A DNA stretch of 64,000 nucleotides from Mycolicibacterium baixiangningiae (GTDB lineage Bacteria > Actinomycetota > Actinomycetes > Mycobacteriales > Mycobacteriaceae), in contig NZ_CP066218.1 in assembly GCF_016313185.1 (NCBI RefSeq), forward strand, positions 2,976,001-3,040,000, written 5' to 3'. The position numbers and the translations under genes were made by a program. The notes beneath the pieces were generated by a model that worked only from the letters and a program-made list of their open reading frames with translations, searched no databases and was not told where the DNA came from. Below are positions 1 to 64,000 of the stretch, piece after piece. Positions within the stretch are counted from its first letter, which is position 1, and each line of letters begins with the position of its first letter.

Positions 1-153
1 CTGCGCGCCATCTCCTCGGGCACCGTCACAGCGGTGTCCACCCCGATCCACCGGGGGCGTCGCCAGCAGTTGTGGCTGATCACCATCACCGACGAGAACG
101 ACAAGCTGGTGGCACGCGGCCAGGTGCGGCTGCAGAACATGCCGGACGCCTAG
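1..153 (+). CDS. Hotdog-fold (PaaI-type) thioesterase, C-terminal fragment
   Basis: The window opens inside a gene read in frame 1, of which the last 50 codons remain before TAG at 151-153. The fragment (ITITDENDKLVARGQVRLQN) has the closing beta-strand pattern of PaaI-like hotdog thioesterases, where a 'D..gklvA.g..r' strand is typical. In M. tuberculosis a gene of this family (Rv1847, from memory) sits directly before ureA, which supports the call. The gap to ureA is 57 bp on the same strand, so it could share the urease transcript. The active site lies outside the window, so the family call rests on the tail and on gene order. Confidence 0.6.
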   Translation: MRAISSGTVTAVSTPIHRGRRQQLWLITITDENDKLVARGQVRLQNMPDA

Positions 154-210
154 TGCCCGGCCATGTGGTGAGGCTGCTGAGCACGCCGCGCCATGGCAGG
201 ATCGCCGACT

Positions 211-513
211 ATGCGTTTGACCCCGCATGAGCAGGATCGCCTGCTCATCTCATACGCCGCCGACCTGGCGCGGCGCCGCCGTGCCCGTGGACTGCGTCTG
301 AACCACCCCGAAGCCGTCGCCGTACTCACCGACCACCTGCTCGAAGGGGCGCGGGACGGTCGCACGGTGGCGGAGTTGATGGTCAGCGGACGCGACGTCC
401 TCGGCCGCGACGACGTCATGGAGGGAGTGCCCGAAATGCTGCCCGACGTCCAGGTGGAAGCCACCTTCCCGGACGGGACGAAACTCGTCACCGTCCACCA
501 CCCGATCTCGTGA
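211..513 (+). CDS. ureA: Urease gamma subunit
   Basis: UreA is the small gamma subunit of the nickel urease that hydrolyses urea to ammonia and carbamate in the cytoplasm. The 100-residue product reads [20 protein letters not shown] at its start and contains [10 protein letters not shown] and [13 protein letters not shown], all hallmarks of the family, and its length equals the usual mycobacterial 100 aa. An in-frame ATG lies 18 bp upstream (193), but ATG 211 gives the canonical N-terminus. The stop overlaps the ureB GTG as GTGA, implying translational coupling. It is the first structural gene of ureABCFGD. Confidence 0.97.
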
Positions 514-836
514 GCACACCCATGGTGCCGGGGGAGTTCCTCTTCGGCGAAGGCGACATCGAGATCAACGCCGGCGCTTCGCGTGTGGAGATGGATGTGA
601 TGAACACCGCTGACCGGCCGGTGCAAGTCGGCAGCCACGTTCATCTGCCGCAGGCCAACGCCGCCCTCGACTTCGACCGCGCCGCCGCCCACGGCCACCG
701 ACTCGACGTCCCGGCCGGCACCGCCGTGCGCTTCGAACCCGGTGTCGGCCAGCGGGTTCGGCTGGTGCCACTGCGAGGCAGCCGCGAGGTGTACGGCCTG
801 TCACTGAAGCCGCCGGGCCGATTGGATGCGTCATGA
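510..836 (+). CDS. ureB: Urease beta subunit
   Basis: UreB packs with UreA and UreC in the (abc)3 urease assembly. The 108-residue product contains [16 protein letters not shown] and [15 protein letters not shown], the conserved core of the beta subunit. Two starts are possible: GTG 510, which overlaps the ureA stop as GTGA, or ATG 522, which gives [14 protein letters not shown] and matches the usual mycobacterial N-terminus more closely. The ureC ATG overlaps the stop by 4 bp. Urease subunits are separate polypeptides here, as in most bacteria, not fused as in Helicobacter. Confidence 0.96.
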
Positions 837-2566
837 CGTCGTTGTCGCGGGAGCGCTATGCCGCGTTGTTCGGGCCCACCACCGGTGACCGGATCCGGTT
901 GGCCGACACCGATCTGTTCGTCGAGATCACCGAAGACCGCAGCGGCGGGCCGGGTCTCGCGGGCGACGAAGCGGTGTTCGGCGGCGGCAAGGTGCTGCGC
1001 GAGTCCATGGGACAGGGACGTGCCACCCGCGCAGAAGGCGCCCCGGACACCGTCATCACCGGTGTGGTCATCATCGACCACTGGGGAATCATCAAGGCCG
1101 ACATCGGGATCCGTGATGGCCGGATCGTGGCGATCGGCAAGGCCGGCAACCCCGACATCATGGACGGTGTACACCCCGACCTGGTGGTCGGGCCGTCCAC
1201 CGAGATCGTCGCCGGCAACGGCCGCATCGTCACCGCGGGCGGTATCGACTGCCACGTGCACCTGATCTGCCCGCAGATCATGGAAGAGGCGCTCGGCGGC
1301 GGGATCACCACGATCATCGCCGGCGGCACCGGACCGGCGGAGGGCAGCAAGGCAACCACCGTCACCCCCGGCGCCTGGCACCTGGCCCGCATGCTCGAAG
1401 CGCTCGACTCGTGGCCGATGAACGTCGCGCTGCTCGGCAAGGGCAACACCGTCAACGCGGACTCGATGTGGGAGCAGTTGCGCGGCGGCGCATCCGGTTT
1501 CAAGCTGCACGAGGACTGGGGTTCGACCCCGGCGGCTATCGACGCGTGTCTCACCGTGGCCGACGCCGCGGGTGTCCAGGTGGCGTTGCACTCCGACACC
1601 CTCAACGAGGCCGGGTTCGTGGAGAACACCGTCGGCGCGATCAAGGGCCGCTCGATCCACGCCTATCACACCGAGGGGGCTGGCGGCGGGCACGCACCCG
1701 ACATCATCACCGTCGCCGCCGAACCCTACGTGCTGCCCAGTTCCACGAATCCGACCCGCCCGCACACCGTCAACACCCTCGACGAACACCTCGACATGCT
1801 CATGGTGTGCCATCACCTGAACCCCAGCGTGCCCGAGGATCTCGCGTTCGCGGAGAGCCGTATCCGGCCCTCGACGATCGCGGCCGAGGATCTGTTGCAC
1901 GACATGGGGGCCATCTCGATGATCGGCAGCGATTCGCAGGCGATGGGCCGCATCGGGGAGGTCGTGCTGCGCACGTGGCAGACCGCGCACGTGATGAAGC
2001 GCCGCCGCGGCGCGCTGGACGGTGACCGCTCGGGAACAAGGGGGGCCGACAACATGCGGGCCCGCCGCTACGTCGCCAAGTACACGATCTGCCCGGCCAT
2101 CGCGCACGGACTCGACCACGAGGTCGGTTCGGTCGAAGTCGGCAAACTCGCCGACCTGGTGCTGTGGGAGCCCGCGTTCTTCGGCGTCCGACCGCACGCG
2201 GTGCTCAAGGGCGGCATGATCGCCTGGGCCGCGATGGGGGACGCCAACGCGTCGATCCCGACACCGCAGCCCGTGTTGCCGCGCCCGATGTTCGGCGCGG
2301 CGCCGGCGGCGGCGGCCGCGACGTCGCTGCACTTCGTGGCGCCGCAGGCCATCGAGGACGGGTTGGCCGACCGGATCGACGTGCGCCGCAGGCTCGTCGC
2401 CGTCAAGGATGTGCGGAGCGTGGGGAAGGCGGATATGCCGCTCAACGACGCGCTGCCCCGCATCGAGGTGGACCCGGACACCTTCACGGTGCGCATCGAC
2501 GGCGACGTGTGGCAGGAACAGCCCGCCACCGAACTGCCGATGGCGCAACGGTATTTTCTGTTCTAG
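833..2566 (+). CDS. ureC: Urease alpha (catalytic) subunit
   Basis: UreC carries the dinuclear nickel site that hydrolyses urea. The 577-residue protein has full family length. The nickel ligands are visible: H141 and H143 in CHVHLICPQ, the carbamylated lysine K224 in [10 protein letters not shown]253 in [12 protein letters not shown], a further His in [15 protein letters not shown], and D367 in [13 protein letters not shown]. The mobile flap Cys is C326 in MVCHHLN. Nothing essential is missing, so the enzyme should be active once matured by the UreFGD proteins encoded directly downstream. The start overlaps the ureB stop by 4 bp. Confidence 0.99.
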
Positions 2567-2581
2567 CCGACTCCTGTGCCG

Positions 2582-3217
2582 ATGACACCGCTCACCACCC
2601 TGCTCACCCTGGCCGACTCCCGGCTGCCGACCGGCGGCCACGTCCACTCCGGTGGCGTCGAGGAGGCCATCACCAGTGGACTCGTCACCGACCTCGAGAC
2701 GCTGCGCGCCTACCTGGTGCGGCGGGTGCGCACCCAGGGTCTGGTCGCGGCGTCACTGGCCGCCGCCGTACACGCCGGCACTCTGACCGCCGCGGCGGCC
2801 GACCGCGAAACCGACGCGCGCACACCGGCCCCGGCGGCGCGGGCGGCGTCCCGGGCGCAGGGCAGGGGACTGGCACGTCTGGCCCGGCGCGTCTGGCCGG
2901 ACCGCGACTGGACCGCCCTGGGCCGCGCCCCCCATCTGCCTGTCGCATCGGGTGCGGTGGGCGCGGCGGCCGGCCTCACCCCCGAGCAGACCGCGCTGTC
3001 GGTCGTCTACACCACCATGACGGGCTCGGCCACCGCCGCCCAGCGACTGCTCGCGCTCGACCCCGGTGACGTCGCCGCGCTGACCTTCGCGCTGGGCCCG
3101 CTGTGCGACGATGTCTCGGCCGCCGCCGCCAAAGAACCCGCCGACCTGTCCGATCCGCTGCTCGACGTGCTGGCCGAACGACACAGCGACCGCGAGCGGC
3201 CACTCTTCGCTTCCTGA
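2582..3217 (+). CDS. ureF: Urease accessory protein UreF
   Basis: UreF is the helical accessory protein that bridges UreD-bound apo-urease and the UreG GTPase during nickel insertion. The product is 211 aa, the usual mycobacterial length, and contains [36 protein letters not shown] and [20 protein letters not shown] 2582 is chosen over GTG 2576 because it gives the expected N-terminus. It begins 15 bp after ureC and is followed after 10 bp by ureG. No ureE lies in the cluster, which fits mycobacterial urease operons. Confidence 0.95.
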
Positions 3218-3227
3218 AAGGTTTGAC

Positions 3228-3908
3228 ATGCCACCACATTTCATCGACGGTCAGCCCCACGGCCACACCGACCGCCCTAAGCGGGCGCGAACGCCGGGGG
3301 AGCCGCTGCGCATCGGCGTCGGCGGACCCGTCGGCTCCGGTAAGACCGCGCTGGTGGCCGCGCTGTGCCGGCAACTGCGCGAGGAACTTTCGTTGGCGGT
3401 GCTGACCAACGACATCTACACCACCGAGGACGCCGACTTCCTGCGCCGCCACGCCGTGCTGCCCGACGACCGGATCGCCGCCGTGCAGACCGGCGGGTGC
3501 CCGCACACCGCGATCCGCGACGACATCACCGCGAACCTCGATGCGATCGACGACCTGATGGCCGGGCACGACCACCTCGACCTGATCCTCGTCGAGTCGG
3601 GCGGTGACAACCTCACCGCGACGTTCTCCTCCGGGCTCATCGACGTGCAGATCTTCGTCGTGGACGTCGCGGGCGGGGACAAGGTGCCCCGCAAAGGTGG
3701 TCCGGGCGTGACCTTCTCGGATCTGCTGGTGATCAACAAGACGGATCTGGCGCCGATGGTCGGCGCCGATCTGGACGTGATGCGGCGCGACTCGGCCAAG
3801 GTGCGCGGTGAACGGCCCTTCGTGCTGATCTCGCTGACCGCCGATCCGACGGCCGGACCGGTACTCGACTGGGTGCGCGCACAACTGCGGGTGCCGGTGC
3901 AGGGCTAG
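3228..3908 (+). CDS. ureG: Urease accessory GTPase UreG
   Basis: UreG is a SIMIBI-class GTPase that delivers nickel to urease. The 226-residue protein has a P-loop ([15 protein letters not shown]), the switch region [15 protein letters not shown], the nickel-binding Cys-Pro-His motif in [24 protein letters not shown] and the guanine-specificity motif NKTDLAP. The N-terminus ([12 protein letters not shown]) has several His residues that could bind metal. The start ATG 3228 is preceded by GAAAG with proper spacing. The TAG stop overlaps the ureD GTG start by one base. Confidence 0.97.
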
Positions 3909-4540
3909 TGCGCTCCGACGTCCTCATCGTCGCGCGCCCGGGGCGAGCGCCCCGCATCGAACACGTCGGCGGAATCGCCGTGCGCCGCACCGGAGCCGAC
4001 ACCGTGCACCTGGTGTCGGCCGCGGCCACGCCGCTGGGTGGGGACGTCATCAGTGTGCGCGTGGTGGTGGAGCCGGGCGCCCGCCTCATGGTGCGCAGCG
4101 CCGCGGCGACCGTGACGCTGCCCGGTGCGGCGACGCGGGAGTCGCGCACATGCTGGGACATCGAATCCGCCGGGGAGCTCGACATCGACCCTCAGCCGAC
4201 CGTGGTCGCCGGCGCCTCGCGGCATCTGACCGAGACCCGCATACGGCTCACCGGCGGGGGCGGTATCCGGCTGCGGGAACGGGTGCAGATCGGCAGATCA
4301 AACGAGCGCGAAGGGTTCTGGTCCGGCGCCCTGCACGCCGACGTCGACGGCGCGGCCCTGCTGCGCCACCGCGTCGAACTCGGCACTGGATCGGTGACCG
4401 ACGACGCACTCGGCCGGCCACTGGCGTGCGTCAGCGAATTACGTTATCCGGACACAGCTTTCGACGCGGACGGCACGGTTCTCACGCTGGCCGCCGGCGG
4501 TTGTCTGGCGACCTGGCAGGGCGAGCGGCTGACTAACTAG
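3908..4540 (+). CDS. ureD: Urease accessory protein UreD
   Basis: UreD binds apo-urease and forms the nickel tunnel with UreF. The 210-residue product contains the family patterns LVSAAATPLGGDVISVRVVV, RLMVRSAAATVTLPG and QPTVVAGASRHLTETRIRL, and its length agrees with the roughly 208 aa of mycobacterial UreD. It starts at GTG 3908, overlapping the ureG stop, and ends the operon. Its last 8 bp overlap convergently with the end of ndh. Confidence 0.93.
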   Translation: MRSDVLIVARPGRAPRIEHVGGIAVRRTGADTVHLVSAAATPLGGDVISVRVVVEPGARLMVRSAAATVTLPGAATRESRTCWDIESAGELDIDPQPTVVAGASRHLTETRIRLTGGGGIRLRERVQIGRSNEREGFWSGALHADVDGAALLRHRVELGTGSVTDDALGRPLACVSELRYPDTAFDADGTVLTLAAGGCLATWQGERLTN

Positions 4541-5918
4541 CCGCCTGCTCCCTCTCCCGTTCGGTCTCGGTGACCGCCGCGGCGATCTCCTCGAGTTCCT
4601 CTATTCGCGTTCGGGCATACGCCTGCTGTTCGGTGATCGTGAGCTGCCCACGCTTGGTCGACAGGAACGTCACCGTCCAGGAGATCAGCGTGACGATCTT
4701 GGTCTTGAACCCGACGAGGTACACCAGGTGCAGCGCCAGCCACGCCAGCCAGGCGATGAACCCGCCGAATTCCAGGCGGCCGACCTTCGCCACGGCCGAG
4801 AACCTCGACACGGTCGCCATCGAGCCCTTGTCGAAGTACTCGAACGGCTGGCGGAACGCCGGGTTGGCGCCCTTCACCTCGTTCTTGATCAGCTTCGCGG
4901 CGTAGCGGCCGCCCTGGATCGCGCCCTGCGCCATCCCCGGCACCCCGTCGACCGCGGCCATGTCACCGACGACGAACACATTCGGGTGGCCCGGGATCGA
5001 CAGGTCCGGCAGCACCTTGACGCGGCCGGCGCGGTCGACCTCGACCTCGGACTGCTGGGCGAGGTCGCGCCCGAGCGGGCTGGCCGACACACCGGCCGAC
5101 CACACCTTGCACGCCGATTCGATGCGCCGCATCGTGCCGTCGGGGTCCTTGACGGTGATGCCGTTGCGGTCGACGTCGGTGACCATCGCGTTGAGCTGGA
5201 TTTCGACGCCCATCTTCTCCAGGCGCGCCGCAGCCTTCTTACCCAGCTTCTCGCCCATCGGGGGTAGCACCGCAGGAGCCGCGTCGAGCAGGATCACCCG
5301 GGCGCTGGTGGGGTCGATGTGCCGGAACGTGCCCTTCAGCGTGTAGTCGGCGAGCTCGGCGATCTGCCCGGCCATCTCCACACCCGTGGGGCCGGCGCCG
5401 ACGACGACGAAGGTCAGCAGCTTCTCGCGGCGCTTCGGGTCGCTGGACCGTTCCGCCTGCTCGAAGGCGCCGAGGATGCGGGCGCGCAGTTCCAGCGCGT
5501 CGTCGATCGACTTCATACCGGGCGCCCACTCGGCGAAGTGGTCGTTGCCGAAATACGACTGGCCCGCGCCTGCGGCGATGACCAGGCTGTCGTATGGCGT
5601 CGCGTAATCGTGGCCCAGCAGTTCGGAGTGCACGAGCTTGTTCTGCAGGTCGATGTGTGTGACGTCGCCGAGTAGAACCTGGACGTTCTTCTGCTTGCGC
5701 ATCACCACACGGGTCGGGGGCGCGATCTCACCCTCGGAGATGATGCCCGTCGCCACCTGGTACAGCAGCGGCTGGAACAGGTGGTGGGTGGTGCGGGCGA
5801 TCAGCTTGATGTCGACATCGGCACGCTTGAGGGTCTTGGCGGCGTTCAGGCCACCGAACCCCGACCCGATGATGACGACTTTGTGCCGATCCGTTGGAGT
5901 GGCTCCGGGATGGCTCAT
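4533..5918 (-). CDS. ndh: Type II NADH dehydrogenase (NDH-2)
   Basis: NDH-2 is a membrane-bound single-subunit FAD enzyme that passes electrons from NADH to menaquinone without pumping protons. The 461-residue protein has two dinucleotide folds: VVIIGSGFGGLNAAKTL near the N-terminus for FAD and FVVVGAGPTGVEMAGQIAEL mid-protein for NADH. The FAD-closing motif NVFVVGDMAAVDGVPGMAQG follows. The C-terminus carries hydrophobic segments (FIAWLAWLALHLVYLVGF) and amphipathic helices that anchor it at the membrane, as in mycobacterial Ndh. It follows the urease operon tail to tail, as Rv1854c does from memory. The tail TERERE is charged and probably cytosolic. Confidence 0.96.
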   Translation of the reverse strand: MSHPGATPTDRHKVVIIGSGFGGLNAAKTLKRADVDIKLIARTTHHLFQPLLYQVATGIISEGEIAPPTRVVMRKQKNVQVLLGDVTHIDLQNKLVHSELLGHDYATPYDSLVIAAGAGQSYFGNDHFAEWAPGMKSIDDALELRARILGAFEQAERSSDPKRREKLLTFVVVGAGPTGVEMAGQIAELADYTLKGTFRHIDPTSARVILLDAAPAVLPPMGEKLGKKAAARLEKMGVEIQLNAMVTDVDRNGITVKDPDGTMRRIESACKVWSAGVSASPLGRDLAQQSEVEVDRAGRVKVLPDLSIPGHPNVFVVGDMAAVDGVPGMAQGAIQGGRYAAKLIKNEVKGANPAFRQPFEYFDKGSMATVSRFSAVAKVGRLEFGGFIAWLAWLALHLVYLVGFKTKIVTLISWTVTFLSTKRGQLTITEQQAYARTRIEELEEIAAAVTETEREREQAAS

Positions 5919-6029
5919 CAGTGCTCCTCGACGGGCTAAACGTGCGACGTTCTCGCCCTCTACGGTAGTCGGCGGCGCCCGGCGTTGGGCACTCGGTCGG
6001 TTGTGGCTTATGCCACGTGGAACGTTGGA

Positions 6030-6959
6030 TCAAACACCAAGGACGGGCTTGAGCAAGGCGGCGACCTCGGTGAGGCCCCCCGGCTGGTATCCGGTGAGGC
6101 TGGTGACGGGGCTCAGGATCACGCTGTCGACGCCCGCGTCGAGCACCTTGGTCTTGATCTGGTCGACGATCTGCTCGGCGCTGCCGTAGACCGCCTGCTG
6201 CTTGAAGTCGTCCGGGATGACGTCGCCGGTGACGTTCTCATCGATGATCGCCACCACCAGCATGCTGGTCTCCAGCGTCGCCGGGTCGCGGTCGATCTCC
6301 TCGCACTTCTGCCTGACGACCTCGATCTTGCGGGGCAGCTCGTCGAAGCCCGCGATGATGTTGAGGTGGTCGAAGTGGCGTGCGGCCAGCGGGATCGTCT
6401 TCTTCTCGCCGCTGCCACCGATCATCAGCGGGATGTGGTCGCGGAATCGCGGCTCGGCCATCGCCTCCTGGGTTCGGTAGTACTTGCCCTCGAAGGTGGG
6501 GCGTTTCCCTTCGAGCATCGGCAGGATGATCTCCAGCGCCTCGCCGAGTTTGTTGAACCGGTCGGTGAAGGTGCCGAATTCGAAACCCAGCGAGTCGTGC
6601 TCGAGTTCGAACCAGCCGGTGCCGATACCGAGGATCGCACGGCCGGCGCTGATCACGTCGAGCGTGGTGATCTCCTTGGCCAGCAGCGTCGGGTTGCGGT
6701 AGGTGATGCCGGTGACCAGCGTGCCCAGTTGGACCCGCTCGGTTGCGGTGGCCAGCGCGCCCAGCGCGGTATAGGCCTCGAGCATGGGCTGATCGGGGGT
6801 ACCGAGACCCGGCAGTTGATAGAAGTGGTCCATCAGGAACACCGAGTCGAAACCGGCGGCCTCGGCCTCGCGGGCCTGGGCGATGACGGTGGGGAAGATT
6901 TCGGCGACACCGGTGCCGTAGGAGAAGTTGGGAATCTGGAGTCCGAGTCGGATCGTCAC
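6030..6959 (-). CDS. LLM-class F420-dependent oxidoreductase
   Basis: The 309-residue protein is a luciferase-like TIM barrel of the mycobacterial F420-dependent type (Rv1855c homologue by position and sequence). It has RLGLQIPNFSYGTGVAEIFP at the N-terminus, DSVFLMDHFYQLPG, the cofactor-contacting VQLGTLVTGITYRNP, ILGIGTGWFELEHDSLGFEF and MIGGSGEKKTIPLAA. The substrate is not known. The gene lies 18 bp after the SDR gene upstream on the same strand, so the two are probably co-transcribed. Binding of F420 rather than FMN is inferred from the family and host. Confidence 0.9.
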   Translation of the reverse strand: MTIRLGLQIPNFSYGTGVAEIFPTVIAQAREAEAAGFDSVFLMDHFYQLPGLGTPDQPMLEAYTALGALATATERVQLGTLVTGITYRNPTLLAKEITTLDVISAGRAILGIGTGWFELEHDSLGFEFGTFTDRFNKLGEALEIILPMLEGKRPTFEGKYYRTQEAMAEPRFRDHIPLMIGGSGEKKTIPLAARHFDHLNIIAGFDELPRKIEVVRQKCEEIDRDPATLETSMLVVAIIDENVTGDVIPDDFKQQAVYGSAEQIVDQIKTKVLDAGVDSVILSPVTSLTGYQPGGLTEVAALLKPVLGV

Positions 6960-6977
6960 TTCGCCAACCCTATCGGT

Positions 6978-7664
6978 CTAGCCGAAGTTCGCCACTGCAC
7001 CTCTGCTGACATGCATAGTCTGGCCGGTGATGTGGCGGGCCGCCGGCGTCGACAGGAACAGCGCAAGCCGGGCGATCTCGGGGGCCACGGCGGGCGGTGT
7101 GATGGACAGGCCGTCGTAGGACGGCTCGGCGCCCTTGCCGGGCGCGACGGCGTTCACCGTGATCCCGCGGGTGCCGAAGTGGGCGGCCTGGCCGGCAGTC
7201 CAGTCCGAGAGCGCTGCCTTGATCGCGGCGTCGACGCTGCCTTCGCGGACCCGCGCGATGACGACGTTCTCCGGGATCACGTTGACGATCGAGCCGCCCG
7301 AACGCAGATGGTCGCCGACGATCTGGACGGTCAGCACCGCGGACAGCACGGTGGTGTCCAATGCGCGACGCCAGGCGATCGCGTGGTCGGCCAGACCGAA
7401 CATGCGCGGGTCAGCAGGGGCGTACTGCGGTGCGGGCACGTTGATGAGCGCGTCGAGGTGATGCGGGAACAGCGGACGGGCCTCTTCGAGGCTGGCCGGG
7501 TCCGTGTTGTCGAACACGATCGAGTCGACGTCGAGTTCCTTGGCGGTGATCTCGAGATCCTCCCGCCGCGACCCGCCGATCACGACCCGGTGTCCGTCCT
7601 CGCGGAAGCCCTCCGCGATCGTCCGACCCAGATCGGTATCGCCGCCGGTGACCAGCACCTCCAT
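6978..7664 (-). CDS. Atypical short-chain dehydrogenase lacking the catalytic Tyr
   Basis: A 228-residue Rossmann-fold protein (Rv1856c homologue by order). The nucleotide motif is an unusual TGGDTDLGRTIAEGF. Where a normal SDR has YxxxK, this one reads VDAAIKAALSDW: the Lys is kept but the Tyr position is not. GITVNAVAPG and HITGQTMHVSRG follow as in other SDRs. It may therefore bind NAD(P)(H) without classical catalysis. The start is taken at ATG 7664 because a strong GAGGAGGTC lies about 8 bp before it, while the in-frame ATG 7670 would sit only 2 bp from that site. It precedes the LLM oxidoreductase. Confidence 0.85.
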   Translation of the reverse strand: MEVLVTGGDTDLGRTIAEGFREDGHRVVIGGSRREDLEITAKELDVDSIVFDNTDPASLEEARPLFPHHLDALINVPAPQYAPADPRMFGLADHAIAWRRALDTTVLSAVLTVQIVGDHLRSGGSIVNVIPENVVIARVREGSVDAAIKAALSDWTAGQAAHFGTRGITVNAVAPGKGAEPSYDGLSITPPAVAPEIARLALFLSTPAARHITGQTMHVSRGAVANFG

Positions 7665-7794
7665 CGCCATGACCTCCTCGTGTGGCTTGACCGCAGCACG
7701 CGTGGGCCGCGGTCAAGCGTCGATGTTACTGGACGGTAGCTACCCCGGGTAATCCGACGCGCAGACGTTGCGGTATCAGCGCCTGCCGGTGACC

Positions 7795-7800
7795 TAAGGT
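7795..7800 (+). promoter_or_regulatory. -10 element of a leaderless promoter for the modBC transcript
   Basis: TAAGGT fits the mycobacterial -10 pattern TANNNT. Transcription starting about 7-8 nt downstream would begin at the ATG of the small ORF at 7808, so the mRNA would have no 5' leader. No Shine-Dalgarno sequence precedes that ATG, which agrees. Confidence 0.5.
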
Positions 7801-7807
7801 GCCCGGT

Positions 7808-7861
7808 ATGGGTTCGCGTGCGCGGAGGGCTCCCGGCGATCCGGGCGTCGCGCGGCGGTGA
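7808..7861 (+). CDS. Putative 17-codon leader ORF coupled to modB
   Basis: ATG 7808 opens a 17-residue Arg-rich frame ([17 protein letters not shown]) ending in TGA at 7859-7861, which overlaps the modB GTG as GTGA. It occupies the place where modA is found in M. tuberculosis, but it does not resemble ModA. It could be a leaderless small ORF that loads ribosomes onto modB. The evidence is the promoter spacing, the lack of an SD and the 4-bp overlap; no protein function is claimed. Confidence 0.35.
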
Positions 7862-8652
7862 CCGAAGGCTCCGCGCTGCCCCGGTGGATCTACGTTCCGG
7901 CCGCCGTCGGCGCGCTGTTCGTGGCCCTGCCGCTGGTGGCCGTCGCGGCGAAGGTCAACTGGCCGCAGTTCACCACCTTGGTGACCAGCGAGTCGTCGGT
8001 GGCGGCGCTGGTGCTGAGCCTGCAGACGGCGGCGGCCAGCACGGTGCTGTGCGTGGTGCTGGGTGTGCCGATGGCGATGGTGTTGGCCCGCGGCCCGTCG
8101 CGTGCCGTGCGCGCGGTGCGTCCGGTGATCCTTCTGCCGCTGGTGCTGCCCCCGGTGGTGGGCGGGATCGCCCTGCTCTACGCCTTCGGGCGCCTCGGCC
8201 TGGTCGGGCGGTACCTCGACGCCGCAGGGATCCAGATCGCTTTCACCACCACGGCCGTCGTGCTGGCGCAGACGTTCGTGTCCCTGCCGTTCCTCGTCAT
8301 CGCCCTCGAAGGGGCGGCGCGGACCGCGGGCACCGACTACGAGGTCGTCGCCGCCACCCTGGGCGCGGGACCGTCGACCGTGTGGTGGCGGGTGACGCTT
8401 CCCCTGCTCGCCCCCGGCCTGGTGTCGGGTTCGGTGCTGGCGTTCGCGCGTTCCCTCGGCGAATTCGGTGCAACGCTGACGTTCGCGGGCTCCCGTGAGG
8501 GTGTCACCCGGACCCTTCCGCTGGAGATCTACCTACAGCGGGAGAGTGACGCCGACGCGGCGGTGGCATTGTCGGTGCTGCTGGTCGCGGTCGCGGCGGC
8601 GGTGGTCATTGGCCTGGGAAGCCGCCGCCTGCGCGCGCAGGGCTGGACATGA
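7858..8652 (+). CDS. modB: Molybdate ABC transporter permease
   Basis: ModB is the inner-membrane permease of the molybdate importer. The 264-residue protein has five to six hydrophobic segments (for example [20 protein letters not shown] and [14 protein letters not shown]) and the EAA-loop motif [20 protein letters not shown] that docks on the ATPase. [19 protein letters not shown] and [20 protein letters not shown] are typical of ModB/CysTW permeases. The length equals M. tuberculosis ModB. It starts at GTG 7858 within the stop of a small ORF and overlaps modC by 4 bp. No modA lies upstream, so the binding protein must be elsewhere or lost. Confidence 0.93.
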
Positions 8653-9725
8653 CGGGACTCGTGTTGCGGGCGCGCGTCGATCGGCGCGGCGTCGACGTCG
8701 AGTTCTCGGTCGGCCCTGGCGAGGTGCTGGCGGTCCTGGGACCCAACGGCGCAGGCAAGTCGACGGCGCTGCACGTGATCGCCGGGACAGTGCGGCCGGA
8801 CGACGGCGTGGTGCGTGTCGGTGACCGCTTGCTCACCGACACCTCCGCAGGCGTGCAGGTGCCGACCCACCGTCGCCGGGTCGGCTTGTTGCTTCAGGAC
8901 GCGCTGTTGTTCCCGCATCTGCGGGTGGTCGCCAACGTCGCGTTCGGGTTGCGCGGAACCGGCCGTGGACGGACGGAAACCGTTGCCGGAGCGCATCATT
9001 GGCTTGCCGAAGTAGGCGCCGCCGGACTGGCCGACCGCATGCCACGGCAGCTCTCCGGCGGCCAGGCGCAGCGGGTGGCGCTCGCGCGCGCGCTGGCCGC
9101 CGAGCCCGAGGTGCTGCTTCTCGACGAACCGTTGGCCGGCCTCGACGTCGCCGTTGCGGGCGCGATGCGCAGGGTGCTGCGGGAGGTCCTGACCCGGGGC
9201 GGCCGCTCGGCGGTCCTGGTCACCCACGATCTCGTCGACGTCGCCACACTGGCCGACCACGTGGTCGTCATCGACGGCGGCCGGATCGCCGAAGCGGGCC
9301 CCGCGACATCGGTGCTGGCGGCGCCGCGCAGCCCGTTCGGGGCGCGCTTCGCCGGCGTGAATCTGGTGGCGGGCGTCGCAGCCGACGGCGGTGTGGTGTG
9401 TGCCGGCGGAACGGACTGGCACGGCGTCGCGACAGCCGGGGTCGTGACGGGCGAACCCGCGGTGGCGATCTTTCGGCCCGCGGCCGTCGCGGTGTACCGG
9501 GACCGTCCACACGGAAGTCCGCGCAACACGGTCGAGGTCACGGTCGCCGAGGTGGATGTGAGCGGACCCGCGGTGCGGGTGCGGGCGGCGGAGCAGCCGG
9601 ACGGTGCGCCGGGTCTCGCCGCCGACATCACTGCCGAATCGGCCGCCGAATTGCGGCTGACGCCGGGCGACCGCGTCCACATGACGGTGAAAGCCCAGGA
9701 AGTGGGGCTGTATCCGGCTCCGTAA
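8649..9725 (+). CDS. modC: Molybdate ABC transporter ATP-binding protein
   Basis: ModC powers molybdate import. The 358-residue protein has Walker A ([16 protein letters not shown]), the signature [15 protein letters not shown], Walker B ([13 protein letters not shown]) and the switch His in VLVTHDLVD. Residues from about 230 on form a C-terminal regulatory domain of the TOBE/molybdate-binding type ([20 protein letters not shown]). It starts at ATG 8649, overlapping modB by 4 bp. About 200 bp separate it from apa. Confidence 0.94.
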
Positions 9726-9888
9726 CGGTCGGCGGCCCCCGCCCGATCTAGCGTGCAGAAGCATTTTCGACGGCCTCCGGCGTGGCGGCCGTGGCTGACC
9801 GTGTCCAGCAACCTGTGCGAATGCTTGGTATCAGCGGCTTTTCCCGGACAGCAATCATCGTCTTACTCACATTAAAAGCAGTTCACAC

Positions 9889-9916
9889 TTGCGTCACGGC
9901 GGTAACACGGTAGTTT
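9889..9916 (+). promoter_or_regulatory. Putative apa promoter
   Basis: TTGCGT (9889-9894), a 16-bp spacer and TAGTTT (9911-9916) form a plausible mycobacterial promoter ending 8 nt before the apa ATG at 9925. The transcript would be leaderless or nearly so. The remaining modC-apa gap (9726-9888) is AT-richer than its surroundings near 9861-9890, and I see no gene in it. Confidence 0.45.
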
Positions 9917-9924
9917 CTTTCACC

Positions 9925-10896
9925 ATGGATGAGCCGGACGTGATGTCGACACGACGCAGGGGCCTGTCGAGGACGCTGGCGACCGCCGCGGTGGCAGCTG
10001 CCACAGCAGCGGCCCTGGCGATGCCCTCGGTGGCAGGCGCGCAACCACCGCCACCGCCACCCCCGGCGCCCGCACCGGCGGTGCCGGCGCCTGCGCCGGG
10101 TGAACCCGCTCCGGTCCCGCCGCCACCTCCGGCGGATCCGAACGCGGCGCCGCCACCGGCGGTGGACCCGAATGCCCCGCCGCCGCCCGCTGATCCCAAC
10201 GCCCCGGCGCCTCCCGCGCCGGAACCGGGTCGCGTCGACAACGCCGCCGGCGGCTTCAGCTACGTCGTGCCCGGTGGTTGGAAGGTCTCGGATGCGACGA
10301 ATCTGTCGTACGGACAGGCGCTGCTGACGAGGATCCCGCCGGAGGGTGTCACCGATCCGCCGAACGACACCAGCGTCCTGCTGGGCCGTCTCGACCTCAA
10401 GCTCTTCGCCGGCGCCGAGACCGACAACACCAAGGCGGCCAACCGGCTGGCCTCGGATATGGGCGAGTTCTTCATGCCGTTCCCCGGCACCCGGGTGAAC
10501 TCGGCCACCACACCGCTGGACGCCGCGGGCATGCCCGGCGTCGCCTCGTTCTACGAGGTGAAGTTCACCGACACCAACAAGCCGAACGGACAGATCTGGG
10601 CCGGCGTCGTGGGCAACCCGACCCCGCCTGGCACACCGCGGGGCCAACGGACGCCGGAACGCTGGTTCGTCGTCTGGCTGGGATCGGCCACCAACCCGGT
10701 CGACCGGGACGCGGCCGTGAACCTCGCGAACTCGATCCGGCCGTGGACGCCCCCGCCGCCACCGCCCCCTGCGCCGGCCGACCCGAACGTGCCGCCGCCG
10801 CCGGCGGATCCGAACGCGCCGCCGCCACGTCCGGGTGTCGGGGTGGCCGTTCCGGTCGCTCCCGAGAACGCACCGGGAATGCTGCCGCCGGCCTGA
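9925..10896 (+). CDS. apa: Apa alanine/proline-rich secreted glycoprotein (fibronectin attachment protein)
   Basis: Apa is a secreted mannosylated mycobacterial antigen that binds fibronectin. The 323-residue protein starts with an Arg-rich signal peptide ([20 protein letters not shown]) predicted to be cut after SVAGA. A Pro/Ala-rich tract follows, with repeated [13 protein letters not shown] units at residues of about 35-100. The conserved globular core ([20 protein letters not shown] to [14 protein letters not shown]) comes next, and a second Pro-rich tail ends the protein. The length is close to the 325 aa of M. tuberculosis Apa and the gene follows modC as there. Translation starts at ATG 9925; an in-frame ATG 36 bp upstream would put extra residues before the signal peptide. 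Confidence 0.94.
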
Positions 10897-10919
10897 CGCT
10901 GACAGACAACCGACCCGTG

Positions 10920-10942
10920 CGTCGGGCCGCTACGGCCCGACG
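10920..10942. terminator. Hairpin between convergent apa and the small secreted gene
   Basis: CGTCGGGCCG and CGGCCCGACG form a perfect 10-bp stem whose 3-nt loop is CTA, the reverse of the TAG stop codon of the minus-strand gene ending at 10930. There is no clear U-tract. It lies 23 bp after apa and could end transcription in both directions. Confidence 0.6.
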
Positions 10943-11187
10943 TACGGGATCTGGTTTCCGAGGTTGTTGACGTTGAGCAGGTAGCAATTGGTGCCGCCGA
11001 AGCCCATCGCTCCGGCCGTCACGCACCGTTCGAACCCGCCGTCCTGCCCAATGGGCCCGTCGCACGTCGTGCCGCCGCCCCATGGCGTCCAACCACCCTG
11101 GCATCCGGCCTGCGCGGGTGCGGACGTGCCGACCGCAATCCCGCCCGCCGCCAGCACGCCGACCGCCAGGGCTGTGAGCGTCTTCAT
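10930..11187 (-). CDS. Small secreted Cys-containing protein (CDGP-type)
   Basis: An 85-residue protein with a Sec signal peptide (MKTLTALAVGVLAAGGIAVG, cut after APAQA). The roughly 58-residue mature part begins CQGGWTPWGGGTTCDGP and carries four cysteines, suggesting two disulfides. The CDGP motif matches a family of short exported mycobacterial proteins of unknown role. ATG 11187 follows a GGAAGGAAC ribosome site on the minus strand. The gene is convergent with apa and separated from it by a hairpin that holds its own stop codon in the loop. Confidence 0.8.
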   Translation of the reverse strand: MKTLTALAVGVLAAGGIAVGTSAPAQAGCQGGWTPWGGGTTCDGPIGQDGGFERCVTAGAMGFGGTNCYLLNVNNLGNQIPYVGP

Positions 11188-11549
11188 GTCGGAGTTCCTT
11201 CCTGCCGAGCGCTGCCGATGCCGCGCGAACCGATCACATTGCACAGTCACACTTTGCTGTGCGCGGATGTGACAAGAGTTTCCGGTGGGACGGATGTGAC
11301 CGACTCGACGCCGGTTCAGGGTCCGGCTCGACCCGCGCAACCTCGCCGGCGAACCGGGGAGCGACGTCGTCCACGCCCGTCAGAGAAGTATCGGCCCTAC
11401 TCACCCTCACCCCCGTCGGCCGACCGCATGCAGTGGAGGTGCCCGAGTGGCGTCGCATGAGGGGCCGAACCGTTCCAGATTAACCCCGTCGGGGTGTTCG
11501 TGAAAGTTTGCTCAAGGCTGACTTTGATGCCGCAAAGGCGGCGGTGCCC
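11188..11549. other. 362-bp intergenic stretch with no convincing gene
   Basis: Short frames on both strands (about 74-80 codons) have no start site, no recognisable motif and irregular composition, so I do not call them. The stretch presumably holds the promoter of the small secreted gene near 11190-11270. A serine-tRNA-like start near 11430 does not fold as a complete tRNA. Confidence 0.5.
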
Positions 11550-12044
11550 TCACATCGCGGCGTGCGAAGCGCCGAGCCGGCCCACGAGGTCGCCGCGGCC
11601 GAACCGGTACAGCGGTCCGGTCCCGTCCGCGAGGACCCGGTTCAAGCGCGCGACGCCGCGGGCGTGGACCGGTTCCGGTGCACGCAACCGCGCCACGATG
11701 TCGTCGATCACCGGTTCCGCCGAGAGGATGTTCGCGCGGTTCAGCGGCAGCCGCGGGTCGCTGAAGAGTGTTCGATCGCGGGCGTCGTGTACCGAACGGC
11801 ACAGAGTGCGCGCCAACGCCTCGCGGTTGCGCCGTGTCGTCAGGCGCGTGGCACGCACCGCCAGCGCGGTGCCCGGTGCGGCGGCGGTTCCGACCGCCAG
11901 CTGCGCGTCGAGCCGCCCTGCGCGCAGGAGTGCCGTACACATCGCCCACAGGGAGGTGTGCGGAACTTTCGATCGGCGATCCGGCGTGATGGCAATGAGC
12001 TTTATCGACTGCGACATCGTGTTGTCGGCCATGACCGTTCCCAT
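11550..12044 (-). CDS. Hypothetical protein, divergent from the CGNR regulator
   Basis: A 164-residue basic soluble protein of unknown function; I do not recognise the family. It is rich in Ala and Arg, begins MGTVMADNTMSQSIKLIAIT and has no signal peptide, membrane segment or obvious catalytic motif. Three in-frame ATGs (12044, 12032, 12017) are possible; 12044 follows AAGAGAG. Its promoter (-35 near 12093-12098, -10 at 12071-12076) contains a perfect palindrome in the spacer, so it is probably repressed by a dimeric factor, most simply by the divergently encoded CGNR protein. Confidence 0.6.
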   Translation of the reverse strand: MGTVMADNTMSQSIKLIAITPDRRSKVPHTSLWAMCTALLRAGRLDAQLAVGTAAAPGTALAVRATRLTTRRNREALARTLCRSVHDARDRTLFSDPRLPLNRANILSAEPVIDDIVARLRAPEPVHARGVARLNRVLADGTGPLYRFGRGDLVGRLGASHAAM

Positions 12045-12070
12045 CTCTCTTGTTCGTGACTATCTAAAAC

Positions 12071-12098
12071 GTTATACCGGTCACGGTGACCAGTCAAA
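12071..12098 (-). promoter_or_regulatory. Leftward promoter with a palindromic operator in its spacer
   Basis: Read on the minus strand, TTTGAC (12093-12098) and TATAAC (12071-12076) are separated by 16 bp. The spacer holds the perfect inverted repeat GGTCACGGTGACC (12079-12091). A protein bound there would block RNA polymerase directly. Confidence 0.6.
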
Positions 12099-12106
12099 CA
12101 CTTTGG

Positions 12107-12125
12107 CCGGTCACGAGCGTAGGCT
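12107..12125 (+). promoter_or_regulatory. Leaderless promoter of the CGNR gene with a second CCGGTCACG site
   Basis: TAGGCT (12120-12125) lies exactly 6 nt before the ATG at 12132, the layout of a leaderless mycobacterial promoter. CCGGTCACG at 12107-12115 repeats the sequence at 12077-12085, 30 bp (about three helical turns) away, consistent with one regulator controlling both divergent genes. Confidence 0.5.
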
Positions 12126-12131
12126 GGGGCG

Positions 12132-12719
12132 ATGAGCAGGGAGCCCGGACAGTGGACGGCTGACAACGACACGCGTCCGGCACCCGCGCCGCTCGACCGG
12201 GTGCAGTCCCTGGTCAACACCATCGACATCGAGATCGGGCAGGACCGGTTGACCCGGCCGGAGGATGCCCGGCCCTGGCTGATCGGGCGGGGGCTGCTCG
12301 GGGCCGACGCGCCATTGACCGATGCGGATCTGGGACATCTCCGCGCCGTGCGCGAGGCGCTACGCGCGCTGCTGGTACAGAACGCCGGCGGGCCACCGCC
12401 TGCCCGCGGTGATGTGGAGGTGCTGAGCGGTGTCGCCGCCGCGGGATGCACCCGCGCGGTGATCGACGACAACGGCGACGTCGAACTTCGCGCGGTCGGC
12501 GAGTCGCTGGTCGAGCGGCTGGGAGAGCTCCTGGTGGTGATCCGCGATGCGCAGCGGGACGGCAGCTGGGCGCGACTGAAGGCCTGCGCGAATGACGACT
12601 GCCGGTGGGCGTTCTACGACCAGTCCCGCAACCGCGGTGGGTCGTGGTGCGATATGGCGGTCTGCGGCAACCGGCTCAAGAACCGGGACTTCCGCGCCCG
12701 CCACCGCGCGGCGCAGTAA
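12132..12719 (+). CDS. CGNR zinc-finger (ABATE domain) putative regulator
   Basis: A 195-residue protein with an N-terminal ABATE domain (residues of about 20-130, including LVNTIDIEIGQDRL and LRAVREALRALLVQNAGG) and a C-terminal treble-clef zinc finger of the CGNR type (C-x4-C in KACANDDCRWAFYD, then DMAVCGNRLKNRDFRARH). CGNR proteins are treated as probable stress-related transcription regulators; no ligand is known. It is divergent from the gene at 11550-12044, and the shared region holds paired operators, which suggests autoregulation. It ends 3 bp before the convergent CPBP gene. Confidence 0.85.
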   Translation: MSREPGQWTADNDTRPAPAPLDRVQSLVNTIDIEIGQDRLTRPEDARPWLIGRGLLGADAPLTDADLGHLRAVREALRALLVQNAGGPPPARGDVEVLSGVAAAGCTRAVIDDNGDVELRAVGESLVERLGELLVVIRDAQRDGSWARLKACANDDCRWAFYDQSRNRGGSWCDMAVCGNRLKNRDFRARHRAAQ

Positions 12720-12722
12720 GGC

Positions 12723-13454
12723 TCAGCCCGACAGCTGCCAGACCAGCGCGGCCGCCAGCGCGCCCATCCCGTTCAGCGACCAGTGCAGCGCGATCGGCGC
12801 CAGCAGGCTGCCGCTGCGCTTCCGTAGCCAGGTGAACACGAAGCCGGCGAAACCGGTCGCGACGACGGCGAGCAGGACGCCAGCGACCGTACCGGCCACT
12901 CCACTCCCGAACAGCCGGGTGAACCCGACGTTGCTGCTGGTCAGGCCAAGGGACGTGGCGATATGCCAGAGCCCGAACAGCAGTGAGCCTGCGGCGGCCA
13001 CCCCGCGGAAACCCCAGGCGCGGGTGAGCGCCCCGTGCAGCACCCCGCGGAATGCCAGCTCTTCGGGGATCACCGTCTGCAGGGGGATCACGACCATCGA
13101 GGCGATCAGCGCCCCGGAGATGGTGGCGTAGTTGTTGTTCATGAACATCGGCCGGGTCCACGGCAGCAGCGCCCCGACCGCGATCACCGAGAGCACCACG
13201 GCCACGGCAGCCAGCGCGTAACCGGCCCCGGAGCGCCAGTGCTCGCGGCCCAGGCCGAGTTCGGACCAGTCCAGCCCGCGCCTGCGGATCAGGATCAACA
13301 GCCCCACCGCCGCCGCAGGCACGGTCGCGATGCTCGCCCACGGAGTGGTGAAGTGCGCGATCAGGTTGGTGGCGGCCAGTACGGCGACGACGACGGCGAT
13401 GTCGGCGTAGACCCGCATCCTGGGCAGCGCCGGCGGAGAGGAAACAACAGTCAT
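12723..13454 (-). CDS. CPBP-family intramembrane metalloprotease
   Basis: A 243-residue polytopic membrane protein (about seven hydrophobic segments) of the CPBP/Abi family related to Rce1. The conserved catalytic motifs are present: EExxxR in IPEELAFRGVLHG, the FxxxH-like SLLFGLWHIATS, and HWSLNGMGAL near the end. In other bacteria such proteins process peptides or give bacteriocin immunity; no substrate can be inferred here. The 51-bp gap to the phosphoketolase stop upstream on the same strand permits read-through. Confidence 0.88.
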   Translation of the reverse strand: MTVVSSPPALPRMRVYADIAVVVAVLAATNLIAHFTTPWASIATVPAAAVGLLILIRRRGLDWSELGLGREHWRSGAGYALAAVAVVLSVIAVGALLPWTRPMFMNNNYATISGALIASMVVIPLQTVIPEELAFRGVLHGALTRAWGFRGVAAAGSLLFGLWHIATSLGLTSSNVGFTRLFGSGVAGTVAGVLLAVVATGFAGFVFTWLRKRSGSLLAPIALHWSLNGMGALAAALVWQLSG

Positions 13455-13505
13455 CCCGACCGATCGTACCGGCGCTATTTCTCCCGGCGCTTTTCCACCG
13501 GGGCG

Positions 13506-15926
13506 CTACTCGTTGTCGCCGGTGTCCTGCGCCATCGACTGTGTTCCGCCGGGCTGATAGCCGCTATCCCACGTCCAGCCCGAGATCGCCGGGTCGTCCT
13601 CCCCGTGCTCCCGGGTGTAGGTGCGCGCGGCCAGCCGGGCGTCGGCCATCTCCTGGCGTAGCCCCGCCGCGCTGTTCTCCAGCCCGTCGACGCGATCGAT
13701 GACGTCCATCACCAGATGGAAGCGGTCGAGGTCGTTGAGCATCACCATGTCGAACGGCGTGGTCGTGGTGCCGCGCTCCTTGAACCCGCGCACGTGCAGC
13801 TGTTCGTGGTTGGCGTGCCGGTAGGCCAGCCGGTGAATGAGCCAGGGGTAGCCGTGGTAGGCGAAGATCACCGGCTTGTCCTTGGTGAAGATGGAGTCGA
13901 ACTCCCGGTCGGACAACCCGTGCGGGTGCTCGGAGTCGGGCTGTAGCCGCATGATGTCCACGACGTTGACCACGCGTACCTTCAGGTCCGGCAGGTGCCG
14001 GCGCAGGATGTCGGCGGCGGCCACCGTCTCGAGGGTCGGGATGTCGCCCGCGCAGGCGAGGACGACGTCCGGTTCGCCGGTCGTGGTGCTCGCCCACTCC
14101 CAGATCCCCAGCCCGCGCGCGCAGTGCGCGACGGCCTCGTCCATCGACAGGTAGGTCAGCGCCGGCTGTTTCCCGGCCACGATGACGTTGACGTACTGGC
14201 GGCTGCGCAGGCAGTGATCGCCGACGGACAGCAGCGTGTTGGCGTCCGGCGGCAGGTAGACCCGCACCACCTCGGACCGCTTGTTGGCGACGTGGTCGAT
14301 GAACCCGGGATCCTGATGCGAGGCCCCGTTGTGGTCCTGCCGCCAGACGTGGGAGGTCAGCAGATAGTTGAGCGAGGCGATCGGCCGCCGCCAGCTCAGG
14401 TGTGCACTGCTCGAGAGCCATTTCGCGTGCTGGTTGACCATCGAGTCGACGATGTGGACGAAGGCCTCGTAGCAGTTGAACAACCCGTGCCGCCCGGTCA
14501 GCAGGTAACCCTCGAGCCAGCCCTGGCACAGGTGCTCGGACAGCACCTCCATGACCCGCCCGGCGGGTGCGAGGTGTTCGTCGTCGGGGCTGATCTCGGC
14601 CATCCACGCCTTGTCGCTGACCTCGAACACCGGTGACAACCGGTTGGAAGCCGTCTCGTCAGGACCCATGAGCCGGAACCGGTCGGGGTTGCGGACGATG
14701 ATGTCGCGCAGGAAGGTACCGAGCACGCGGGTGGCCTCGGCGCTTTCGGAGCCGGGCCGTTCGACCGGAACCGCGTAGTCGCGGAAGTCGGGAAGGTCGA
14801 GGTCGCGCAGCAGCACGCCGCCGTTGGCGTGCGGGTTGTCACTCATCCGGCGGGTTCCGCTCGGGGCGAGCGCCTTGAGTTCGGGGACCAGCGTGCCGTC
14901 GTCGCCGAAGAGTTCCTCGGGCCGGTAGCTGCGGAGCCATTCCTCGAGCAGGGCCATGTGCTCGGGGTTGGTATGGGTGTCCGACAGCGGCACCTGGTGC
15001 GACCGCCAGGTGCCCTCCACCTTCTTGCCGTCGACCTTCTCGGGGCCGGTCCAGCCCTTCGGTGTGCGCAGGATGATCATCGGCCACAGCGGGCGGCCAG
15101 GCTCCTCGTCCAGGCGGGCGGCCCGCTGGATCGCGGCGATCTGGTCGAAGCATTCGTCGAGCGCGGCCGCCAACTGCTGGTGGACGTTGGCGGGGTCGTC
15201 GCCCGCGACGGTGATCGGCCGGTACCCGTAGCCGTAGAACAGCGACTCCAGTTCCTCCTGGGGGATCCGCGAGAGCACCGTGGGGTTGGCGATCTTGTAG
15301 CTGTTCAGATGCAGGATCGGCAGCACCGCGCCATCGGTCACCGGATCGAGGAACTTGTTGGAGTGCCAGCTCGCGGCCAGTGGCCCGGTCTCGGCCTCTC
15401 CGTCACCGACCACGCAGGCGACCACCAGATCCGGATTGTCGAAGGCGGCACCGTAGGCGTGCACCAGCGCATAGCCCAGCTCACCGCCCTCGTGGATCGA
15501 GCCGGGGGTCTCCGCCGCCACGTGGCTGGGGATCCCACCGGGAAAGGAGAACTGGCGGAACAGTTTTCGCAGCCCGTCGGCGTCCTCGGTTATGCCGGTG
15601 TAGACCTCGCTGTACGTGCCCTCGAGATACGCATTGGCCACCAGGCCGGGGCCGCCGTGTCCCGGTCCGGTGATGTAGATGATGTTGGAGTCGCGTTCAC
15701 GGATGATCCTGTTGAGGTGTGCGTAGACGAGGTTGAGACCAGGTGTGGTGCCCCAGTGCCCGAGCAGTCGCGGTTTGATGTGTTCCGCGCTCAGATCCTC
15801 GCGGAGCAGGGGGTTGTCCAGCAGGTAGATCTGCCCGACGGACAGGTAGTTGGCGGCCCTCCAGTAGGCGTCGAGGAGCCGGAGGTCCTCGTCGGACAGG
15901 GTGGGGGACAGCGTGGTTTCACTCAT
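13506..15926 (-). CDS. xfp: Xylulose-5-phosphate/fructose-6-phosphate phosphoketolase
   Basis: A thiamine-diphosphate enzyme that splits xylulose-5-P (and fructose-6-P) with phosphate into acetyl-P plus a triose- or tetrose-P. The 806-residue product has full family length and the ThDP/Mg motif [40 protein letters not shown] near the N-terminus, and [22 protein letters not shown] 15926 ([17 protein letters not shown]) is preferred over upstream in-frame starts because it gives the usual N-terminus. It is transcribed divergently from the thiolase-like gene. It could cleave xylulose-5-P made by the polyol operon to the right; that link is inference. Confidence 0.96.
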
Positions 15927-16047
15927 TGACGTCCCGTCGGTGATCTGGCTGCGCATGCCGAGCATTGTCGTCGCGCATGGTGAACAGCATGTGAGTTCCT
16001 GGTACCCGGTTGTGTTTCCCTTTATGTGTGGCGGCACACTGAGTACT

Positions 16048-16061
16048 TTGACACCTGTCAA
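16048..16061. promoter_or_regulatory. Perfect palindrome in the xfp/thiolase divergent region
   Basis: TTGACACCTGTCAA is a perfect 14-bp inverted repeat 20 bp before the ATG at 16082 and 121 bp before xfp. The TGACA/TGTCA half-sites look like a TetR- or GntR-type operator. The regulator is not identified. Confidence 0.45.
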
Positions 16062-16081
16062 CTCTGCGTAGAGGAGTCTGG

Positions 16082-17560
16082 ATGCCTTCGCCCGCTCACA
16101 CCCCGGTGCTCGTCGGCTATGGACAGGTGAACCAGCACGACGACCGGCCCGAGATCGAACCCGTCGATCTGATGGAGGCCGCGGCCCGTGAGGCGGTCGA
16201 TGCGAAGGTGCTCGAAGCGGTCGACGCCGTGCGGGTGGTCAACCTGTTGTCCTGGCGCTACCGCGATCCGGGGCTGCTGCTGGCACAGCGCATCGGTGCG
16301 GACAAGGCGGTCACCCGCTACACGGGCATCGGTGGGAACGTACCGCAGAGCCTGGTCAATCAGGCGTGTCTGGACATCCAGTCCGGGCGGGCCGGGGTGG
16401 TTCTGATCGCCGGCGCCGAAACATGGCGTACCCGAACACGTTTGCGCGCCAAGAACCAGAAGCCCAACTGGACGCGCCAGGACGAGTCCGTGCCGCGGGC
16501 CGAGGGCGGCGACGACAACGTGCCGATGGCCGGGGACGCCGAGAACCGGATCCAGCTGGACCGGCCCTCCTATGTGTATCCGATGTTCGAACAGGCGGTG
16601 CGCATCGCAGCCGGTGAGACGCCCGACGAACACCGGCGCAGGATCGGCGAACTGTGGGCGCAGTTCTCCGCGATGGCCGCCGACAATCCGCACGCCTGGC
16701 GCCGCGACGCCCTGGCCGCCGACGCGATCTGGCAGCCCGGCCCGGACAACCGCATGATCAGCTGGCCCTATCCGAAGCTGATGAACTCCAACAACATGGT
16801 CGACCAGGGTGCGGTACTCGTACTGACGTCGGTCGAGACGGCACGGCGACTGCACATCCCTTCGGAGCGTTGGGTGTTCCCGCACTCGGGCACCGATTCG
16901 CACGACACCTACGCCATCGGCGAGCGCGCGGAGTTCCACCGGTCACCGGCGATCCGGATCGCCGGTCAGCGGGCGCTGGAGCTGGCGGGCGCCGCCGTCG
17001 ACGACCTCGACCTGATCGACGTGTACTCGTGTTTCCCGTCGGCGGTGCAGGTCGCGGCCATCGAGCTGGGCCTGCCGGTGGGTGATCCGGCGCGTCCGCT
17101 CACGGTGACCGGGGGTTTGACGTTCGCCGGCGGTCCGTGGAACAACTACGTCTCGCACTCGATCGCGACGATGGCCGAACGGCTGACCGCCAACCCGGGG
17201 CAGCGCGGCCTGATCACCGCGAACGGGGGATACCTGACCAAGCACAGTTTCGGCGTGTACGGCACCGAGCCGCCCCAGCGCGAATTCCGTTGGGAAGACG
17301 TGCAATCCGAGGTGGACCGGGAGCCGACTCGCACGCTCGCAGTGGAGTGGTCCGGTGTCGGGAGGGTCGAGTCGTGGACCACGCCGTTCGGCCGTGACGG
17401 TGTGCCCGAGAAGGCTTTTCTCGCGGTGCGCACACCCGATGGCGCCCGCACGCTGGCGGTGATCCGGGACCCGGACGACGCCGCGGCAACCGTCGAGGGT
17501 GACATCGCCGGCACGGCAGTGACGGTGCACGCCGACGGCACCGCCCGCCTGGCTACTTGA
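16082..17560 (+). CDS. Thiolase-like acetyl-CoA acetyltransferase (Rv1867-type)
   Basis: A 492-residue thiolase-superfamily protein resembling M. tuberculosis Rv1867 in length and N-terminus ([20 protein letters not shown]). Landmarks are [28 protein letters not shown]-like [13 protein letters not shown] and [20 protein letters not shown], with a C-terminal domain containing [19 protein letters not shown]. The nucleophile region differs from classical thiolases: the usual active-site Cys block is replaced by [10 protein letters not shown] and the reaction is uncertain. GAGGAG lies 5 bp before the ATG. Its stop overlaps convergently by 8 bp with the next SDR gene. Confidence 0.82.
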
Positions 17561-18323
17561 TGGTGTAGCCGCCGTCGACCACCAGGTCGGCGCCGGTGAT
17601 CATCGCCGCCGCGTCCGAGGCGAGAAACACTGCCGCCGCGGCGATCTCGGCCGGGTAGGCGAAGCGCCCGATCGGGATGAGCGCCTTGAGGGCGTCACCG
17701 CGGGGGCCGTCCCAGGCCCGGTGGCCCAGTTCGGTGAGCACCACTGTCGGTGAGATCGTGTTGACCCGCACCCCGCGGCCGCCCCATTCGGCGGCCAGCA
17801 CCTTGGACACACCGACCACTCCGAACTTCGATGCGCAGTAGGCGACGTGCTGGTCCAGCGCGACGGTGGCGGCCTGCGACGCGAGGTTGACGATGCTGCC
17901 GCCACCGGAGGTGAGCATCCGGCGGCCCGCCGCCTGACACATCAAGAACGTGCCCTTGAGGTTGATGTCGATGGTCGACTCCCAGTCGGCGAGCGACAGT
18001 TCCTCGGCGGGAGCGAGGCGGGCGATTCCGGCACTGTTGACCAGGATGTCGAGCCTGCCGAAAGTCTCGGTCACCGCGTCGACCGTGGCCGTGACCGACC
18101 CGGGATCGCTGACGTCGCAACGGAATCCACGGCTATCGGTGGACAGTGCCGTGGCGGTTGCCTGCGCGCCCGATTCGTTCAGGTCGGCCACCGCCACACG
18201 GGCGCCCTTGACGGCGAACGCTTCCGCGATCGCCGCCCCGATGCCCGACGCGCCGCCGGTGACCAGTGCGACCTTCCCCGTCAACGAGAAGTCCAGATCC
18301 ACAGTCAGTTCGGCGTCGGTCAT
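17553..18323 (-). CDS. Short-chain dehydrogenase of the polyol locus
   Basis: A classical NAD(P)-dependent SDR of 256 aa: cofactor motif ALVTGGASGIGAAIAEAF, acidic DLNES after beta-2 suggesting NAD, NSAG, catalytic Ser in IVNLASQAATVA and Tyr-Lys in HVAYCASKFGVVG, and the C-terminal [14 protein letters not shown]. Such enzymes commonly oxidise sugar alcohols (D-threitol, xylitol, arabinitol). It lies 31 bp downstream of the SorC-type regulator on the same strand, so regulator and enzyme are probably one unit divergent from the main catabolic operon. AAAGGA precedes ATG 18323. The substrate is unproven. Confidence 0.9.
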   Translation of the reverse strand: MTDAELTVDLDFSLTGKVALVTGGASGIGAAIAEAFAVKGARVAVADLNESGAQATATALSTDSRGFRCDVSDPGSVTATVDAVTETFGRLDILVNSAGIARLAPAEELSLADWESTIDINLKGTFLMCQAAGRRMLTSGGGSIVNLASQAATVALDQHVAYCASKFGVVGVSKVLAAEWGGRGVRVNTISPTVVLTELGHRAWDGPRGDALKALIPIGRFAYPAEIAAAAVFLASDAAAMITGADLVVDGGYTIK

Positions 18324-18354
18324 GTCGTCCTTTCCCGGTGGCGCATTGGTGCGT

Positions 18355-19275
18355 TCACTGCAGTACTGCTCTGGCCACGTCGATGTCGGTGACCAACGAT
18401 GAGACCAGGCCCGAGCGGAGCACCGCGCGGGTGGCCGCGGCCTTCTCGGCTCCTGTCGCGAGTGCGATCCTGGTCGGAATCGCGCGCAGGGTCCCCTCGG
18501 CGATGCCCATCCGCCGCTCGTCGAGCCCGGGCACGCGGTTTCCGTCCGCGTCGAGCAGCAGCGCGCAGGTCTCCGCGCAGACGCCGGCCGCGTCCAACGC
18601 CCGGATCTCCTCGGTCGTGAGCGACTGGTACACCTGCGAGGCGCCCGGGTTCCACGCGCCGACGGAGATGATCGCGCAGCTGACGTCACCGTGTCGGGCG
18701 ACGGTCTCCTGCAATTGCTGGTTGCCGCTGAGGCTTTCGGCGGTGCGGGCGTCGGGCACCACGAGTGGCACGTACATCGGCCACGACCGGCCCCCGCTGA
18801 TCTCGCTGATCCGGCGGACCAGATCGGTGCCGTTGGAGGTGATCGCCCCAACCATCCCGGTCAGTTGCACCACATCGCATTCCGGCAGCGCGCTGAGGTA
18901 GGCGGCGATATGGGTCAGCGTGCGCCCGCAGTCGACGCCCACGACGTCCCCGGCCCGCAGGATCGACTGCAGCAGTTCGGCCATCGCCTTGGCCACGGCC
19001 TCGATGCGGTCGGCGGCGTTGGCGGTATCGCAGGCGACGGCGTAGGCGTGTTCGAGTCCGTAACGGCGCTGGAGTTCGGTGGACAGTTCGACGTCGATCG
19101 CGCCGGGATCGTGGATCTTGATCTCCACCATCCCGGATTCAAGGGCCTCGTCGAGCATCCTGGCGACCTTGAACCGCGAGAGGCCGAACTCCTCGGCGAT
19201 CTGGATTCGGGTGCGCCCCTCGAGGTAATAGCGGCGGGCGATCACGGCCCGCTGGAACAGCTCATCCGGTCCCAC
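18355..19275 (-). CDS. SorC/DeoR-type sugar-binding transcriptional regulator
   Basis: A 306-residue regulator: an N-terminal helix-turn-helix (RRYYLEGRTRIQIAEEFGLS, then RFKVARMLDEALESGMVEI) and a SorC-type phosphosugar-binding effector domain (VGVDCGRTLTHIAAYL, SAIIS-like SCAIISVGAWNPGASQVY, NRVPGLDERRMGIAEGTLRA). The start is GTG 19275 because AGGAGG lies 7 nt before it; upstream in-frame codons have no ribosome site and encode Cys-rich nonsense. Two related palindromes stand between this gene and the divergent operon, so it probably controls both directions in response to a sugar phosphate. Confidence 0.9.
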   Translation of the reverse strand: MGPDELFQRAVIARRYYLEGRTRIQIAEEFGLSRFKVARMLDEALESGMVEIKIHDPGAIDVELSTELQRRYGLEHAYAVACDTANAADRIEAVAKAMAELLQSILRAGDVVGVDCGRTLTHIAAYLSALPECDVVQLTGMVGAITSNGTDLVRRISEISGGRSWPMYVPLVVPDARTAESLSGNQQLQETVARHGDVSCAIISVGAWNPGASQVYQSLTTEEIRALDAAGVCAETCALLLDADGNRVPGLDERRMGIAEGTLRAIPTRIALATGAEKAAATRAVLRSGLVSSLVTDIDVARAVLQ

Positions 19276-19308
19276 TCCGCCGCCTCCTTCGCGAAGCCCG
19301 AGCACTTG

Positions 19309-19343
19309 CTGCACATATGTGCAGGCGCATTGACATATGAGCA
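19309..19343. promoter_or_regulatory. Tandem operators for the SorC-type regulator and rightward promoter
   Basis: CTGCACATATGTGCAG (19309-19324) is a perfect 16-bp palindrome. TGACATATGAGCA (19331-19343) is a degenerate second copy whose centre lies 20 bp away, on the same helix face. TTGACA at 19330-19335 can serve as a -35 for the rightward operon with TAGCAT at 19351-19356, so the second site would cover the promoter. Confidence 0.6.
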
Positions 19344-19430
19344 TAGGGCATAGCATGATCCACGCCACAACCCCTCAGATGAGTAGCTCACCGTACAGAT
19401 GAGCGGATGTGACCTGACCGGAGGCCGAGA

Positions 19431-20069
19431 GTGTGTACGGATGATCCCGGCTTGACGACTCTCGCCGGCGAGGTGCTCGCCCGTGAGGCCGCTGCGGTCG
19501 CCGGGCTCACCGGCTTCGTCGAGGAGGGTGTGGTCGCGGTGGCCCGTCGTCTGCTCGAGGTGACCGGCAAGGTGGTCACAACCGGCGCGGGCACGTCGGG
19601 GATCATGGCCGAACGCCTGGCCCACCTGCTGTCGGTGTGTGGCACCCCCGCCCTGTACCTGCCCGCCATGGACGCACTGCACGGCGGTATGGGCGCGGTG
19701 ACCCCCGACGACCTGGTGCTGGCCATCTCCAAGACCGGCCGGTCGGCCGAGTTGACCAGCCTCACCGAGCGTCTGGTCGAACGCGGGGTCGACGTCGTGG
19801 CGGTCACCGAGGACGCCGCAAGCCCGTTCGCGCTGGCCGCGACGCAGGTCCAGGAACTACCCCGCACCGCGTCGGACGCCGACCCCGGCGGCATGATCGC
19901 GATGGCCAGCACACTGGTCGTCGGGGCCTGGGGTGACGCGCTCGCGGTGGTGTCGATGGCACTGCGCCGCCACACCCTGCACGACGTCGTGCACAGCCAC
20001 CCCGCCGGTGGGGTCGGGGCCCGCGGGCACCGCCCCGGCGACGAGTCGGCGCCGGTGGTGCGCCCATGA
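19431..20069 (+). CDS. SIS-domain sugar-phosphate isomerase (KdsD/HxlB-like)
   Basis: A 212-residue single SIS domain: VVTTGAGTSGIMAERLAHLL binds the sugar phosphate, followed by DLVLAISKTGRSAELTSLTE and VVAVTEDAASPFALAATQV. The C-terminus keeps MALRRHTLHDVVHSHPAGG, similar to the tail of arabinose-5-P and hexulose-P isomerases, with the motif H-x3-HPAG. It probably interconverts a ketose and an aldose phosphate (for example arabinose-5-P and ribulose-5-P). GTG 19431 is the first gene of the ten-gene operon; it overlaps the kinase by 4 bp. Confidence 0.8.
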   Translation: MCTDDPGLTTLAGEVLAREAAAVAGLTGFVEEGVVAVARRLLEVTGKVVTTGAGTSGIMAERLAHLLSVCGTPALYLPAMDALHGGMGAVTPDDLVLAISKTGRSAELTSLTERLVERGVDVVAVTEDAASPFALAATQVQELPRTASDADPGGMIAMASTLVVGAWGDALAVVSMALRRHTLHDVVHSHPAGGVGARGHRPGDESAPVVRP

Positions 20070-21553
20070 CCGAATCAGCTGTGCTGGGCGTGGATTCGTC
20101 GACGCAGTCGTGCAAAGTCGAGATCCGCGATCTGACCACCGGAGAACTGCTGGGTCGTGGTGCGGCGCCCCATCCGCCGGCGTTCCCACCCCGCAGCGAA
20201 CAGCATCCGCTCGAATGGGTGTCGGCCCTCGCCAACGCCACCCGCGCTGCCATCGCCGACTGTCCCCGGCCACCGGTGATCCGCGCGATGTCGGTGGCCG
20301 CCCAGTGCCACGGTCTGGTCCTCCTCGACCTGCACGGCAACCCGCTGCGCGCGGCAAAGCTGTGGAACGACACCACCGGCGCCCCGGCACTGACCGCACT
20401 CGTCGACCGCATCGGTGTGCCGGCGTGGATCAACCGCACCGGGTCGGCGCCGACCGCGGCGTTCACCATCGCCAAACTCGCGTGGGTCGCCGAACACGAA
20501 CCCGAGGTACTCGACCGGGCGGCGGCGGTCCTGCTTCCGCACGACTACCTGACGCACTGGTTGACGGGGCGCCGGGTGACCGATCGGTCCGAGGCGTCGG
20601 GCACCGGATACTTCGACATCCGGACCGGGCGTTGGATCACCGACTATCTGGAGATGGCCGGCGGTGTGCGGGACTGGGACTCGATGCTGCCGACGGTCCT
20701 CGCGCCGTGTGAGCCCGCAGGCACGCTGCGCCCGGCCGCCGCCGAGGTCCTCGGCCTCGACGGCGATGTGGTGGTCGGACCGGGCGGCGGCGACCAGCAC
20801 GCCGCCTACCTCGGCCTGGGCCTGCGTGACGGCGATCAGTACATCGGCATCGGCACGTCGGGCGTGGTCGCAACGAGTTCGCGCACAACGGTTTTCGATC
20901 CGCTCGGCATGGTCGACGGGGTCGCCGACCTGACCGGTGGCTACCTGCCGCTGGTGAGCACCCTCAACTCGGCGCGGGTGTCCGACGTCGCCGCCCGGCT
21001 GCTGGGTACCGACCTGGCCGGGCTGGCCGACCTCGCGCTGGGCGCCGGCGACACGCAGGGGCCGGTGCTGGTGCCGTTCCTCGACGGCGAACGCAAACCC
21101 GACCGTCCGGACGCGCGCGGCGCCTTCGCCGACCTCACCTCGCACACCACCCGCGAGGAACTGGCGCGGGCGTTCGTGGAAGGGCCGCTGCTGTCGTTGA
21201 TGAGCGCACGCGACAGTCTGCGCGCCTGCGGTGTGGACGTCAGCGGCGCCGCGACCGCGGTCGGTGGCGGCACCCGCTCCCCGGCCACCCTGCAGATGCT
21301 GGCCGATCTGCTCGACGACGAGGTCACCGTGCTCGACGCCGACGAGGCCACCGCGCGCGGAGCCTGCATCCAGTCCGCCGCCGTCGTGACAGGCCGCGAC
21401 ATCGCCGGACTCGTCGACCTCGCCAAACAGTGGCAACCGCAGCAGCGGCACCGCGTTTCGCCGCGGCACACCGGTCGCGACCTCACCGCGCTGCGGGCTC
21501 GCTGGGCGGAACTCGCGGCGTCGCCGCTGCTGGAGTCCGGAGCCCACCGGTGA
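20066..21553 (+). CDS. FGGY-family carbohydrate kinase (xylulokinase-like)
   Basis: A 495-residue two-domain actin-fold kinase. It has the N-terminal phosphate motif GVDSSTQSCKVEI, the xylulokinase-like AAQCHGLVLLDLHGNPLRA and KLWNDTTGAPALT, the catalytic base D243 in GGGDQHAAYLGLG, and the C-terminal FGGY signature region GGGTRSPATLQMLADLLDD. The length is normal. It probably phosphorylates D-xylulose or a related ketose produced by the dehydrogenases in the operon. It overlaps the SIS gene by 4 bp and the epimerase-like gene by 4 bp. Confidence 0.88.
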   Translation: MTESAVLGVDSSTQSCKVEIRDLTTGELLGRGAAPHPPAFPPRSEQHPLEWVSALANATRAAIADCPRPPVIRAMSVAAQCHGLVLLDLHGNPLRAAKLWNDTTGAPALTALVDRIGVPAWINRTGSAPTAAFTIAKLAWVAEHEPEVLDRAAAVLLPHDYLTHWLTGRRVTDRSEASGTGYFDIRTGRWITDYLEMAGGVRDWDSMLPTVLAPCEPAGTLRPAAAEVLGLDGDVVVGPGGGDQHAAYLGLGLRDGDQYIGIGTSGVVATSSRTTVFDPLGMVDGVADLTGGYLPLVSTLNSARVSDVAARLLGTDLAGLADLALGAGDTQGPVLVPFLDGERKPDRPDARGAFADLTSHTTREELARAFVEGPLLSLMSARDSLRACGVDVSGAATAVGGGTRSPATLQMLADLLDDEVTVLDADEATARGACIQSAAVVTGRDIAGLVDLAKQWQPQQRHRVSPRHTGRDLTALRARWAELAASPLLESGAHR

Positions 21554-22197
21554 CCGCCACCGCGACGCTGGCGCCGTGGCACCGGGAGTTCCCCGGTCTG
21601 CTCGCCGGTTCGGTGTATGCGGTGTCACCGGAGGCTCGAACCGCGGCCGCCCTGATGATGCGTGACGCCGGGATCGATGTGCACGTCGACGTGATGGCCG
21701 ACGGCGAAGGCCTGCCCGCAGGCGTCAGCCCCGCCGAACTGTCCGACATCGCCACGGCGCTCGGCCCGTCTCGGTTCGACGTCCACCTGATCGGCTCGTC
21801 CGGATTCGTCGACGACGCACTACCGGACGTGCTGTCGCACGCGCCGCAGAAGGTGTTCCTGCCCTGGGCGGCGTTCACCGAGGAGCGCGCGAACGCCGTA
21901 CGAGACGCCGGCGGCTCGGCCTGGGTTGCGCTGTGGCAGGAGTGGGACGCGACCGGTGCCCCCGCGTGGCCGACACCTCCCGACGGGGTGCTGGTGATGC
22001 TCATCGAGCCGGGTACCCGCGCCCGCTGCCGGACCGACCGATTGGCCATCGTGAGAGCACTCGCGGCCCGACTACCGGTGATCGTCGACGGCGGGGTCAT
22101 GAAAGACATTGCGCCGCTGTGTGTCACGGCAGGCGTCGAATCGATGGTGGTCGGACGCGCGCTGCTGTCCGGCGCCGCAGACGGAGAGGGAGAGTGA
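21550..22197 (+). CDS. Ribulose-phosphate 3-epimerase-like TIM-barrel protein
   Basis: A 215-residue protein distantly related to ribulose-phosphate 3-epimerase. The epimerase landmarks survive: HVDVMADGEGLPAGVS matches the HxDVMDGxFVPN block, FDVHLIGSSGF matches DVHLM, and PVIVDGGVMKDIAPL matches the VDGG catalytic Asp with a following MVVGRALLSG phosphate loop. The N-terminus lacks the usual SILSADF strand (it reads LLAGSVYAVSPE). It may act on another ketose phosphate, such as an allulose- or erythrulose-type substrate. GTG 21550 overlaps the kinase stop. Confidence 0.72.
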   Translation: MTATATLAPWHREFPGLLAGSVYAVSPEARTAAALMMRDAGIDVHVDVMADGEGLPAGVSPAELSDIATALGPSRFDVHLIGSSGFVDDALPDVLSHAPQKVFLPWAAFTEERANAVRDAGGSAWVALWQEWDATGAPAWPTPPDGVLVMLIEPGTRARCRTDRLAIVRALAARLPVIVDGGVMKDIAPLCVTAGVESMVVGRALLSGAADGEGE

Positions 22198-22204
22198 GAG
22201 TGAG

Positions 22205-23233
22205 ATGACAGCTGTACAGGACGGCACCATGCGCGCGAGCGTCATGACCGGAGTGGGCATGCTGCAGATCGAGGAGCGGCCGGTGCCGGCTCCGGGTCCG
22301 CACGAAGTGCTCGTCGAGGTGGCCGCGGTCGGGGTGTGTGGATCGGACGTGCACTACTACCGCCACGGCCGGATCGGCGACTTCGTCGTCGAGGAGCCGA
22401 TGATCCTCGGCCACGAACTGTCCGGGCGCATCGCCGCCGTCGGCGAGGGCGTGGATGCCGGCCGGGTGGGGGAGCGCGTCGCGGTGGAGCCGCAGCATCC
22501 GTGCCGTCGCTGCAAGCAGTGCAAGGCCGGCCGCTACAACCTGTGCCCCGAGATGAAGTTCTACGCCACCCCGCCGATCGACGGCGCGTTCTGCCGCTAC
22601 GTCGTCATCGACGACGACTTCGCCCACGCCGTACCGGATTCGATGTCCGACGACGCCGCCGCGCTGCTCGAACCCCTGTCGGTGGCCATCACCACGATGC
22701 GGAAAGCGGGGATAGTCCCCGGATCGTCTGTCCTGATCGCCGGTGCAGGCCCGATCGGCGTCATCTGCGCGCAGGCGGCCCGCGCGTTCGGCGCCGCCCG
22801 CATCGTCGTCACCGACCTGGTGCCGTCGCGCCGGGAGAAGGCGTTGGCGTTCGGCGCCACCGAGGTGCTCGACCCCACGGCGGTCGACGTGTCGACCATC
22901 GAACCCGTCGACGCGTTCGTCGACGCCACCGGGGTTCCCGCGGCTGTGGTCAGCGGCATCAAGGCCGTCGGCCCGGCCGGCAGGGTGGTCCTGGTCGGCA
23001 TGGGTGCCGACGAGTACGCTCTGCCGGTCAGCCACATCGCGAATCTCGAGATCACCGTCACCGGTGTCTTCCGCTACACCGACACCTGGCCTGCGGCAAT
23101 ACATCTCGTCAACTCCGGCGCCGTGGATCTCGACGCCATGGTCACCGGCCGCTACGACCTGGAACACGTGGCCGACGCCCTCGACAGTGACACCGACCCA
23201 GCCAGCCTCAAGTCGATTGTGAACCCCTCATGA
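22205..23233 (+). CDS. Zinc-dependent polyol dehydrogenase (sorbitol/xylitol type)
   Basis: A 342-residue medium-chain dehydrogenase. CGSDVHYYRHGRIGDFVVEE and ILGHELSGRIAAVG are diagnostic of the sorbitol/xylitol dehydrogenase branch. The structural-zinc cysteines are in CRRCKQCKAGRYNLCPEM, and the nucleotide motif is IAGAGPIGVICAQAARAFGA with an acidic residue after it (VVTDLV), suggesting NAD+. It should oxidise a C2-hydroxyl of a polyol to a ketose. ATG 22205 follows GAG-rich sequence (GAGAGTGAGAGTGAG). It overlaps the next SDR by 4 bp. Confidence 0.9.
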   Translation: MTAVQDGTMRASVMTGVGMLQIEERPVPAPGPHEVLVEVAAVGVCGSDVHYYRHGRIGDFVVEEPMILGHELSGRIAAVGEGVDAGRVGERVAVEPQHPCRRCKQCKAGRYNLCPEMKFYATPPIDGAFCRYVVIDDDFAHAVPDSMSDDAAALLEPLSVAITTMRKAGIVPGSSVLIAGAGPIGVICAQAARAFGAARIVVTDLVPSRREKALAFGATEVLDPTAVDVSTIEPVDAFVDATGVPAAVVSGIKAVGPAGRVVLVGMGADEYALPVSHIANLEITVTGVFRYTDTWPAAIHLVNSGAVDLDAMVTGRYDLEHVADALDSDTDPASLKSIVNPS

Positions 23234-23997
23234 CGCAGAAGAACCCATTTGATCTGACCGGCCGCACCGCGCTGGTGACAGGTGGCAACCAAGGCCTCGG
23301 CCGGGCGTTCGCCCTCGGACTGGCCCAGGCCGGCGCTACCGTCGCCATCTCCGGACGCAGCGCCGAGCGCAACGCAAAGGTCGTGGAAGAGGCTGCTGCA
23401 GAGGGGGTCACGCTGCATCCGATCACCGCCGACATCACCCGCCAGGCCGATGTCGACCGGATGACCGACGAGGCCGTGTCCGCACTCGGGCACGTCGACA
23501 TCCTGGTCAACAATGCGGGCACCTGTTACCACGCCGAATCCTGGGACGTCACCGAGGAACAGTGGGATGCGGTCTTCGACCTCAACGTCAAGGCGTTGTG
23601 GGCGTGCTCGCTGGCCGCGGGTAAGCACATGCGTGAACGCGGCAGCGGCTCCATCATCAACATCGGGTCCATGTCGGGGCTGATCGTCAACCGGCCGCAG
23701 ATGCAGCCCGCCTACAACGCCTCCAAGGCCGCGGTGCACCATCTGACGAAATCGCTTGCCGCCGAGTGGGGCCCGTTGGGGATCCGGGTCAACGCGCTGG
23801 CGCCCGGCTACTGCAAGACCGAGATGGCCCCCGTCGACAAGCCGGAGTTCAAGCAGCACTGGATCGACGACACCCCGATGCTGCGTTACGCCATGCCCGA
23901 GGAGATCGCACCGTCGGTGGTGTTCCTGGCCAGCGATGCGTCGTCCTTCATCACCGGTTCGGTGCTGGTCGCCGACGGCGGGTACACAGCGTGGTGA
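23230..23997 (+). CDS. Short-chain dehydrogenase, second SDR of the polyol operon
   Basis: A 255-residue classical SDR: TALVTGGNQGLGRAFALGLA, NNAG in DILVNNAGTCYHAE, catalytic Ser in IINIGSMSGLIVNRPQ and Tyr-Lys in QPAYNASKAAVHHLTKSL. ISGRSAERN after beta-2 contains Arg and suggests NADP(H), unlike the SDR at 17553-18323. The pattern resembles mannitol/xylulose (D-arabinitol) reductases. It is translationally coupled on both sides (4-bp overlaps). Confidence 0.89.
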   Translation: MTQKNPFDLTGRTALVTGGNQGLGRAFALGLAQAGATVAISGRSAERNAKVVEEAAAEGVTLHPITADITRQADVDRMTDEAVSALGHVDILVNNAGTCYHAESWDVTEEQWDAVFDLNVKALWACSLAAGKHMRERGSGSIINIGSMSGLIVNRPQMQPAYNASKAAVHHLTKSLAAEWGPLGIRVNALAPGYCKTEMAPVDKPEFKQHWIDDTPMLRYAMPEEIAPSVVFLASDASSFITGSVLVADGGYTAW

Positions 23998-25037
23998 CGC
24001 CGGTCACCGCCAACCGGCGGGTGGTGGTGTCGTCGCTCGACGACGTCGTCGTCGAGACCGAGGTGGCGCACAGCCCGCAACCGGGAGAGACGCGGGTCAG
24101 GACGTCGGTGGTCGGCATCTGCGGGTCGGATCTGCACGCCGCGTGCGGGAGGCATCCGTTCATCGAGCTGCCCTACCGCCCCGGGCACGAGGCGGTCGGG
24201 GTCGTCGACGCCGTCGGCACCGGAGTGGACGAGAAGTGGCTCGGCACAAGGGTGACCATCGAACCCAACCTCGCCTGCGGGCACTGCACCCAGTGCCGGG
24301 CGGGCCGCTACAACATCTGCCGGGAACTGCTGGTGTTCGGCTGTCAGACCGCGGGAGCGCTCACCGACTCCTTCACCATCCCCGTCGACCGCCTCGTCGC
24401 GCTGCCCGACGAACTCGACGACCGTCACGCCATCCTGATCGAACCGCTGGCCACCCCCGTGCACACCGTCCGGCGCGCGGCCGAACTGGTCGGAGACCTT
24501 CGCGACCGGGCGGTCGTGGTGATCGGCGCCGGGCCCATCGGGCTGTTCACGCTGCTGGCCGCCCGGCACGCCGGGGCGCGGGTCGTCGTCGCCGACCTGC
24601 TCGAATCCAAACGAGCCCGCGCCGAACGCCTCGGCGCCGTGGGCAGTTTCGACCCCACCGCCGACGATGCGGTCACCACGGCGCAGCGGATGCTCGGCGG
24701 GCCGGCCGCCGTGGTCGTCGACTGCGTCTCACGGGAGAGCACCGTCGCGCTCGCGGTCGACCTCGTCGACAAGGGCGGTGCGGTGATGGTCGTCGGCGTC
24801 GCCGAAGGCTCCACCCCCGTGCCGCTCGGGCTCATCCAGGACCGCGAACTGGCGTTGGTGGGCAACCTGATGTACGTCCGCGAGGACTTCACCGCCGCGA
24901 TGGACCTGCTGTCGTCGGGCATCGTCCCGGTCGACGAGATCATCAGCGCGGACTTCGATATCGACCAGGCGGCGCAGGCGTTCGCCGCTTCGGCTGATCC
25001 GGAGAACGTCAAAGTGCTCGTGACGGTGGGGAGTTAG
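23994..25037 (+). CDS. Zinc-dependent alcohol dehydrogenase, second MDR of the polyol operon
   Basis: A 347-residue medium-chain dehydrogenase with catalytic-zinc Cys in ICGSDLHAACGRHPFIELP and GHEAVGVVDAVG, structural-zinc Cys in CGHCTQCRAGRYNIC, and nucleotide motif VIGAGPIGLFTLLAARHAGA. It differs clearly from the upstream sorbitol-type enzyme, so the two probably act on different positions or stereoisomers. The start is GTG 23994, which overlaps the SDR stop as GTGA; an adjacent GTG at 23991 is also possible. The ABC ATPase begins 2 bp after its stop. Confidence 0.88.
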   Translation: MTPVTANRRVVVSSLDDVVVETEVAHSPQPGETRVRTSVVGICGSDLHAACGRHPFIELPYRPGHEAVGVVDAVGTGVDEKWLGTRVTIEPNLACGHCTQCRAGRYNICRELLVFGCQTAGALTDSFTIPVDRLVALPDELDDRHAILIEPLATPVHTVRRAAELVGDLRDRAVVVIGAGPIGLFTLLAARHAGARVVVADLLESKRARAERLGAVGSFDPTADDAVTTAQRMLGGPAAVVVDCVSRESTVALAVDLVDKGGAVMVVGVAEGSTPVPLGLIQDRELALVGNLMYVREDFTAAMDLLSSGIVPVDEIISADFDIDQAAQAFAASADPENVKVLVTVGS

Positions 25038-25039
25038 CG

Positions 25040-26605
25040 ATGGCACAGCCGCTGCTCGAATGCACTGACATCGAGAAGAGTTTTCACGGGGTGCCGGTCC
25101 TCAAGGGGATCACCCTGCACCTCGAACCCGGCACCGTGACCGCGTTGGCCGGTGAGAACGGCGCAGGCAAGTCGACGCTGATGAAGATCATCAGCGGCCA
25201 GTACACCGCCGACCACGGCACCGTCACCGTGCAGGGCAACGAGCTCGCCTCGGGGAACACCAAGGACGCCGTCAAGCACGGGGTCGCCATCGTGCCGCAG
25301 GAGTTGGCCTCCATCGAGGACATGACGGTCTACGAAAACCTCTTCGTGGGACGGGAACTCACGGTCGGCCCGTTTCTCAACCGCCGGGCGATGATCGCCG
25401 AGGCCACCGACGCGCTGGCGGTTTTCGGCGTGAACATCTCGCCGACCGCGCGGATGGGCAGCCTGCCGGTCGGTCTGCGCCAGATCGTCGAGATCGTCAA
25501 GGCCGCGCGGACCGGCGCACAGGTGGTGATGCTCGACGAGCCGACCTCGGCGATCTCCGAGCGTGAGGTCGAAGGCCTGTACTCGATCGTGCGCCGGTTG
25601 CGCGAGCAGGGCGTGGCGATGGTGTACACCACCCACAAGATGGCCGAGATCCGCGCCATCGCCGACCGGGTGGTGGTGCTGCGCGACGGCGGCCTGATCC
25701 TGGACGAAGAGATCGGCGAGGTCTCCGACGACGACATCGTGACCGCCATGATCGGCCGCGAACTCGAGGCGCTGTTCCCCGAACGTCCACAGCCCTCCGA
25801 CGAAACCGTGCTCGAGGTCAAGGGTCTGCACGTCGAGGGTGCCACCGAACCGGTGTCGTTCACCGTCAGGGCCGGCGAGATCGTCGGGCTGGCAGGGCTG
25901 GTCGGTGCGGGACGTACCGAGCTGCTGGAGGCCGTCTTCGGGGCCCGGCACAGCACCGCGGGCGAGATCCTCGTGCGCGGCAAGCTCGTCAAGCGCAACT
26001 CACCGGCCGCCGCCATCGCCGAAGGCATGGCCATGGTGCCCGAGGACCGCAAGCTCTCCGGCGTGGTCCTGTCGATGAGCGTTCTGGACAACGGTTCTCT
26101 GCCCCGGCTCTCGGCGTTCTCCGTCCTCGGCTGGCTGCGTGGCAAGGCGCGCACCACAGCGGTGTCGGACGTGATGAAGTCGGTGCGGTTGCGCAGCCGG
26201 AACCTGTCCCAGGAGGTCGGCACGCTCTCCGGCGGTAACCAGCAGAAAGTCGTGTTGGCCCGCTGGCTCACCGGCAAGGTCAACGTGCTGCTGCTCGACG
26301 AGCCCACGCGCGGCGTCGACGTCGGCGCGCGCAGTGAGATCTACCGCATCATCACCGAATTCGCCGGGCAGGGCATGGCCGTGCTGATGGCGTCCTCGGA
26401 CATGCCCGAAGTCGTCGGCCTCTCGCACCGGGCGTTCGTCATGCGTGACGGCGCCCTGGTCGGAGAACTCGACCGCGAGGCCCTCGACCATCCGGAGGTC
26501 CAGGAGTCGGTGTTCAGGATGGCGACCGCGCTGGAGGCCAGACCCGCCGGGGAGAGCGAAGCGACGGGGGATTCAACGCGCAAGAACCAGGAGGCAGCAT
26601 CGTGA
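25040..26605 (+). CDS. Sugar ABC transporter ATP-binding protein (RbsA-type, two domains)
   Basis: A 521-residue tandem ABC ATPase of the ribose/monosaccharide (CUT2) class. The first domain has Walker A in AGENGAGKSTLMKIISGQY and Walker B in VVMLDEPTSAIS; its signature loop is weak (SLPVGLRQIVEIVKAA), as usual in this class. The second domain has a degenerate P-loop GLVGAGRTELLEAVFGA and the signature LSGGNQQKVVLARWL with Walker B VLLLDEPTRGVDVG. It energises uptake through the permease encoded next, which it overlaps by 4 bp. Confidence 0.95.
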   Translation: MAQPLLECTDIEKSFHGVPVLKGITLHLEPGTVTALAGENGAGKSTLMKIISGQYTADHGTVTVQGNELASGNTKDAVKHGVAIVPQELASIEDMTVYENLFVGRELTVGPFLNRRAMIAEATDALAVFGVNISPTARMGSLPVGLRQIVEIVKAARTGAQVVMLDEPTSAISEREVEGLYSIVRRLREQGVAMVYTTHKMAEIRAIADRVVVLRDGGLILDEEIGEVSDDDIVTAMIGRELEALFPERPQPSDETVLEVKGLHVEGATEPVSFTVRAGEIVGLAGLVGAGRTELLEAVFGARHSTAGEILVRGKLVKRNSPAAAIAEGMAMVPEDRKLSGVVLSMSVLDNGSLPRLSAFSVLGWLRGKARTTAVSDVMKSVRLRSRNLSQEVGTLSGGNQQKVVLARWLTGKVNVLLLDEPTRGVDVGARSEIYRIITEFAGQGMAVLMASSDMPEVVGLSHRAFVMRDGALVGELDREALDHPEVQESVFRMATALEARPAGESEATGDSTRKNQEAAS

Positions 26606-27630
26606 GCACCAAAGAAGACATTGCACCGGAATCCGGAGGCGCCGTCGTAGCGTCACCGATCACCGGTGAACCCGTGAAACTGTTCTCCCGGGAATGGCTC
26701 GGCGCCATGGCATTGCGCTATGCCATGTTCATCATCCTGCTGATGGTGATCTTCTACTTCAGCTACCGCAGCGCGCGGTTCTCGACGGTGGACAACCTCG
26801 TCACCATCCTGGTCGCCGCAGCGCCGTTCGCGCTGATCGCGCTCGGCCAGACGCTGGTGATCCTCACCGGCGGCATCGACCTGTCGGTGGGCAGCGTCAT
26901 CGCCGTCTCGGCCATGGCGGGTGCCGCTACCGCCAAGGCCAACCCCGGCCAGGTCTGGATGACGGTGCTCGTCGCGATGGGCGTTGGCCTCATCGTGGGT
27001 TCGCTGAACGGGATCCTGGTGTCGCGGATGAACGTTCCACCGTTCATCGCGACGTTGGGTACCTTGACCGCGGGCTCCGGAGCTGCGTATGTGATCGGTG
27101 GCGGCGCACCGATCAACGGCCTGCCCGCGGAGTTCGGGTCGATCGCCAACACCAAGATCCTGGGCCTGCAGATCCCGGTGCTCCTGATGATCATCGGCAT
27201 CATCGCTCTGGCCATCATCATGAAACGCACCACCTACGGCATGCGCGTCTACGCCGTCGGTGGCAACCGAAACGCCGCCGAGATCGCGGGTATCAACGCC
27301 AAGAACGTGCTGTTCAGCGTCTACGCATTCTCCGGCCTGCTCGCCGGTCTGTCCGGTGTCATGCTGGCCTCCCGAGTGATCTCCGGACCGCCCAACCTCG
27401 GCCAGGGTTACGAACTGGACGCCATCGCGGCTGTCGTCATCGGCGGCGCCAGCCTGATGGGTGGACGAGGCACCATCTGGGGAACGGCGTTGGGCCTGTT
27501 GATGATCCAGACGCTGAACAACGGTCTCGACATCCTGGTGGTGCCCGCGTACTGGCAGGACGTGATCAAGGGCGTGCTGATCGTCTCCGCGGTCGCCATC
27601 GACGTGTGGTCCTCGAAACGGCGAACGTGA
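26602..27630 (+). CDS. Sugar ABC transporter permease (RbsC/XylH-type)
   Basis: A 342-residue polytopic protein of the CUT2 permease family with about ten hydrophobic segments. GQTLVILTGGIDLSVGSVIA, FIATLGTLTAGSGAAYVIGG, VYAVGGNRNAAEIAGINAKN and AVVIGGASLMGGRGTIWGTA are highly conserved in ribose/xylose/xylitol permeases. It starts at GTG 26602 within the ATPase stop and is followed after 47 bp by the first binding-protein gene. Confidence 0.95.
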   Translation: MSTKEDIAPESGGAVVASPITGEPVKLFSREWLGAMALRYAMFIILLMVIFYFSYRSARFSTVDNLVTILVAAAPFALIALGQTLVILTGGIDLSVGSVIAVSAMAGAATAKANPGQVWMTVLVAMGVGLIVGSLNGILVSRMNVPPFIATLGTLTAGSGAAYVIGGGAPINGLPAEFGSIANTKILGLQIPVLLMIIGIIALAIIMKRTTYGMRVYAVGGNRNAAEIAGINAKNVLFSVYAFSGLLAGLSGVMLASRVISGPPNLGQGYELDAIAAVVIGGASLMGGRGTIWGTALGLLMIQTLNNGLDILVVPAYWQDVIKGVLIVSAVAIDVWSSKRRT

Positions 27631-27677
27631 CCTGAGCACGTGTTCATCCACACCGGAATATAGAGAAGAGAAGGCAT

Positions 27678-28727
27678 ATGACACTGGGGACAAAGACGTT
27701 CACCATTGCGTCGGCGGCCGTGCTGGGCCTCGGCCTGACCGCCTGCGGGGCGGGCGACACCGAAGCCGACGGCGACACCACCCGAATCGGCGTCACGGTG
27801 TACGACATGAGCTCGTTCATCACCGCGGGCAAGGAGGGGATGGAGGCCTACGCCGAAGACAACAACATCGAATTGGTGTGGAACTCGGCCAATCTCGACG
27901 TGTCGACTCAGGCGAGCCAGGTCGACTCCATGATCAATCAGGGCGTCGACGCGATCATCGTCGTCCCGGTGCAGGCGGATTCGCTCGCACCGCAGGTGGC
28001 GTCGGCCAAGGCCAAGGGCATCCCGCTGGTCCCCGTCAACGCCGCGCTCGACAACCCCGATGTCGCGGCGAGCGTGCAACCCGACGACGTGGCGGCCGGT
28101 GAGCAGGAGATGCAGATGATGGCCGAGCGCCTCGGGGGGCGCGGCAACATCGTGGTCCTGCAGGGCCCGCTCGGGCAGTCCGGCGAGATCGACCGCACCA
28201 AGGGCATCACCAACGTGCTCGCGCGCTATCCCGATATCAAGATCCTGGCGATGGACACCGCGAACTGGAAGCGCGACGAGGCCGTCAACAAGATGAAGAA
28301 CTGGATCTCCGGCTTCGGGCCGCAGATCAACGGTGTGGTCGCCGAGAACGACGACATGGGTCTCGGTGCGCTGCAGGCGCTGAAAGAGGTCGGCCGCAAC
28401 GACGTCCCGATCGTCGGGATCGACGGTATCGAGGACGGTCTCAACGCGGTCAAGACGGGTGAGTTCATCGGCACCTCACTGCAGAACGGCACCGTCGAAC
28501 TGGCCGCCGGGCTCGCGGTCGCCAACCGGCTGGCCTTGGGCGAACAGGTGGACACCGAACCGGTGTACGTGATGCCCGCCATCACCAAGGACAACGTCGA
28601 CGTCGCGATCGAGCACGTGGTGACCGAGCGGCAGAAGTTCCTCGACGGCCTGACCGATCTGACCAACAAGAACCTCGAAACCGGTGACATCGCCTACGAG
28701 GGCATCCCCGGTCAGAAGCAGCCGTGA
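27678..28727 (+). CDS. Sugar-binding lipoprotein, first of a tandem pair (RbsB-type)
   Basis: A 349-residue periplasmic-binding-protein type I lipoprotein. The signal peptide ends in a lipobox (LGLGLTAC), so it is anchored outside the membrane by a diacylglyceryl Cys. The mature domain includes [37 protein letters not shown] and [20 protein letters not shown], typical of ribose/xylitol-type binding proteins. AGAGAAG precedes ATG 27678. It captures the substrate for the RbsA/RbsC-like pair upstream. About 85% of mature residues match the next gene. Confidence 0.94.
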
Positions 28728-28773
28728 TCGCCAAATGAGTAGTTCACATCGAAAGAGAGCGAGACAACAACAG

Positions 28774-29829
28774 ATGACACTGACAACGAAGTTCGGTGCG
28801 ATCGCTGCCGCCGGGGTGCTGGGGCTCGGCCTCACGGCGTGCGGGGCGGGTGACACGGAGGCCAACAGCGACACCACCCGCATCGGTGTGACGGTGTACG
28901 ACATGAGCTCGTTCATCACCGAGGGCAAAGAGGGTATGGACACCTATGCCAAGGCCAAGAACATCGAGCTGGTGTGGAACTCGGCCAACAACGACGTCTC
29001 GACGCAGGCCAGCCAGGTCGACTCGCTGATCAACCAGGGTGTCGACGCGATCATCGTCGTTCCGGTGCAGGCGGATTCGCTCGCGCCGCAGGTCGCCTCC
29101 GCCAAGGAGAAGGGCATCCCGCTGCTGGCGGTCAACGCCGCACTGGAGACCCCGGATCTGGCCGGCGACGTGCAGCCCGACGATGTGGCGGCCGGTGAGC
29201 AGGAGATGCAGATGATGGCCGACCGCCTCGGCGGGCGTGGCAACATCGTGGTGCTGCAGGGCCCCCTCGGCGGCTCCGGGGAGATCAACCGCGGCAAGGG
29301 CATCGACAACGTGCTCGCCAAGTATCCCGACATCAAGGTGCTGGCCAAGGACACCGCGAACTGGAAGCGCGACGAGGCCGTCAACAAGATGAAGAACTGG
29401 ATCTCGAGCTTCGGCCCGCAGATCAACGGTGTGGTGGCGCAGAACGACGACATGGGCCTCGGGGCCCTGCAGGCGCTCAAGGAAGCCGGCCGCACCGACG
29501 TGCCGATCGTCGGCATCGACGGCATCGAGGACGGCCTCAACGCGGTCAAGAGCGGTGAGTTCATCGGCACCTCGCTGCAGAACGGCACCGTGGAGCTGTC
29601 CGCGGGCCTCGCCGTCGCCGACGCACTGGTCAAGGGTGAGGACGTCAAGACCGACCCGGTCTACGTCATGCCCGCCATCACCAAGGACAACGTCGACGTC
29701 GCGATCCAGCATGTGGTGACCGAACGCTCCGCGTTCCTCGAGGGTCTGGTCGAGTTGACCGAGAAGAACCTGCAGACCGGCGACATCGCCTACGAGGGCA
29801 TCCCGGGTCAGACGCAGCCGCAGCCCTGA
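28774..29829 (+). CDS. Sugar-binding lipoprotein, second of a tandem pair
   Basis: A 351-residue paralogue of the gene 46 bp upstream. Signal peptide and lipobox (LGLGLTAC) are the same, as are most ligand-pocket segments. By eye I count about 45 substitutions over roughly 315 aligned residues, concentrated at surface-like positions and near the C-terminus. ATG 28774 is preferred over ATG 28735 because it aligns with the first copy's start. It closes the operon; a strong hairpin follows. The two proteins may differ in ligand preference or expression. Confidence 0.94.
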
Positions 29830-29846
29830 CGTTTGTCCGAGCGAAC

Positions 29847-29875
29847 AGCGGGCCCGGTCGTCGACCGGGCCCGCT
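29847..29875 (+). terminator. Terminator hairpin after the polyol operon
   Basis: AGCGGGCCCGGT and ACCGGGCCCGCT form a perfect 12-bp GC stem with a 5-nt loop (CGTCG), starting 17 bp after the last stop codon and followed by CTTCGTC rather than a pure T-tract. Confidence 0.75.
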
Positions 29876-29944
29876 CTTCGTCGAATGTGAAGCTGTTGCG
29901 CATTTCCGGCCGATTCTTCGGCAATGACTTCACAGTCGACGGTC

Positions 29945-30568
29945 CTACCGGGTGGTCGACGTCGGTGGTGCGACCGGCGCGCCGGCAGGGACCTCGATGT
30001 ACTGCGGTGTGTAACCGTCCGCGGAGAAGGTGAAGCCCCGCCCGCTGCGCTCGCTCAGGCACGAGACGCCGGTGGCTTCCTGTACGTTGCAGCGGAATCC
30101 GGCCACGGCCAGGACCTGGTTGAACTTTATGACGTTGGCCGGTGCGGTGCCCGGGGTGAACGACGCCTCTTCGAGCGCCACGAACGCCGGCTCACCGTCG
30201 CGGCCGACCACGATCGCGTTCGGGTCGGCTTCCTCCCCGGCGGCATCGGTCACCGTCTCGGGCGCCCCGTCGATGCCCAGCGCGGCGCCGTCGGCCGCCT
30301 GGCAGCCGGCCTGCACCCGCGGCACGATCGCACAGTCCCAACGGCCCGACGGCGTGGTGAAGAAGTACTGCGTGAAGCCGTCGACCGGTGCGCCGAAATA
30401 GAAGGCGTTGACCAGGTTGGTGTTGTTCAGCGGGGGCGGTGGTGGCGCGGCGGGCGACGCCGACGCGGCGGGCCCCCGCTCGTCGGTGGTGACCACCGCG
30501 GGTCCGGTGCAGGCGGCCAGCACCGCCGCCGCGGCCAGTGCCGCCGGGATCACAGGTGATGCGCGCAT
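29945..30568 (-). CDS. Putative secreted lipoprotein of unknown function
   Basis: A 207-residue lipoprotein: a hydrophobic signal (PVIPAALAAAAVLAAC) with lipobox LAAC, then a Pro/Ala linker (SASPAAPPPPPLNNTN). A mature domain of about 150 residues contains four further Cys (WDCAIVPRVQAGC, FRCNVQEATGVSC), which could form two disulfides. I do not recognise the family beyond similarity to uncharacterised mycobacterial lipoproteins. The gene is convergent with the polyol operon and separated from it by the hairpin at 29847-29875. Confidence 0.78.
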   Translation of the reverse strand: MRASPVIPAALAAAAVLAACTGPAVVTTDERGPAASASPAAPPPPPLNNTNLVNAFYFGAPVDGFTQYFFTTPSGRWDCAIVPRVQAGCQAADGAALGIDGAPETVTDAAGEEADPNAIVVGRDGEPAFVALEEASFTPGTAPANVIKFNQVLAVAGFRCNVQEATGVSCLSERSGRGFTFSADGYTPQYIEVPAGAPVAPPTSTTR

Positions 30569-30615
30569 GTCGGTTCCCTAGCGTGCCGCACGCGGTTCGC
30601 GGCGTGCCCGCGGGG

Positions 30616-31350
30616 TCAGCCGACGCGCGCGGCCAGCAGGTGACGCAGGGTGCGGGCATTGTGCACGGCATGTCCGCCGAGGTCGTTGTTGAAGTAGACC
30701 AGCACGTTGCGGCCCTCGGCGTCCCACTCGACGATTCGGTCGGCCCACCGGTGCAGGACGTCGTCGGGATAGGACCCGGCGTACAGCGAATCCTGGCTCG
30801 GGCCGTGCATCCGCAGGTAGACCAGATCGCTGGTCGCCCGCGGCACGCACTTCAGCCCGGCACCGCTCATGACAACGTAGGCGGCGCGGTGGCGTTCGAG
30901 GAGTCCGTACACCGCCGGATCGTCCCAGGACGCGTGGCGCAGCTCCATGGCGACGGGGATCCAGTCCGGCATCACCGTCAGGAAGTGATCGAGCAGGGCG
31001 TCGTCCCGCTCGATGGCGGGGTGCAGTTGAACCAGTAGGGCTTCGCGCCGGTCACCGAGCGCGGTCCAGCACCGTTCGAAGCGTTCCACCCACGGTTCCG
31101 GGGTGGTCAGCCTGCGGAAGTGGGTGAGCCCGCGGTGCGCCTTGACCGACATCGTGAAGCCTTCGGGGAGCCGTCGGTGCCAGCCCTCGAAGGTTGCGTC
31201 GCGCGGCCAGCGGTAGAAGCTCGCGTTGAGTTCCACGGTGTCGAATTCCGCGACGTACAGGCCGAGCCGTTTGGCCACCGGTGTGCGCTCCGGATAGAGC
31301 ACGCCGGTCCAGTGGTCGTAGGACCAGCCGGAGGTGCCGATGCGGATCAT
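30616..31350 (-). CDS. DUF72-family protein
   Basis: A 244-residue TIM-barrel-like protein of the DUF72 (YecE) family: RIGTSGWSYDHWTGVLYPE at the N-terminus, EFDTVELNASFYRWP, GFTMSVKAHRGLTHFRRL, LVQLHPAIERDD and VLVYFNNDLGGHAVHNARTL are conserved blocks. The biochemical role is unknown. It overlaps the upstream HhH-GPD gene by 4 bp (ATGA), so the two are co-translated. Confidence 0.9.
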   Translation of the reverse strand: MIRIGTSGWSYDHWTGVLYPERTPVAKRLGLYVAEFDTVELNASFYRWPRDATFEGWHRRLPEGFTMSVKAHRGLTHFRRLTTPEPWVERFERCWTALGDRREALLVQLHPAIERDDALLDHFLTVMPDWIPVAMELRHASWDDPAVYGLLERHRAAYVVMSGAGLKCVPRATSDLVYLRMHGPSQDSLYAGSYPDDVLHRWADRIVEWDAEGRNVLVYFNNDLGGHAVHNARTLRHLLAARVG

Positions 31351-31976
31351 CCGCGCACCCGGTCGAGCAGATCGTCGTCGAGGGCCGCGCGCACCAGTGC
31401 CGCCGCGAGGGCGGCCGTACCGTCGGGGGCCAACTGCTGCAGTGTCGCCGGGTCGGCCGGTAGTCCGAGTCGTGCCGCGGCGTCGAGCGCGCGCTCGTCG
31501 AAGTAGGGCCGCAGCCACGTCCAGGTGTCCTGCACCTCGCGAAGGAAAATGCTGGATCCGGTGTCACCGATTCCCTTGAACTCCTGCAGTTTTCGCCGAG
31601 CTGTTTCGGGGTCGTGGTTCTCGCCGAGCCGGCGCAGGTCGCCGCCGTAGTCCTCGCGTACGGCGCGGGCCAACTCCACCAGGCGGGTCGCCGAGCTCTC
31701 GTCGTACCGGGCGTATCCGGCTCGGCCGAATGCGGCGATCATGGTCGTCCGGTCGGTGTCGAGCACGGCGTCGGGGGTCCGCACACCCGCTGAGAACAGC
31801 TCGCGGGCGGCCCGCATCGCGACCGTCGCATCGATGGGCTTGCTGGCGAGCATGCAGAGCACCAGCAGCTGGAACAGCGGCATCGGTTTGTCGGCGAGAG
31901 CGATACCCGCCTCCTCTGCGTAGGTCTGACCTGCCTGATCTCGCAGGCGCTGAACGATCTGCTGCGATGCGCCCAT
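31347..31976 (-). CDS. HhH-GPD superfamily protein (endonuclease III-like)
   Basis: A 209-residue helix-hairpin-helix protein. LLVLCMLASKPIDATVAMRA, the hairpin KLQEFKGIGDTGSSIFLREV and DERALDAAARLGLPADPATL resemble the DNA-glycosylase/endonuclease III fold. The C-terminal Cys cluster for a 4Fe-4S centre is absent and the catalytic Lys/Asp pair is not clearly placed, so glycosylase activity is uncertain. It is coupled to the DUF72 gene by a 4-bp overlap. Confidence 0.8.
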   Translation of the reverse strand: MGASQQIVQRLRDQAGQTYAEEAGIALADKPMPLFQLLVLCMLASKPIDATVAMRAARELFSAGVRTPDAVLDTDRTTMIAAFGRAGYARYDESSATRLVELARAVREDYGGDLRRLGENHDPETARRKLQEFKGIGDTGSSIFLREVQDTWTWLRPYFDERALDAAARLGLPADPATLQQLAPDGTAALAAALVRAALDDDLLDRVRG

Positions 31977-32057
31977 GGCGAATTCATTACCCGCGTGCGG
32001 CGGTGGTGAACCGGCTACCTGGACGGGAACGCTGGCGGCGGGTCGTAGCCCACGTGC

Positions 32058-32246
32058 TCATTCTGCGTCGGCGGTGACGTGCCAGGAACCCACCCGCGCA
32101 TGGCTCGAGTCGTGGATGTCCTGTTTGTCGCCCGGTTCGAGCTCGGTGAGGTCGTTCATTTCGCCGGCCAGGTCCGACAGGATGCCGGCGAGCTCGCCGT
32201 TCACGTCGGAATCCTCGGGCAGGTTGACTTCCAGCACGAATTTCAC
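32058..32246 (-). CDS. Small conserved-looking acidic protein
   Basis: A 62-residue frame starting at GTG 32246 (KFVLEVNLPEDSDVNGELAG) with amphipathic acidic segments (ILSDLAGEMNDLTELEPGD). It has no signal peptide or known motif. I keep it because its composition is protein-like and it is positioned between the lon hairpin and the HhH-GPD gene on the same strand. A longer frame up to 32291 would run into the hairpin and is less likely. Confidence 0.5.
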   Translation of the reverse strand: MKFVLEVNLPEDSDVNGELAGILSDLAGEMNDLTELEPGDKQDIHDSSHARVGSWHVTADAE

Positions 32247-32270
32247 GACCGGGGGAGTACCCCACAACGG

Positions 32271-32328
32271 CGAGCAGACGCAAACTCGCACGAATCAGCG
32301 GCTGATCGTGCGAGTCTGCGTCTGCTCG
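32271..32328. repeat. 58-nt near-perfect palindrome downstream of lon (dispersed element/terminator)
   Basis: The left arm (32271-32299, starting CGAGCAGACGCAAACTCGCA) pairs with the right arm (32301-32328, ending GTCTGCGTCTGCTCG) with one mismatch and one bulged base. It begins 6 bp after the lon stop. A related palindrome occurs at 44293-44342, also directly after a minus-strand gene. Sequences with a GAGCAGACGCA core are, from memory, common in mycobacterial intergenic regions. Confidence 0.75.
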
Positions 32329-32333
32329 TGGGC

Positions 32334-34655
32334 TCAGGCGGCCAGCGTCGACGGTTGCGCGGCCGGCTCGAGTGCCTGCGCGACGATGTCGGCGACGTCG
32401 GTCATCGGTTTGACCTCCAGCGCGTCGCGCACCTCGGCCGGCACGTCGTCCAGGTCGGCCTCGTTGCGCTGCGGGATGAACACCGTCGACAGCCCGGCGC
32501 GCTGCGCGGCCAGCAGCTTCTGCTTGACCCCGCCGATCGGCAGCACGCGGCCGTTGAGCGTGACCTCACCGGTCATCCCGACGTCCGAACGCACCTGCCG
32601 TCCGGTCGCCATCGACACCAGCGCGGTCACCATCGTCACACCCGCCGACGGACCGTCCTTCGGGACGGCGCCCGCGGGCACGTGGACGTGGATTCGCCGG
32701 TCCAGCGCCTTGGGATCGACGCCCAGTTCGGCGGCGTGGGCGCGCACATAGGACAGCGCGATCTGCGCCGACTCCTTCATCACGTCGCCCAGCTGACCCG
32801 TGAGCTGCAGCCCCGGCTCACCGTCGGTGGATCCGGCCTCGATGTAGAGCACGTCGCCGCCGAGCCCCGTGACGGCCAGCCCGGTCGCCACACCCGGCAC
32901 CGCGGTGCGCTCGGCCGACTCCGGCATGAAGCGCGGACGCCCCAGGTAGCCGACCAGGTCCGGTTCGTCGATCGTCAACGGCGTCGGGTCCGCGGCGAGT
33001 TTGGTGGTGGCCTTGCGCATCGCCTTGGCCAGCAGCCGTTCGAACTGCCGCACACCGGGTTCGCGGGTGTAGTCCGCGGCGATCTTTCGCAACGCCGCGT
33101 CGGTCACGGTCACCTCGTCGGTGGTGAGCGCCGCCCGCTCCCGCTGCCGGGGCAGCAGGAAGTCACGCGCGATCGCGACCTTGTCGTCGGAGGTGTAGCC
33201 GTCGATCTGGACCAGCTCCATGCGGTCCAGCAGGGCCTGCGGGATGTTCTCGATGACGTTGGCCGTCGCCAGGAACACGACGTCGGACAGGTCGAGATCG
33301 AGATCGAGGTAGTGGTCGCGGAACGTGTGGTTCTGCGCCGGGTCGAGCACCTCGAGCAGCGCCGCGGCGGGATCACCGCGGTAGTCGCTGCCGACCTTGT
33401 CGATCTCGTCGAGCAGGACGACGGGGTTCATCGAACCCGCTTCGCCGATGGCGCGCACGATGCGGCCCGGCAGGGCGCCGACGTAGGTGCGCCGGTGACC
33501 GCGGATCTCGGCCTCGTCGCGCACGCCACCCAGGGCGACGCGAACGAACTTGCGGCCCAACGCCCGTGCCACCGATTCACCCAGCGACGTCTTGCCGACG
33601 CCGGGGGGACCGGCCAGCACCATGACAGCGCCGGACCCGCGGCCACCGACCACGGCCATGCCCCGCTGGGCGCGCCGCGCACGCACGGCCAGGTACTCGA
33701 CGATGCGGTCCTTGACGTCGTCGAGCCCGTGGTGGTCGGCGTCGAGGATCTCGCGGGCCCTCTTCAGGTCGGTCGAGTCCTCGGTGCTCGTGTTCCACGG
33801 CAGGTCCAGCACGGTGTCGAGCCAGGTGCGGATCCAGCCGCCCTCGGGGCTCTGCTCGCTGGAGCGTTCGAGCTTGCCGACTTCGCGCAGTGCGGCCTCC
33901 CGCACCTTCTCGGGCAGATCGGCGGCCTCGACGCGGGAGCGGTAGTCATCCGAGCCTTCGGGTTCGCCTTCGCCGAGTTCCTTGCGGATCGCGGCGAGCT
34001 GCTGGCGCAGCAGGAACTCCTTCTGCTGCTTTTCCATCCCGGACCGGACGTCCTCGGCGATCTTGTCGCTGACCTCGACCTCGGCCAGGTTTTCGCCCGT
34101 CCAGTCGATGAGTGCGCGCAGCCGTTCGGCCACCTCGGGTGTCTCCAGCAGCTGACGCTTCTGCACCTGTGTGAGGTAGGACGCGTAGCCGGCGGTGTCG
34201 GCCAGCGCCGACGGATCGGTCAACTCGTTGACCACGTCGATGATCTGCCAGGCCTCGCGGCGCTGCAGCATGGCCAGCAGCAGTTTCTTGTACTCCGCGG
34301 CCAGGGTGCGGGTGTCGTCGGTGATCTCGGATTCGGGCACTTCCTCGACCGAGACCCACAACGCCGCACCGGGCCCGCTGGTACCGGCGCCGATGTGCGC
34401 GCGGCTCTTACCGCGTACGACGGCCGCGGTCCCGTTGCCGGGGATGCGGCCGACCTGCACGATCGTGGCGAGCACACCGTAGGTGGGGTAGCGGTCGCCC
34501 AGCCGCGGGGCGATGAGCAATTCACCGGATTCGGTGGCGCGGGCGGCGTCGACGGCGGCACGTGCGGTCTCGTCCAGTTCGATCGGCACGACCATGCCGG
34601 GCAGCACGATCGCGTCGCTCGAGAACAACACCGGCACTGATGCGGCTTGAGCCAT
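32334..34655 (-). CDS. lon: ATP-dependent Lon protease
   Basis: Lon is the AAA+ serine protease that degrades damaged and regulatory proteins in the cytoplasm. The 773-residue product has an N-terminal substrate domain with a coiled region ([20 protein letters not shown]), Walker A in [19 protein letters not shown], Walker B in [20 protein letters not shown], and the protease dyad Ser in [15 protein letters not shown] with Lys in [18 protein letters not shown] 34655 has GGAGG 6-7 nt upstream. M. tuberculosis lacks lon, so this marks a non-tuberculous species. A HAIR-like inverted repeat directly before the gene suggests HspR control. Confidence 0.98.
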
Positions 34656-34668
34656 GTGATCCTCCAAA

Positions 34669-34689
34669 GTTCAGTCTGACCGACTCAAC
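34669..34689. promoter_or_regulatory. HAIR-like HspR operator at lon
   Basis: GTTCAGT-N7-ACTCAAC matches the HspR consensus CTTGAGT-N7-ACTCAAG at 11 of 14 positions with the exact 7-bp spacer. It lies 13 bp upstream of the lon start codon. Confidence 0.55.
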
Positions 34690-34720
34690 CTTGGTGTGGG
34701 GTCGTTTGTTCCCGGCCGGG

Positions 34721-35197
34721 TTACTGCTCGCCGGCCGGATGCGGCATCCGACCCCGCCGCGGCCGGTCGAGCCAGCGCGCCACCCGGGGTTCGCATACGG
34801 CGAGCAGCGCCGCGACCACGGCCCACAGCATCGACAGTGCCACCGTGGTGTTCCAGGCGTCGAACGAGTAACCCTCCTCGTCCTCGCTGTGGAAGAACGG
34901 TCCGATGATCCCGAACTGGATGGCCGGCGCCACGGCGATGCAGAACGCGAGCCCGGTGGTGGCGCCGAACGCCCCGCGCAGCAGCAGCGCCCGGGGTGTG
35001 CGGACGGTCGGCGCAGGGCGGTGGTGAGCCAGCAGGATGATGAGCAGCAGGAGGCCGATCACCACGGCGAGCACATCCCAGTCGTCGCCGGCGAAGATGA
35101 AGGCGACCGCGCCGCCCACGGTGGCCAACGCCAGAGCGCCGGGATCCACCCGCTGCTGAAGTTCGATGTGTGTCACGGCATCGCCGTCGTCGACCAT
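34721..35197 (-). CDS. Hypothetical four-segment membrane protein
   Basis: A 158-residue protein with about four hydrophobic segments (ALALATVGGAVAFIFAG, VLAVVIGLLLLIILLAH, LAFCIAVAPAIQFGIIG, VALSMLWAVVAALLAVC), an acidic loop (FFHSEDEEGYSFDAW) and a basic C-tail (RPRRGRMPHPAGEQ). I do not recognise a family. It lies 31 bp upstream of the lon HAIR-like site on the same strand. Confidence 0.65.
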   Translation of the reverse strand: MVDDGDAVTHIELQQRVDPGALALATVGGAVAFIFAGDDWDVLAVVIGLLLLIILLAHHRPAPTVRTPRALLLRGAFGATTGLAFCIAVAPAIQFGIIGPFFHSEDEEGYSFDAWNTTVALSMLWAVVAALLAVCEPRVARWLDRPRRGRMPHPAGEQ

Positions 35198-35266
35198 TGC
35201 GTCACTCTAAGGCGATGACGGCGCATCCAGTGGGGCGTTTGCGGAGCGCGGTCGGCGGGACCCCCA

Positions 35267-35317
35267 CACAACGGCAGGGAGCCTGCCGTGGGGGTGACGG
35301 CAGGCTCCCTGGTTGTG
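35267..35317 (-). terminator. Terminator hairpin after the antigen 85 gene
   Basis: CAGGGAGCCTGCCGT (35275-35289) pairs with ACGGCAGGCTCCCTG (35297-35311). The stem is extended by CACAAC/GTTGTG across a 2-nt bulge, and the loop is GGGGGTG. It starts 7 bp beyond the minus-strand stop at 35325, giving a very stable terminator-type structure. Confidence 0.8.
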
Positions 35318-35324
35318 GGTGGAT

Positions 35325-36368
<1,044 letters not shown>

Positions 36369-36463
36369 TTATCGGTCCCTATGAAACAGGCGCCACACGC
36401 GTCACACGCGCACCAACACGGGACCGCGATATCGCGGTTGGGCAACGATTGCGACTCAGCCCG

Positions 36464-37861
36464 TTACGAACCCGCGCCCAGCGCCCGGCGGACGTCGGCC
36501 TTGCGGTCCTCGATCGCTCGTCCGATGTCCTGCAGGAGCAACGGTTTCCGCGCAACCAGTTCCTCGATGTCGGCGCGCTCGATGAGCACCACCGCAGCCT
36601 CTTCGAGCGCATGAGCGCCCGCCCTGACAGGTTCCCTGGTGAGCGCCGTCTGTCCGAGGAAGTCGCCCTGTTCCAGCACGCGGACGGGCACCATCGAACC
36701 GTCGGGGCCGGCCGCGACGAGCTGGATGCGGCCGTCGACGACGAATGTCATCCGTTTCGGGACCTGCCCTGCGGTCTGCACCACCTCGTCGGCGCCGTAG
36801 CGCGTGATCCTGATGTGCGGCAACAACTCCCGCTGATCGGCGGGCGACAGGCGCAGCGTGGGGGCAATGGTCCGCAACGCCTCCTGGAGCCGTTCGGGGG
36901 TGGCGAACTCATCGTCGGCCTCGTCGAGGTGCAGGCCGGCGCGTCGCGCGGCGTACCAGGTCCACCGCAGGAACGTCGCGCGTGTCGCGACGTCATCGGC
37001 GGGGGAGCGCAGCGGGATCGCCGTCTGATAGCCGGTGCCGCCGGTGGGCACCGATGACGGCAGCGAGTGGTCGGCCAGATGGGGGAGGGTCCGCGCGACG
37101 GTGGTCAGCATCTCGCAGACGTCGTCGGGCGGATCGTTGGGCGCGAACACCGTGTTGACGATGATCGAGTGGGTGCCCGGGGGCCGGCTGAGGTTGGTGA
37201 ACGACGACGCCGCCAGCAACGAGTTCGGCATGATCTGCAGACCGCTGCCGGTGTCGATATGGGTGGCGCGCCAGTTGACCTCGACGACACGGCCGCTCGC
37301 CGACTCGGTGTCGACCCAGTCGCCGAGCTGGAACGGTTGCTCGAACAGTACGAGCAGTCCCGAGATGATCTGGCCGACGGAGTTCTGCAGCGCCAGACCC
37401 AGCACGATCGAGGACACGCCGAGGGCGGTGAACAGACCGCCAACGTTGGCACCCCAGATGTAGGCCAACATCAGCCCGACGCCGAGCGCGATGAGCGCGA
37501 ACCGTGTCACGTCGAGGAAGATCGAGGGAACCCGCCTGCGCCAGCTGCCTTCCGGCGCGCCTTGGAAGAGCGTGGCGTTGAGGCCGGACAGCAGCAGCAC
37601 CAGCACCACGAAGCCGAACACGGTGGCGACGACGCGCACCGGCGTGGCCTCGCCCGAGATCTGCATCGCCCCCACCAGCAGCACGAGCAGTGCGCCCAGC
37701 GGCAGGATGTACGTGCGCAGCAGGTGCAGCGGCCGCGCGAGGATGCTGCCGCGCCGCCGCAGCGCGTTGTGCGCCTCGGTGAGGGCAACCAGGATCAACG
37801 GGAAACCGATCGCGACGCCGACGGCCCAGTAGAACCACGTCGCCTCGAACACGCTGGTCAC
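36464..37861 (-). CDS. MscS-type channel with C-terminal cyclic-nucleotide-binding domain (bCNG-like)
   Basis: A 465-residue protein with about five membrane segments. The MscS pore/beta region is GVSSIVLGLALQNSVGQIIS, LLVLFEQPFQLGDWVD and VVEVNWRATHIDTGSG. A C-terminal cNMP-binding fold spans residues of about 340-450, with phosphate cassette GDFLGQTALTREPVRAGAHA: the Arg that binds the cyclic phosphate is kept, while the usual FGE Glu is replaced (LGQ). This is the architecture of bacterial cyclic-nucleotide-gated channels. It overlaps by 4 bp the cyclase-domain receptor upstream, which implies a functional pair. Confidence 0.9.
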   Translation of the reverse strand: MTSVFEATWFYWAVGVAIGFPLILVALTEAHNALRRRGSILARPLHLLRTYILPLGALLVLLVGAMQISGEATPVRVVATVFGFVVLVLLLSGLNATLFQGAPEGSWRRRVPSIFLDVTRFALIALGVGLMLAYIWGANVGGLFTALGVSSIVLGLALQNSVGQIISGLLVLFEQPFQLGDWVDTESASGRVVEVNWRATHIDTGSGLQIMPNSLLAASSFTNLSRPPGTHSIIVNTVFAPNDPPDDVCEMLTTVARTLPHLADHSLPSSVPTGGTGYQTAIPLRSPADDVATRATFLRWTWYAARRAGLHLDEADDEFATPERLQEALRTIAPTLRLSPADQRELLPHIRITRYGADEVVQTAGQVPKRMTFVVDGRIQLVAAGPDGSMVPVRVLEQGDFLGQTALTREPVRAGAHALEEAAVVLIERADIEELVARKPLLLQDIGRAIEDRKADVRRALGAGS

Positions 37862-40022
37862 GATTGCCGGTCCGCCAGCCGCCAGATCGGTTGCGCGGCG
37901 CCGTCGATCGGGATGTCATCCGCTGCGGTGAAGCTGTGGCTGTCGCGCATGGCCTCATAGATCTGGGTGGTCACGTACACGCCGGGTTGCGGCGACCCGC
38001 TCTTCACCTGGTAGGCGAGGTTCACTGCGGCACCCCACATGTCGTAGGCCAGGCTGTTGCGCCCGATCAGACCGCTGATGACGGTGCCGGTGTCGATGCC
38101 GGCCCGCAGTAGCAGCGAACCCCCGGTCTCCTCGTTGAACCGTGCGACGATGTGCTGCATCTCGACCGCGAAATCCACCGTGCGACGGACGTTGTCGAGC
38201 CGCGGCACCGTCAGACCGCAGCTGGCCAGATATCCGTTGTGCAGTGTGCGGATCCGCTCGACACCGAGATTGTCGGCCGCGGCGTCGAATTGCCGCACCA
38301 ACGAATTGACGATGCCGAGCGCCTCGTCGGATGACAACCCCGCGGTGACTTCTTCGAGGCCCTCCAGGTCCGCGAAGATCACGGTGACGTTCTGGTGGTC
38401 CTGGGCGATGGTCTCCTCGCCCTCGCGGTAGCGCGCCACCACCGACTCCGGCATCAGCGAGTGCAGGAGCCGGTCGTTCTCCTTGCGCTGTTCGGTGAGT
38501 AGTTCGTCCTTGATCGCGAGGTTGCGGCTCATTGCATTGAAAGCTGTTGTCAGATCGCCGAATTCGTCGCGGGACTGCACCGGCAGCGTCACGTGGTAGT
38601 CACCGGCGCCGATCTGCTGCGCGCCGGCCTCCAGCCCCGGCGGATCGGCCTGACGAACAGCCGGGACAACAGCATGGCGGCCACGCACACCACGAAGATC
38701 ATCACCACGGTCGAGAGCACCAGGGTTCGGGTGAAGGCGGCCACCGGCGCGAACGCCTCGGACGTGTCGATCTTGGCGACGATCGACCAGTTGAGTCCCG
38801 GCAGGTTGACCGGTGCGTATGCCTGCAGGGTGTCGTGACCGAGATAGTCGGTTTCCACGATGGTGCCGGTCTGGCCGCGCTGCGCCTGCCGGGTCGCCTC
38901 GGTCGCCACCGGCTGCACGAGTGTGGTGCCGCGTTGCCGCAGCGACTGGTCGGCCACCTCGGGCGGGGTGCCCGCGTCCACGACATCACTGCGGAACTGC
39001 TCGGCGTTCTCGAGGAACAGCCGGGAATCCGACCGCATCAGGTCGTCGGGCCCGACCAGGAAGGTCTCCCCGGTGCGGCCCATACCGGCTGATTGCCACT
39101 GCTCGTCGGCCGTCATCATCCGGTTGATCTTCGATACCGGGAACTGCAGCGCGAGCACTCCGTCGACCCGGCCCGCCGACCTCACCGGCGCGACCATCCA
39201 CGCGGTGGGCTCGTCGGCGGGGATGTAGTCCGCGAAGTCGGTGACGCCGACGTAGTCGACGGCGTTGGAGGCCAACGCCTTCTGATACGCGTCGCGCAGG
39301 TCGCCCTCCCGGTACGGGCCGGTGACGATGTTGGTGCCGAGATCGACCCCCTTGTACGCGTTGTAGACGACGTTGCCCCGGGTGTCGAGGAGCAGGGCGT
39401 CCTCGAAACCGAACCGGGTCACGATCTCCCGGAAGTACTCGTTGAACCGCGCGTTCGCCGCCGACCAGGAGCTGCCGTCGCGGACGTCGTCGACCTTGAT
39501 CGCGGCAGTCCAGTCCGGGTACTGCGCCGTGTACTGCGCCTGCAGATACCGCTGGGCGTTCGACGTGGGGATCAGCGCCTCGCTGTCGAGTCGCTGCCCG
39601 GTCTGCTCGAACTTCGCCTCGGCGAACGGGCCGCGGTAGTAGTCGTCGATCGACTGCTGTTGCTGCGGGCTGATGGTGGCGTCGGCCAGCTCGTCGAACG
39701 CCGGTGTGAAGGCGGCGAGCGCCTCGGTCGTCGTGGCGCCGCGGGTGTAGACGATCAGCGAGTTCTTCAGGTCGCTGAACTCCGCCTCGAGCTGGCGGGA
39801 CTGCGCCCCGCGGAGCTCGGTCAGTGCGTCGAAGACCGACGTGCGCAGCGACGAACGCCCGGACTGATAACCGATGAACCCGACGACCGCGGCGGACAGG
39901 ATGCTGGTCACCAACAGCATGATCAGCAATTTGGACTGGATGCTCACCCGTGACAGCACGGGTGCGCGCAGCCGGGCGAATGGTGCGGGTGAATCGTGCG
40001 GCGGCTCGTCGCGCGTCGTCAT
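37858..40022 (-). pseudogene. Cache-HAMP-adenylate/guanylate cyclase-like receptor, frameshifted
   Basis: Residues from ATG 40022 form a basic N-terminus, a first membrane helix (LLIMLLVTSILSAAVVGFIG), a roughly 330-residue extracellular Cache-type sensor, and a second membrane helix (VVMIFVVCVAAMLLSRLFVR). The frame then breaks at the C-run near 38635-38643 and ends at 38589. HAMP (LEAGAQQIGAGDYHVTLPVQ) and a class III cyclase domain continue in another frame to 37858. One missing or two extra bases explain it. The cyclase domain lacks key residues: metal Asp2 is Asn (RTLHNGYLASCG), the purine Lys is Arg and the transition-state Arg is Gln (AVNLAYQVKSG). It may be a pseudogene, a sequencing error or a catalytically silent sensor. 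Confidence 0.8.
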
Positions 40023-40115
40023 CGATTCCCTTCTGGCCTGACCGCACCGGGTCCGGGCCAGCCACGACACTAGCGGCAAACTCGTCTGACAGCGATGAAT
40101 TGCCTCGCGGCCGGG

Positions 40116-40121
40116 TAGTCA
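40116..40121 (+). promoter_or_regulatory. Possible leaderless -10 for the DUF1810 gene
   Basis: TAGTCA ends exactly 6 nt before GTG 40128. The last base departs from TANNNT, but no Shine-Dalgarno is present and the spacing equals that of other leaderless genes in the window. Confidence 0.3.
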
Positions 40122-40127
40122 GCAGTG

Positions 40128-40562
40128 GTGACCGACTCGTCCGATGACCCATTCGACCTGCAACGCTTCGTCGACGCCCAGGAACCGGTTTACGACACCG
40201 TGATCGGAGAGCTGCGCGCCGGACGTAAACGCTCGCACTGGATCTGGTTCGTCTTCCCGCAGCTGCGCGGCCTCGGCCGCAGTGCCACCGCACAGCACTA
40301 CGGCATCGCCTCCCGCGAGGAAGCCGTCGCCTATCTGGCGCACGACCTGCTCGGACCGCGCCTTCGGGAGTGCACCCGTCTGGTGCTCGCCATCGAGGGC
40401 CGATCCATCGGTGAGGTGTTCGGCTCGCCCGACGATCTCAAGGTGCGCTCGTCGATGACGCTCTTCGCCCGCTGTACGGGCGACAACGCCGATTTCCTCG
40501 GTGTTCTCGACAAGTTCTACGGCGGTGCGGAGGATCCGGCGACCGTCGAGCGGCTGACCTGA
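40128..40562 (+). CDS. DUF1810 family protein (Rv1873-type)
   Basis: A 144-145-residue helical cytosolic protein of the DUF1810 family. FDLQRFVDAQEPVYDTVIGE, GRKRSHWIWFVFPQLRGLG, AYLAHDLLGPRLRECTRLVL and SSMTLFARCTGDNADFLGVL are the conserved blocks. It corresponds to M. tuberculosis Rv1873, a protein of known fold but unknown function. Two adjacent GTG codons (40125, 40128) may start it; 40128 fits a leaderless transcript. It ends 4 bp before the convergent fusion gene. Confidence 0.88.
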   Translation: MTDSSDDPFDLQRFVDAQEPVYDTVIGELRAGRKRSHWIWFVFPQLRGLGRSATAQHYGIASREEAVAYLAHDLLGPRLRECTRLVLAIEGRSIGEVFGSPDDLKVRSSMTLFARCTGDNADFLGVLDKFYGGAEDPATVERLT

Positions 40563-40566
40563 CGGC

Positions 40567-42405
40567 TCAGCTGGGTGCGATGACCACCCAGCCGTTAGGC
40601 GGCACGGTCACCTGGTCGCGTTCCTCGGGTGGGGGCGCCCCGGAGCCGGAGATCACCCGCCCGCGGGCCCGGCCGGCGTCCCGCAGGGCCAGCTTCAAGG
40701 GTTCCTCGGCGTCGATGTTGAGCGCGACGATCAGCGCATCGTCGCCGTTGCGGGTCTCGTAGACGTAGTGGCGGTTGTCGAGCGTCACCGGGGAGGTCAC
40801 CGCGCGGTGCAGCCACGGGTGTCTGCGGCGGAGCCCGATCAGGTGCTGGTGCAGACGGAACACGTCGTTATCCACCTCGTCGGGCGCGCTGAACTCCGGC
40901 CGCACGGCGTCGTCGCCACCCGCGCGGTCCTCCTTGACGCCTCGCAGTCCGAGTTCGTCACCGGCGTACACGCTCGGCACGCCGCCGAGGGTGAACAGCA
41001 GCACCAGTGCGTGTCCGACGTGGCGGGGGTCGGTCATCCGGCTGGCGATGCGGGTGACGTCGTGGTTGCCGACGAACGTCAGCGGGGCGAACTGCTCGAC
41101 GAAGGCGTTGTGGCGCTTCAACGCCCAGTCGAGTTCGTGGAAGTTGCCGTCGTTGAGGCTGCTCCACACCGCCTTCCACAGTTCGTACTGGGTCACCGAA
41201 TCGAATCCGGCGCTCACCCACTGCGCGTAGTCGCCGTGGATGACCTCGCCGACGAACCACGCATCCGGATGCGCCTGCCGTACGCGGGGAAGCACCTCGG
41301 ACCAGAACCGCTCGGGCACCGCGTAGGCGGCGTCGAGTCGCCAGCCGTCGGCCCCGCGGGCCAGCCAGTGCGACATCACCTCGACCGTGTAGTCGGCGAC
41401 GGCGGGGTTGCGGTGGTCGAGGGCGATCAGGTCGCCGTGACCCTCGAAGTTGCCGAACCCTTTGCGGCCCCGCCGAAACCACGCCGACGCAGGGCTGTCA
41501 GGGCCGCCGTCGAGCGCCTCGCGGTAGCGCGGGAAGTCGGTGCCGACGTGGTTGAAGACGCCGTCGAGCAGAACACGCAATCCGCGTCGGTGCGCCTCGC
41601 CGACCAGCAGGTCGAAATCGGCGTCGTCGCCGAGGCGCGGGTCGATGTGGAAGTGGTCGGTGGTGTCGTACCCGTGGGTGCGCGAGGCGAAGATCGGGCC
41701 GAGCGCGATACCGGAGGCGCCGAGGGTGATGGCGTGGTCGAGCCAGTCGACGATGCGGCGCAACCGGTGCTCGCCGGGAGTCGGTGCGGGGTCGGCGGGG
41801 AAGGCGCCGACGAATCCGAGCGGATAGAGGTGCCACCAGATCGCATGCGAGACCCACTCCGGCGGAGATCCGGGTGCCGGCGCGTCCTCGCGTGGAGGCT
41901 CCGCGTCCTCGCGTGGAGGCTCCGCGTCCGGCTGGAACTTCGCGGCGTAGAGCGCTTTCATGGTGTCGGTGAACTCGGGGACCGGCCCGTCGACCGGTAC
42001 ACCGGGTGCGACGTCGCCGATCGGCAGGGGAGTCACCGGCGGCGCGGGCGCTCCCCACTCGGCCAGCCACCCGCTCAGCTGTGCGGACGAGGCGGCGTAG
42101 ACGATGCGGCCCAGGCCCACCCAGGCGTGCGCGGCGGCGCACATCGGACAGTGTTCGCCGGAGGTGTAAACCGTTGCGGCGGCGCGGTCGGCGGTGCTCA
42201 GGTTCTCCACCGCCCACTTGGCGATGGCGAACTCGGGGTGGCGGGTGTGGTCCCCGCCGCTGACCCGGTTGTGGTCGGCGAAGCGGACCTGCCCGGCGCC
42301 GTCGACGAGGACCGATCCGAACGGTTCGTCACCGGTGTCGAGCGCCTGCCCGGCGAGTTCCACGCAGCGGTGGAGGTGTTCGCGGTCCGAGTCACTGAGC
42401 GCCAC
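40567..42405 (-). CDS. Nucleoside/guanine deaminase fused to a GH13 alpha-amylase domain
   Basis: A single 612-residue frame joins two complete enzymes. Residues of about 1-160 are a cytidine-deaminase-fold nucleobase deaminase with zinc site H56 (with E58, in TRHPEFAIAKWA) and C86/C89 (SGEHCPMCAAAH). Residues of about 183-612 are a GH13 barrel with all four conserved regions: D281-N285-H286 (LLDGVFNHVG), R356 and nucleophile D358 (GWRLDAAYAV), acid/base E387 (WFVGEVIHGDYAQW) and N447-H448-D449 (FVGNHDVTRI). A short linker carries a 7-residue repeat (AEPPRED twice) from a 21-bp tandem DNA repeat. No internal stop or ribosome site was found at the junction. It lies 31 bp after the TPR gene. 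Confidence 0.88.
   Translation of the reverse strand: MALSDSDREHLHRCVELAGQALDTGDEPFGSVLVDGAGQVRFADHNRVSGGDHTRHPEFAIAKWAVENLSTADRAAATVYTSGEHCPMCAAAHAWVGLGRIVYAASSAQLSGWLAEWGAPAPPVTPLPIGDVAPGVPVDGPVPEFTDTMKALYAAKFQPDAEPPREDAEPPREDAPAPGSPPEWVSHAIWWHLYPLGFVGAFPADPAPTPGEHRLRRIVDWLDHAITLGASGIALGPIFASRTHGYDTTDHFHIDPRLGDDADFDLLVGEAHRRGLRVLLDGVFNHVGTDFPRYREALDGGPDSPASAWFRRGRKGFGNFEGHGDLIALDHRNPAVADYTVEVMSHWLARGADGWRLDAAYAVPERFWSEVLPRVRQAHPDAWFVGEVIHGDYAQWVSAGFDSVTQYELWKAVWSSLNDGNFHELDWALKRHNAFVEQFAPLTFVGNHDVTRIASRMTDPRHVGHALVLLFTLGGVPSVYAGDELGLRGVKEDRAGGDDAVRPEFSAPDEVDNDVFRLHQHLIGLRRRHPWLHRAVTSPVTLDNRHYVYETRNGDDALIVALNIDAEEPLKLALRDAGRARGRVISGSGAPPPEERDQVTVPPNGWVVIAPS
41881..41922. repeat. 21-bp tandem repeat in the fusion linker
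   Basis: Two identical 21-bp units (41881-41901 and 41902-41922) followed by a partial third encode the minus-strand AEPPRED heptad repeat. They lie exactly between the deaminase and amylase domains. Confidence 0.9.
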
Positions 42406-42436
42406 AGGCCGGAGTCTACGCAGCGCGCGTGGCCCT

Positions 42437-44146
42437 TCAGGAGGGGCAGCAGCCGTCGGCGATGTCGAGCCGGCACGCGCAGGAGGCGTTGATCGGCACG
42501 TCAGCGCGAGCCGCGGCCAGGCTGAGTTGCTGGCCGATGATGGCGGCCTCCGCGGTGCGGCCCAGCCGCTGCAGGCATTCGTGGTAGCCGTGCAGGCTCC
42601 ACACGTTGCCCGGGTGCTGCGAGGACCGGCTCAGTTCGGGGTCGAGGCCGAGGTCGGCGGCGTACACGGCGGCCGCTTCCTCGACGCGGCCCTGGTCGAG
42701 CAGCAGCGCCCCGTACGCGTGGCGGGTGGGCTGCATCCAGCCCCAGGGTTCGTCGTAGGGCAACGAGTCGTCCAACTCGATCGCACGCCGCAGATGGTTG
42801 AAGGCCTCATCGAATCTTCCTGCCCGGTAATCGATCTCACCGTCGAGCATGGCCTCGGCGACGGCCAGGATGTCGCGGCTGGTGTTGTTGAACAGGTAGC
42901 GGGACTCCGGGATGCGGGCATACGCGGCGGCGAAGGCCTCGCGCTCCGCACGGGCCTGGTCGAGGTGACCTTTCGCGGCGTGGGCGACGCCGCGCCCGTA
43001 GTGGACGGTCGCGGTGGTGGTGCAGTAGAGCGCCTGATCGTCCGGCAGCGGTTCGGCGATCAGCTCGTCCCAGCGGCCGAACCGGATGAGCACGTGCACC
43101 CGCAGCGGGACGAACGCCTCGAGCCAGTCGGCCATCGGCGGGGATTCGATCGCGAGCAGTTCGGGTGTGAGCTGGCCGGCGAGTTCGTCGGCCGCTTGCA
43201 GCGCGATCCGCGACGAACCCTCGAACATCGCCGAGTACACCACGAAGTGCAGATCATGGGCGCGGTAGAGGGAGTAGAAGTTCAGTGGGCCGGCACGGTC
43301 GACGAACTGCCGATCCGCCTCCACGGCAGCGAGATTGGCCGTCACGGAGGACCGGTACTGCCCGCACAGCACGTCGATGTGGCTCGGCATGTGCTGCAGG
43401 TGGCCGGCGTCGGGCACCAGCCCGCGCAACAGGTCGGCGGCGGGGAGCGCGTGTTCGGGGGTCGTTGACATCTCCATGGTGTGCAGGTAGAGGTGCAGCA
43501 CGCCGGGGTGCTCCTGCCCCGCGGACGTGGTGAGCGCGGCGTCGAGGATCGCCTTGGCCGCCACCACCCGCGATCCGGGCGCCGGTTCGCCCGTCCGGGT
43601 GTCCCACAGCGCCCACGCGGTGATGTTGACCAGTGCGTCGGCCGCCAGGGCCTGCACGTCGACATCGTCGGGGTAGGCGGCCGCCAACTCGACCATCGCG
43701 TCGGCGTACGCCGGGTGCCCGTCGTGCAGCGCCTCGGTCTGTCCGGGGTCCTCGACGGGAAACCGGCGCTGCAACGCCTCGATCAGGCCGCGTTCGACGG
43801 CTGATGCGCGGCCGCCGGCAGCGAGCTGCAACTCCATCCGTGCCCGCGCCAGCGACGCCCCGAGATCCACCGGATCGAAGGCCTCCCACGGTTTGTTGTA
43901 GTTGGGTCCGACGGCGTACGCGATACCCCACCGCGCGATAGCCAAATCCCGGTCGAGTTCCAGCGCGCGCTCGAAGCAGCGGACGGCTTCTTCGTGGTTG
44001 AAGGCGTACGCCCAGACCATGCCGCGGTCGAACCACAGCTGCGCTTGCGGTGACGGCGTCTCGACCGGGCGGTGGTACGAGCCGAGGTCGTAGTACGCGC
44101 CGCCGTCGTAGTGGGGCCCCGCGTCACGGCCCAGGGAAATCGTCAT
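42437..44146 (-). CDS. TPR-repeat protein with a Cys-rich C-terminus
   Basis: A 569-residue soluble tetratricopeptide-type protein. AQLWFDRGMVWAYAFNHEEA, VRCFERALELDRDLAIARWG, LHLYLHTMEMSTTPEHALPA and HLQHMPSHIDVLCGQYRSSV are typical of a widespread but poorly studied bacterial TPR family. The protein ends with NASCACRLDIADGCCPS, five Cys within 17 residues, unusual for this family and suggestive of metal or disulfide chemistry. ATG 44146 follows GGAG with good spacing; a TTG at 44209 would add an unlikely extension. It precedes the deaminase-amylase fusion by 31 bp. Confidence 0.82.
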   Translation of the reverse strand: MTISLGRDAGPHYDGGAYYDLGSYHRPVETPSPQAQLWFDRGMVWAYAFNHEEAVRCFERALELDRDLAIARWGIAYAVGPNYNKPWEAFDPVDLGASLARARMELQLAAGGRASAVERGLIEALQRRFPVEDPGQTEALHDGHPAYADAMVELAAAYPDDVDVQALAADALVNITAWALWDTRTGEPAPGSRVVAAKAILDAALTTSAGQEHPGVLHLYLHTMEMSTTPEHALPAADLLRGLVPDAGHLQHMPSHIDVLCGQYRSSVTANLAAVEADRQFVDRAGPLNFYSLYRAHDLHFVVYSAMFEGSSRIALQAADELAGQLTPELLAIESPPMADWLEAFVPLRVHVLIRFGRWDELIAEPLPDDQALYCTTTATVHYGRGVAHAAKGHLDQARAEREAFAAAYARIPESRYLFNNTSRDILAVAEAMLDGEIDYRAGRFDEAFNHLRRAIELDDSLPYDEPWGWMQPTRHAYGALLLDQGRVEEAAAVYAADLGLDPELSRSSQHPGNVWSLHGYHECLQRLGRTAEAAIIGQQLSLAAARADVPINASCACRLDIADGCCPS

Positions 44147-44292
44147 GCCGTCTCCAGCCCGTCGCACGTCACCGTCTGAGTGTGACGGCTCTCCAGGGGA
44201 GAACGTCAAGACGGGGCTCGAGTTTCATCCGACACGAATCACGAGAGGTCGTCGATCAGCTGACGCGGCGGTGGTGTGAACCACACCGCGAT

Positions 44293-44342
44293 CAGACGCA
44301 GAATCGCGTCATCGGGCCCATGGCACCGCGATTCTGTGTCTG
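44293..44342 (-). repeat. Palindromic element after the NCS2 permease
   Basis: CAGACGCAGAATCGCG (44293-44308) and CGCGATTCTGTGTCTG (44327-44342) pair with a single G-T wobble around an 18-nt GC-rich loop. It begins 20 bp after the minus-strand stop at 44362, so it probably terminates the biuret operon. It shares the CAGACGCA core with the palindrome after lon. Confidence 0.7.
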
Positions 44343-44361
44343 CTCGGCGGGATGGGCAGCG

Positions 44362-45954
44362 TCAGTGGCCGGCCACGACGTCGCTTTCGTCGATCACCGT
44401 CGGCTCGTTGGCGCCCGGCAGGAAAGCGCAGGCGGCGCAGACGATTCCGAAGAACACGTAGCCGAGTGCCACCTGGGGGCTGGCCGCCCACGCGACCTGC
44501 GGCGCATGGATGAGCCCGATGAACGACAGCACAGCGCCGACCGCCGAGGCGATCGCGGCGTAGCTGAACTTCTTCTCCAGGATGAAGGTCACCATCGCGC
44601 CGAGGATCAATCCGACCAGCACCGCACCTTCACCGAGGGTCTTGAGGCCCTCGTACACCACGCCCGCGCCGTTCAGCGCCTCCATCCCGACCTCGGCCGC
44701 CGAGGTCCCGGCCGCGTTGAGCGCGTTGTCGATCAGGCCGTGTGCCCACTGCGCGAGGTTGGGCAGCAGCGCGGCCACCACGGCGACCGCATGCAGTCGC
44801 GGCACCGCCTGGAACGCCTGGGCGCCGATCAGCAGACCGATGTAGAGCAGGATCGGAACGATGGCGGGCACCGGCAGCAGCGCGTCGAGCACTCCGAAAA
44901 GCCCTATGAAACAAAGGATTCCGATCACCACGCCGCCGGCCAGTGAATACCCGGCCCGCCCGCCCGCGTCCTTCCAGCCGGGGTGGCCGATGTACACCGC
45001 GGGCGGGAACGGCGACCCGAATGCGGAGCCGATCACCGCACCGGCGCCATCGGCCAGCAGCACGCTGCGCAGGTTGAAGTTGTCTCCGGCGGCGGCCGCG
45101 CTCTCGACGTTGCTCATCGCCTCGGTGAAGTTGTAGACGCCCAGCGGGATGGCCGTGCCGAGCAGCGGCGCGAGATCGGCGAGGCCGGCCCACAGCAGGT
45201 CGAGCCGCAGGTCAGGGATGCCGATCGCGATGTCGGAGACCGCCTGGCCGACGTCGGGAGCCGACATGTATCCACCGGCCCAACCGATGGCGGTGCCGAC
45301 GAGCAGCGCCACCAGGCCGATCGGGATGTTGCCCGGCACCTTCACGTCGGTGAAGAAGCCGATGAGGATGATGGCGAGCACCGGCAGCCCGATCCACGCC
45401 GCCTCCCACATCTGTGCGGCCGGTCGCATCGAGATGAAGGTGATCGAGATACCCGCCAACGTGCCGAGCATGGCCGCCCGCGGTGTCAGCTTGCGGATGT
45501 GGGGCCCGACGAACGCGCCGATCATCACGATGACGCCGATCAGGAACGCCCACGCCAGTCCGGCCTGCCATGCCTGGATCGGGTCCTCGGTGTTGAGGTA
45601 CACCGGCAGCATGACGACGAACACCACGATGAACATGTGCGGGACGCTGGGACCGTAGGGCAGCGCGGTCACATCGTCGCGGTTCTCACGGCGCGCGAGC
45701 CGGCGCGCCAGGAACGTGTAGTAAAGGTTCCCCAGGATCAACGCGACGCCGAGCGCGGGCAACACGGTGCCCAGCACGTCACCGGCAGGCACTGAGATCA
45801 CGCCGATCATCAGGCCGGTCAGGGTGAGCACGTTGACCAGGATGTTGAACCCGAGACCGAAGAAGGCGTTGAGGTCGCCGCGGGTCCACCACGGGACGGA
45901 GAGCGGTTCGGCCGGCGCGGGTTGGGCGGGCGGGTCGGTCACGTCTGCGCTCAT
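44362..45954 (-). CDS. NCS2/uracil-xanthine-type permease family protein
   Basis: A 530-residue polytopic membrane protein with about twelve to fourteen hydrophobic segments. FFGLGFNILVNVLTLTGLMI, DVTALPYGPSVPHMFIVVF, IPLGVYNFTEAMSNVESAAA and GSPFPPAVYIGHPGWKDAGG resemble the AzgA/NCS2 purine-pyrimidine permease superfamily. It starts 10 bp after the biuret-hydrolase stop and is the last gene of that operon. The substrate could be biuret, urea-derived or a nucleobase; context favours a nitrogenous ring or biuret. Confidence 0.85.
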   Translation of the reverse strand: MSADVTDPPAQPAPAEPLSVPWWTRGDLNAFFGLGFNILVNVLTLTGLMIGVISVPAGDVLGTVLPALGVALILGNLYYTFLARRLARRENRDDVTALPYGPSVPHMFIVVFVVMLPVYLNTEDPIQAWQAGLAWAFLIGVIVMIGAFVGPHIRKLTPRAAMLGTLAGISITFISMRPAAQMWEAAWIGLPVLAIILIGFFTDVKVPGNIPIGLVALLVGTAIGWAGGYMSAPDVGQAVSDIAIGIPDLRLDLLWAGLADLAPLLGTAIPLGVYNFTEAMSNVESAAAAGDNFNLRSVLLADGAGAVIGSAFGSPFPPAVYIGHPGWKDAGGRAGYSLAGGVVIGILCFIGLFGVLDALLPVPAIVPILLYIGLLIGAQAFQAVPRLHAVAVVAALLPNLAQWAHGLIDNALNAAGTSAAEVGMEALNGAGVVYEGLKTLGEGAVLVGLILGAMVTFILEKKFSYAAIASAVGAVLSFIGLIHAPQVAWAASPQVALGYVFFGIVCAACAFLPGANEPTVIDESDVVAGH

Positions 45955-45964
45955 CTCAGGCTCC

Positions 45965-46657
45965 TCACACGGCGGTGGTGGTCAGGGCGTGCAGCGCCGG
46001 GATGACGGCAGCAGTGTCGGCGACCCAGCCGAAAATGCCGCCTTGCGCCTTGATCATCTCCAGCCCGATGCGCTGGAACTCGGGGAAATACGAACCGACA
46101 CAATCGGATACGACCAGGCACTCGTAGCCACGGTCGTTGGCCTCGCGGGTGGTGGTGTGGACGCACACCTCGGTGGTGACGCCGGTGACGAGAAGCTGGG
46201 TGATCCCCGCCGCGTCCAGGATGTCCTGCAGGCCGGTGGCGTAGAACGCTCCCTTGCCGGGTTTGTCGATGACGACTTCGCCTGGGATGGGGGCGAGTTC
46301 GTCGACGATGTCGTGGCCGTACTCGCCGCGGATGAGGATGCGCCCGTAACGGCCGGGATCGCCGATGCGTTTCTCCGGGGCGCCGCGGTGGAGTTTGGCC
46401 GGCGGGCAGTCCGACAGGTCAGGCCGGTGGCCTTCACGGGTGTGGATCACCATCACCCCGGCCGCCCGCGCGGCGGCGATCAGGGCGGCCAGCGGCGGCA
46501 CCACCTCGAGCAGCAGGCCGACGTCGTTGCCGAGGCTCTCCCCGAATCCGCCGGGCAGCAGGAAGTCTCGCTGCATGTCGATGACGATGAGCGCCGTCCT
46601 GCCCGCCGTCAGCGGGAAGGGCGTCGGTTCGGCCGGGATGTCGACGGTCTGGCTCAC
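45965..46657 (-). CDS. Biuret hydrolase-like isochorismatase-family amidohydrolase
   Basis: A 230-residue cysteine hydrolase. The catalytic triad is visible: Asp in [16 protein letters not shown], Lys in [15 protein letters not shown], and Cys in [32 protein letters not shown] and [17 protein letters not shown] match, from memory, the biuret hydrolase BiuH of Rhizobium. It would turn biuret into allophanate and ammonia. The allophanate hydrolase gene ends 10 bp upstream, which strengthens the assignment. Translation starts at GTG 46657. Confidence 0.87.
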
Positions 46658-46667
46658 GCGCGCGCTC

Positions 46668-48062
46668 CTAGCTGGGTATCGGGATCGGAGACGGGAGGGA
46701 CGGTGACTCCCGGAGTTCGTCGAGCAACTGCGCCGCGAGTTGCAGGACGGTGTCGTCGGTCAGGGCTGCGCCGAGCAGCATCGCGCTGGCGGGTCTGCCG
46801 TCGGCGGTCGTCCCCACCGGCACGGCGACCCCCAGCAGGTCGAGCAGGTTGCCGAAGTGGGTGTAGTGCCCCAGCACCGTGTTGGTCTCGATCGGGCGCT
46901 CGAGCACCTCGTCGACGGTGAACGTGGTGCCGATGGTCGGCACCACGAGTACGTCCATCCGCTGCCAGAGCCTGCCCACCACCGCCTTGAGTTCCTGTAG
47001 CGCCTGCAGTGCGGCGAATGCGTCGACAGCGCTGTAGCGGTGCCCGCCCCGCAGGATGTCACGTACCACCGGGTGAATCGAATCCGGTTGCGCCGCCAGG
47101 AAATCGGCGAACTCGACCAGTCGTTCGGCGACCCATGGGCCCTGATAGAGGAGCTCGCCGGCGGCCAGGAACGGCTCGAGCGAGACGTCGACCACGGTGT
47201 GCTGCCGAGCGACGTGCTCGCGGAAGGCGAGGTGGGCGTCGCACATCTCGGCGTCGCCGAAGAACTCGAGCTGCTCGACGGGCGGCAACCCCACCCGGAT
47301 GCCGGTGCCGTCGTGGCGTGGGCCGCGGTCACGCGACCACGGATCACCGTCGTCGCGGGCGATCATCACGTCGAGCACGCGGTGGACGTCGTCGATGCAC
47401 CCCGCCATCACGCTGAGGCAGTCCAGCGACTTGCACGCCGGAACCAGCCCCACCGTGCTGATCAGCCCGCGCGACGGTTTGCACCCGATGACCCCGTTCA
47501 GCGCGGCGGGCACCCGACCGGACCCGGCCGTGTCGGTCGCGACGGCGAACGGCACCTGCCCGAGCGCGACTGCCAGCGCCGACCCCGAACTCGATCCGCC
47601 GGAGATCAGCCCGCCGCCGTAGACGCTGCGCGGCACGGTGTAGGGGGTGCGGGTGCCGTTGAGCCCGGTGGCGAACTGGTCGAGGTTGGTCTTGCCGACG
47701 TACAGCGCACCGGCGTCGAGCAGTCGGCGGACCGCCGGCGCGGTCGAGGACGCGAGGTAGGCGTAGTCCGGGCAGGACAGCGTGGTGGGCACACCCTCGA
47801 CGTCGATGCTGTCCTTGACTCCGAACGGCACGCCGTAGAGCGGCAGCGTGCGGGCGTCGGGCCGTCGTTCGATGTCGGCGGCGGCCGCGAGCAGCTCGTC
47901 GCGCGGCACCGTCGACAGCCAGGTCCCGTCGTCGCCGCGGGCCGCGATCGCGTCGGCGACCCGCGCGGCGGTCTTGGTCGGGGAGCCGGTGCCACCGGCG
48001 TGGGACGCCAGGATCTCGGCAACCGACGGTCCGATCGAGGGGCCGCTCGTCTCACCAGGCAT
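46668..48062 (-). CDS. Allophanate hydrolase (AtzF-type amidase, no C-terminal domain)
   Basis: A 464-residue amidase-signature enzyme. The Ser-cisSer-Lys triad is in [35 protein letters not shown] and [20 protein letters not shown]. The closely conserved [20 protein letters not shown] and TYPE-like YSVYGGG context point to the allophanate-hydrolase branch that cleaves allophanate to ammonia and CO2. AtzF and DUR1,2 enzymes usually carry a further C-terminal domain of about 130 residues; this protein ends after the amidase fold ([12 protein letters not shown]). It is the first gene of the operon with BiuH and the permease. Confidence 0.86.
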
Positions 48063-48254
48063 AACTGCCGATTGTCGACAGGCGGATGGCGTCCGCGCGT
48101 CGGTCGTGTGTCGATCGTGTTAGCAGCTCTGCGAAGCACTCTCCAAGCCGCGGACCGCGGCGGTGTGGGTACCGGCAATGCGGCCGCACATCCCGCCGCA
48201 GCGCGTCTGAGCAGTGATTCGACACCGGTAGCTGACACGTGTTCTAGTGCACAG

Positions 48255-48881
48255 GTGCTGGAGTACACCCACGTCGAGGGTCTGAGCTCGACGGACGTCG
48301 CCCGGCTGCGGGAGATCTACGAGCCGCTGACGGCGTCGGTACGCGCGTTGATCGACGCCACGATCCGCACTGAGACCGACGCCGAAACCGTGGCCGCCGC
48401 CAGGGCGGAGATCGACGCGGCCACCGCGCGCCTGCGGAGCAGGCAACTCGACGGGCCGTTCGGGGTGCAGTTCAGCTCCGACGGCGATCAGATGCCGTGG
48501 GGCAACCCCGTCGTCGGGGTGCGCAACCCGATCGCGCCGCCACTGGTCATCCACCGCGACGCGGACGATCGCGTCTCCTCGGACTTCCACCTGGGTGCGG
48601 CATACGAAGGTCCACCCGGACACGTGCACGGCGGGGTGGCCGCATTGGTGCTCGATCACGTACTGGGGGAGGCCGCGAGCGATGCGCGCACGCCGCGGCT
48701 CACCGGCACGATCACCATGCGCTATCTGCGCACCACCCGACTCGGCCGGTTGCACGCGGAGGCCCATATCTCGCGGGTCGACGGGGTCAAGGCGTTCGTC
48801 GTCGGCCACCTCGCCGACGAGGACGGCGTCACGGTCGAAGCCGAGGGTGTGTTCATCCAGCCCAGGTGGGCTCGGGGATAG
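48255..48881 (+). CDS. PaaI-type hotdog thioesterase
   Basis: A 208-residue protein with a helical N-terminus (REIYEPLTASVRALIDATIR) and a hotdog domain. GHVHGGVAALVLDHVLGEAA is the PaaI/4HBT active-site helix, followed by LTGTITMRYLRTTRLGRLHA and VEAEGVFIQPRW. It probably hydrolyses an acyl-CoA; the acyl group is unknown. GTG 48255 is the first start in frame. Its 3' end overlaps the convergent FUSC gene by 29 bp. Confidence 0.86.
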   Translation: MLEYTHVEGLSSTDVARLREIYEPLTASVRALIDATIRTETDAETVAAARAEIDAATARLRSRQLDGPFGVQFSSDGDQMPWGNPVVGVRNPIAPPLVIHRDADDRVSSDFHLGAAYEGPPGHVHGGVAALVLDHVLGEAASDARTPRLTGTITMRYLRTTRLGRLHAEAHISRVDGVKAFVVGHLADEDGVTVEAEGVFIQPRWARG

Positions 48882-50826
48882 GTGTGATCGCCGCGAGGCT
48901 GCGGGTGATCGCGGTCAGTTCGGTGACCAGCACGCGCGCGCCGCTGCTGCCCGCGGTCACCGTGTGTGCCACATCGCGCACGCGCCGGTCGGCCGCCATC
49001 AGCTCGGGCAGGTCCACCGTCCACAGCGCGGCCGGATTCGGCGGAGCCCCGCGCAGCGCGTCGACATAGTCGTCCACCGCGGCGACGAACTCGGGACTCA
49101 GCGTGACCGGTTGAACGGGCAGGCTGCTCTCCATCGTCGTGCACGCCCCGGTGATCGCGTTGAGCGCCGTCCGCAGGGATCGCAACCACTGCCGCTCCGT
49201 GGGGTCCTGCAACCGGGTCGCACCGGAGGCTGCTTCGAACGCCGCGCGGGCACGGAAGGCGCGCTGCCACGCCGCCGCGAGCGCATCCGCCGGCCGGTCG
49301 AGTTCGTGCACGAACGCGCGCACCACCATTGCCGCGTAGTCGATCTCGGTCATCAGCAGTTCACCGGCGCGCTGGCGCAGCCGGATCATCGCATCGTCGG
49401 GCAGCGTCACATGGGTGATCAGCGCCAGACCGCCGCCCATCGCGACCGCCACCAGCCGGTGGATCACCGCGGTGCCCTCGACCGGTTCGGCGATGCCGAG
49501 CAGGAACACCACCGCCGCGGCCAGCGCCGCACTCACCGCGATGTACCCGAAACCCCATACCGCGTAGGCCACTCCCACGAACGCCGCCGCGCTGGCCGCC
49601 GCCACCATGCCCGACGGCGGCCACAGCAGGCTGACCGCGGACGCCACCACGATTCCTCCGGCGAGGCCGGCCAGCCGGCCCGCGCACCGGGTGTAGGTGT
49701 GCGCGGTCTCCGGCCGCAGCACCAGCAGCACGGTCAGCGCGATCCAGTAAGGCTCGCTCAGATCGGCGAAACGCGCTGCCGCCACGCCGACCGCGGTGGC
49801 CGCCGAGAGCCGGACCGCGTGGCGCAGCACCGGTGAGGTCGACACCAGATGGCGGCGCAACACACCCGCCGAACCCGACAACGAACCTCGGAGGTCCGGT
49901 CCGCGCAGCCAGCCGAAGCGCAGCACCGCCGCTTCGTGCAGCTGTTCGGAGAACCGTTGGGCCGCATTGGCCCCCGGGCCTGTGACGGCCGCGGCCGCGG
50001 CATCGACGCGCTGTAGCGCGCGGTCGGCGCCGCGGTGTGCGGCAACCCCGTGCTCGGCGATCGCGTCGAGGAACTCCCCGGCAGCCGAAGACAGCTCGGT
50101 CAGATCGGCATCGGTGCGGCGCAGCGCCACCAGGGTGGCGGCGATCCGTTCGGGCAGTTGGTAACCCAGCTGATACGCCTTCGGGCGCTGGTGTTGCGGG
50201 ATGTTGCTGAACACCTCCCGCAGCCACGCCAGCTGTGCCGGGTCGAGCGGCGTCTCGGTGTCCACCGCCAGGTTCCTGGCGTCCTGCGCGAGCGACCGGT
50301 GGGCGCGGGTGAGCGCGTGCTGCTGGGCGCGCCACCGTTGCGGCGGACGCAGCCAGACCAGACCTGCCTGTACCAGACCCGTGGCCACCGTCAACGCCGT
50401 CGTGGCCGCGACCGCGGGGAGCGACATCGACTCCGGCGGGGTGATCACCAGCAGACCCGCCGCGGCGGCGGCCACAAAACCGGCGTTGGCGCCCAGCGCC
50501 CACTGCATACCCGCGAGGAAACACCAACCCGCGACCACGGCCACGAACACCGCGTCGTAGTCGGTGGTCAGCGAGCCCAGCAGGGCGGCGGCGCCCACCT
50601 CGGCCGACGCGATGACGACGATGGGCAGCCGCCGACCCGGGGTGTCCTGCAGCGCGATGGCACCGGTGATGATGCCGGCGCCGGCGGTCCACATCGCGGC
50701 GGTCGGCGAAATCCAGTACAGCGCTGCGGCAGTCAGCGCGAGTACGCCGAGCAGGCTGCGGACCACCGCACCGACTCCCGGCGTGGTCAGCCGAACCGTG
50801 TCCATCATCCGGCTGTCGACGTGCAC
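48853..50826 (-). CDS. FUSC-family inner membrane protein
   Basis: A 657-residue protein with two hydrophobic blocks of about five to six helices each (residues of about 15-160 and 340-480) separated by a soluble helical region, and a long C-terminal cytosolic part. TAAMWTAGAGIITGAIALQD and SEPYWIALTVLLVLRPETAH are the paired FUSC signatures found in YccS/aromatic-acid exporters. The likely role is efflux of small organic acids. Start candidates are GTG 50826 or the ATG pair at 50808/50805. Confidence 0.85.
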   Translation of the reverse strand: MHVDSRMMDTVRLTTPGVGAVVRSLLGVLALTAAALYWISPTAAMWTAGAGIITGAIALQDTPGRRLPIVVIASAEVGAAALLGSLTTDYDAVFVAVVAGWCFLAGMQWALGANAGFVAAAAAGLLVITPPESMSLPAVAATTALTVATGLVQAGLVWLRPPQRWRAQQHALTRAHRSLAQDARNLAVDTETPLDPAQLAWLREVFSNIPQHQRPKAYQLGYQLPERIAATLVALRRTDADLTELSSAAGEFLDAIAEHGVAAHRGADRALQRVDAAAAAVTGPGANAAQRFSEQLHEAAVLRFGWLRGPDLRGSLSGSAGVLRRHLVSTSPVLRHAVRLSAATAVGVAAARFADLSEPYWIALTVLLVLRPETAHTYTRCAGRLAGLAGGIVVASAVSLLWPPSGMVAAASAAAFVGVAYAVWGFGYIAVSAALAAAVVFLLGIAEPVEGTAVIHRLVAVAMGGGLALITHVTLPDDAMIRLRQRAGELLMTEIDYAAMVVRAFVHELDRPADALAAAWQRAFRARAAFEAASGATRLQDPTERQWLRSLRTALNAITGACTTMESSLPVQPVTLSPEFVAAVDDYVDALRGAPPNPAALWTVDLPELMAADRRVRDVAHTVTAGSSGARVLVTELTAITRSLAAITPIPEPTWAG

Positions 50827-50890
50827 GCGACCATTCTCCCCCCGTGAAGCCGACGGCCCCGATGTGACTCGCGCGAGGCCGCGAAGTCAG

Positions 50891-50896
50891 TAGGTT
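50891..50896 (+). promoter_or_regulatory. Leaderless -10 for the EthD-like gene
   Basis: TAGGTT, then 6 nt, then GTG 50903. There is no Shine-Dalgarno sequence, so the message probably starts at the GTG. Confidence 0.5.
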
Positions 50897-50902
50897 GCAC
50901 AG

Positions 50903-51607
50903 GTGGAAAAAGTCATGATCACGCTGCGCTCACCGGACGCCGACGACACCTGGTGTACCCGGTTGCGCGCCGAGGTGACTCCTCGGCTCCTGGACCTGGG
51001 CGTGCCGGGACTGACGGTCAACGTCCGCGACGCGCCGGTCCGGGAGTCGATGATGACGCTGACGACCCTCGATCCGCCGGTGGTGGCCGTGGTGAGCCTG
51101 TGGACGCAGCAGTCCTACGGCGCTGACGTCCGCGGCGCCGTCGACGTGCTGAGCCCCGAATGCGATTCGGTGGCGGCCTATCTGGTGACCGAGTCGGTGC
51201 CACTGGCCGCGCCGGCCACCGAACCGGGCGCGCGCACCGAGGGGCTGGCGAACATCGCGCTGCTGCGGCGGCCGGACGACCTCGACGAGCCGACGTGGCG
51301 CAGCCGTTGGCATCTGGACCACACGCCGGTGGCGATCGCCACGCAGGCCACGTTCGGTTACGTCCAGAACACCGTCGTGGGCGCCCTCACCGACGACGCA
51401 CCGGTCATCGCCGCGATCGTCGAGGAGCTCTTTCCCCTTGCCGCGGTGTCGGATTTGCACGCGTTCTTCGGTGCGGCCGACGACGCCGATCTGACCGACC
51501 GTATGCAGCGGATGCTGGCCAGCACGGAATCGTTCGGCGCGAACCGGAACATCGACACGGTGCCCACCAGTCGCTACGTCATGCGCAGTCCATTCGCGGC
51601 GGGCTGA
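50903..51607 (+). CDS. EthD-domain (dimeric alpha-beta barrel) protein
   Basis: A 234-residue protein with ferredoxin-like folds of the EthD/dimeric alpha-beta barrel type. VAAYLVTESVPLAAPATEP, ALLRRPDDLDEPTWRSRWHL and DHTPVAIATQATFGYVQNTV carry the EthD-like pattern R-P-D-xx-W-xx-H-xx-H-TP. Function is unknown; relatives act in degradation of ethers or polyketide cyclisation. It lies 15 bp before the enoyl-CoA hydratase, but each gene has its own leaderless promoter. Confidence 0.75.
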   Translation: MEKVMITLRSPDADDTWCTRLRAEVTPRLLDLGVPGLTVNVRDAPVRESMMTLTTLDPPVVAVVSLWTQQSYGADVRGAVDVLSPECDSVAAYLVTESVPLAAPATEPGARTEGLANIALLRRPDDLDEPTWRSRWHLDHTPVAIATQATFGYVQNTVVGALTDDAPVIAAIVEELFPLAAVSDLHAFFGAADDADLTDRMQRMLASTESFGANRNIDTVPTSRYVMRSPFAAG

Positions 51608-51610
51608 CGT

Positions 51611-51616
51611 TACGCT
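51611..51616 (+). promoter_or_regulatory. Leaderless -10 for the enoyl-CoA hydratase gene
   Basis: TACGCT, then 6 nt, then GTG 51623, directly after the stop of the EthD-like gene. Confidence 0.5.
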
Positions 51617-51622
51617 GCTGCG

Positions 51623-52381
51623 GTGACCCTGCAGATCAGCGACTCCGACGGGGTGCGCACCGTCACGCTCGACCGGCCAGAGGCGCTCAACGCCTTCAAC
51701 GAGGCCCTCTACGACGCGGCCACGGTGGCGCTGCGGGAGGCCGACGCGGACCCTTCGGTGGCGGTGGTGCTGCTCACCGGCGCCGGTCGCGCGTTCAGCG
51801 CCGGCAACGACCTCAAGGAGATGGCCGCCCGGGTCACCGATCCGGACTTCCAGCCGGGGGAGCATGGTTTCCCCGGACTCATGGACGCGCTGCTCGACCT
51901 GCGGAAGCCGTTGCTGTGCGCGGTCAACGGCCTCGCCGTGGGCATCGGCACCACCATCCTCGGGTACGCCGATCTGGTGTTCATGTCGACGACGGCGCGG
52001 TTGAAGTGTCCGTTCACCAGCCTGGGCGTGGCACCGGAGGCGGCGTCGTCCTACCTGCTGCCACAGCTGATGGGCCGGCAGAACGCGGCCTGGCTGCTGA
52101 TGTCCTCGGAGTGGCTGTCGGCCACCGACGCGCAGCGGACGGGGATCGCCTGGCAGGTGTGCGAACCGGATGAGCTGCTCGAGGAGGCCCGACGGCACGC
52201 CGACGTCCTCGCCTCGCGCCCGATCTCGAGCCTGATGGCGGTCAAACAGACCATCGTCGAGCCGACGCGGGCCGAGGTGAAGGCCGCGATCGCCCGGGAG
52301 TACGCCCAGTTCGAGGTGCTGTTGGGCAGTGCGGCCAATACGGATGCCCTCGCCGCCTTCTCCGACCGCGGGCAGGGCTGA
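51623..52381 (+). CDS. Enoyl-CoA hydratase/isomerase family protein
   Basis: A 252-residue crotonase-fold protein. The oxyanion-hole segments are VLLTGAGRAFSAGNDLKEMA and LCAVNGLAVGIGTTILGYAD. The two usual catalytic Glu positions read differently: the second (CPFTSLGVAPEAASSYLL) keeps an E, the first is replaced in GIGTTILGYAD. That pattern suits an isomerase or another crotonase activity rather than a standard hydratase. It converges with bfd 8 bp downstream. Confidence 0.87.
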   Translation: MTLQISDSDGVRTVTLDRPEALNAFNEALYDAATVALREADADPSVAVVLLTGAGRAFSAGNDLKEMAARVTDPDFQPGEHGFPGLMDALLDLRKPLLCAVNGLAVGIGTTILGYADLVFMSTTARLKCPFTSLGVAPEAASSYLLPQLMGRQNAAWLLMSSEWLSATDAQRTGIAWQVCEPDELLEEARRHADVLASRPISSLMAVKQTIVEPTRAEVKAAIAREYAQFEVLLGSAANTDALAAFSDRGQG

Positions 52382-52389
52382 GCGGACCC

Positions 52390-52596
52390 TCAGGCGCGTG
52401 ACGGGCAACCGTTGAACTGCGCGGGGCACCCGCTGACGTGGTGGGCATCGAGGATCGCCCGCAGCGTGCGGCGGCACCGGCCGCAATCGCTGCCCGCCCC
52501 GCAGGCCTCCGCGATCTCCTTCGACGTGGAGGCGCCTGCGGCGACGACGTCGTTGACCACGTGACTGGTCACTCCCATGCACAGGCAGACGAACAC
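52390..52596 (-). CDS. bfd: Bacterioferritin-associated ferredoxin
   Basis: Bfd is a small [2Fe-2S] protein that reduces the ferric core of bacterioferritin to release iron. The 68-residue product has the four ligands in FVCLCMGVTSHVVNDVV and CGAGSDCGRCRRTL, plus extra Cys near the C-terminus (SGCPAQFNGCPS). It starts at GTG 52596, 13 bp after the stop of the next gene upstream, and lies 0.9 kb from bfrA. It is presumably expressed when iron is low, in agreement with the IdeR-like box before the upstream gene. Confidence 0.92.
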   Translation of the reverse strand: MFVCLCMGVTSHVVNDVVAAGASTSKEIAEACGAGSDCGRCRRTLRAILDAHHVSGCPAQFNGCPSRA

Positions 52597-52609
52597 GGCC
52601 GGACCCCCG

Positions 52610-53242
52610 CTATCCCTCGTCGTCCACGGCCATGATGTGGGCGAGCTTGCCCACGAACAGGGTGGGGTAGGCGCCGAGGCCGGCCCGCGACATCCATTCC
52701 GCGGAGGCGTCCGGGTGGTCGATCCACTGCCGGGCGCTGCGCTCGTCATCGATCTCCTGCAGGATCATCACTTCCTGCCCGTCGTCGAGGGCCTGGTAGA
52801 CCCACAGCTTGCGGACACCGGCCTCTGCGAACCGGTCCAGCCCGTCGTGCAGCTTGACCATGAGCGCCTGCACATCGTCGACGGCGGCCATCGCGCCGAC
52901 GATGACGCCGGCGACGTGGCGCTCTGAGGAGGGCCCGTCCAAGTCGATCTTCTCGACGACCTCGCCGCCGAACACCGGGGGAATGTCGTCGACGCCGGCG
53001 ATGTCGAACCATTCGAATATCGCGGGGGAACGCACGATGTCCCGCACCGATCTGGGATGCCGAATGCCGATCGTCGTCAATATTCGGCCCGGCTCCCATA
53101 TGGATTTGTAAACCACCACATGATGCGCGCCGATGGAATTCAGACCGGCTTTCTTCGTTTCGAGCCACGCCCACATTCGCTCGGGATCGCTGACGCGGAA
53201 ATCGCACGCGAGAATAAATGAGTGGAGGTCATACTCACCCAT
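52610..53242 (-). CDS. Rv1874-type conserved protein upstream of bfd
   Basis: A 210-residue soluble protein without a known catalytic motif. EYDLHSFILACDFRVSDPER and TTIGIRHPRSVRDIVRSPAI at the N-terminal half, and ALDDGQEVMILQEIDDERSA in the second half, suggest two dimeric alpha-beta barrel-like repeats. It is positioned like M. tuberculosis Rv1874 next to bfrA. ATG 53242 follows AGGAAAC. An IdeR-like box lies 35-53 bp upstream and bfd follows 13 bp downstream, so it is probably part of the iron-release response. Confidence 0.78.
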   Translation of the reverse strand: MGEYDLHSFILACDFRVSDPERMWAWLETKKAGLNSIGAHHVVVYKSIWEPGRILTTIGIRHPRSVRDIVRSPAIFEWFDIAGVDDIPPVFGGEVVEKIDLDGPSSERHVAGVIVGAMAAVDDVQALMVKLHDGLDRFAEAGVRKLWVYQALDDGQEVMILQEIDDERSARQWIDHPDASAEWMSRAGLGAYPTLFVGKLAHIMAVDDEG

Positions 53243-53276
53243 TGTTTCCTGCCTGCCAGAGGTCCGCGTCCGCATG

Positions 53277-53295
53277 TTAGTGCAGTCTAACCTTA
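53277..53295. promoter_or_regulatory. IdeR-like iron box
   Basis: TTAGTGCAGTCTAACCTTA matches the 19-bp mycobacterial iron box TTAGGTTAGGCTAACCTAA at 14 positions. An overlapping inverted repeat CTAAC-CTTA-GTTAG follows (53287-53300). It sits between the bfd-side genes and bfrA, closer to the former. Confidence 0.6.
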
Positions 53296-53482
53296 GTTAG
53301 GACAGGCAGTCCAGAGAACCTGGCACGCGATGCCCGCAGCAACCTCCACCGGTGGACAGGTGCGCTCAAAACACCCCGCTATCAAGCGAAACGAGTCGCT
53401 CTCGTCGTGCTTAAGCGCTAGATTGCAGGGGTACGGCAAGCACTGAGACCCGAGCGGCCACCACGGTCTTGAGGAGAGGTCC

Positions 53483-53962
53483 ATGCAAGGCGATCCCGAT
53501 GTCCTGAAATTGCTCAACGAGCAGTTGACAAGCGAATTGACGGCGATCAACCAGTATTTCCTCCATTCGAAGATGCAGGACAGCTGGGGCTTCACCGAAT
53601 TGGCGAGTCACACGCGTGATGAATCGTTCGACGAAATGCGCCACGCGGAGGCGATTACCGATCGAATCCTTCTCCTCGACGGACTGCCGAATTATCAACG
53701 GCTGTTCTCGTTACGGGTGGGGCAGACCCTCAGGGAGCAATTCGAGGCCGATCTGGCAATCGAATACGAGGTGGTCACCCGGCTCAAGCCCGGCATCATC
53801 ATGTGCCGCGAGAAGGGTGACGCCACCACGGCCACGCTGTTCGAGAAGATCCTCGCCGACGAGGAGAGTCACATCGACTATCTCGAGACACAGCTGGAGC
53901 TGATGGACAAGCTCGGCGAGCAGCTCTACGCGGCGCAGTGCGTCTCGCGCCCTCCGCAATAA
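53483..53962 (+). CDS. bfrA: Bacterioferritin BfrA
   Basis: Bacterioferritin is a 24-subunit haem-containing iron store. The 159-residue protein has the ferroxidase ligands in LTSELTAINQYFLHSKMQD, DEMRHAEAITDRILLLDG, IEYEVVTRLKPGI and ADEESHIDYLETQLELMD; the Met of DEMRHAE is the usual haem ligand. GGAGAGG precedes the ATG. bfd and an IdeR-like box are divergent to its left, a strong terminator lies to its right. Confidence 0.97.
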   Translation: MQGDPDVLKLLNEQLTSELTAINQYFLHSKMQDSWGFTELASHTRDESFDEMRHAEAITDRILLLDGLPNYQRLFSLRVGQTLREQFEADLAIEYEVVTRLKPGIIMCREKGDATTATLFEKILADEESHIDYLETQLELMDKLGEQLYAAQCVSRPPQ

Positions 53963-53984
53963 CCTGTGCACCGCCGTACTGACT

Positions 53985-54021
53985 GACCCGCGCCGTTCCG
54001 GGGTAACCCGAGGCGCGGGTC
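53985..54021 (+). terminator. Terminator hairpin after bfrA
   Basis: GACCCGCGCC and GGCGCGGGTC form a perfect 10-bp stem with an inner GGG/CCC pairing in the loop, followed by GGTTTGTGTTC, which is moderately T-rich. It starts 22 bp after the bfrA stop. Confidence 0.8.
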
Positions 54022-54116
54022 GGTTTGTGTTCGAGGTCACCTCGGGAATGAACCGGCCCGCCGTAACTTTTATAGCCTAGCTAACGATGTAGCGTTCGGC
54101 GTCACGAGAGGCAGGC

Positions 54117-56165
54117 ATGGCGAGCTCACCCCCCACCACCGCAGCGCCACCGGATTCCGGCGGCGCGACGATCAGCGCGCAGCGGCGCAACCTGATCTTC
54201 GTCGCGGTGCTGCTCGGCATGCTGCTCGCCGCACTCGATCAGACGATCGTCGCGACCGCGCTGCCGACCGTGGTCGCGGATCTCGGCGGCGCCGGACACC
54301 AGAGCTGGGTGGTGACGAGCTATCTGCTGGCCTCGACGATCGCCACCGCGATCGTCGGAAAGCTCGGCGACCTGTTCGGCCGCAAGACCGTCTTCCAGGT
54401 AGCAGTGCTGTTCTTCCTCGCCGGATCAGTGCTGTGCGGGCTGGCGGGGTCGATGACGATGCTGGTCGCCGCCCGGGCACTGCAGGGTGTCGGTGGTGGC
54501 GCGCTGATGGTCACGGCGATGGCGCTGATCGGCGAGGTCATCCCGCTTCGCGACCGCGGCCGGTACCAGGGGGCGCTGGGCGCGGTCTTCGGCGTCACCA
54601 CCGTCATCGGCCCGTTGCTCGGCGGCTTCTTCACCGATCACCTCACCTGGCGCTGGGCGTTCTGGATCAACGTGCCGGTGGGCATCGTGGTGTTCTTCGT
54701 GGCCGCCGCGGCGATCCCCGCGCTGAGCAGGTCCGGCCGCGCCACCATCGACTACGCCGGAATCGTCTTCGTCGGTCTCGGTGCCTCCGGTCTGACGCTG
54801 GCGACGAGCTGGGGCGGGGCCGAGTACGCCTGGTCCTCGCCGGTCATCATCGGTCTGTTCGTGGCCTCCGTGTTGGCGCTGGCGGTTTTCGTCCAGGTCG
54901 AGCGTCGTGCCAGCGAACCGATCCTCCCGATGCGGCTGTTCGCCAGCCCGGTGTTCACGGTGTGCTGCATCCTGTCGTTCATCGTCGGCTTCGCCATGCT
55001 CGGGGCGCTGACCTTCCTGCCCACCTTCATGCAGTTCGTCGACGGCGTCTCGGCCACCGAATCAGGGTTGCGCACCCTCCCGATGGTGGCGGGGCTGCTG
55101 ATCACGTCGATGGGCAGTGGCGTCATCGTCAGCCGCACCGGGCGGTACAAGATCTTCCCCGTGCTGGGCACCGCGATCATGACGATCGGATTCCTGCTGC
55201 TGTCCCGGATGGACGCCACCACACCGCTGCTGCAGCAGTCGCTGTTCCTGTTCGTGCTGGGCACCGGCATCGGGCTGTGCATGCAGGTCCTCGTGCTCAC
55301 CGTGCAGAACACCTCCACGTTCGAGGATCTCGGCGTCGCCACCTCCGGGGTCACGTTCTTCCGCACCATCGGCAGCTCCTTCGGCGCCGCCGTCTTCGGC
55401 TCGCTGTTCGCGAACTTCCTCGACGACCGCATCGGCGCCGCACTCCTCAGTAGCGGTGCGCCTCCGGTCGCGGCCGAGTCTCCGCAGGCCCTGCACCGAC
55501 TGGCGCCGGACATCGCCGCCCCGATCGTCAACGCGTACGCCGATTCGCTCGGGCTGGTGTTCCTGTGCGCCGCCCCGGTCGCGGCCGTCGGCTTCGTGGT
55601 CGCGCTGCTCCTCAAGGAGGTGCCGCTGCGGGAGATGGAGACCGGTCTGGCCGTCGATCTGGGCGAGGGCTTCGCGATGCCGGGTTCGGAATCCCCGGAA
55701 AAGATGCTCGAGTCGGCGGTGGGCCGGTTGCTGCGCAGTTCCCCGGACATCCGGTTGCGCGCGGTCGCCGGGCGGCCGGGCTGTGAACTCGACGTCGCGC
55801 GGCTGTGGGCGCTGCTCCAGATCTACCGCCACAACCAGGTGTTCGGAACGGCGCGGCTGAGCGAGATCGCCGAGCGGTTGCGCATTCCGTGTGAAGTGGT
55901 CGAACCGGTTTTCGACGACCTGGTGTCCACCGGATACGCCGTGCGGACCGGAGATCTACTGTGGCTCAGCCAGTCAGGCGCGCGCCAGGTCGACGCCGTG
56001 TCGACGGTATTCGTCGGCATGATCGTCGACAAGCTCGCGAAGGCGCCGACCTTCGAGGGCCGTCCGGACCGGTTGCAGGTCGAGGCGGCGCTGGAGCGGA
56101 TCACCCACCGGATGCTCGTCCAGCGGGACTGGGAGTGGGACGAGGACTTCGAACGCACTCCGTGA
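54117..56165 (+). CDS. MFS multidrug efflux protein (DHA2, 14 TM) with C-terminal winged-helix-like domain
   Basis: A 682-residue Rv1877-type exporter. The first 510 residues form about 14 membrane segments with the MFS motif A GKLGDLFGRKTVFQVAVLF, the D1-type LDQTIVATALPTVVADLGG and motif C VFGVTTVIGPLLGGFFTD. Residues from about 520 are soluble: LSEIAERLRIPCEVVEPVFD and TGYAVRTGDLLWLSQSGARQ look like a winged helix-turn-helix. Such a tail is longer than in most DHA2 exporters. GAGAGG precedes the ATG. It is followed by a leaderless gene 26 bp downstream. Confidence 0.9.
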   Translation: MASSPPTTAAPPDSGGATISAQRRNLIFVAVLLGMLLAALDQTIVATALPTVVADLGGAGHQSWVVTSYLLASTIATAIVGKLGDLFGRKTVFQVAVLFFLAGSVLCGLAGSMTMLVAARALQGVGGGALMVTAMALIGEVIPLRDRGRYQGALGAVFGVTTVIGPLLGGFFTDHLTWRWAFWINVPVGIVVFFVAAAAIPALSRSGRATIDYAGIVFVGLGASGLTLATSWGGAEYAWSSPVIIGLFVASVLALAVFVQVERRASEPILPMRLFASPVFTVCCILSFIVGFAMLGALTFLPTFMQFVDGVSATESGLRTLPMVAGLLITSMGSGVIVSRTGRYKIFPVLGTAIMTIGFLLLSRMDATTPLLQQSLFLFVLGTGIGLCMQVLVLTVQNTSTFEDLGVATSGVTFFRTIGSSFGAAVFGSLFANFLDDRIGAALLSSGAPPVAAESPQALHRLAPDIAAPIVNAYADSLGLVFLCAAPVAAVGFVVALLLKEVPLREMETGLAVDLGEGFAMPGSESPEKMLESAVGRLLRSSPDIRLRAVAGRPGCELDVARLWALLQIYRHNQVFGTARLSEIAERLRIPCEVVEPVFDDLVSTGYAVRTGDLLWLSQSGARQVDAVSTVFVGMIVDKLAKAPTFEGRPDRLQVEAALERITHRMLVQRDWEWDEDFERTP

Positions 56166-56179
56166 CGGAGGCCCGCGCG

Positions 56180-56185
56180 TAGCAT
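56180..56185 (+). promoter_or_regulatory. Leaderless -10 for the AhpD-like gene
   Basis: TAGCAT, 6 nt, then ATG 56192; no ribosome-binding site is present. Confidence 0.5.
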
Positions 56186-56191
56186 GCGGCC

Positions 56192-56674
56192 ATGAGCCGA
56201 ATCGGAGATTTCGCCGACGACGACATCACGGCCTTCGCGGTCCGCTCACCCGATCTCGGTGCAGCCATGGCCGGCTTCAGCCACGCCGTCTACACCAAAG
56301 GCCGACTGCCCATGCGGGTGCGGGAACTCGCGCGTGTCGTCATCGCGAACGCCAACGAGTGTGTGGTGTGCCAGAACACCCGTGACTCCGACGGCGCCGC
56401 GGCGGGGGTCGACGAGGATCTCTACCGCTACGCCGATCAGTGGCGCACATGGCCCGGCTACAGCCCGGCCGAGCGCATCGCGGCGGAGTTCGCCCACCGA
56501 TTCGCCACCGACCACACGGGACTGCGCGACGACGACGATTTCTGGGCCAGGGCGGGTGAGCACTTCGACGCCGAGCTGATCACCGATCTCGCGCTGTCGT
56601 GTGCGATGTGGGTCGGCATGGGACGGGTGCTGAGCACCCTCGACATCGGCCAGAGCTGCAAGCTCACCTTGTGA
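56192..56674 (+). CDS. Carboxymuconolactone decarboxylase/AhpD-family protein
   Basis: A 160-residue all-helical protein of the AhpD/CMD family. The redox pair C-x2-C with a following His-like site is seen in NANECVVCQNTRDSDGAAAG, after RVRELARVVIANA. The second half (SPAERIAAEFAHRFATDHTG) is typical. It probably has peroxidase- or reductase-type thiol activity rather than decarboxylase activity. It lies 43 bp before glnA3. Confidence 0.86.
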   Translation: MSRIGDFADDDITAFAVRSPDLGAAMAGFSHAVYTKGRLPMRVRELARVVIANANECVVCQNTRDSDGAAAGVDEDLYRYADQWRTWPGYSPAERIAAEFAHRFATDHTGLRDDDDFWARAGEHFDAELITDLALSCAMWVGMGRVLSTLDIGQSCKLTL

Positions 56675-56717
56675 TTCGGGGCGCCACCGGGCGCCCACCC
56701 GGTGGAGAATGACTGGC

Positions 56718-58070
56718 ATGGCAGCAAAACCCCTCGCCGCAGCCGCCATCGCGCAACTGGAGTCCGACGGTGTCGCCACGTTGATCGGCACGGTCGTCAA
56801 TCCGGCGGGACTCACGCACGCAAAGACCATTCCGCTGCGCCGGATGGGCACCTTCGCCGATCCAGGTCTGGGCGCGAGCCCGGTGTGGCATGCGTTCACC
56901 ATCGACCAGACCGGCATCGTCTTCGGTGACAGCATTAGCGTCGTCGGCGACCAGCGGATCCGCATCGACCTCGGCGCCCTGCGCATCCTGGGCGACGGAT
57001 TGGCATGGGCGCCAGGCGGATTCTTCGATCAGAACGGTGAACCCGACCCCCGGTGCAGCCGCGGTGCACTGCGCCGGGTCGAGGAACGGTTGTCCGCCGC
57101 GGGCCTGACCGCCTCGGTCGGTCACGAGATGGAGTTCGTCCTCGTCGGCCCGGACGGCGGCCGGCTGCCGTCGACCCTGTGGGCGCAGTACGGACTCGCC
57201 GGGGTGCTCGAGTATGAGGGCTTCGTCCGTGACGTCACCGATGCGGCGACGAGCTCCGGAATCCCGATCGAGCAGTTCCACCCGGAGTACGGCGCCAATC
57301 AGTTCGAGATCTCGCTTCCGCCGATGTCACCGGTCGCCGCGGCCGATCTGCTGATGTTGATGCGGATCATCGTCAGCCGGGTGGCCCGCCGGTACGGGAT
57401 GCGGGTGAGCCTGTCGCCCGTCCCGTTCGCAGACAGTGTGGGAAACGGTGCGCACCAGCACTTCTCACTTATCCGGGCGGGTGCGCCGTTGTTCTCCGGC
57501 GGTTCCGGCGCCCGCGGCATGACGACGGAGGGGGAACACGCGGTCGCCGGTCTGGTGGCCGGTCTGCCCGAGGCGCAGGGCGTGCTGTGCGGTTCGGTGC
57601 TCTCAGGTCTGCGGATGCAGCCGGGTCACTGGTCGGGTGCCTACATCTGCTGGGGCACTGAGAACCGCGAAGCCGCAGTGCGGTTCCTCCAGGGTGGAGC
57701 GGGCAACGTCCACGGCGGCAACGTCGAGGTCAAGGTCGTCGATCCGTCGGCCAACCCGTACCTCGCCTCGGCGGCCATCCTCGGCATGGCACTCGACGGA
57801 ATCGAATGCGAGTCGGCGTTGCCGTCGGAGACCACGGTGGACCCGGCGGCGCTCACGGAAGAACAACGCACACAGGCGGGTACCGTGCTGCTCGCGTCCG
57901 AGCAGGCCGACGCGATACGCGCCCTGGACCAATCCGCGACGATGCGCCGGATACTCGGAGACGCGGTGGTCGACGCGGTGGTCGCGGTACGGCGTTACGA
58001 GGCAGAGCATTTCGGTGCGTTGTCGCCGGAGGAACGGGCCGACAAGTTCCGGATGGCGTGGAGCGTGTGA
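56718..58070 (+). CDS. glnA3: Glutamine synthetase family protein GlnA3
   Basis: A 450-residue protein identical in length to M. tuberculosis GlnA3. The GS fold is evident: metal/substrate motifs HEMEFVLVGPDGGRLPS, QFHPEYGANQFEISL, the ATP/metal block SVGNGAHQHFSLIR and CWGTENREAAVRF. GlnA3 proteins lack some residues for ammonia handling and, from recent work on actinobacteria, act as gamma-glutamyl-polyamine synthetases rather than nitrogen-assimilating enzymes. ATG 56718 with GGAG 10 nt upstream is used; ATG 56709 is too close to it. Confidence 0.93.
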   Translation: MAAKPLAAAAIAQLESDGVATLIGTVVNPAGLTHAKTIPLRRMGTFADPGLGASPVWHAFTIDQTGIVFGDSISVVGDQRIRIDLGALRILGDGLAWAPGGFFDQNGEPDPRCSRGALRRVEERLSAAGLTASVGHEMEFVLVGPDGGRLPSTLWAQYGLAGVLEYEGFVRDVTDAATSSGIPIEQFHPEYGANQFEISLPPMSPVAAADLLMLMRIIVSRVARRYGMRVSLSPVPFADSVGNGAHQHFSLIRAGAPLFSGGSGARGMTTEGEHAVAGLVAGLPEAQGVLCGSVLSGLRMQPGHWSGAYICWGTENREAAVRFLQGGAGNVHGGNVEVKVVDPSANPYLASAAILGMALDGIECESALPSETTVDPAALTEEQRTQAGTVLLASEQADAIRALDQSATMRRILGDAVVDAVVAVRRYEAEHFGALSPEERADKFRMAWSV

Positions 58071-58091
58071 CGACGGGCGGGGCGCGGGCGC

Positions 58092-58535
58092 TCAGATCAG
58101 GCCCGTGGCGTCGAACACCCAGGAGGTATCGGCGGTCGCGAGATCCTCCAGCCACGTGGGAGGCGCGGTGGCCGTCAACCCCGACATGTCCCAATAGTCC
58201 TTCCACAGCCTGATCTTGCCGTCGACGACCCGGTGCACGGTGACGAAGTGCAGGACCGCGGTTTCCCCGCTCGCCCAGTGCCAGGTCTCGGAATGCTCGT
58301 ACATCACGTCGGCGCCGTCGCTCACCAGCAACCCGTCGTGGTTCTCGTAACCCGCGAGCGGTTCGAGCCCGACCTTGAGCCGTTTGACGATGTCGTCGGG
58401 GCCGCGGGCGGCCAGCGCCGGTCCGACGGGCATGTCGGCGTAGATGCAGTCGTCGGACAGGTGGGACTTCACCGCATCCCAGTCCCGGGCGGACAGCGAC
58501 TTCCACATGCCCAGGACCGTATCCTCAACGGACAC
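58092..58535 (-). CDS. SnoaL-like/limonene-epoxide-hydrolase-like protein
   Basis: A 147-residue alpha+beta barrel of the SnoaL-like type: VLGMWKSLSARDWDAVKSHL, CIYADMPVGPALAARGPDDI and HWASGETAVLHFVTVHRVVD follow the standard nuclear-transport-factor-2 fold. The ligand is unknown. Its GTG 58535 (GGAG 7 nt upstream) overlaps the amidohydrolase stop by 11 bp, so they are translated together. Confidence 0.83.
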   Translation of the reverse strand: MSVEDTVLGMWKSLSARDWDAVKSHLSDDCIYADMPVGPALAARGPDDIVKRLKVGLEPLAGYENHDGLLVSDGADVMYEHSETWHWASGETAVLHFVTVHRVVDGKIRLWKDYWDMSGLTATAPPTWLEDLATADTSWVFDATGLI

Positions 58536-60312
58536 CGGCGAACTCCGATGCCGATGCGGGGAGGGCGGGAGTCCGGTGCGCGGCGCGCAGGAAGCGTCCG
58601 GTGCGCTGTGTGCCGACCAGAGCGGTCGGTGCGCCGTCGCGGAACACCGCGCGCCCGCCGACCAGGACGGCGGTGACGGTGCTGTCGTTGCGGTTCACCA
58701 TGCGCTCGAGGCCGCCGTAGAAGTCGACGGGGTCCTCGGCGTACTCGTCGAGAGTCGAGTCGAGGCGGGCCGGGTCGATCACCACGATGTCGGCGCGGTC
58801 ACCGACGCGCAGATGTCCGGCGTCGAGGCGGTACCAGTCGGCGAGTTCACCGGTGAGCCGGTGCACTGCCTGCTCGACGGTCATGAACGGCCTGCCGGCC
58901 TGCTGCGCGTCGCGGACGTGGCGCAGCAGGCGCAGGCCCATGTTGTAGAACGCCATGTTGCGCAGGTGCGCCCCCGCATCGGAGAAGCCCATCTGGATCC
59001 CGGGGTCACGCGCCATCTTCTTGAGGATGTCCGGCCGGTGGTTGGAAATCGTCGTGCGCCAACGTAGTTCGCGCCCGTGTTCGAGCACCAGGTCGAGGAA
59101 GGCGTCGACGGGATGCAGGCCTCGCTCCACGCCGACCTGCCCGAACGACTTGCCGACGATCGAGCCGTCGGGACAGCCGACGATCTCGGCGTCGAAGAGG
59201 TCGCGGTGCCATACCCGCACACCCATCTTGCTCTCGTAGTCCTTGCGGAAGCGGCGGCGATAGTCCTCGTCGCGCATCAGAGCGTTGCGTTCGACCTCGT
59301 CGCGCAGGTGCAATGCCGCCGCACCCGCACCGAACTCCTCGAACACCACGAGGTCGATGCCGTCGGCGTACACCTCGAACGGGACGGGCAGGTGCTGCCA
59401 CCGGAAGTTGCCGCCGAACCGGTTGACGATCCGCGCGATCGGCCCGAGGGCGCGAATCGCATACGGGTTGGACTTCACGTCCGCCGCCGAGAGCAGGCTG
59501 GTCTTGAGCGGGTTGCGGAAGAGGCCGAGGGACTGCGCCACCTGGGAGCCGAGGTTCAGCGGGTTGGTGATGTCGGGGCCGGACTGCAGAACCCGGCCGC
59601 TGCGCCGTAGCAGTGACTTCAGGCGGCGCAGTTCGCGCGGTCTGGCGTAGGTGGAGGGCAGCGTGCGCGAGCGGCAGGTGTCGCCGTCGAGTTTGTCGAA
59701 CAGCAGCTGCTGCGAGGACATGCCGACGAACCCGGCCTCGAGCGCCTCGTCGAGCATCTCTTCCATTCGGGACTGTTCGGTGCGGCTCGGACGCTCGGTC
59801 TTGCGGGTGGCGCGGTCGAGGCCCATGACGGCGGTTCGCATGTCGCTGTGGCCGATGAAGGCGCAGATGTTCGGTCCCAGCGGCAGTGATTCGAGTGCGG
59901 TCACATACTCTTCGCACGTCGTCCAGGTCTTGTGCCGGTCGACCGCGGCGATGACGTGCTCACGCGGGATGGCCTCCACCCGGCCGAACAGGTCGCCGGC
60001 GTCGCTGCCGTCGACGTGAATGGTCGACAGCGAGCACGAGCCCACCATCACCGTCGTCACGCCGTGGCGCAGCGACTCGGACAGGGCCGGACCTTCGAGC
60101 ACCTCGACGTCGTAGTGCGTGTGGATGTCGAGCATGCCGGGAAGTACCCACTTGCCGGTGGCGTCGATGACCTGCGGGCATCCGGTGGCATCGAGATCCT
60201 CGGCCGTGATGGTGACGACATGGCCGTCGCGGATCCCGATGTTGCGTACTGCCGACGGCGCACCGGTGCCGTCGAACCAGCGGCCGTTGCGGATGATCGT
60301 GTCGTAGGTCAC
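58525..60312 (-). CDS. Amidohydrolase, N-acyl-D-amino-acid deacylase-like
   Basis: A metal-dependent amidohydrolase of about 595 residues. YDTIIRNGRWFDGTGAPSAV begins the family N-terminus; metal ligands are in LPGMLDIHTHYDVEVLEG, an HS motif in GHSDMRTAVMGLD, and the catalytic Asp in MGFSDAGAHLRNMAFY. The C-terminus carries ADIVVIDPARLDSTLDEY. The substrate may be an N-acyl-D-amino acid or related amide. The start is uncertain: GTG 60312 fits homologues, while TTG 60327 has GGAGAA at better spacing; the frame upstream of both is not protein-like. Confidence 0.86.
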   Translation of the reverse strand: MTYDTIIRNGRWFDGTGAPSAVRNIGIRDGHVVTITAEDLDATGCPQVIDATGKWVLPGMLDIHTHYDVEVLEGPALSESLRHGVTTVMVGSCSLSTIHVDGSDAGDLFGRVEAIPREHVIAAVDRHKTWTTCEEYVTALESLPLGPNICAFIGHSDMRTAVMGLDRATRKTERPSRTEQSRMEEMLDEALEAGFVGMSSQQLLFDKLDGDTCRSRTLPSTYARPRELRRLKSLLRRSGRVLQSGPDITNPLNLGSQVAQSLGLFRNPLKTSLLSAADVKSNPYAIRALGPIARIVNRFGGNFRWQHLPVPFEVYADGIDLVVFEEFGAGAAALHLRDEVERNALMRDEDYRRRFRKDYESKMGVRVWHRDLFDAEIVGCPDGSIVGKSFGQVGVERGLHPVDAFLDLVLEHGRELRWRTTISNHRPDILKKMARDPGIQMGFSDAGAHLRNMAFYNMGLRLLRHVRDAQQAGRPFMTVEQAVHRLTGELADWYRLDAGHLRVGDRADIVVIDPARLDSTLDEYAEDPVDFYGGLERMVNRNDSTVTAVLVGGRAVFRDGAPTALVGTQRTGRFLRAAHRTPALPASASEFAGVR

Positions 60313-60395
60313 GTTGCCATAGAACAACCCGGGTTCTCCGGTGTCAACGCCATCGGTGAACAGATTCCGCGATTTGTCTACCGAAGTGCCGGAGG

Positions 60396-61318
60396 TCAGC
60401 CGGTCCACCCGTCGGGTCGGCGACCGTCGACGTCGGTGAATCCGTACTCGCGCGATACGGTGGCCGAGGTCAGGGAGCGTTGGTTCCACCGGCTGGACTC
60501 GGGGTCGGCCGCGATCGCGGCGACGGCGCGGCCGACGAACCGGGGCGTCTCCGAGTTCGCGAACCCCGGCGGAGCCGCCGGGTAGCCGTCGGACCGGCAG
60601 GGGTTCAAGGCGTACGCCAGTCGGCTTCGGTGACGCCGTAGTTGTCGAGCATCATCTCCGAGCGCAGCCAGCCTGGAGTGAGGGCGACGGCCGTGGCGCC
60701 GAAGGGCGCCAGTTCGTGCCCGTGGCTGAACGCCAGCCGATTGACAGCGCACTTGGCCAGATCGTAGAACACCGAGAGCCGATAGTTCGCCGCGTTGCAT
60801 TCGGTTGTGCCGTCTGTGATCTCGACCAAGAGTCCGCCGGGCCGGGTGACCAGCAACGGCAGCAGGAAGTGTGAGGTGATCAGGTGAGTGTCGACGCCGA
60901 GACGCAGGATGCGCAGTCCGTCGTCGAGGTCGTGTTGCCACATCGGGCGGCCCCAGGACGACGGTGGCCCCTTGAGCACCTCGGCCCCCCACAGGTCGTT
61001 GACCAGGATGTCGATGCGGCCCTGGTCGACGCGCAGCTTGTCGGCCAGGGCGCCCACCTGCTCGGTGTCCAGGTGATCGACGCGGTGGGCGATGCCCCGG
61101 CCGCCGAGAGCGTCGACCAGTTCGGCAGTCTCCTCGATGGTCTCCGGCCGGTCGTAGTCCGAGCCGCCGCGGCCCCGACGGCTGCTGCGTCCGGTGCAGA
61201 TGACCGTGGCGCCGGCTTCGCCGAGGGCGGCGGCGATCCCGCGGCCGGCGCCGCGCGTCGCCCCCGCCACCACGGCGATGCGTCCGCGGAGCGCGTCCGG
61301 ATCAGGACGCCATGTCAT
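60396..61318 (-). pseudogene. SDR-family oxidoreductase with a near-C-terminal frameshift
   Basis: From ATG 61318 an SDR reads MTWRPDPDALRGRIAVVAGA, TRGAGRGIAAALGEAGATVI, NDLWGAEVLKGP and NYRLSVFYDLAKCAVNRLA (the catalytic Tyr is unusual), then stops at 60605 after YGVTEADWRTP. The rest of the family (ALNPCRSDGYPAAPPGFANS to SREYGFTDVDGRRPDGWTG) continues in another frame to 60396. Inserting one base after TGGCGT near 60613-60620 restores a continuous protein of about 307 residues. It precedes the amidohydrolase by about 83 bp. Confidence 0.82.
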
Positions 61319-61384
61319 GGAGTGAGTATCGCGCGGTGAGGCAATCGCTACCGGCGCTTCGACGGGAAGCGCATACTCGCGAAC

Positions 61385-62296
61385 GTGACACCGCTGCAGC
61401 GATACATCGCCGAAGAGATCGCCACCGACCATGTCGACGGATTGTTGTCCCGCCGTGAGGCGTTGCGCAGGCTCTCCCTGCTCGGTATCGGGACCGCCGG
61501 CGCGACGGCGTTGTTCGCCGCGTGCAGTGAGAACAAACAGCAGCAGGCGGAAGCGCCGGCGACGTCCAGCGGTGCCGCGACGGTGATCGCCCCGCCGCCG
61601 GGGGCGGACAATGCCCTGCCGACGGAGCCGGTCACCTGGGCCGGGCCGCGCGGGGAGTTGCAGGGCGCGTGGGCGGCGGCGACCGAACCCCGAGGTGCCG
61701 TGCTGGTGATCCACGAGAACAAGGGGCTCAACGACTACATCCGTTCGGTGGCCGGCCGATTCGCCGGCATCGGATACTCCGCGTTGGCGATCGATCAACT
61801 CTCCGGAGCAGGCGGCACCGCAACCTTCGCCGATCCGGCCGAGGCCACCGCGGCGTTGAGCACGCTGCCACCGGCCGACGCCGTCGCCGACCTCAAGTCG
61901 GGTATCGACGAGCTGGCGCGCCGGGTGCCGGACCGCGGGCTTGCCGCGGTCGGATTCTGCATGGGCGGAGGCATGGTCTGGCGCCTGCTGGCCGCCGGCG
62001 AACCGCGATTGGCCGCCGCCGTGCCGTTCTACGGTCCGACACCGGACAACCCGGACTTCTCGAATTCGAGAAACGTTGCTGTGCTGGGGATCTACGCGGC
62101 CCAAGATCAGCGCGTGAATGCCAGCGAGCCGGTCGCCCGCGCGGCGTTGGAAAAGGCCGGGATGGTCTTCGAGCTCGTCACCGAACCCGATGCCAACCAC
62201 GCCTTTTTCAACGACACCGGTGAGCGGTACAACGCCACCGCTGCTGCCGACGCGTGGAAGCGCGTGCAGGAGTGGTTCGCCCGCCACGTCGACTAG
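61385..62296 (+). CDS. Secreted dienelactone-hydrolase-family protein
   Basis: A 303-residue alpha/beta hydrolase with an N-terminal export signal: LLSRREALRRLSLLG resembles a twin-arginine motif and ATALFAAC is a lipobox, so it is probably a Tat-exported lipoprotein. The DLH catalytic Cys is in VGFCMGGGMVWRL, with Glu in VLVIHENKGLNDY, Asp in IYAAQDQRVN and His in PDANHAFFNDTG. Its natural ester substrate is unknown. GTG 61385 is the start. The stop codon lies inside a hairpin shared with the convergent HNH gene. Confidence 0.88.
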   Translation: MTPLQRYIAEEIATDHVDGLLSRREALRRLSLLGIGTAGATALFAACSENKQQQAEAPATSSGAATVIAPPPGADNALPTEPVTWAGPRGELQGAWAAATEPRGAVLVIHENKGLNDYIRSVAGRFAGIGYSALAIDQLSGAGGTATFADPAEATAALSTLPPADAVADLKSGIDELARRVPDRGLAAVGFCMGGGMVWRLLAAGEPRLAAAVPFYGPTPDNPDFSNSRNVAVLGIYAAQDQRVNASEPVARAALEKAGMVFELVTEPDANHAFFNDTGERYNATAAADAWKRVQEWFARHVD

Positions 62297-62321
62297 TTGT
62301 GATGTCCAGGGACAACTAGTC
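62291..62321. terminator. Bidirectional hairpin holding both convergent stop codons
   Basis: GACTAGTTGT (62291-62300) and ACAACTAGTC (62312-62321) form a perfect 10-bp stem. The TAG of the rightward gene (62294-62296) and the TAG of the leftward gene (62316-62318) lie in opposite arms. There is no T-tract. Confidence 0.7.
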
Positions 62322-63668
62322 GGGTTCGTCATTCTCGCCGTCCGGGTCTTTGTGGTCGGTGAGGTAGCGGTGGGGGTGGAAGTAGTTGTTGACTCGGGGT
62401 TGGCCGGTGTCGAGGTGTTTGGGTGGGATCCAGTGGGTGCGTCCGTTGCCGGGGCGTTCGGTGGTGTATCCGGTTTTCTCGACCATGAGGTTGCCGGGTT
62501 GGCAGGCCAGGGTGAGGTCGGGGATGTCGGTGCGCCCGCCTTTGGAGTGGTCGTGGGTGTGGTGGGCTTCGGTCCAGTAGAACGGCACGGTGCAGTCGGG
62601 GTGGGTGCATCCGCGATCCCGTGCGAACAGGGCCAATCTCTGGGCGGTGGTGGCGTTGCGGCGGGCGCGGCCGAGGTAGAGGATTTCTTCGGTGTGGTCG
62701 TCGAACACCGCCAGGTAGTGCCGGGAGCGTGCGGCCATCCGGATGAGGTCGCGGATGGGGAGTTTGTTGCCGCCGCCGGTGTCGGCCCACCCCGCGGCAC
62801 GTTCGAGTTCGTTGACGGTGGTGGTGGCGACGATGGTGGCGGGTACCCCGGCGATCTGGCCGAGGGTCCCGGATTCCACGGTGTCACGCAGGACCCGTTT
62901 CAGCGCGTCGTGGTGGCGTTGTTCGGGGGTGCGGTCATCGCGTCCGGTGTGGGTGTCGTCGTGGGGCAGGTTGGCCCCGGGGGCGGCGTGTTTGGCGGCG
63001 GCCACATCCCAGAGGGCGCGGGTTTCGGCGTCGATGTAGCCCTCGACGCGGCTCATCCCATCGGCTTGTTGGCGACCGATTTTGAGGCTGCGGCGGCGCT
63101 GCTGGGTTCGGTGGTCGGGTTCGGTGCCGTCCTGGTCGATGAAGTCCAGCAGGGCTTTGGCGGCCTTCTTGAACTGGTCGGGTCGCAACTCCTTCGCGTG
63201 GCGGACCAGGGTGTGTTCGTAGTCGTCGCGGCGGGCGAAGGATACCCAGACGGGGAGTTTCTTGACGAACTCCTGGATGACGCGCACATGGGCTTGCCCG
63301 ATCGTCCCGCGGGCTACCGCAGCGGCCGTGCACGCGAGTTCGGTGCCCACTCGTTCCCCGGTCAGGGTGTAGCGCGGTCCGAGTTGGCGGGCGTCGGTGA
63401 GCCGTTCACCGGCGTCTTTCTCCGAGATCCGTAACCGGTCGGCGAGCAGCTTCTTCATCGACGTCGCACCCAGGTCGTGGGGGTTGGCTTCCTCGACCAG
63501 CCGCGCGGTCAACCGGTGCTCCACACTGGGCACCGCCCACACGGTCTGCTTGATCCGATCCAACTCCGCCACCATCTGGGGGCAGGACAGGTCACTGATG
63601 GAAGCAGTCTGCATATCACCGACGGCCGCCAGAAGGCGATCCACCGCTTCGCTGAACTCCCCATCCAT
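62316..63668 (-). CDS. 13E12-family HNH endonuclease-like protein (DUF222 plus HNH)
   Basis: A 450-residue protein of the mycobacterial 13E12/DUF222 family. The helical DUF222 part covers residues of about 1-330 (EFSEAVDRLLAAVGDMQTAS, LTARLVEEANPHDLGATSMK). The C-terminal HNH nuclease has GCTHPDCTVPFYWTEAHHTH, DHSKGGRTDIPDLTLACQPG and the closing NLMVEK. It ends in a Pro/Asp-rich tail. ATG 63668 is chosen because a TAGTGT -10 lies 7 nt upstream (leaderless); GTG 63698 would put the LexA box inside the gene. A perfect SOS box overlaps this promoter, so it is DNA-damage induced. Confidence 0.9.
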   Translation of the reverse strand: MDGEFSEAVDRLLAAVGDMQTASISDLSCPQMVAELDRIKQTVWAVPSVEHRLTARLVEEANPHDLGATSMKKLLADRLRISEKDAGERLTDARQLGPRYTLTGERVGTELACTAAAVARGTIGQAHVRVIQEFVKKLPVWVSFARRDDYEHTLVRHAKELRPDQFKKAAKALLDFIDQDGTEPDHRTQQRRRSLKIGRQQADGMSRVEGYIDAETRALWDVAAAKHAAPGANLPHDDTHTGRDDRTPEQRHHDALKRVLRDTVESGTLGQIAGVPATIVATTTVNELERAAGWADTGGGNKLPIRDLIRMAARSRHYLAVFDDHTEEILYLGRARRNATTAQRLALFARDRGCTHPDCTVPFYWTEAHHTHDHSKGGRTDIPDLTLACQPGNLMVEKTGYTTERPGNGRTHWIPPKHLDTGQPRVNNYFHPHRYLTDHKDPDGENDEPD

Positions 63669-63671
63669 ACA

Positions 63672-63687
63672 TCGAACACTAGTTCGA
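63672..63687. promoter_or_regulatory. LexA (SOS) box at the HNH gene promoter
   Basis: TCGAAC-ACTA-GTTCGA is a perfect match to the mycobacterial LexA consensus TCGAAC-N4-GTTCGA. On the minus strand the -10 TAGTGT (63676-63681) lies inside it, 7 nt before the ATG, so LexA binding would exclude RNA polymerase. Confidence 0.85.
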
Positions 63688-63798
63688 ACCACCGACAAAT
63701 CGAGCCGCTAGCCCGGCGACGGGGGAGTTCACGACCCGTTCAGGTGTCGGACGGCGCGTGGCCGCGGGGCGCACAGACGGAGCAGGTCTGATCGTGGG

Positions 63799-64000
63799 AT
63801 GCGGGTGGTGCAGGTGGCGAACTTCTACGGCCCACGCTCAGGTGGGTTGCGCACCGCGGTCGACCGACTGGGCGCAGAATACTGCGCGGCCGGACACGAG
63901 GTGTTCCTCGTCGTCCCCGGTTCCCACCCCGAACATCAGCAGTTGCCCACCGGCGTCATGCGGATCACGCTGCCCGCCCGGCTGATTCCCTTCACCGGCG
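63799..64000 (+). CDS. Glycosyltransferase family 4 protein, N-terminal fragment (MgtA-like)
   Basis: The first 67 codons of a GT-B fold glycosyltransferase, cut by the window edge. VVQVANFYGPRSGGLRTAVD and YCAAGHEVFLVVPGSHPEHQ form the first Rossmann strand and acceptor loop. RITLPARLIPFTG is very close, from memory, to the mycobacterial alpha-mannosyltransferase MgtA (Rv0557), which acts on phosphatidylinositol- or glucuronyl-diacylglycerol. The ATG at 63799 follows GTGGG and has no clear ribosome site. Confidence 0.75.
   Translation, partial: MRVVQVANFYGPRSGGLRTAVDRLGAEYCAAGHEVFLVVPGSHPEHQQLPTGVMRITLPARLIPFTG

Follow-up and report, generated by a model that had tools for sequence, protein, structure and literature searches.

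The window, a stretch of 64,000 nucleotides from Mycolicibacterium baixiangningiae, carries a gene that very probably arose when two adjacent mycobacterial genes, one for an Msd-like deaminase and one for a glycoside hydrolase family 13 (GH13) enzyme, merged in this lineage. On the evidence at hand the fusion is real and came about by an ordinary route. It is probably lineage-specific and derived from a translationally coupled pair, and its product is predicted to be bifunctional. Judged by sequence comparison, it is a putative neighbour-gene fusion, the partners being separate and adjacent in relatives and in one frame here.

One frame with two enzyme domains

The frame (40567..42405, minus strand) starts at GTG, encodes 612 aa and has no internal stop, as seen from the open reading frame list and the translation. 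The earlier note's reading of one frame joining a deaminase to a GH13 enzyme was borne out by this uninterrupted frame and by the recovery of both Pfam domains: PF00383 matches residues 6–104 (38.1 bits, above its curated cut-off) and PF00128 matches residues 216–502 (144.5 bits, cut-off 22), followed by DUF3459 at residues 518–607 (27.6 bits, cut-off 22). All zinc-site and catalytic residues named in that note are present, and the short linker with a 21-bp tandem repeat lies at the junction as described (Table 1). The GH13 half also has D281, R356 and H448, and seven checked residues of the catalytic region, D358, E387 and D449 among them, are invariant in 48/48 rows of our alignment A3 (three fused proteins included). 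Both domains are orthologues of genes that adjoin each other in 72 other genus genomes, and chance is therefore excluded as an origin of the fusion.

Table 1 Features of the fusion gene and its immediate neighbours (window positions).
Feature	Position	Strand	Description
TPR-repeat gene	42437..44209	-	31 nt upstream of the fusion; position shared with many relatives
Deaminase domain	41935..42405	-	residues 1–157; zinc site H56, E58, C86, C89; includes C-terminal tail ...TMKALYAAKF
Linker	41857..41934	-	residues 158–183 (26 residues, Pro/acidic), QPDAEPPREDAEPPREDAPAPGSPPE; stands where relatives have the stop/start junction
21-bp tandem repeat	41881..41929	-	2.3 copies, 100% match; unit encodes DAEPPRE
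GH13 part	40567..41856	-	residues 184–612 plus stop; without its own start codon near the N-terminus
GH13 catalytic domain PF00128	40900..41760	-	residues 216–502; D358, E387, D449
DUF3459 C-terminal domain	40585..40854	-	residues 518–607
DUF1810 gene	40125..40562	+	convergent, just past the fusion's stop; same place in many relatives

Residues 1–157 align over their full length to PDB entries 5xkq/5xko and 8wlv–8wlx, with E-values from 1e-70 (5xkq) to 9e-68. The zinc motif and the C-terminal tail are common to the fusion and to this group (5XKO/5XKP/5XKQ/5XKR and 8WLV–8WLX, 'CMP/dCMP deaminase, zinc-binding protein'); the solved chains are deaminases of 157–159 aa, whereas the fusion continues into GH13. 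We take the enzyme of 5XKO–5XKR and 8WLV–8WLX to be Msd of Mycobacterium smegmatis (Gaded and Anand 2017), which presumably acts on mutagenic bases. Nearer still to the fusion's deaminase than these entries is that of G077 (E 1.4e-92), a relative in the genus whose two genes are separate. With its H-x-E and C-x-x-C motifs and full-length homology that includes the tail, the first half is predicted to be an Msd-like zinc nucleobase deaminase. The excerpted text of PMC6186785 treats other deaminases and does no more than cite Gaded and Anand.

The second half has D, E and D in the conserved barrel regions and is assigned on these grounds to GH13, where it is nearest to maltogenic amylase, cyclomaltodextrinase and neopullulanase, both by sequence and by fold. 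Foldseek rows for 1j0h, 1sma, 1ea9, TVA II and 5zxg are 25–28% identical to it, and 1SMA, 1EA9, 1J0H and 5ZXG (cyclic maltosyl-maltose hydrolase) are the best matches in sequence and fold, their catalytic residues being present in the fusion. The first ~125 residues of 1SMA, 1EA9 and 1J0H, an N-domain ahead of the barrel that we take to be CBM34, are missing from the GH13 half, which aligns from its first residues to residue 129 of 1sma onward and is preceded by the deaminase instead. In this respect it resembles 5ZXG, a 471-aa hydrolase without the long N-domain that was matched from residue 25. The score against the cyclomaltodextrinase equivalog NF041090 is 169.6 bits (cut-off 540), and among the 25 of 35 NCBIfam matches listed none reached its cut-off, the scores falling far under those of the equivalogs; we therefore assign no substrate to the GH13 half, which by its sequence appears most like a maltogenic amylase or cyclomaltodextrinase.

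The structure was predicted from A3 (45 GH13 rows plus the three fused proteins), because deaminase-only rows were misplaced in both A1 (row-by-row check) and A2 (30–33% identity). The model has a mean pLDDT of 75.2 and a pTM of 0.70; residues 118–172, including the first half of the linker, fall under pLDDT 50, and the deaminase half is low owing to shallow alignment depth, so the Foldseek result speaks for the GH13 half only.

The two-gene state in relatives and the junction

The whole protein and, separately, the deaminase (E <= 1e-40) served as queries against 148 genus genomes, and the places listed were joined. A GH13 orthologue was found in 122/148 (counting a partial copy in G025 and a copy with eight stops in G115) and a deaminase in 82/148; 73 genomes hold both genes and 17 hold neither at these thresholds. 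Wherever both occur they are adjacent on one strand (73/73; in G000 one match spans both), and they are out of phase in 72 of the 73, the window's genome being the only one in which they are in phase. Solely the window's genome has an open frame of sufficient length (687 aa); the next longest over the deaminase is 505. When the whole protein was searched against 396 genus genomes, 18 matched at E <= 1e-214, and solely here do residues 2–612 lie in one frame.

The 66 distinct loci with both genes include one fused locus. Close relatives with two genes and an intervening stop, which the earlier note had named as evidence against its reading, are what we found: the deaminase ends with TGA in 65/65 other loci, with GH13 in a different phase, matching the out-of-phase arrangement of the 72 genomes. 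The overlap between deaminase stop and GH13 start measures 4 bp in 50 of these loci, 8 bp in another 12 and 1 bp in L086; the two remaining loci have tandem repeats after the stop, with the GH13 start following 93 nt (L029) and 189 nt (L061) downstream. A stop/start overlap is thereby found in 63/65 other loci; it is absent at the window's junction. All eight of the nearest relatives that we read (L112–L115 and L002–L005; GH13 77.6–80.9% identical) have TGA/ATG or TGA/GTG overlaps, and at the locus of a ninth near relative, L006, there is no deaminase. The overlap in relatives suggests translational coupling, a subject of which PMC3711429, in the part drawn on here, gives a general treatment.

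Outside the genus, 301 family genomes were searched at E <= 1e-60. GH13 relatives at 50–61% identity and deaminases occur in other genera, and in all 11 of the listed other-genus genomes that hold both, the genes are not neighbours: eight genomes have them on separate contigs, and in three the distance is at least 950 kb. At 20/20 deaminase-only loci, titled as other taxa, no GH13 match was present in the flanks (up to 4 kb). Because relatives have the two-gene form, the fusion is a local one. That it is instead an old bifunctional enzyme since split in other species is barely conceivable: the adjacency of the genes in every sampled genus genome with both would suit such an origin, but it is opposed by the out-of-phase form at all 65 other distinct loci and by the unlinked genes in the 11 other-genus genomes.

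Two side observations concern the distribution of GH13. First, 26 of the 148 sampled genus genomes are without a listed GH13 orthologue. Second, the GH13 relative in a 3.3-Mb genus genome (G115:C1:2434245-2435270) is wrecked, with eight stops at 51% identity.

At the junction, the spacing from deaminase codon 157 to GH13 codon 184 is most commonly 20 nt (31/66 loci) and here 78 nt, a net gain of 58 nt, which is 1 mod 3 and so the phase shift required. The coding frame is free of stops over codons 141–200; the two alternative frames have a single one, a TGA within ATG-A at codon 149. No in-frame ATG, GTG or TTG occurs from codon 151 to 214, the first being a TTG at codon 215. With both the TGA stop and the former GH13 start missing, and no start codon between codons 151 and 215, there is no obvious separate start for GH13. 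The earlier note had suggested that a stop codon was lost between neighbours; the origin from neighbouring genes stands, but more than the loss of a stop was involved, since the ancestral genes were in different phases.

Its further suggestion, that repeat expansion may have formed the fusion, does not hold. The repeat unit of 21 nt is a multiple of three, therefore phase-neutral, and cannot have created the fusion; the phase change came from the other 37 of the net 58 nt. What the repeat did was to lengthen the linker by 7 residues (DAEPPRE once more), and it could tune linker length. Allowing <= 3 mismatches, the 21-bp unit has only its two tandem copies genome-wide (the reversed control pattern gave 5 matches). 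An origin of the linker from the interspersed repeat described next was considered and rejected: codon-shuffled linkers reached its score of likeness to that repeat in 1077/2000 and 1336/2000 cases under two scoring schemes, and the genome has the 21-mer nowhere else.

This short tandem repeat, with a spacing of about 30–35 bp and the core ACCGACGAGCGCTCGCGCGAGGAG, is scattered in mycobacterial genomes and in some species occupies the deaminase/GH13 junction. The 24-mer repeat core (<= 3 mismatches) was scattered in 6/6 genus genomes searched, with 10 matches here, 32 in G037 and 4 to 13 in the others; its reversed control gave 0 in five genomes and 1 in G102. In G037 the core sits at the deaminase/GH13 junction itself (L029), and similar repeats occur in L057 and L061. 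At G000:C1:2531540-2531598 (L117) a ACCGACGAGCGCTCGCGCGAGGAG-core repeat is flanked by ATGA, and we take the habit of this repeat to be reminiscent of MIRU element insertion.

We propose that the starting state would be the arrangement of termination–reinitiation pairs, the second gene beginning within the first gene's stop region with an overlap of 4 or 8 bp. The net gain of 58 nt would have eliminated both the TGA stop and the start of GH13, aligned the two phases and left a Pro/acidic linker, which the phase-neutral 21-bp duplication would then have extended by 7 residues. The product would be one polypeptide of roughly 66 kDa (an estimate) with both domains active, in which a covalent 1:1 tether would take over from translational coupling; such a tether, with both activities kept, is the likeliest effect here. 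A shared pathway would not be required for such a fusion.

Other partners of the deaminase and the case for shared metabolism

A search with the deaminase region, covering proteins of 337–1071 aa, returned 101 proteins at E <= 1e-20, some of which may themselves be frame errors. By count of the Pfam column, 50/101 carry a rhomboid-like membrane domain, PF20401 (P0122–P0193 range), and 5/101 carry PF00128 (P0002, P0003, P0004, P0189 and P0213). The other partners include methyltransferase, SDR, glycerate kinase, luciferase-like and MGS domains; ten proteins were scanned for domain order. Among the best 120 of 7987 matches, only P0003 and P0004 cover the whole query besides the window's cluster. 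The deaminase tail is missing from P0003, P0004 and P0189, where its stretch is apparently translated out of frame; in P0213 the middle of the deaminase and much of GH13 are garbled. From their sequences these four look like frame errors or decay, and among the proteins examined only that of the window joins a complete deaminase to a complete GH13. Among the papers listed by our literature search there was no description of deaminase/alpha-amylase or rhomboid/deaminase fusions in mycobacteria, and on the evidence at hand the deaminase–GH13 architecture is new.

The condition of those four proteins, together with the uniqueness of the fusion among 396 sampled genomes, could point to a sequencing or assembly artefact that mimics a fusion. 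We judged this by stops, starts and spacing at the junction and consider it very unlikely: the tail of the deaminase is intact and stays in frame, stop and start are missing altogether instead of being displaced, and the linker measures 78 nt against the usual 20 nt. The genome is a single contig, 99.77% complete, and the fusion's protein cluster comprises 6 sequences on 2 contigs, possibly not from independent isolates.

The rhomboid-2–deaminase fusions of mycobacteria join the same deaminase family to another operon neighbour, with the partner N-terminal of the deaminase, whereas the window's GH13 is C-terminal. In 11/46 named loci with both the deaminase and the GH13 gene a rhomboid-like gene stands directly before the deaminase, with gaps of 10–12 nt in 9, an overlap in one and 52 nt to a partial deaminase match in one; a twelfth match is distant. 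The rhomboid-like and deaminase genes are unfused in 12/12 such loci (L032, L034, L035 and others). As a side observation, P0180 begins with a stretch resembling the TPR gene, crosses a garbled segment and ends up in the deaminase, and so is a further read-through frame from this neighbourhood.

Operon neighbours on both of its sides have become joined to this deaminase, which weakens fusion as an argument for shared chemistry. The earlier note had raised the possibility that nucleobase salvage is coupled to alpha-glucan or trehalose metabolism, for which we found no support: 49/122 genomes with GH13 have no deaminase (E <= 1e-40), and many deaminase partners are unrelated. The broader idea is that both enzymes serve one pathway, such as use of a nucleobase- or triazine-bearing glucoside or joint nitrogen and carbon salvage, and that selection locked the pair together by fusion. 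Adjacency in 73/73 sampled genus genomes with both is what it would lead one to expect, permease-like, biuret-amidohydrolase-like and allophanate-hydrolase-like genes lie upstream, and close or overlapping gene pairs are, according to the part of PMC10666635 consulted, enriched for subunits of heteromeric complexes. We nevertheless regard it as improbable, given that GH13 so often occurs without the deaminase and the deaminase without a listed GH13 orthologue in 9/82 genomes, that the genes are unlinked in the listed other genera and GH13 is missing from the deaminase-only loci, and that the deaminase is joined to rhomboid-like, methyltransferase, SDR, glycerate kinase and other partners as well.

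A known GH13 partnership is that of TreS with Mak/Pep2 (maltokinase): in actinobacteria, as far as the cited portion of PMC11046441 goes, GH13 is a distinct protein that joins its partner in a complex, and elsewhere the two are fused. TreS and Mak/Pep2 act sequentially, whereas for the deaminase and GH13 no common substrate is known.

Constraint, possible consequences and gene surroundings

The median dN/dS between the window's genome and 11 relatives is 0.235 for the deaminase and 0.222 for GH13 (the pairs share branches and are not independent). For 55 relative–relative pairs, likewise not independent, the medians are 0.200 (0.083–0.408) and 0.199 (0.081–0.344), so that the window's medians are slightly over those of the relatives and inside their range. 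Tajima-type relative-rate counts gave no significant excess of changes in the window's genome (largest chi2 1.80). Both domains therefore appear constrained about as strongly as their unfused relatives, which is consistent with two working domains and leaves the age of the fusion undated. A very young fusion with one damaged activity would also be compatible with these values, a point against our preferred reading of two merged neighbours with both activities kept.

Msd-family deaminases are dimeric, and if the fused one is like its family, each particle would carry two GH13 domains. Related GH13 enzymes dimerise through their N-domain. On this background the deaminase may drive dimerisation of the fusion and replace the missing N-domain. 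One could go further and imagine the deaminase as a portable dimerising platform fused to whichever operon neighbour profits, rhomboid-like on one side and GH13 on the other, giving a new way to a dimeric cyclomaltodextrinase-type enzyme that also deaminates; we think this unlikely. More directly, the gene shows cleanly how an overlapping pair becomes one gene: the changes to stop, start and phase go together, and constraint persists on both domains. It also counsels caution in reading shared metabolism from a fusion, given the many unrelated neighbours to which this deaminase is found joined.

The order permease-like ORF, TPR, deaminase, GH13, DUF1810, cache-domain gene, a further ORF and MscS-like gene is common to many relatives, though not to all. 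Of 13 named loci where GH13 was matched and the deaminase was not, 12 retain one or more of the downstream genes beside GH13; in the thirteenth, L077, the sequence ends at that point. Upstream of the fusion, a permease-like ORF (no Pfam match), an isochorismatase and an amidase stand in a row at 44362-48062 on the minus strand. The isochorismatase is biuret-amidohydrolase-like (267.5 bits, under the cut-off of 370) and the amidase allophanate-hydrolase-like (PRK08186 518.9 bits, cut-off 487; TIGR02713 487.1, under 511), and the row possibly serves nitrogen salvage.
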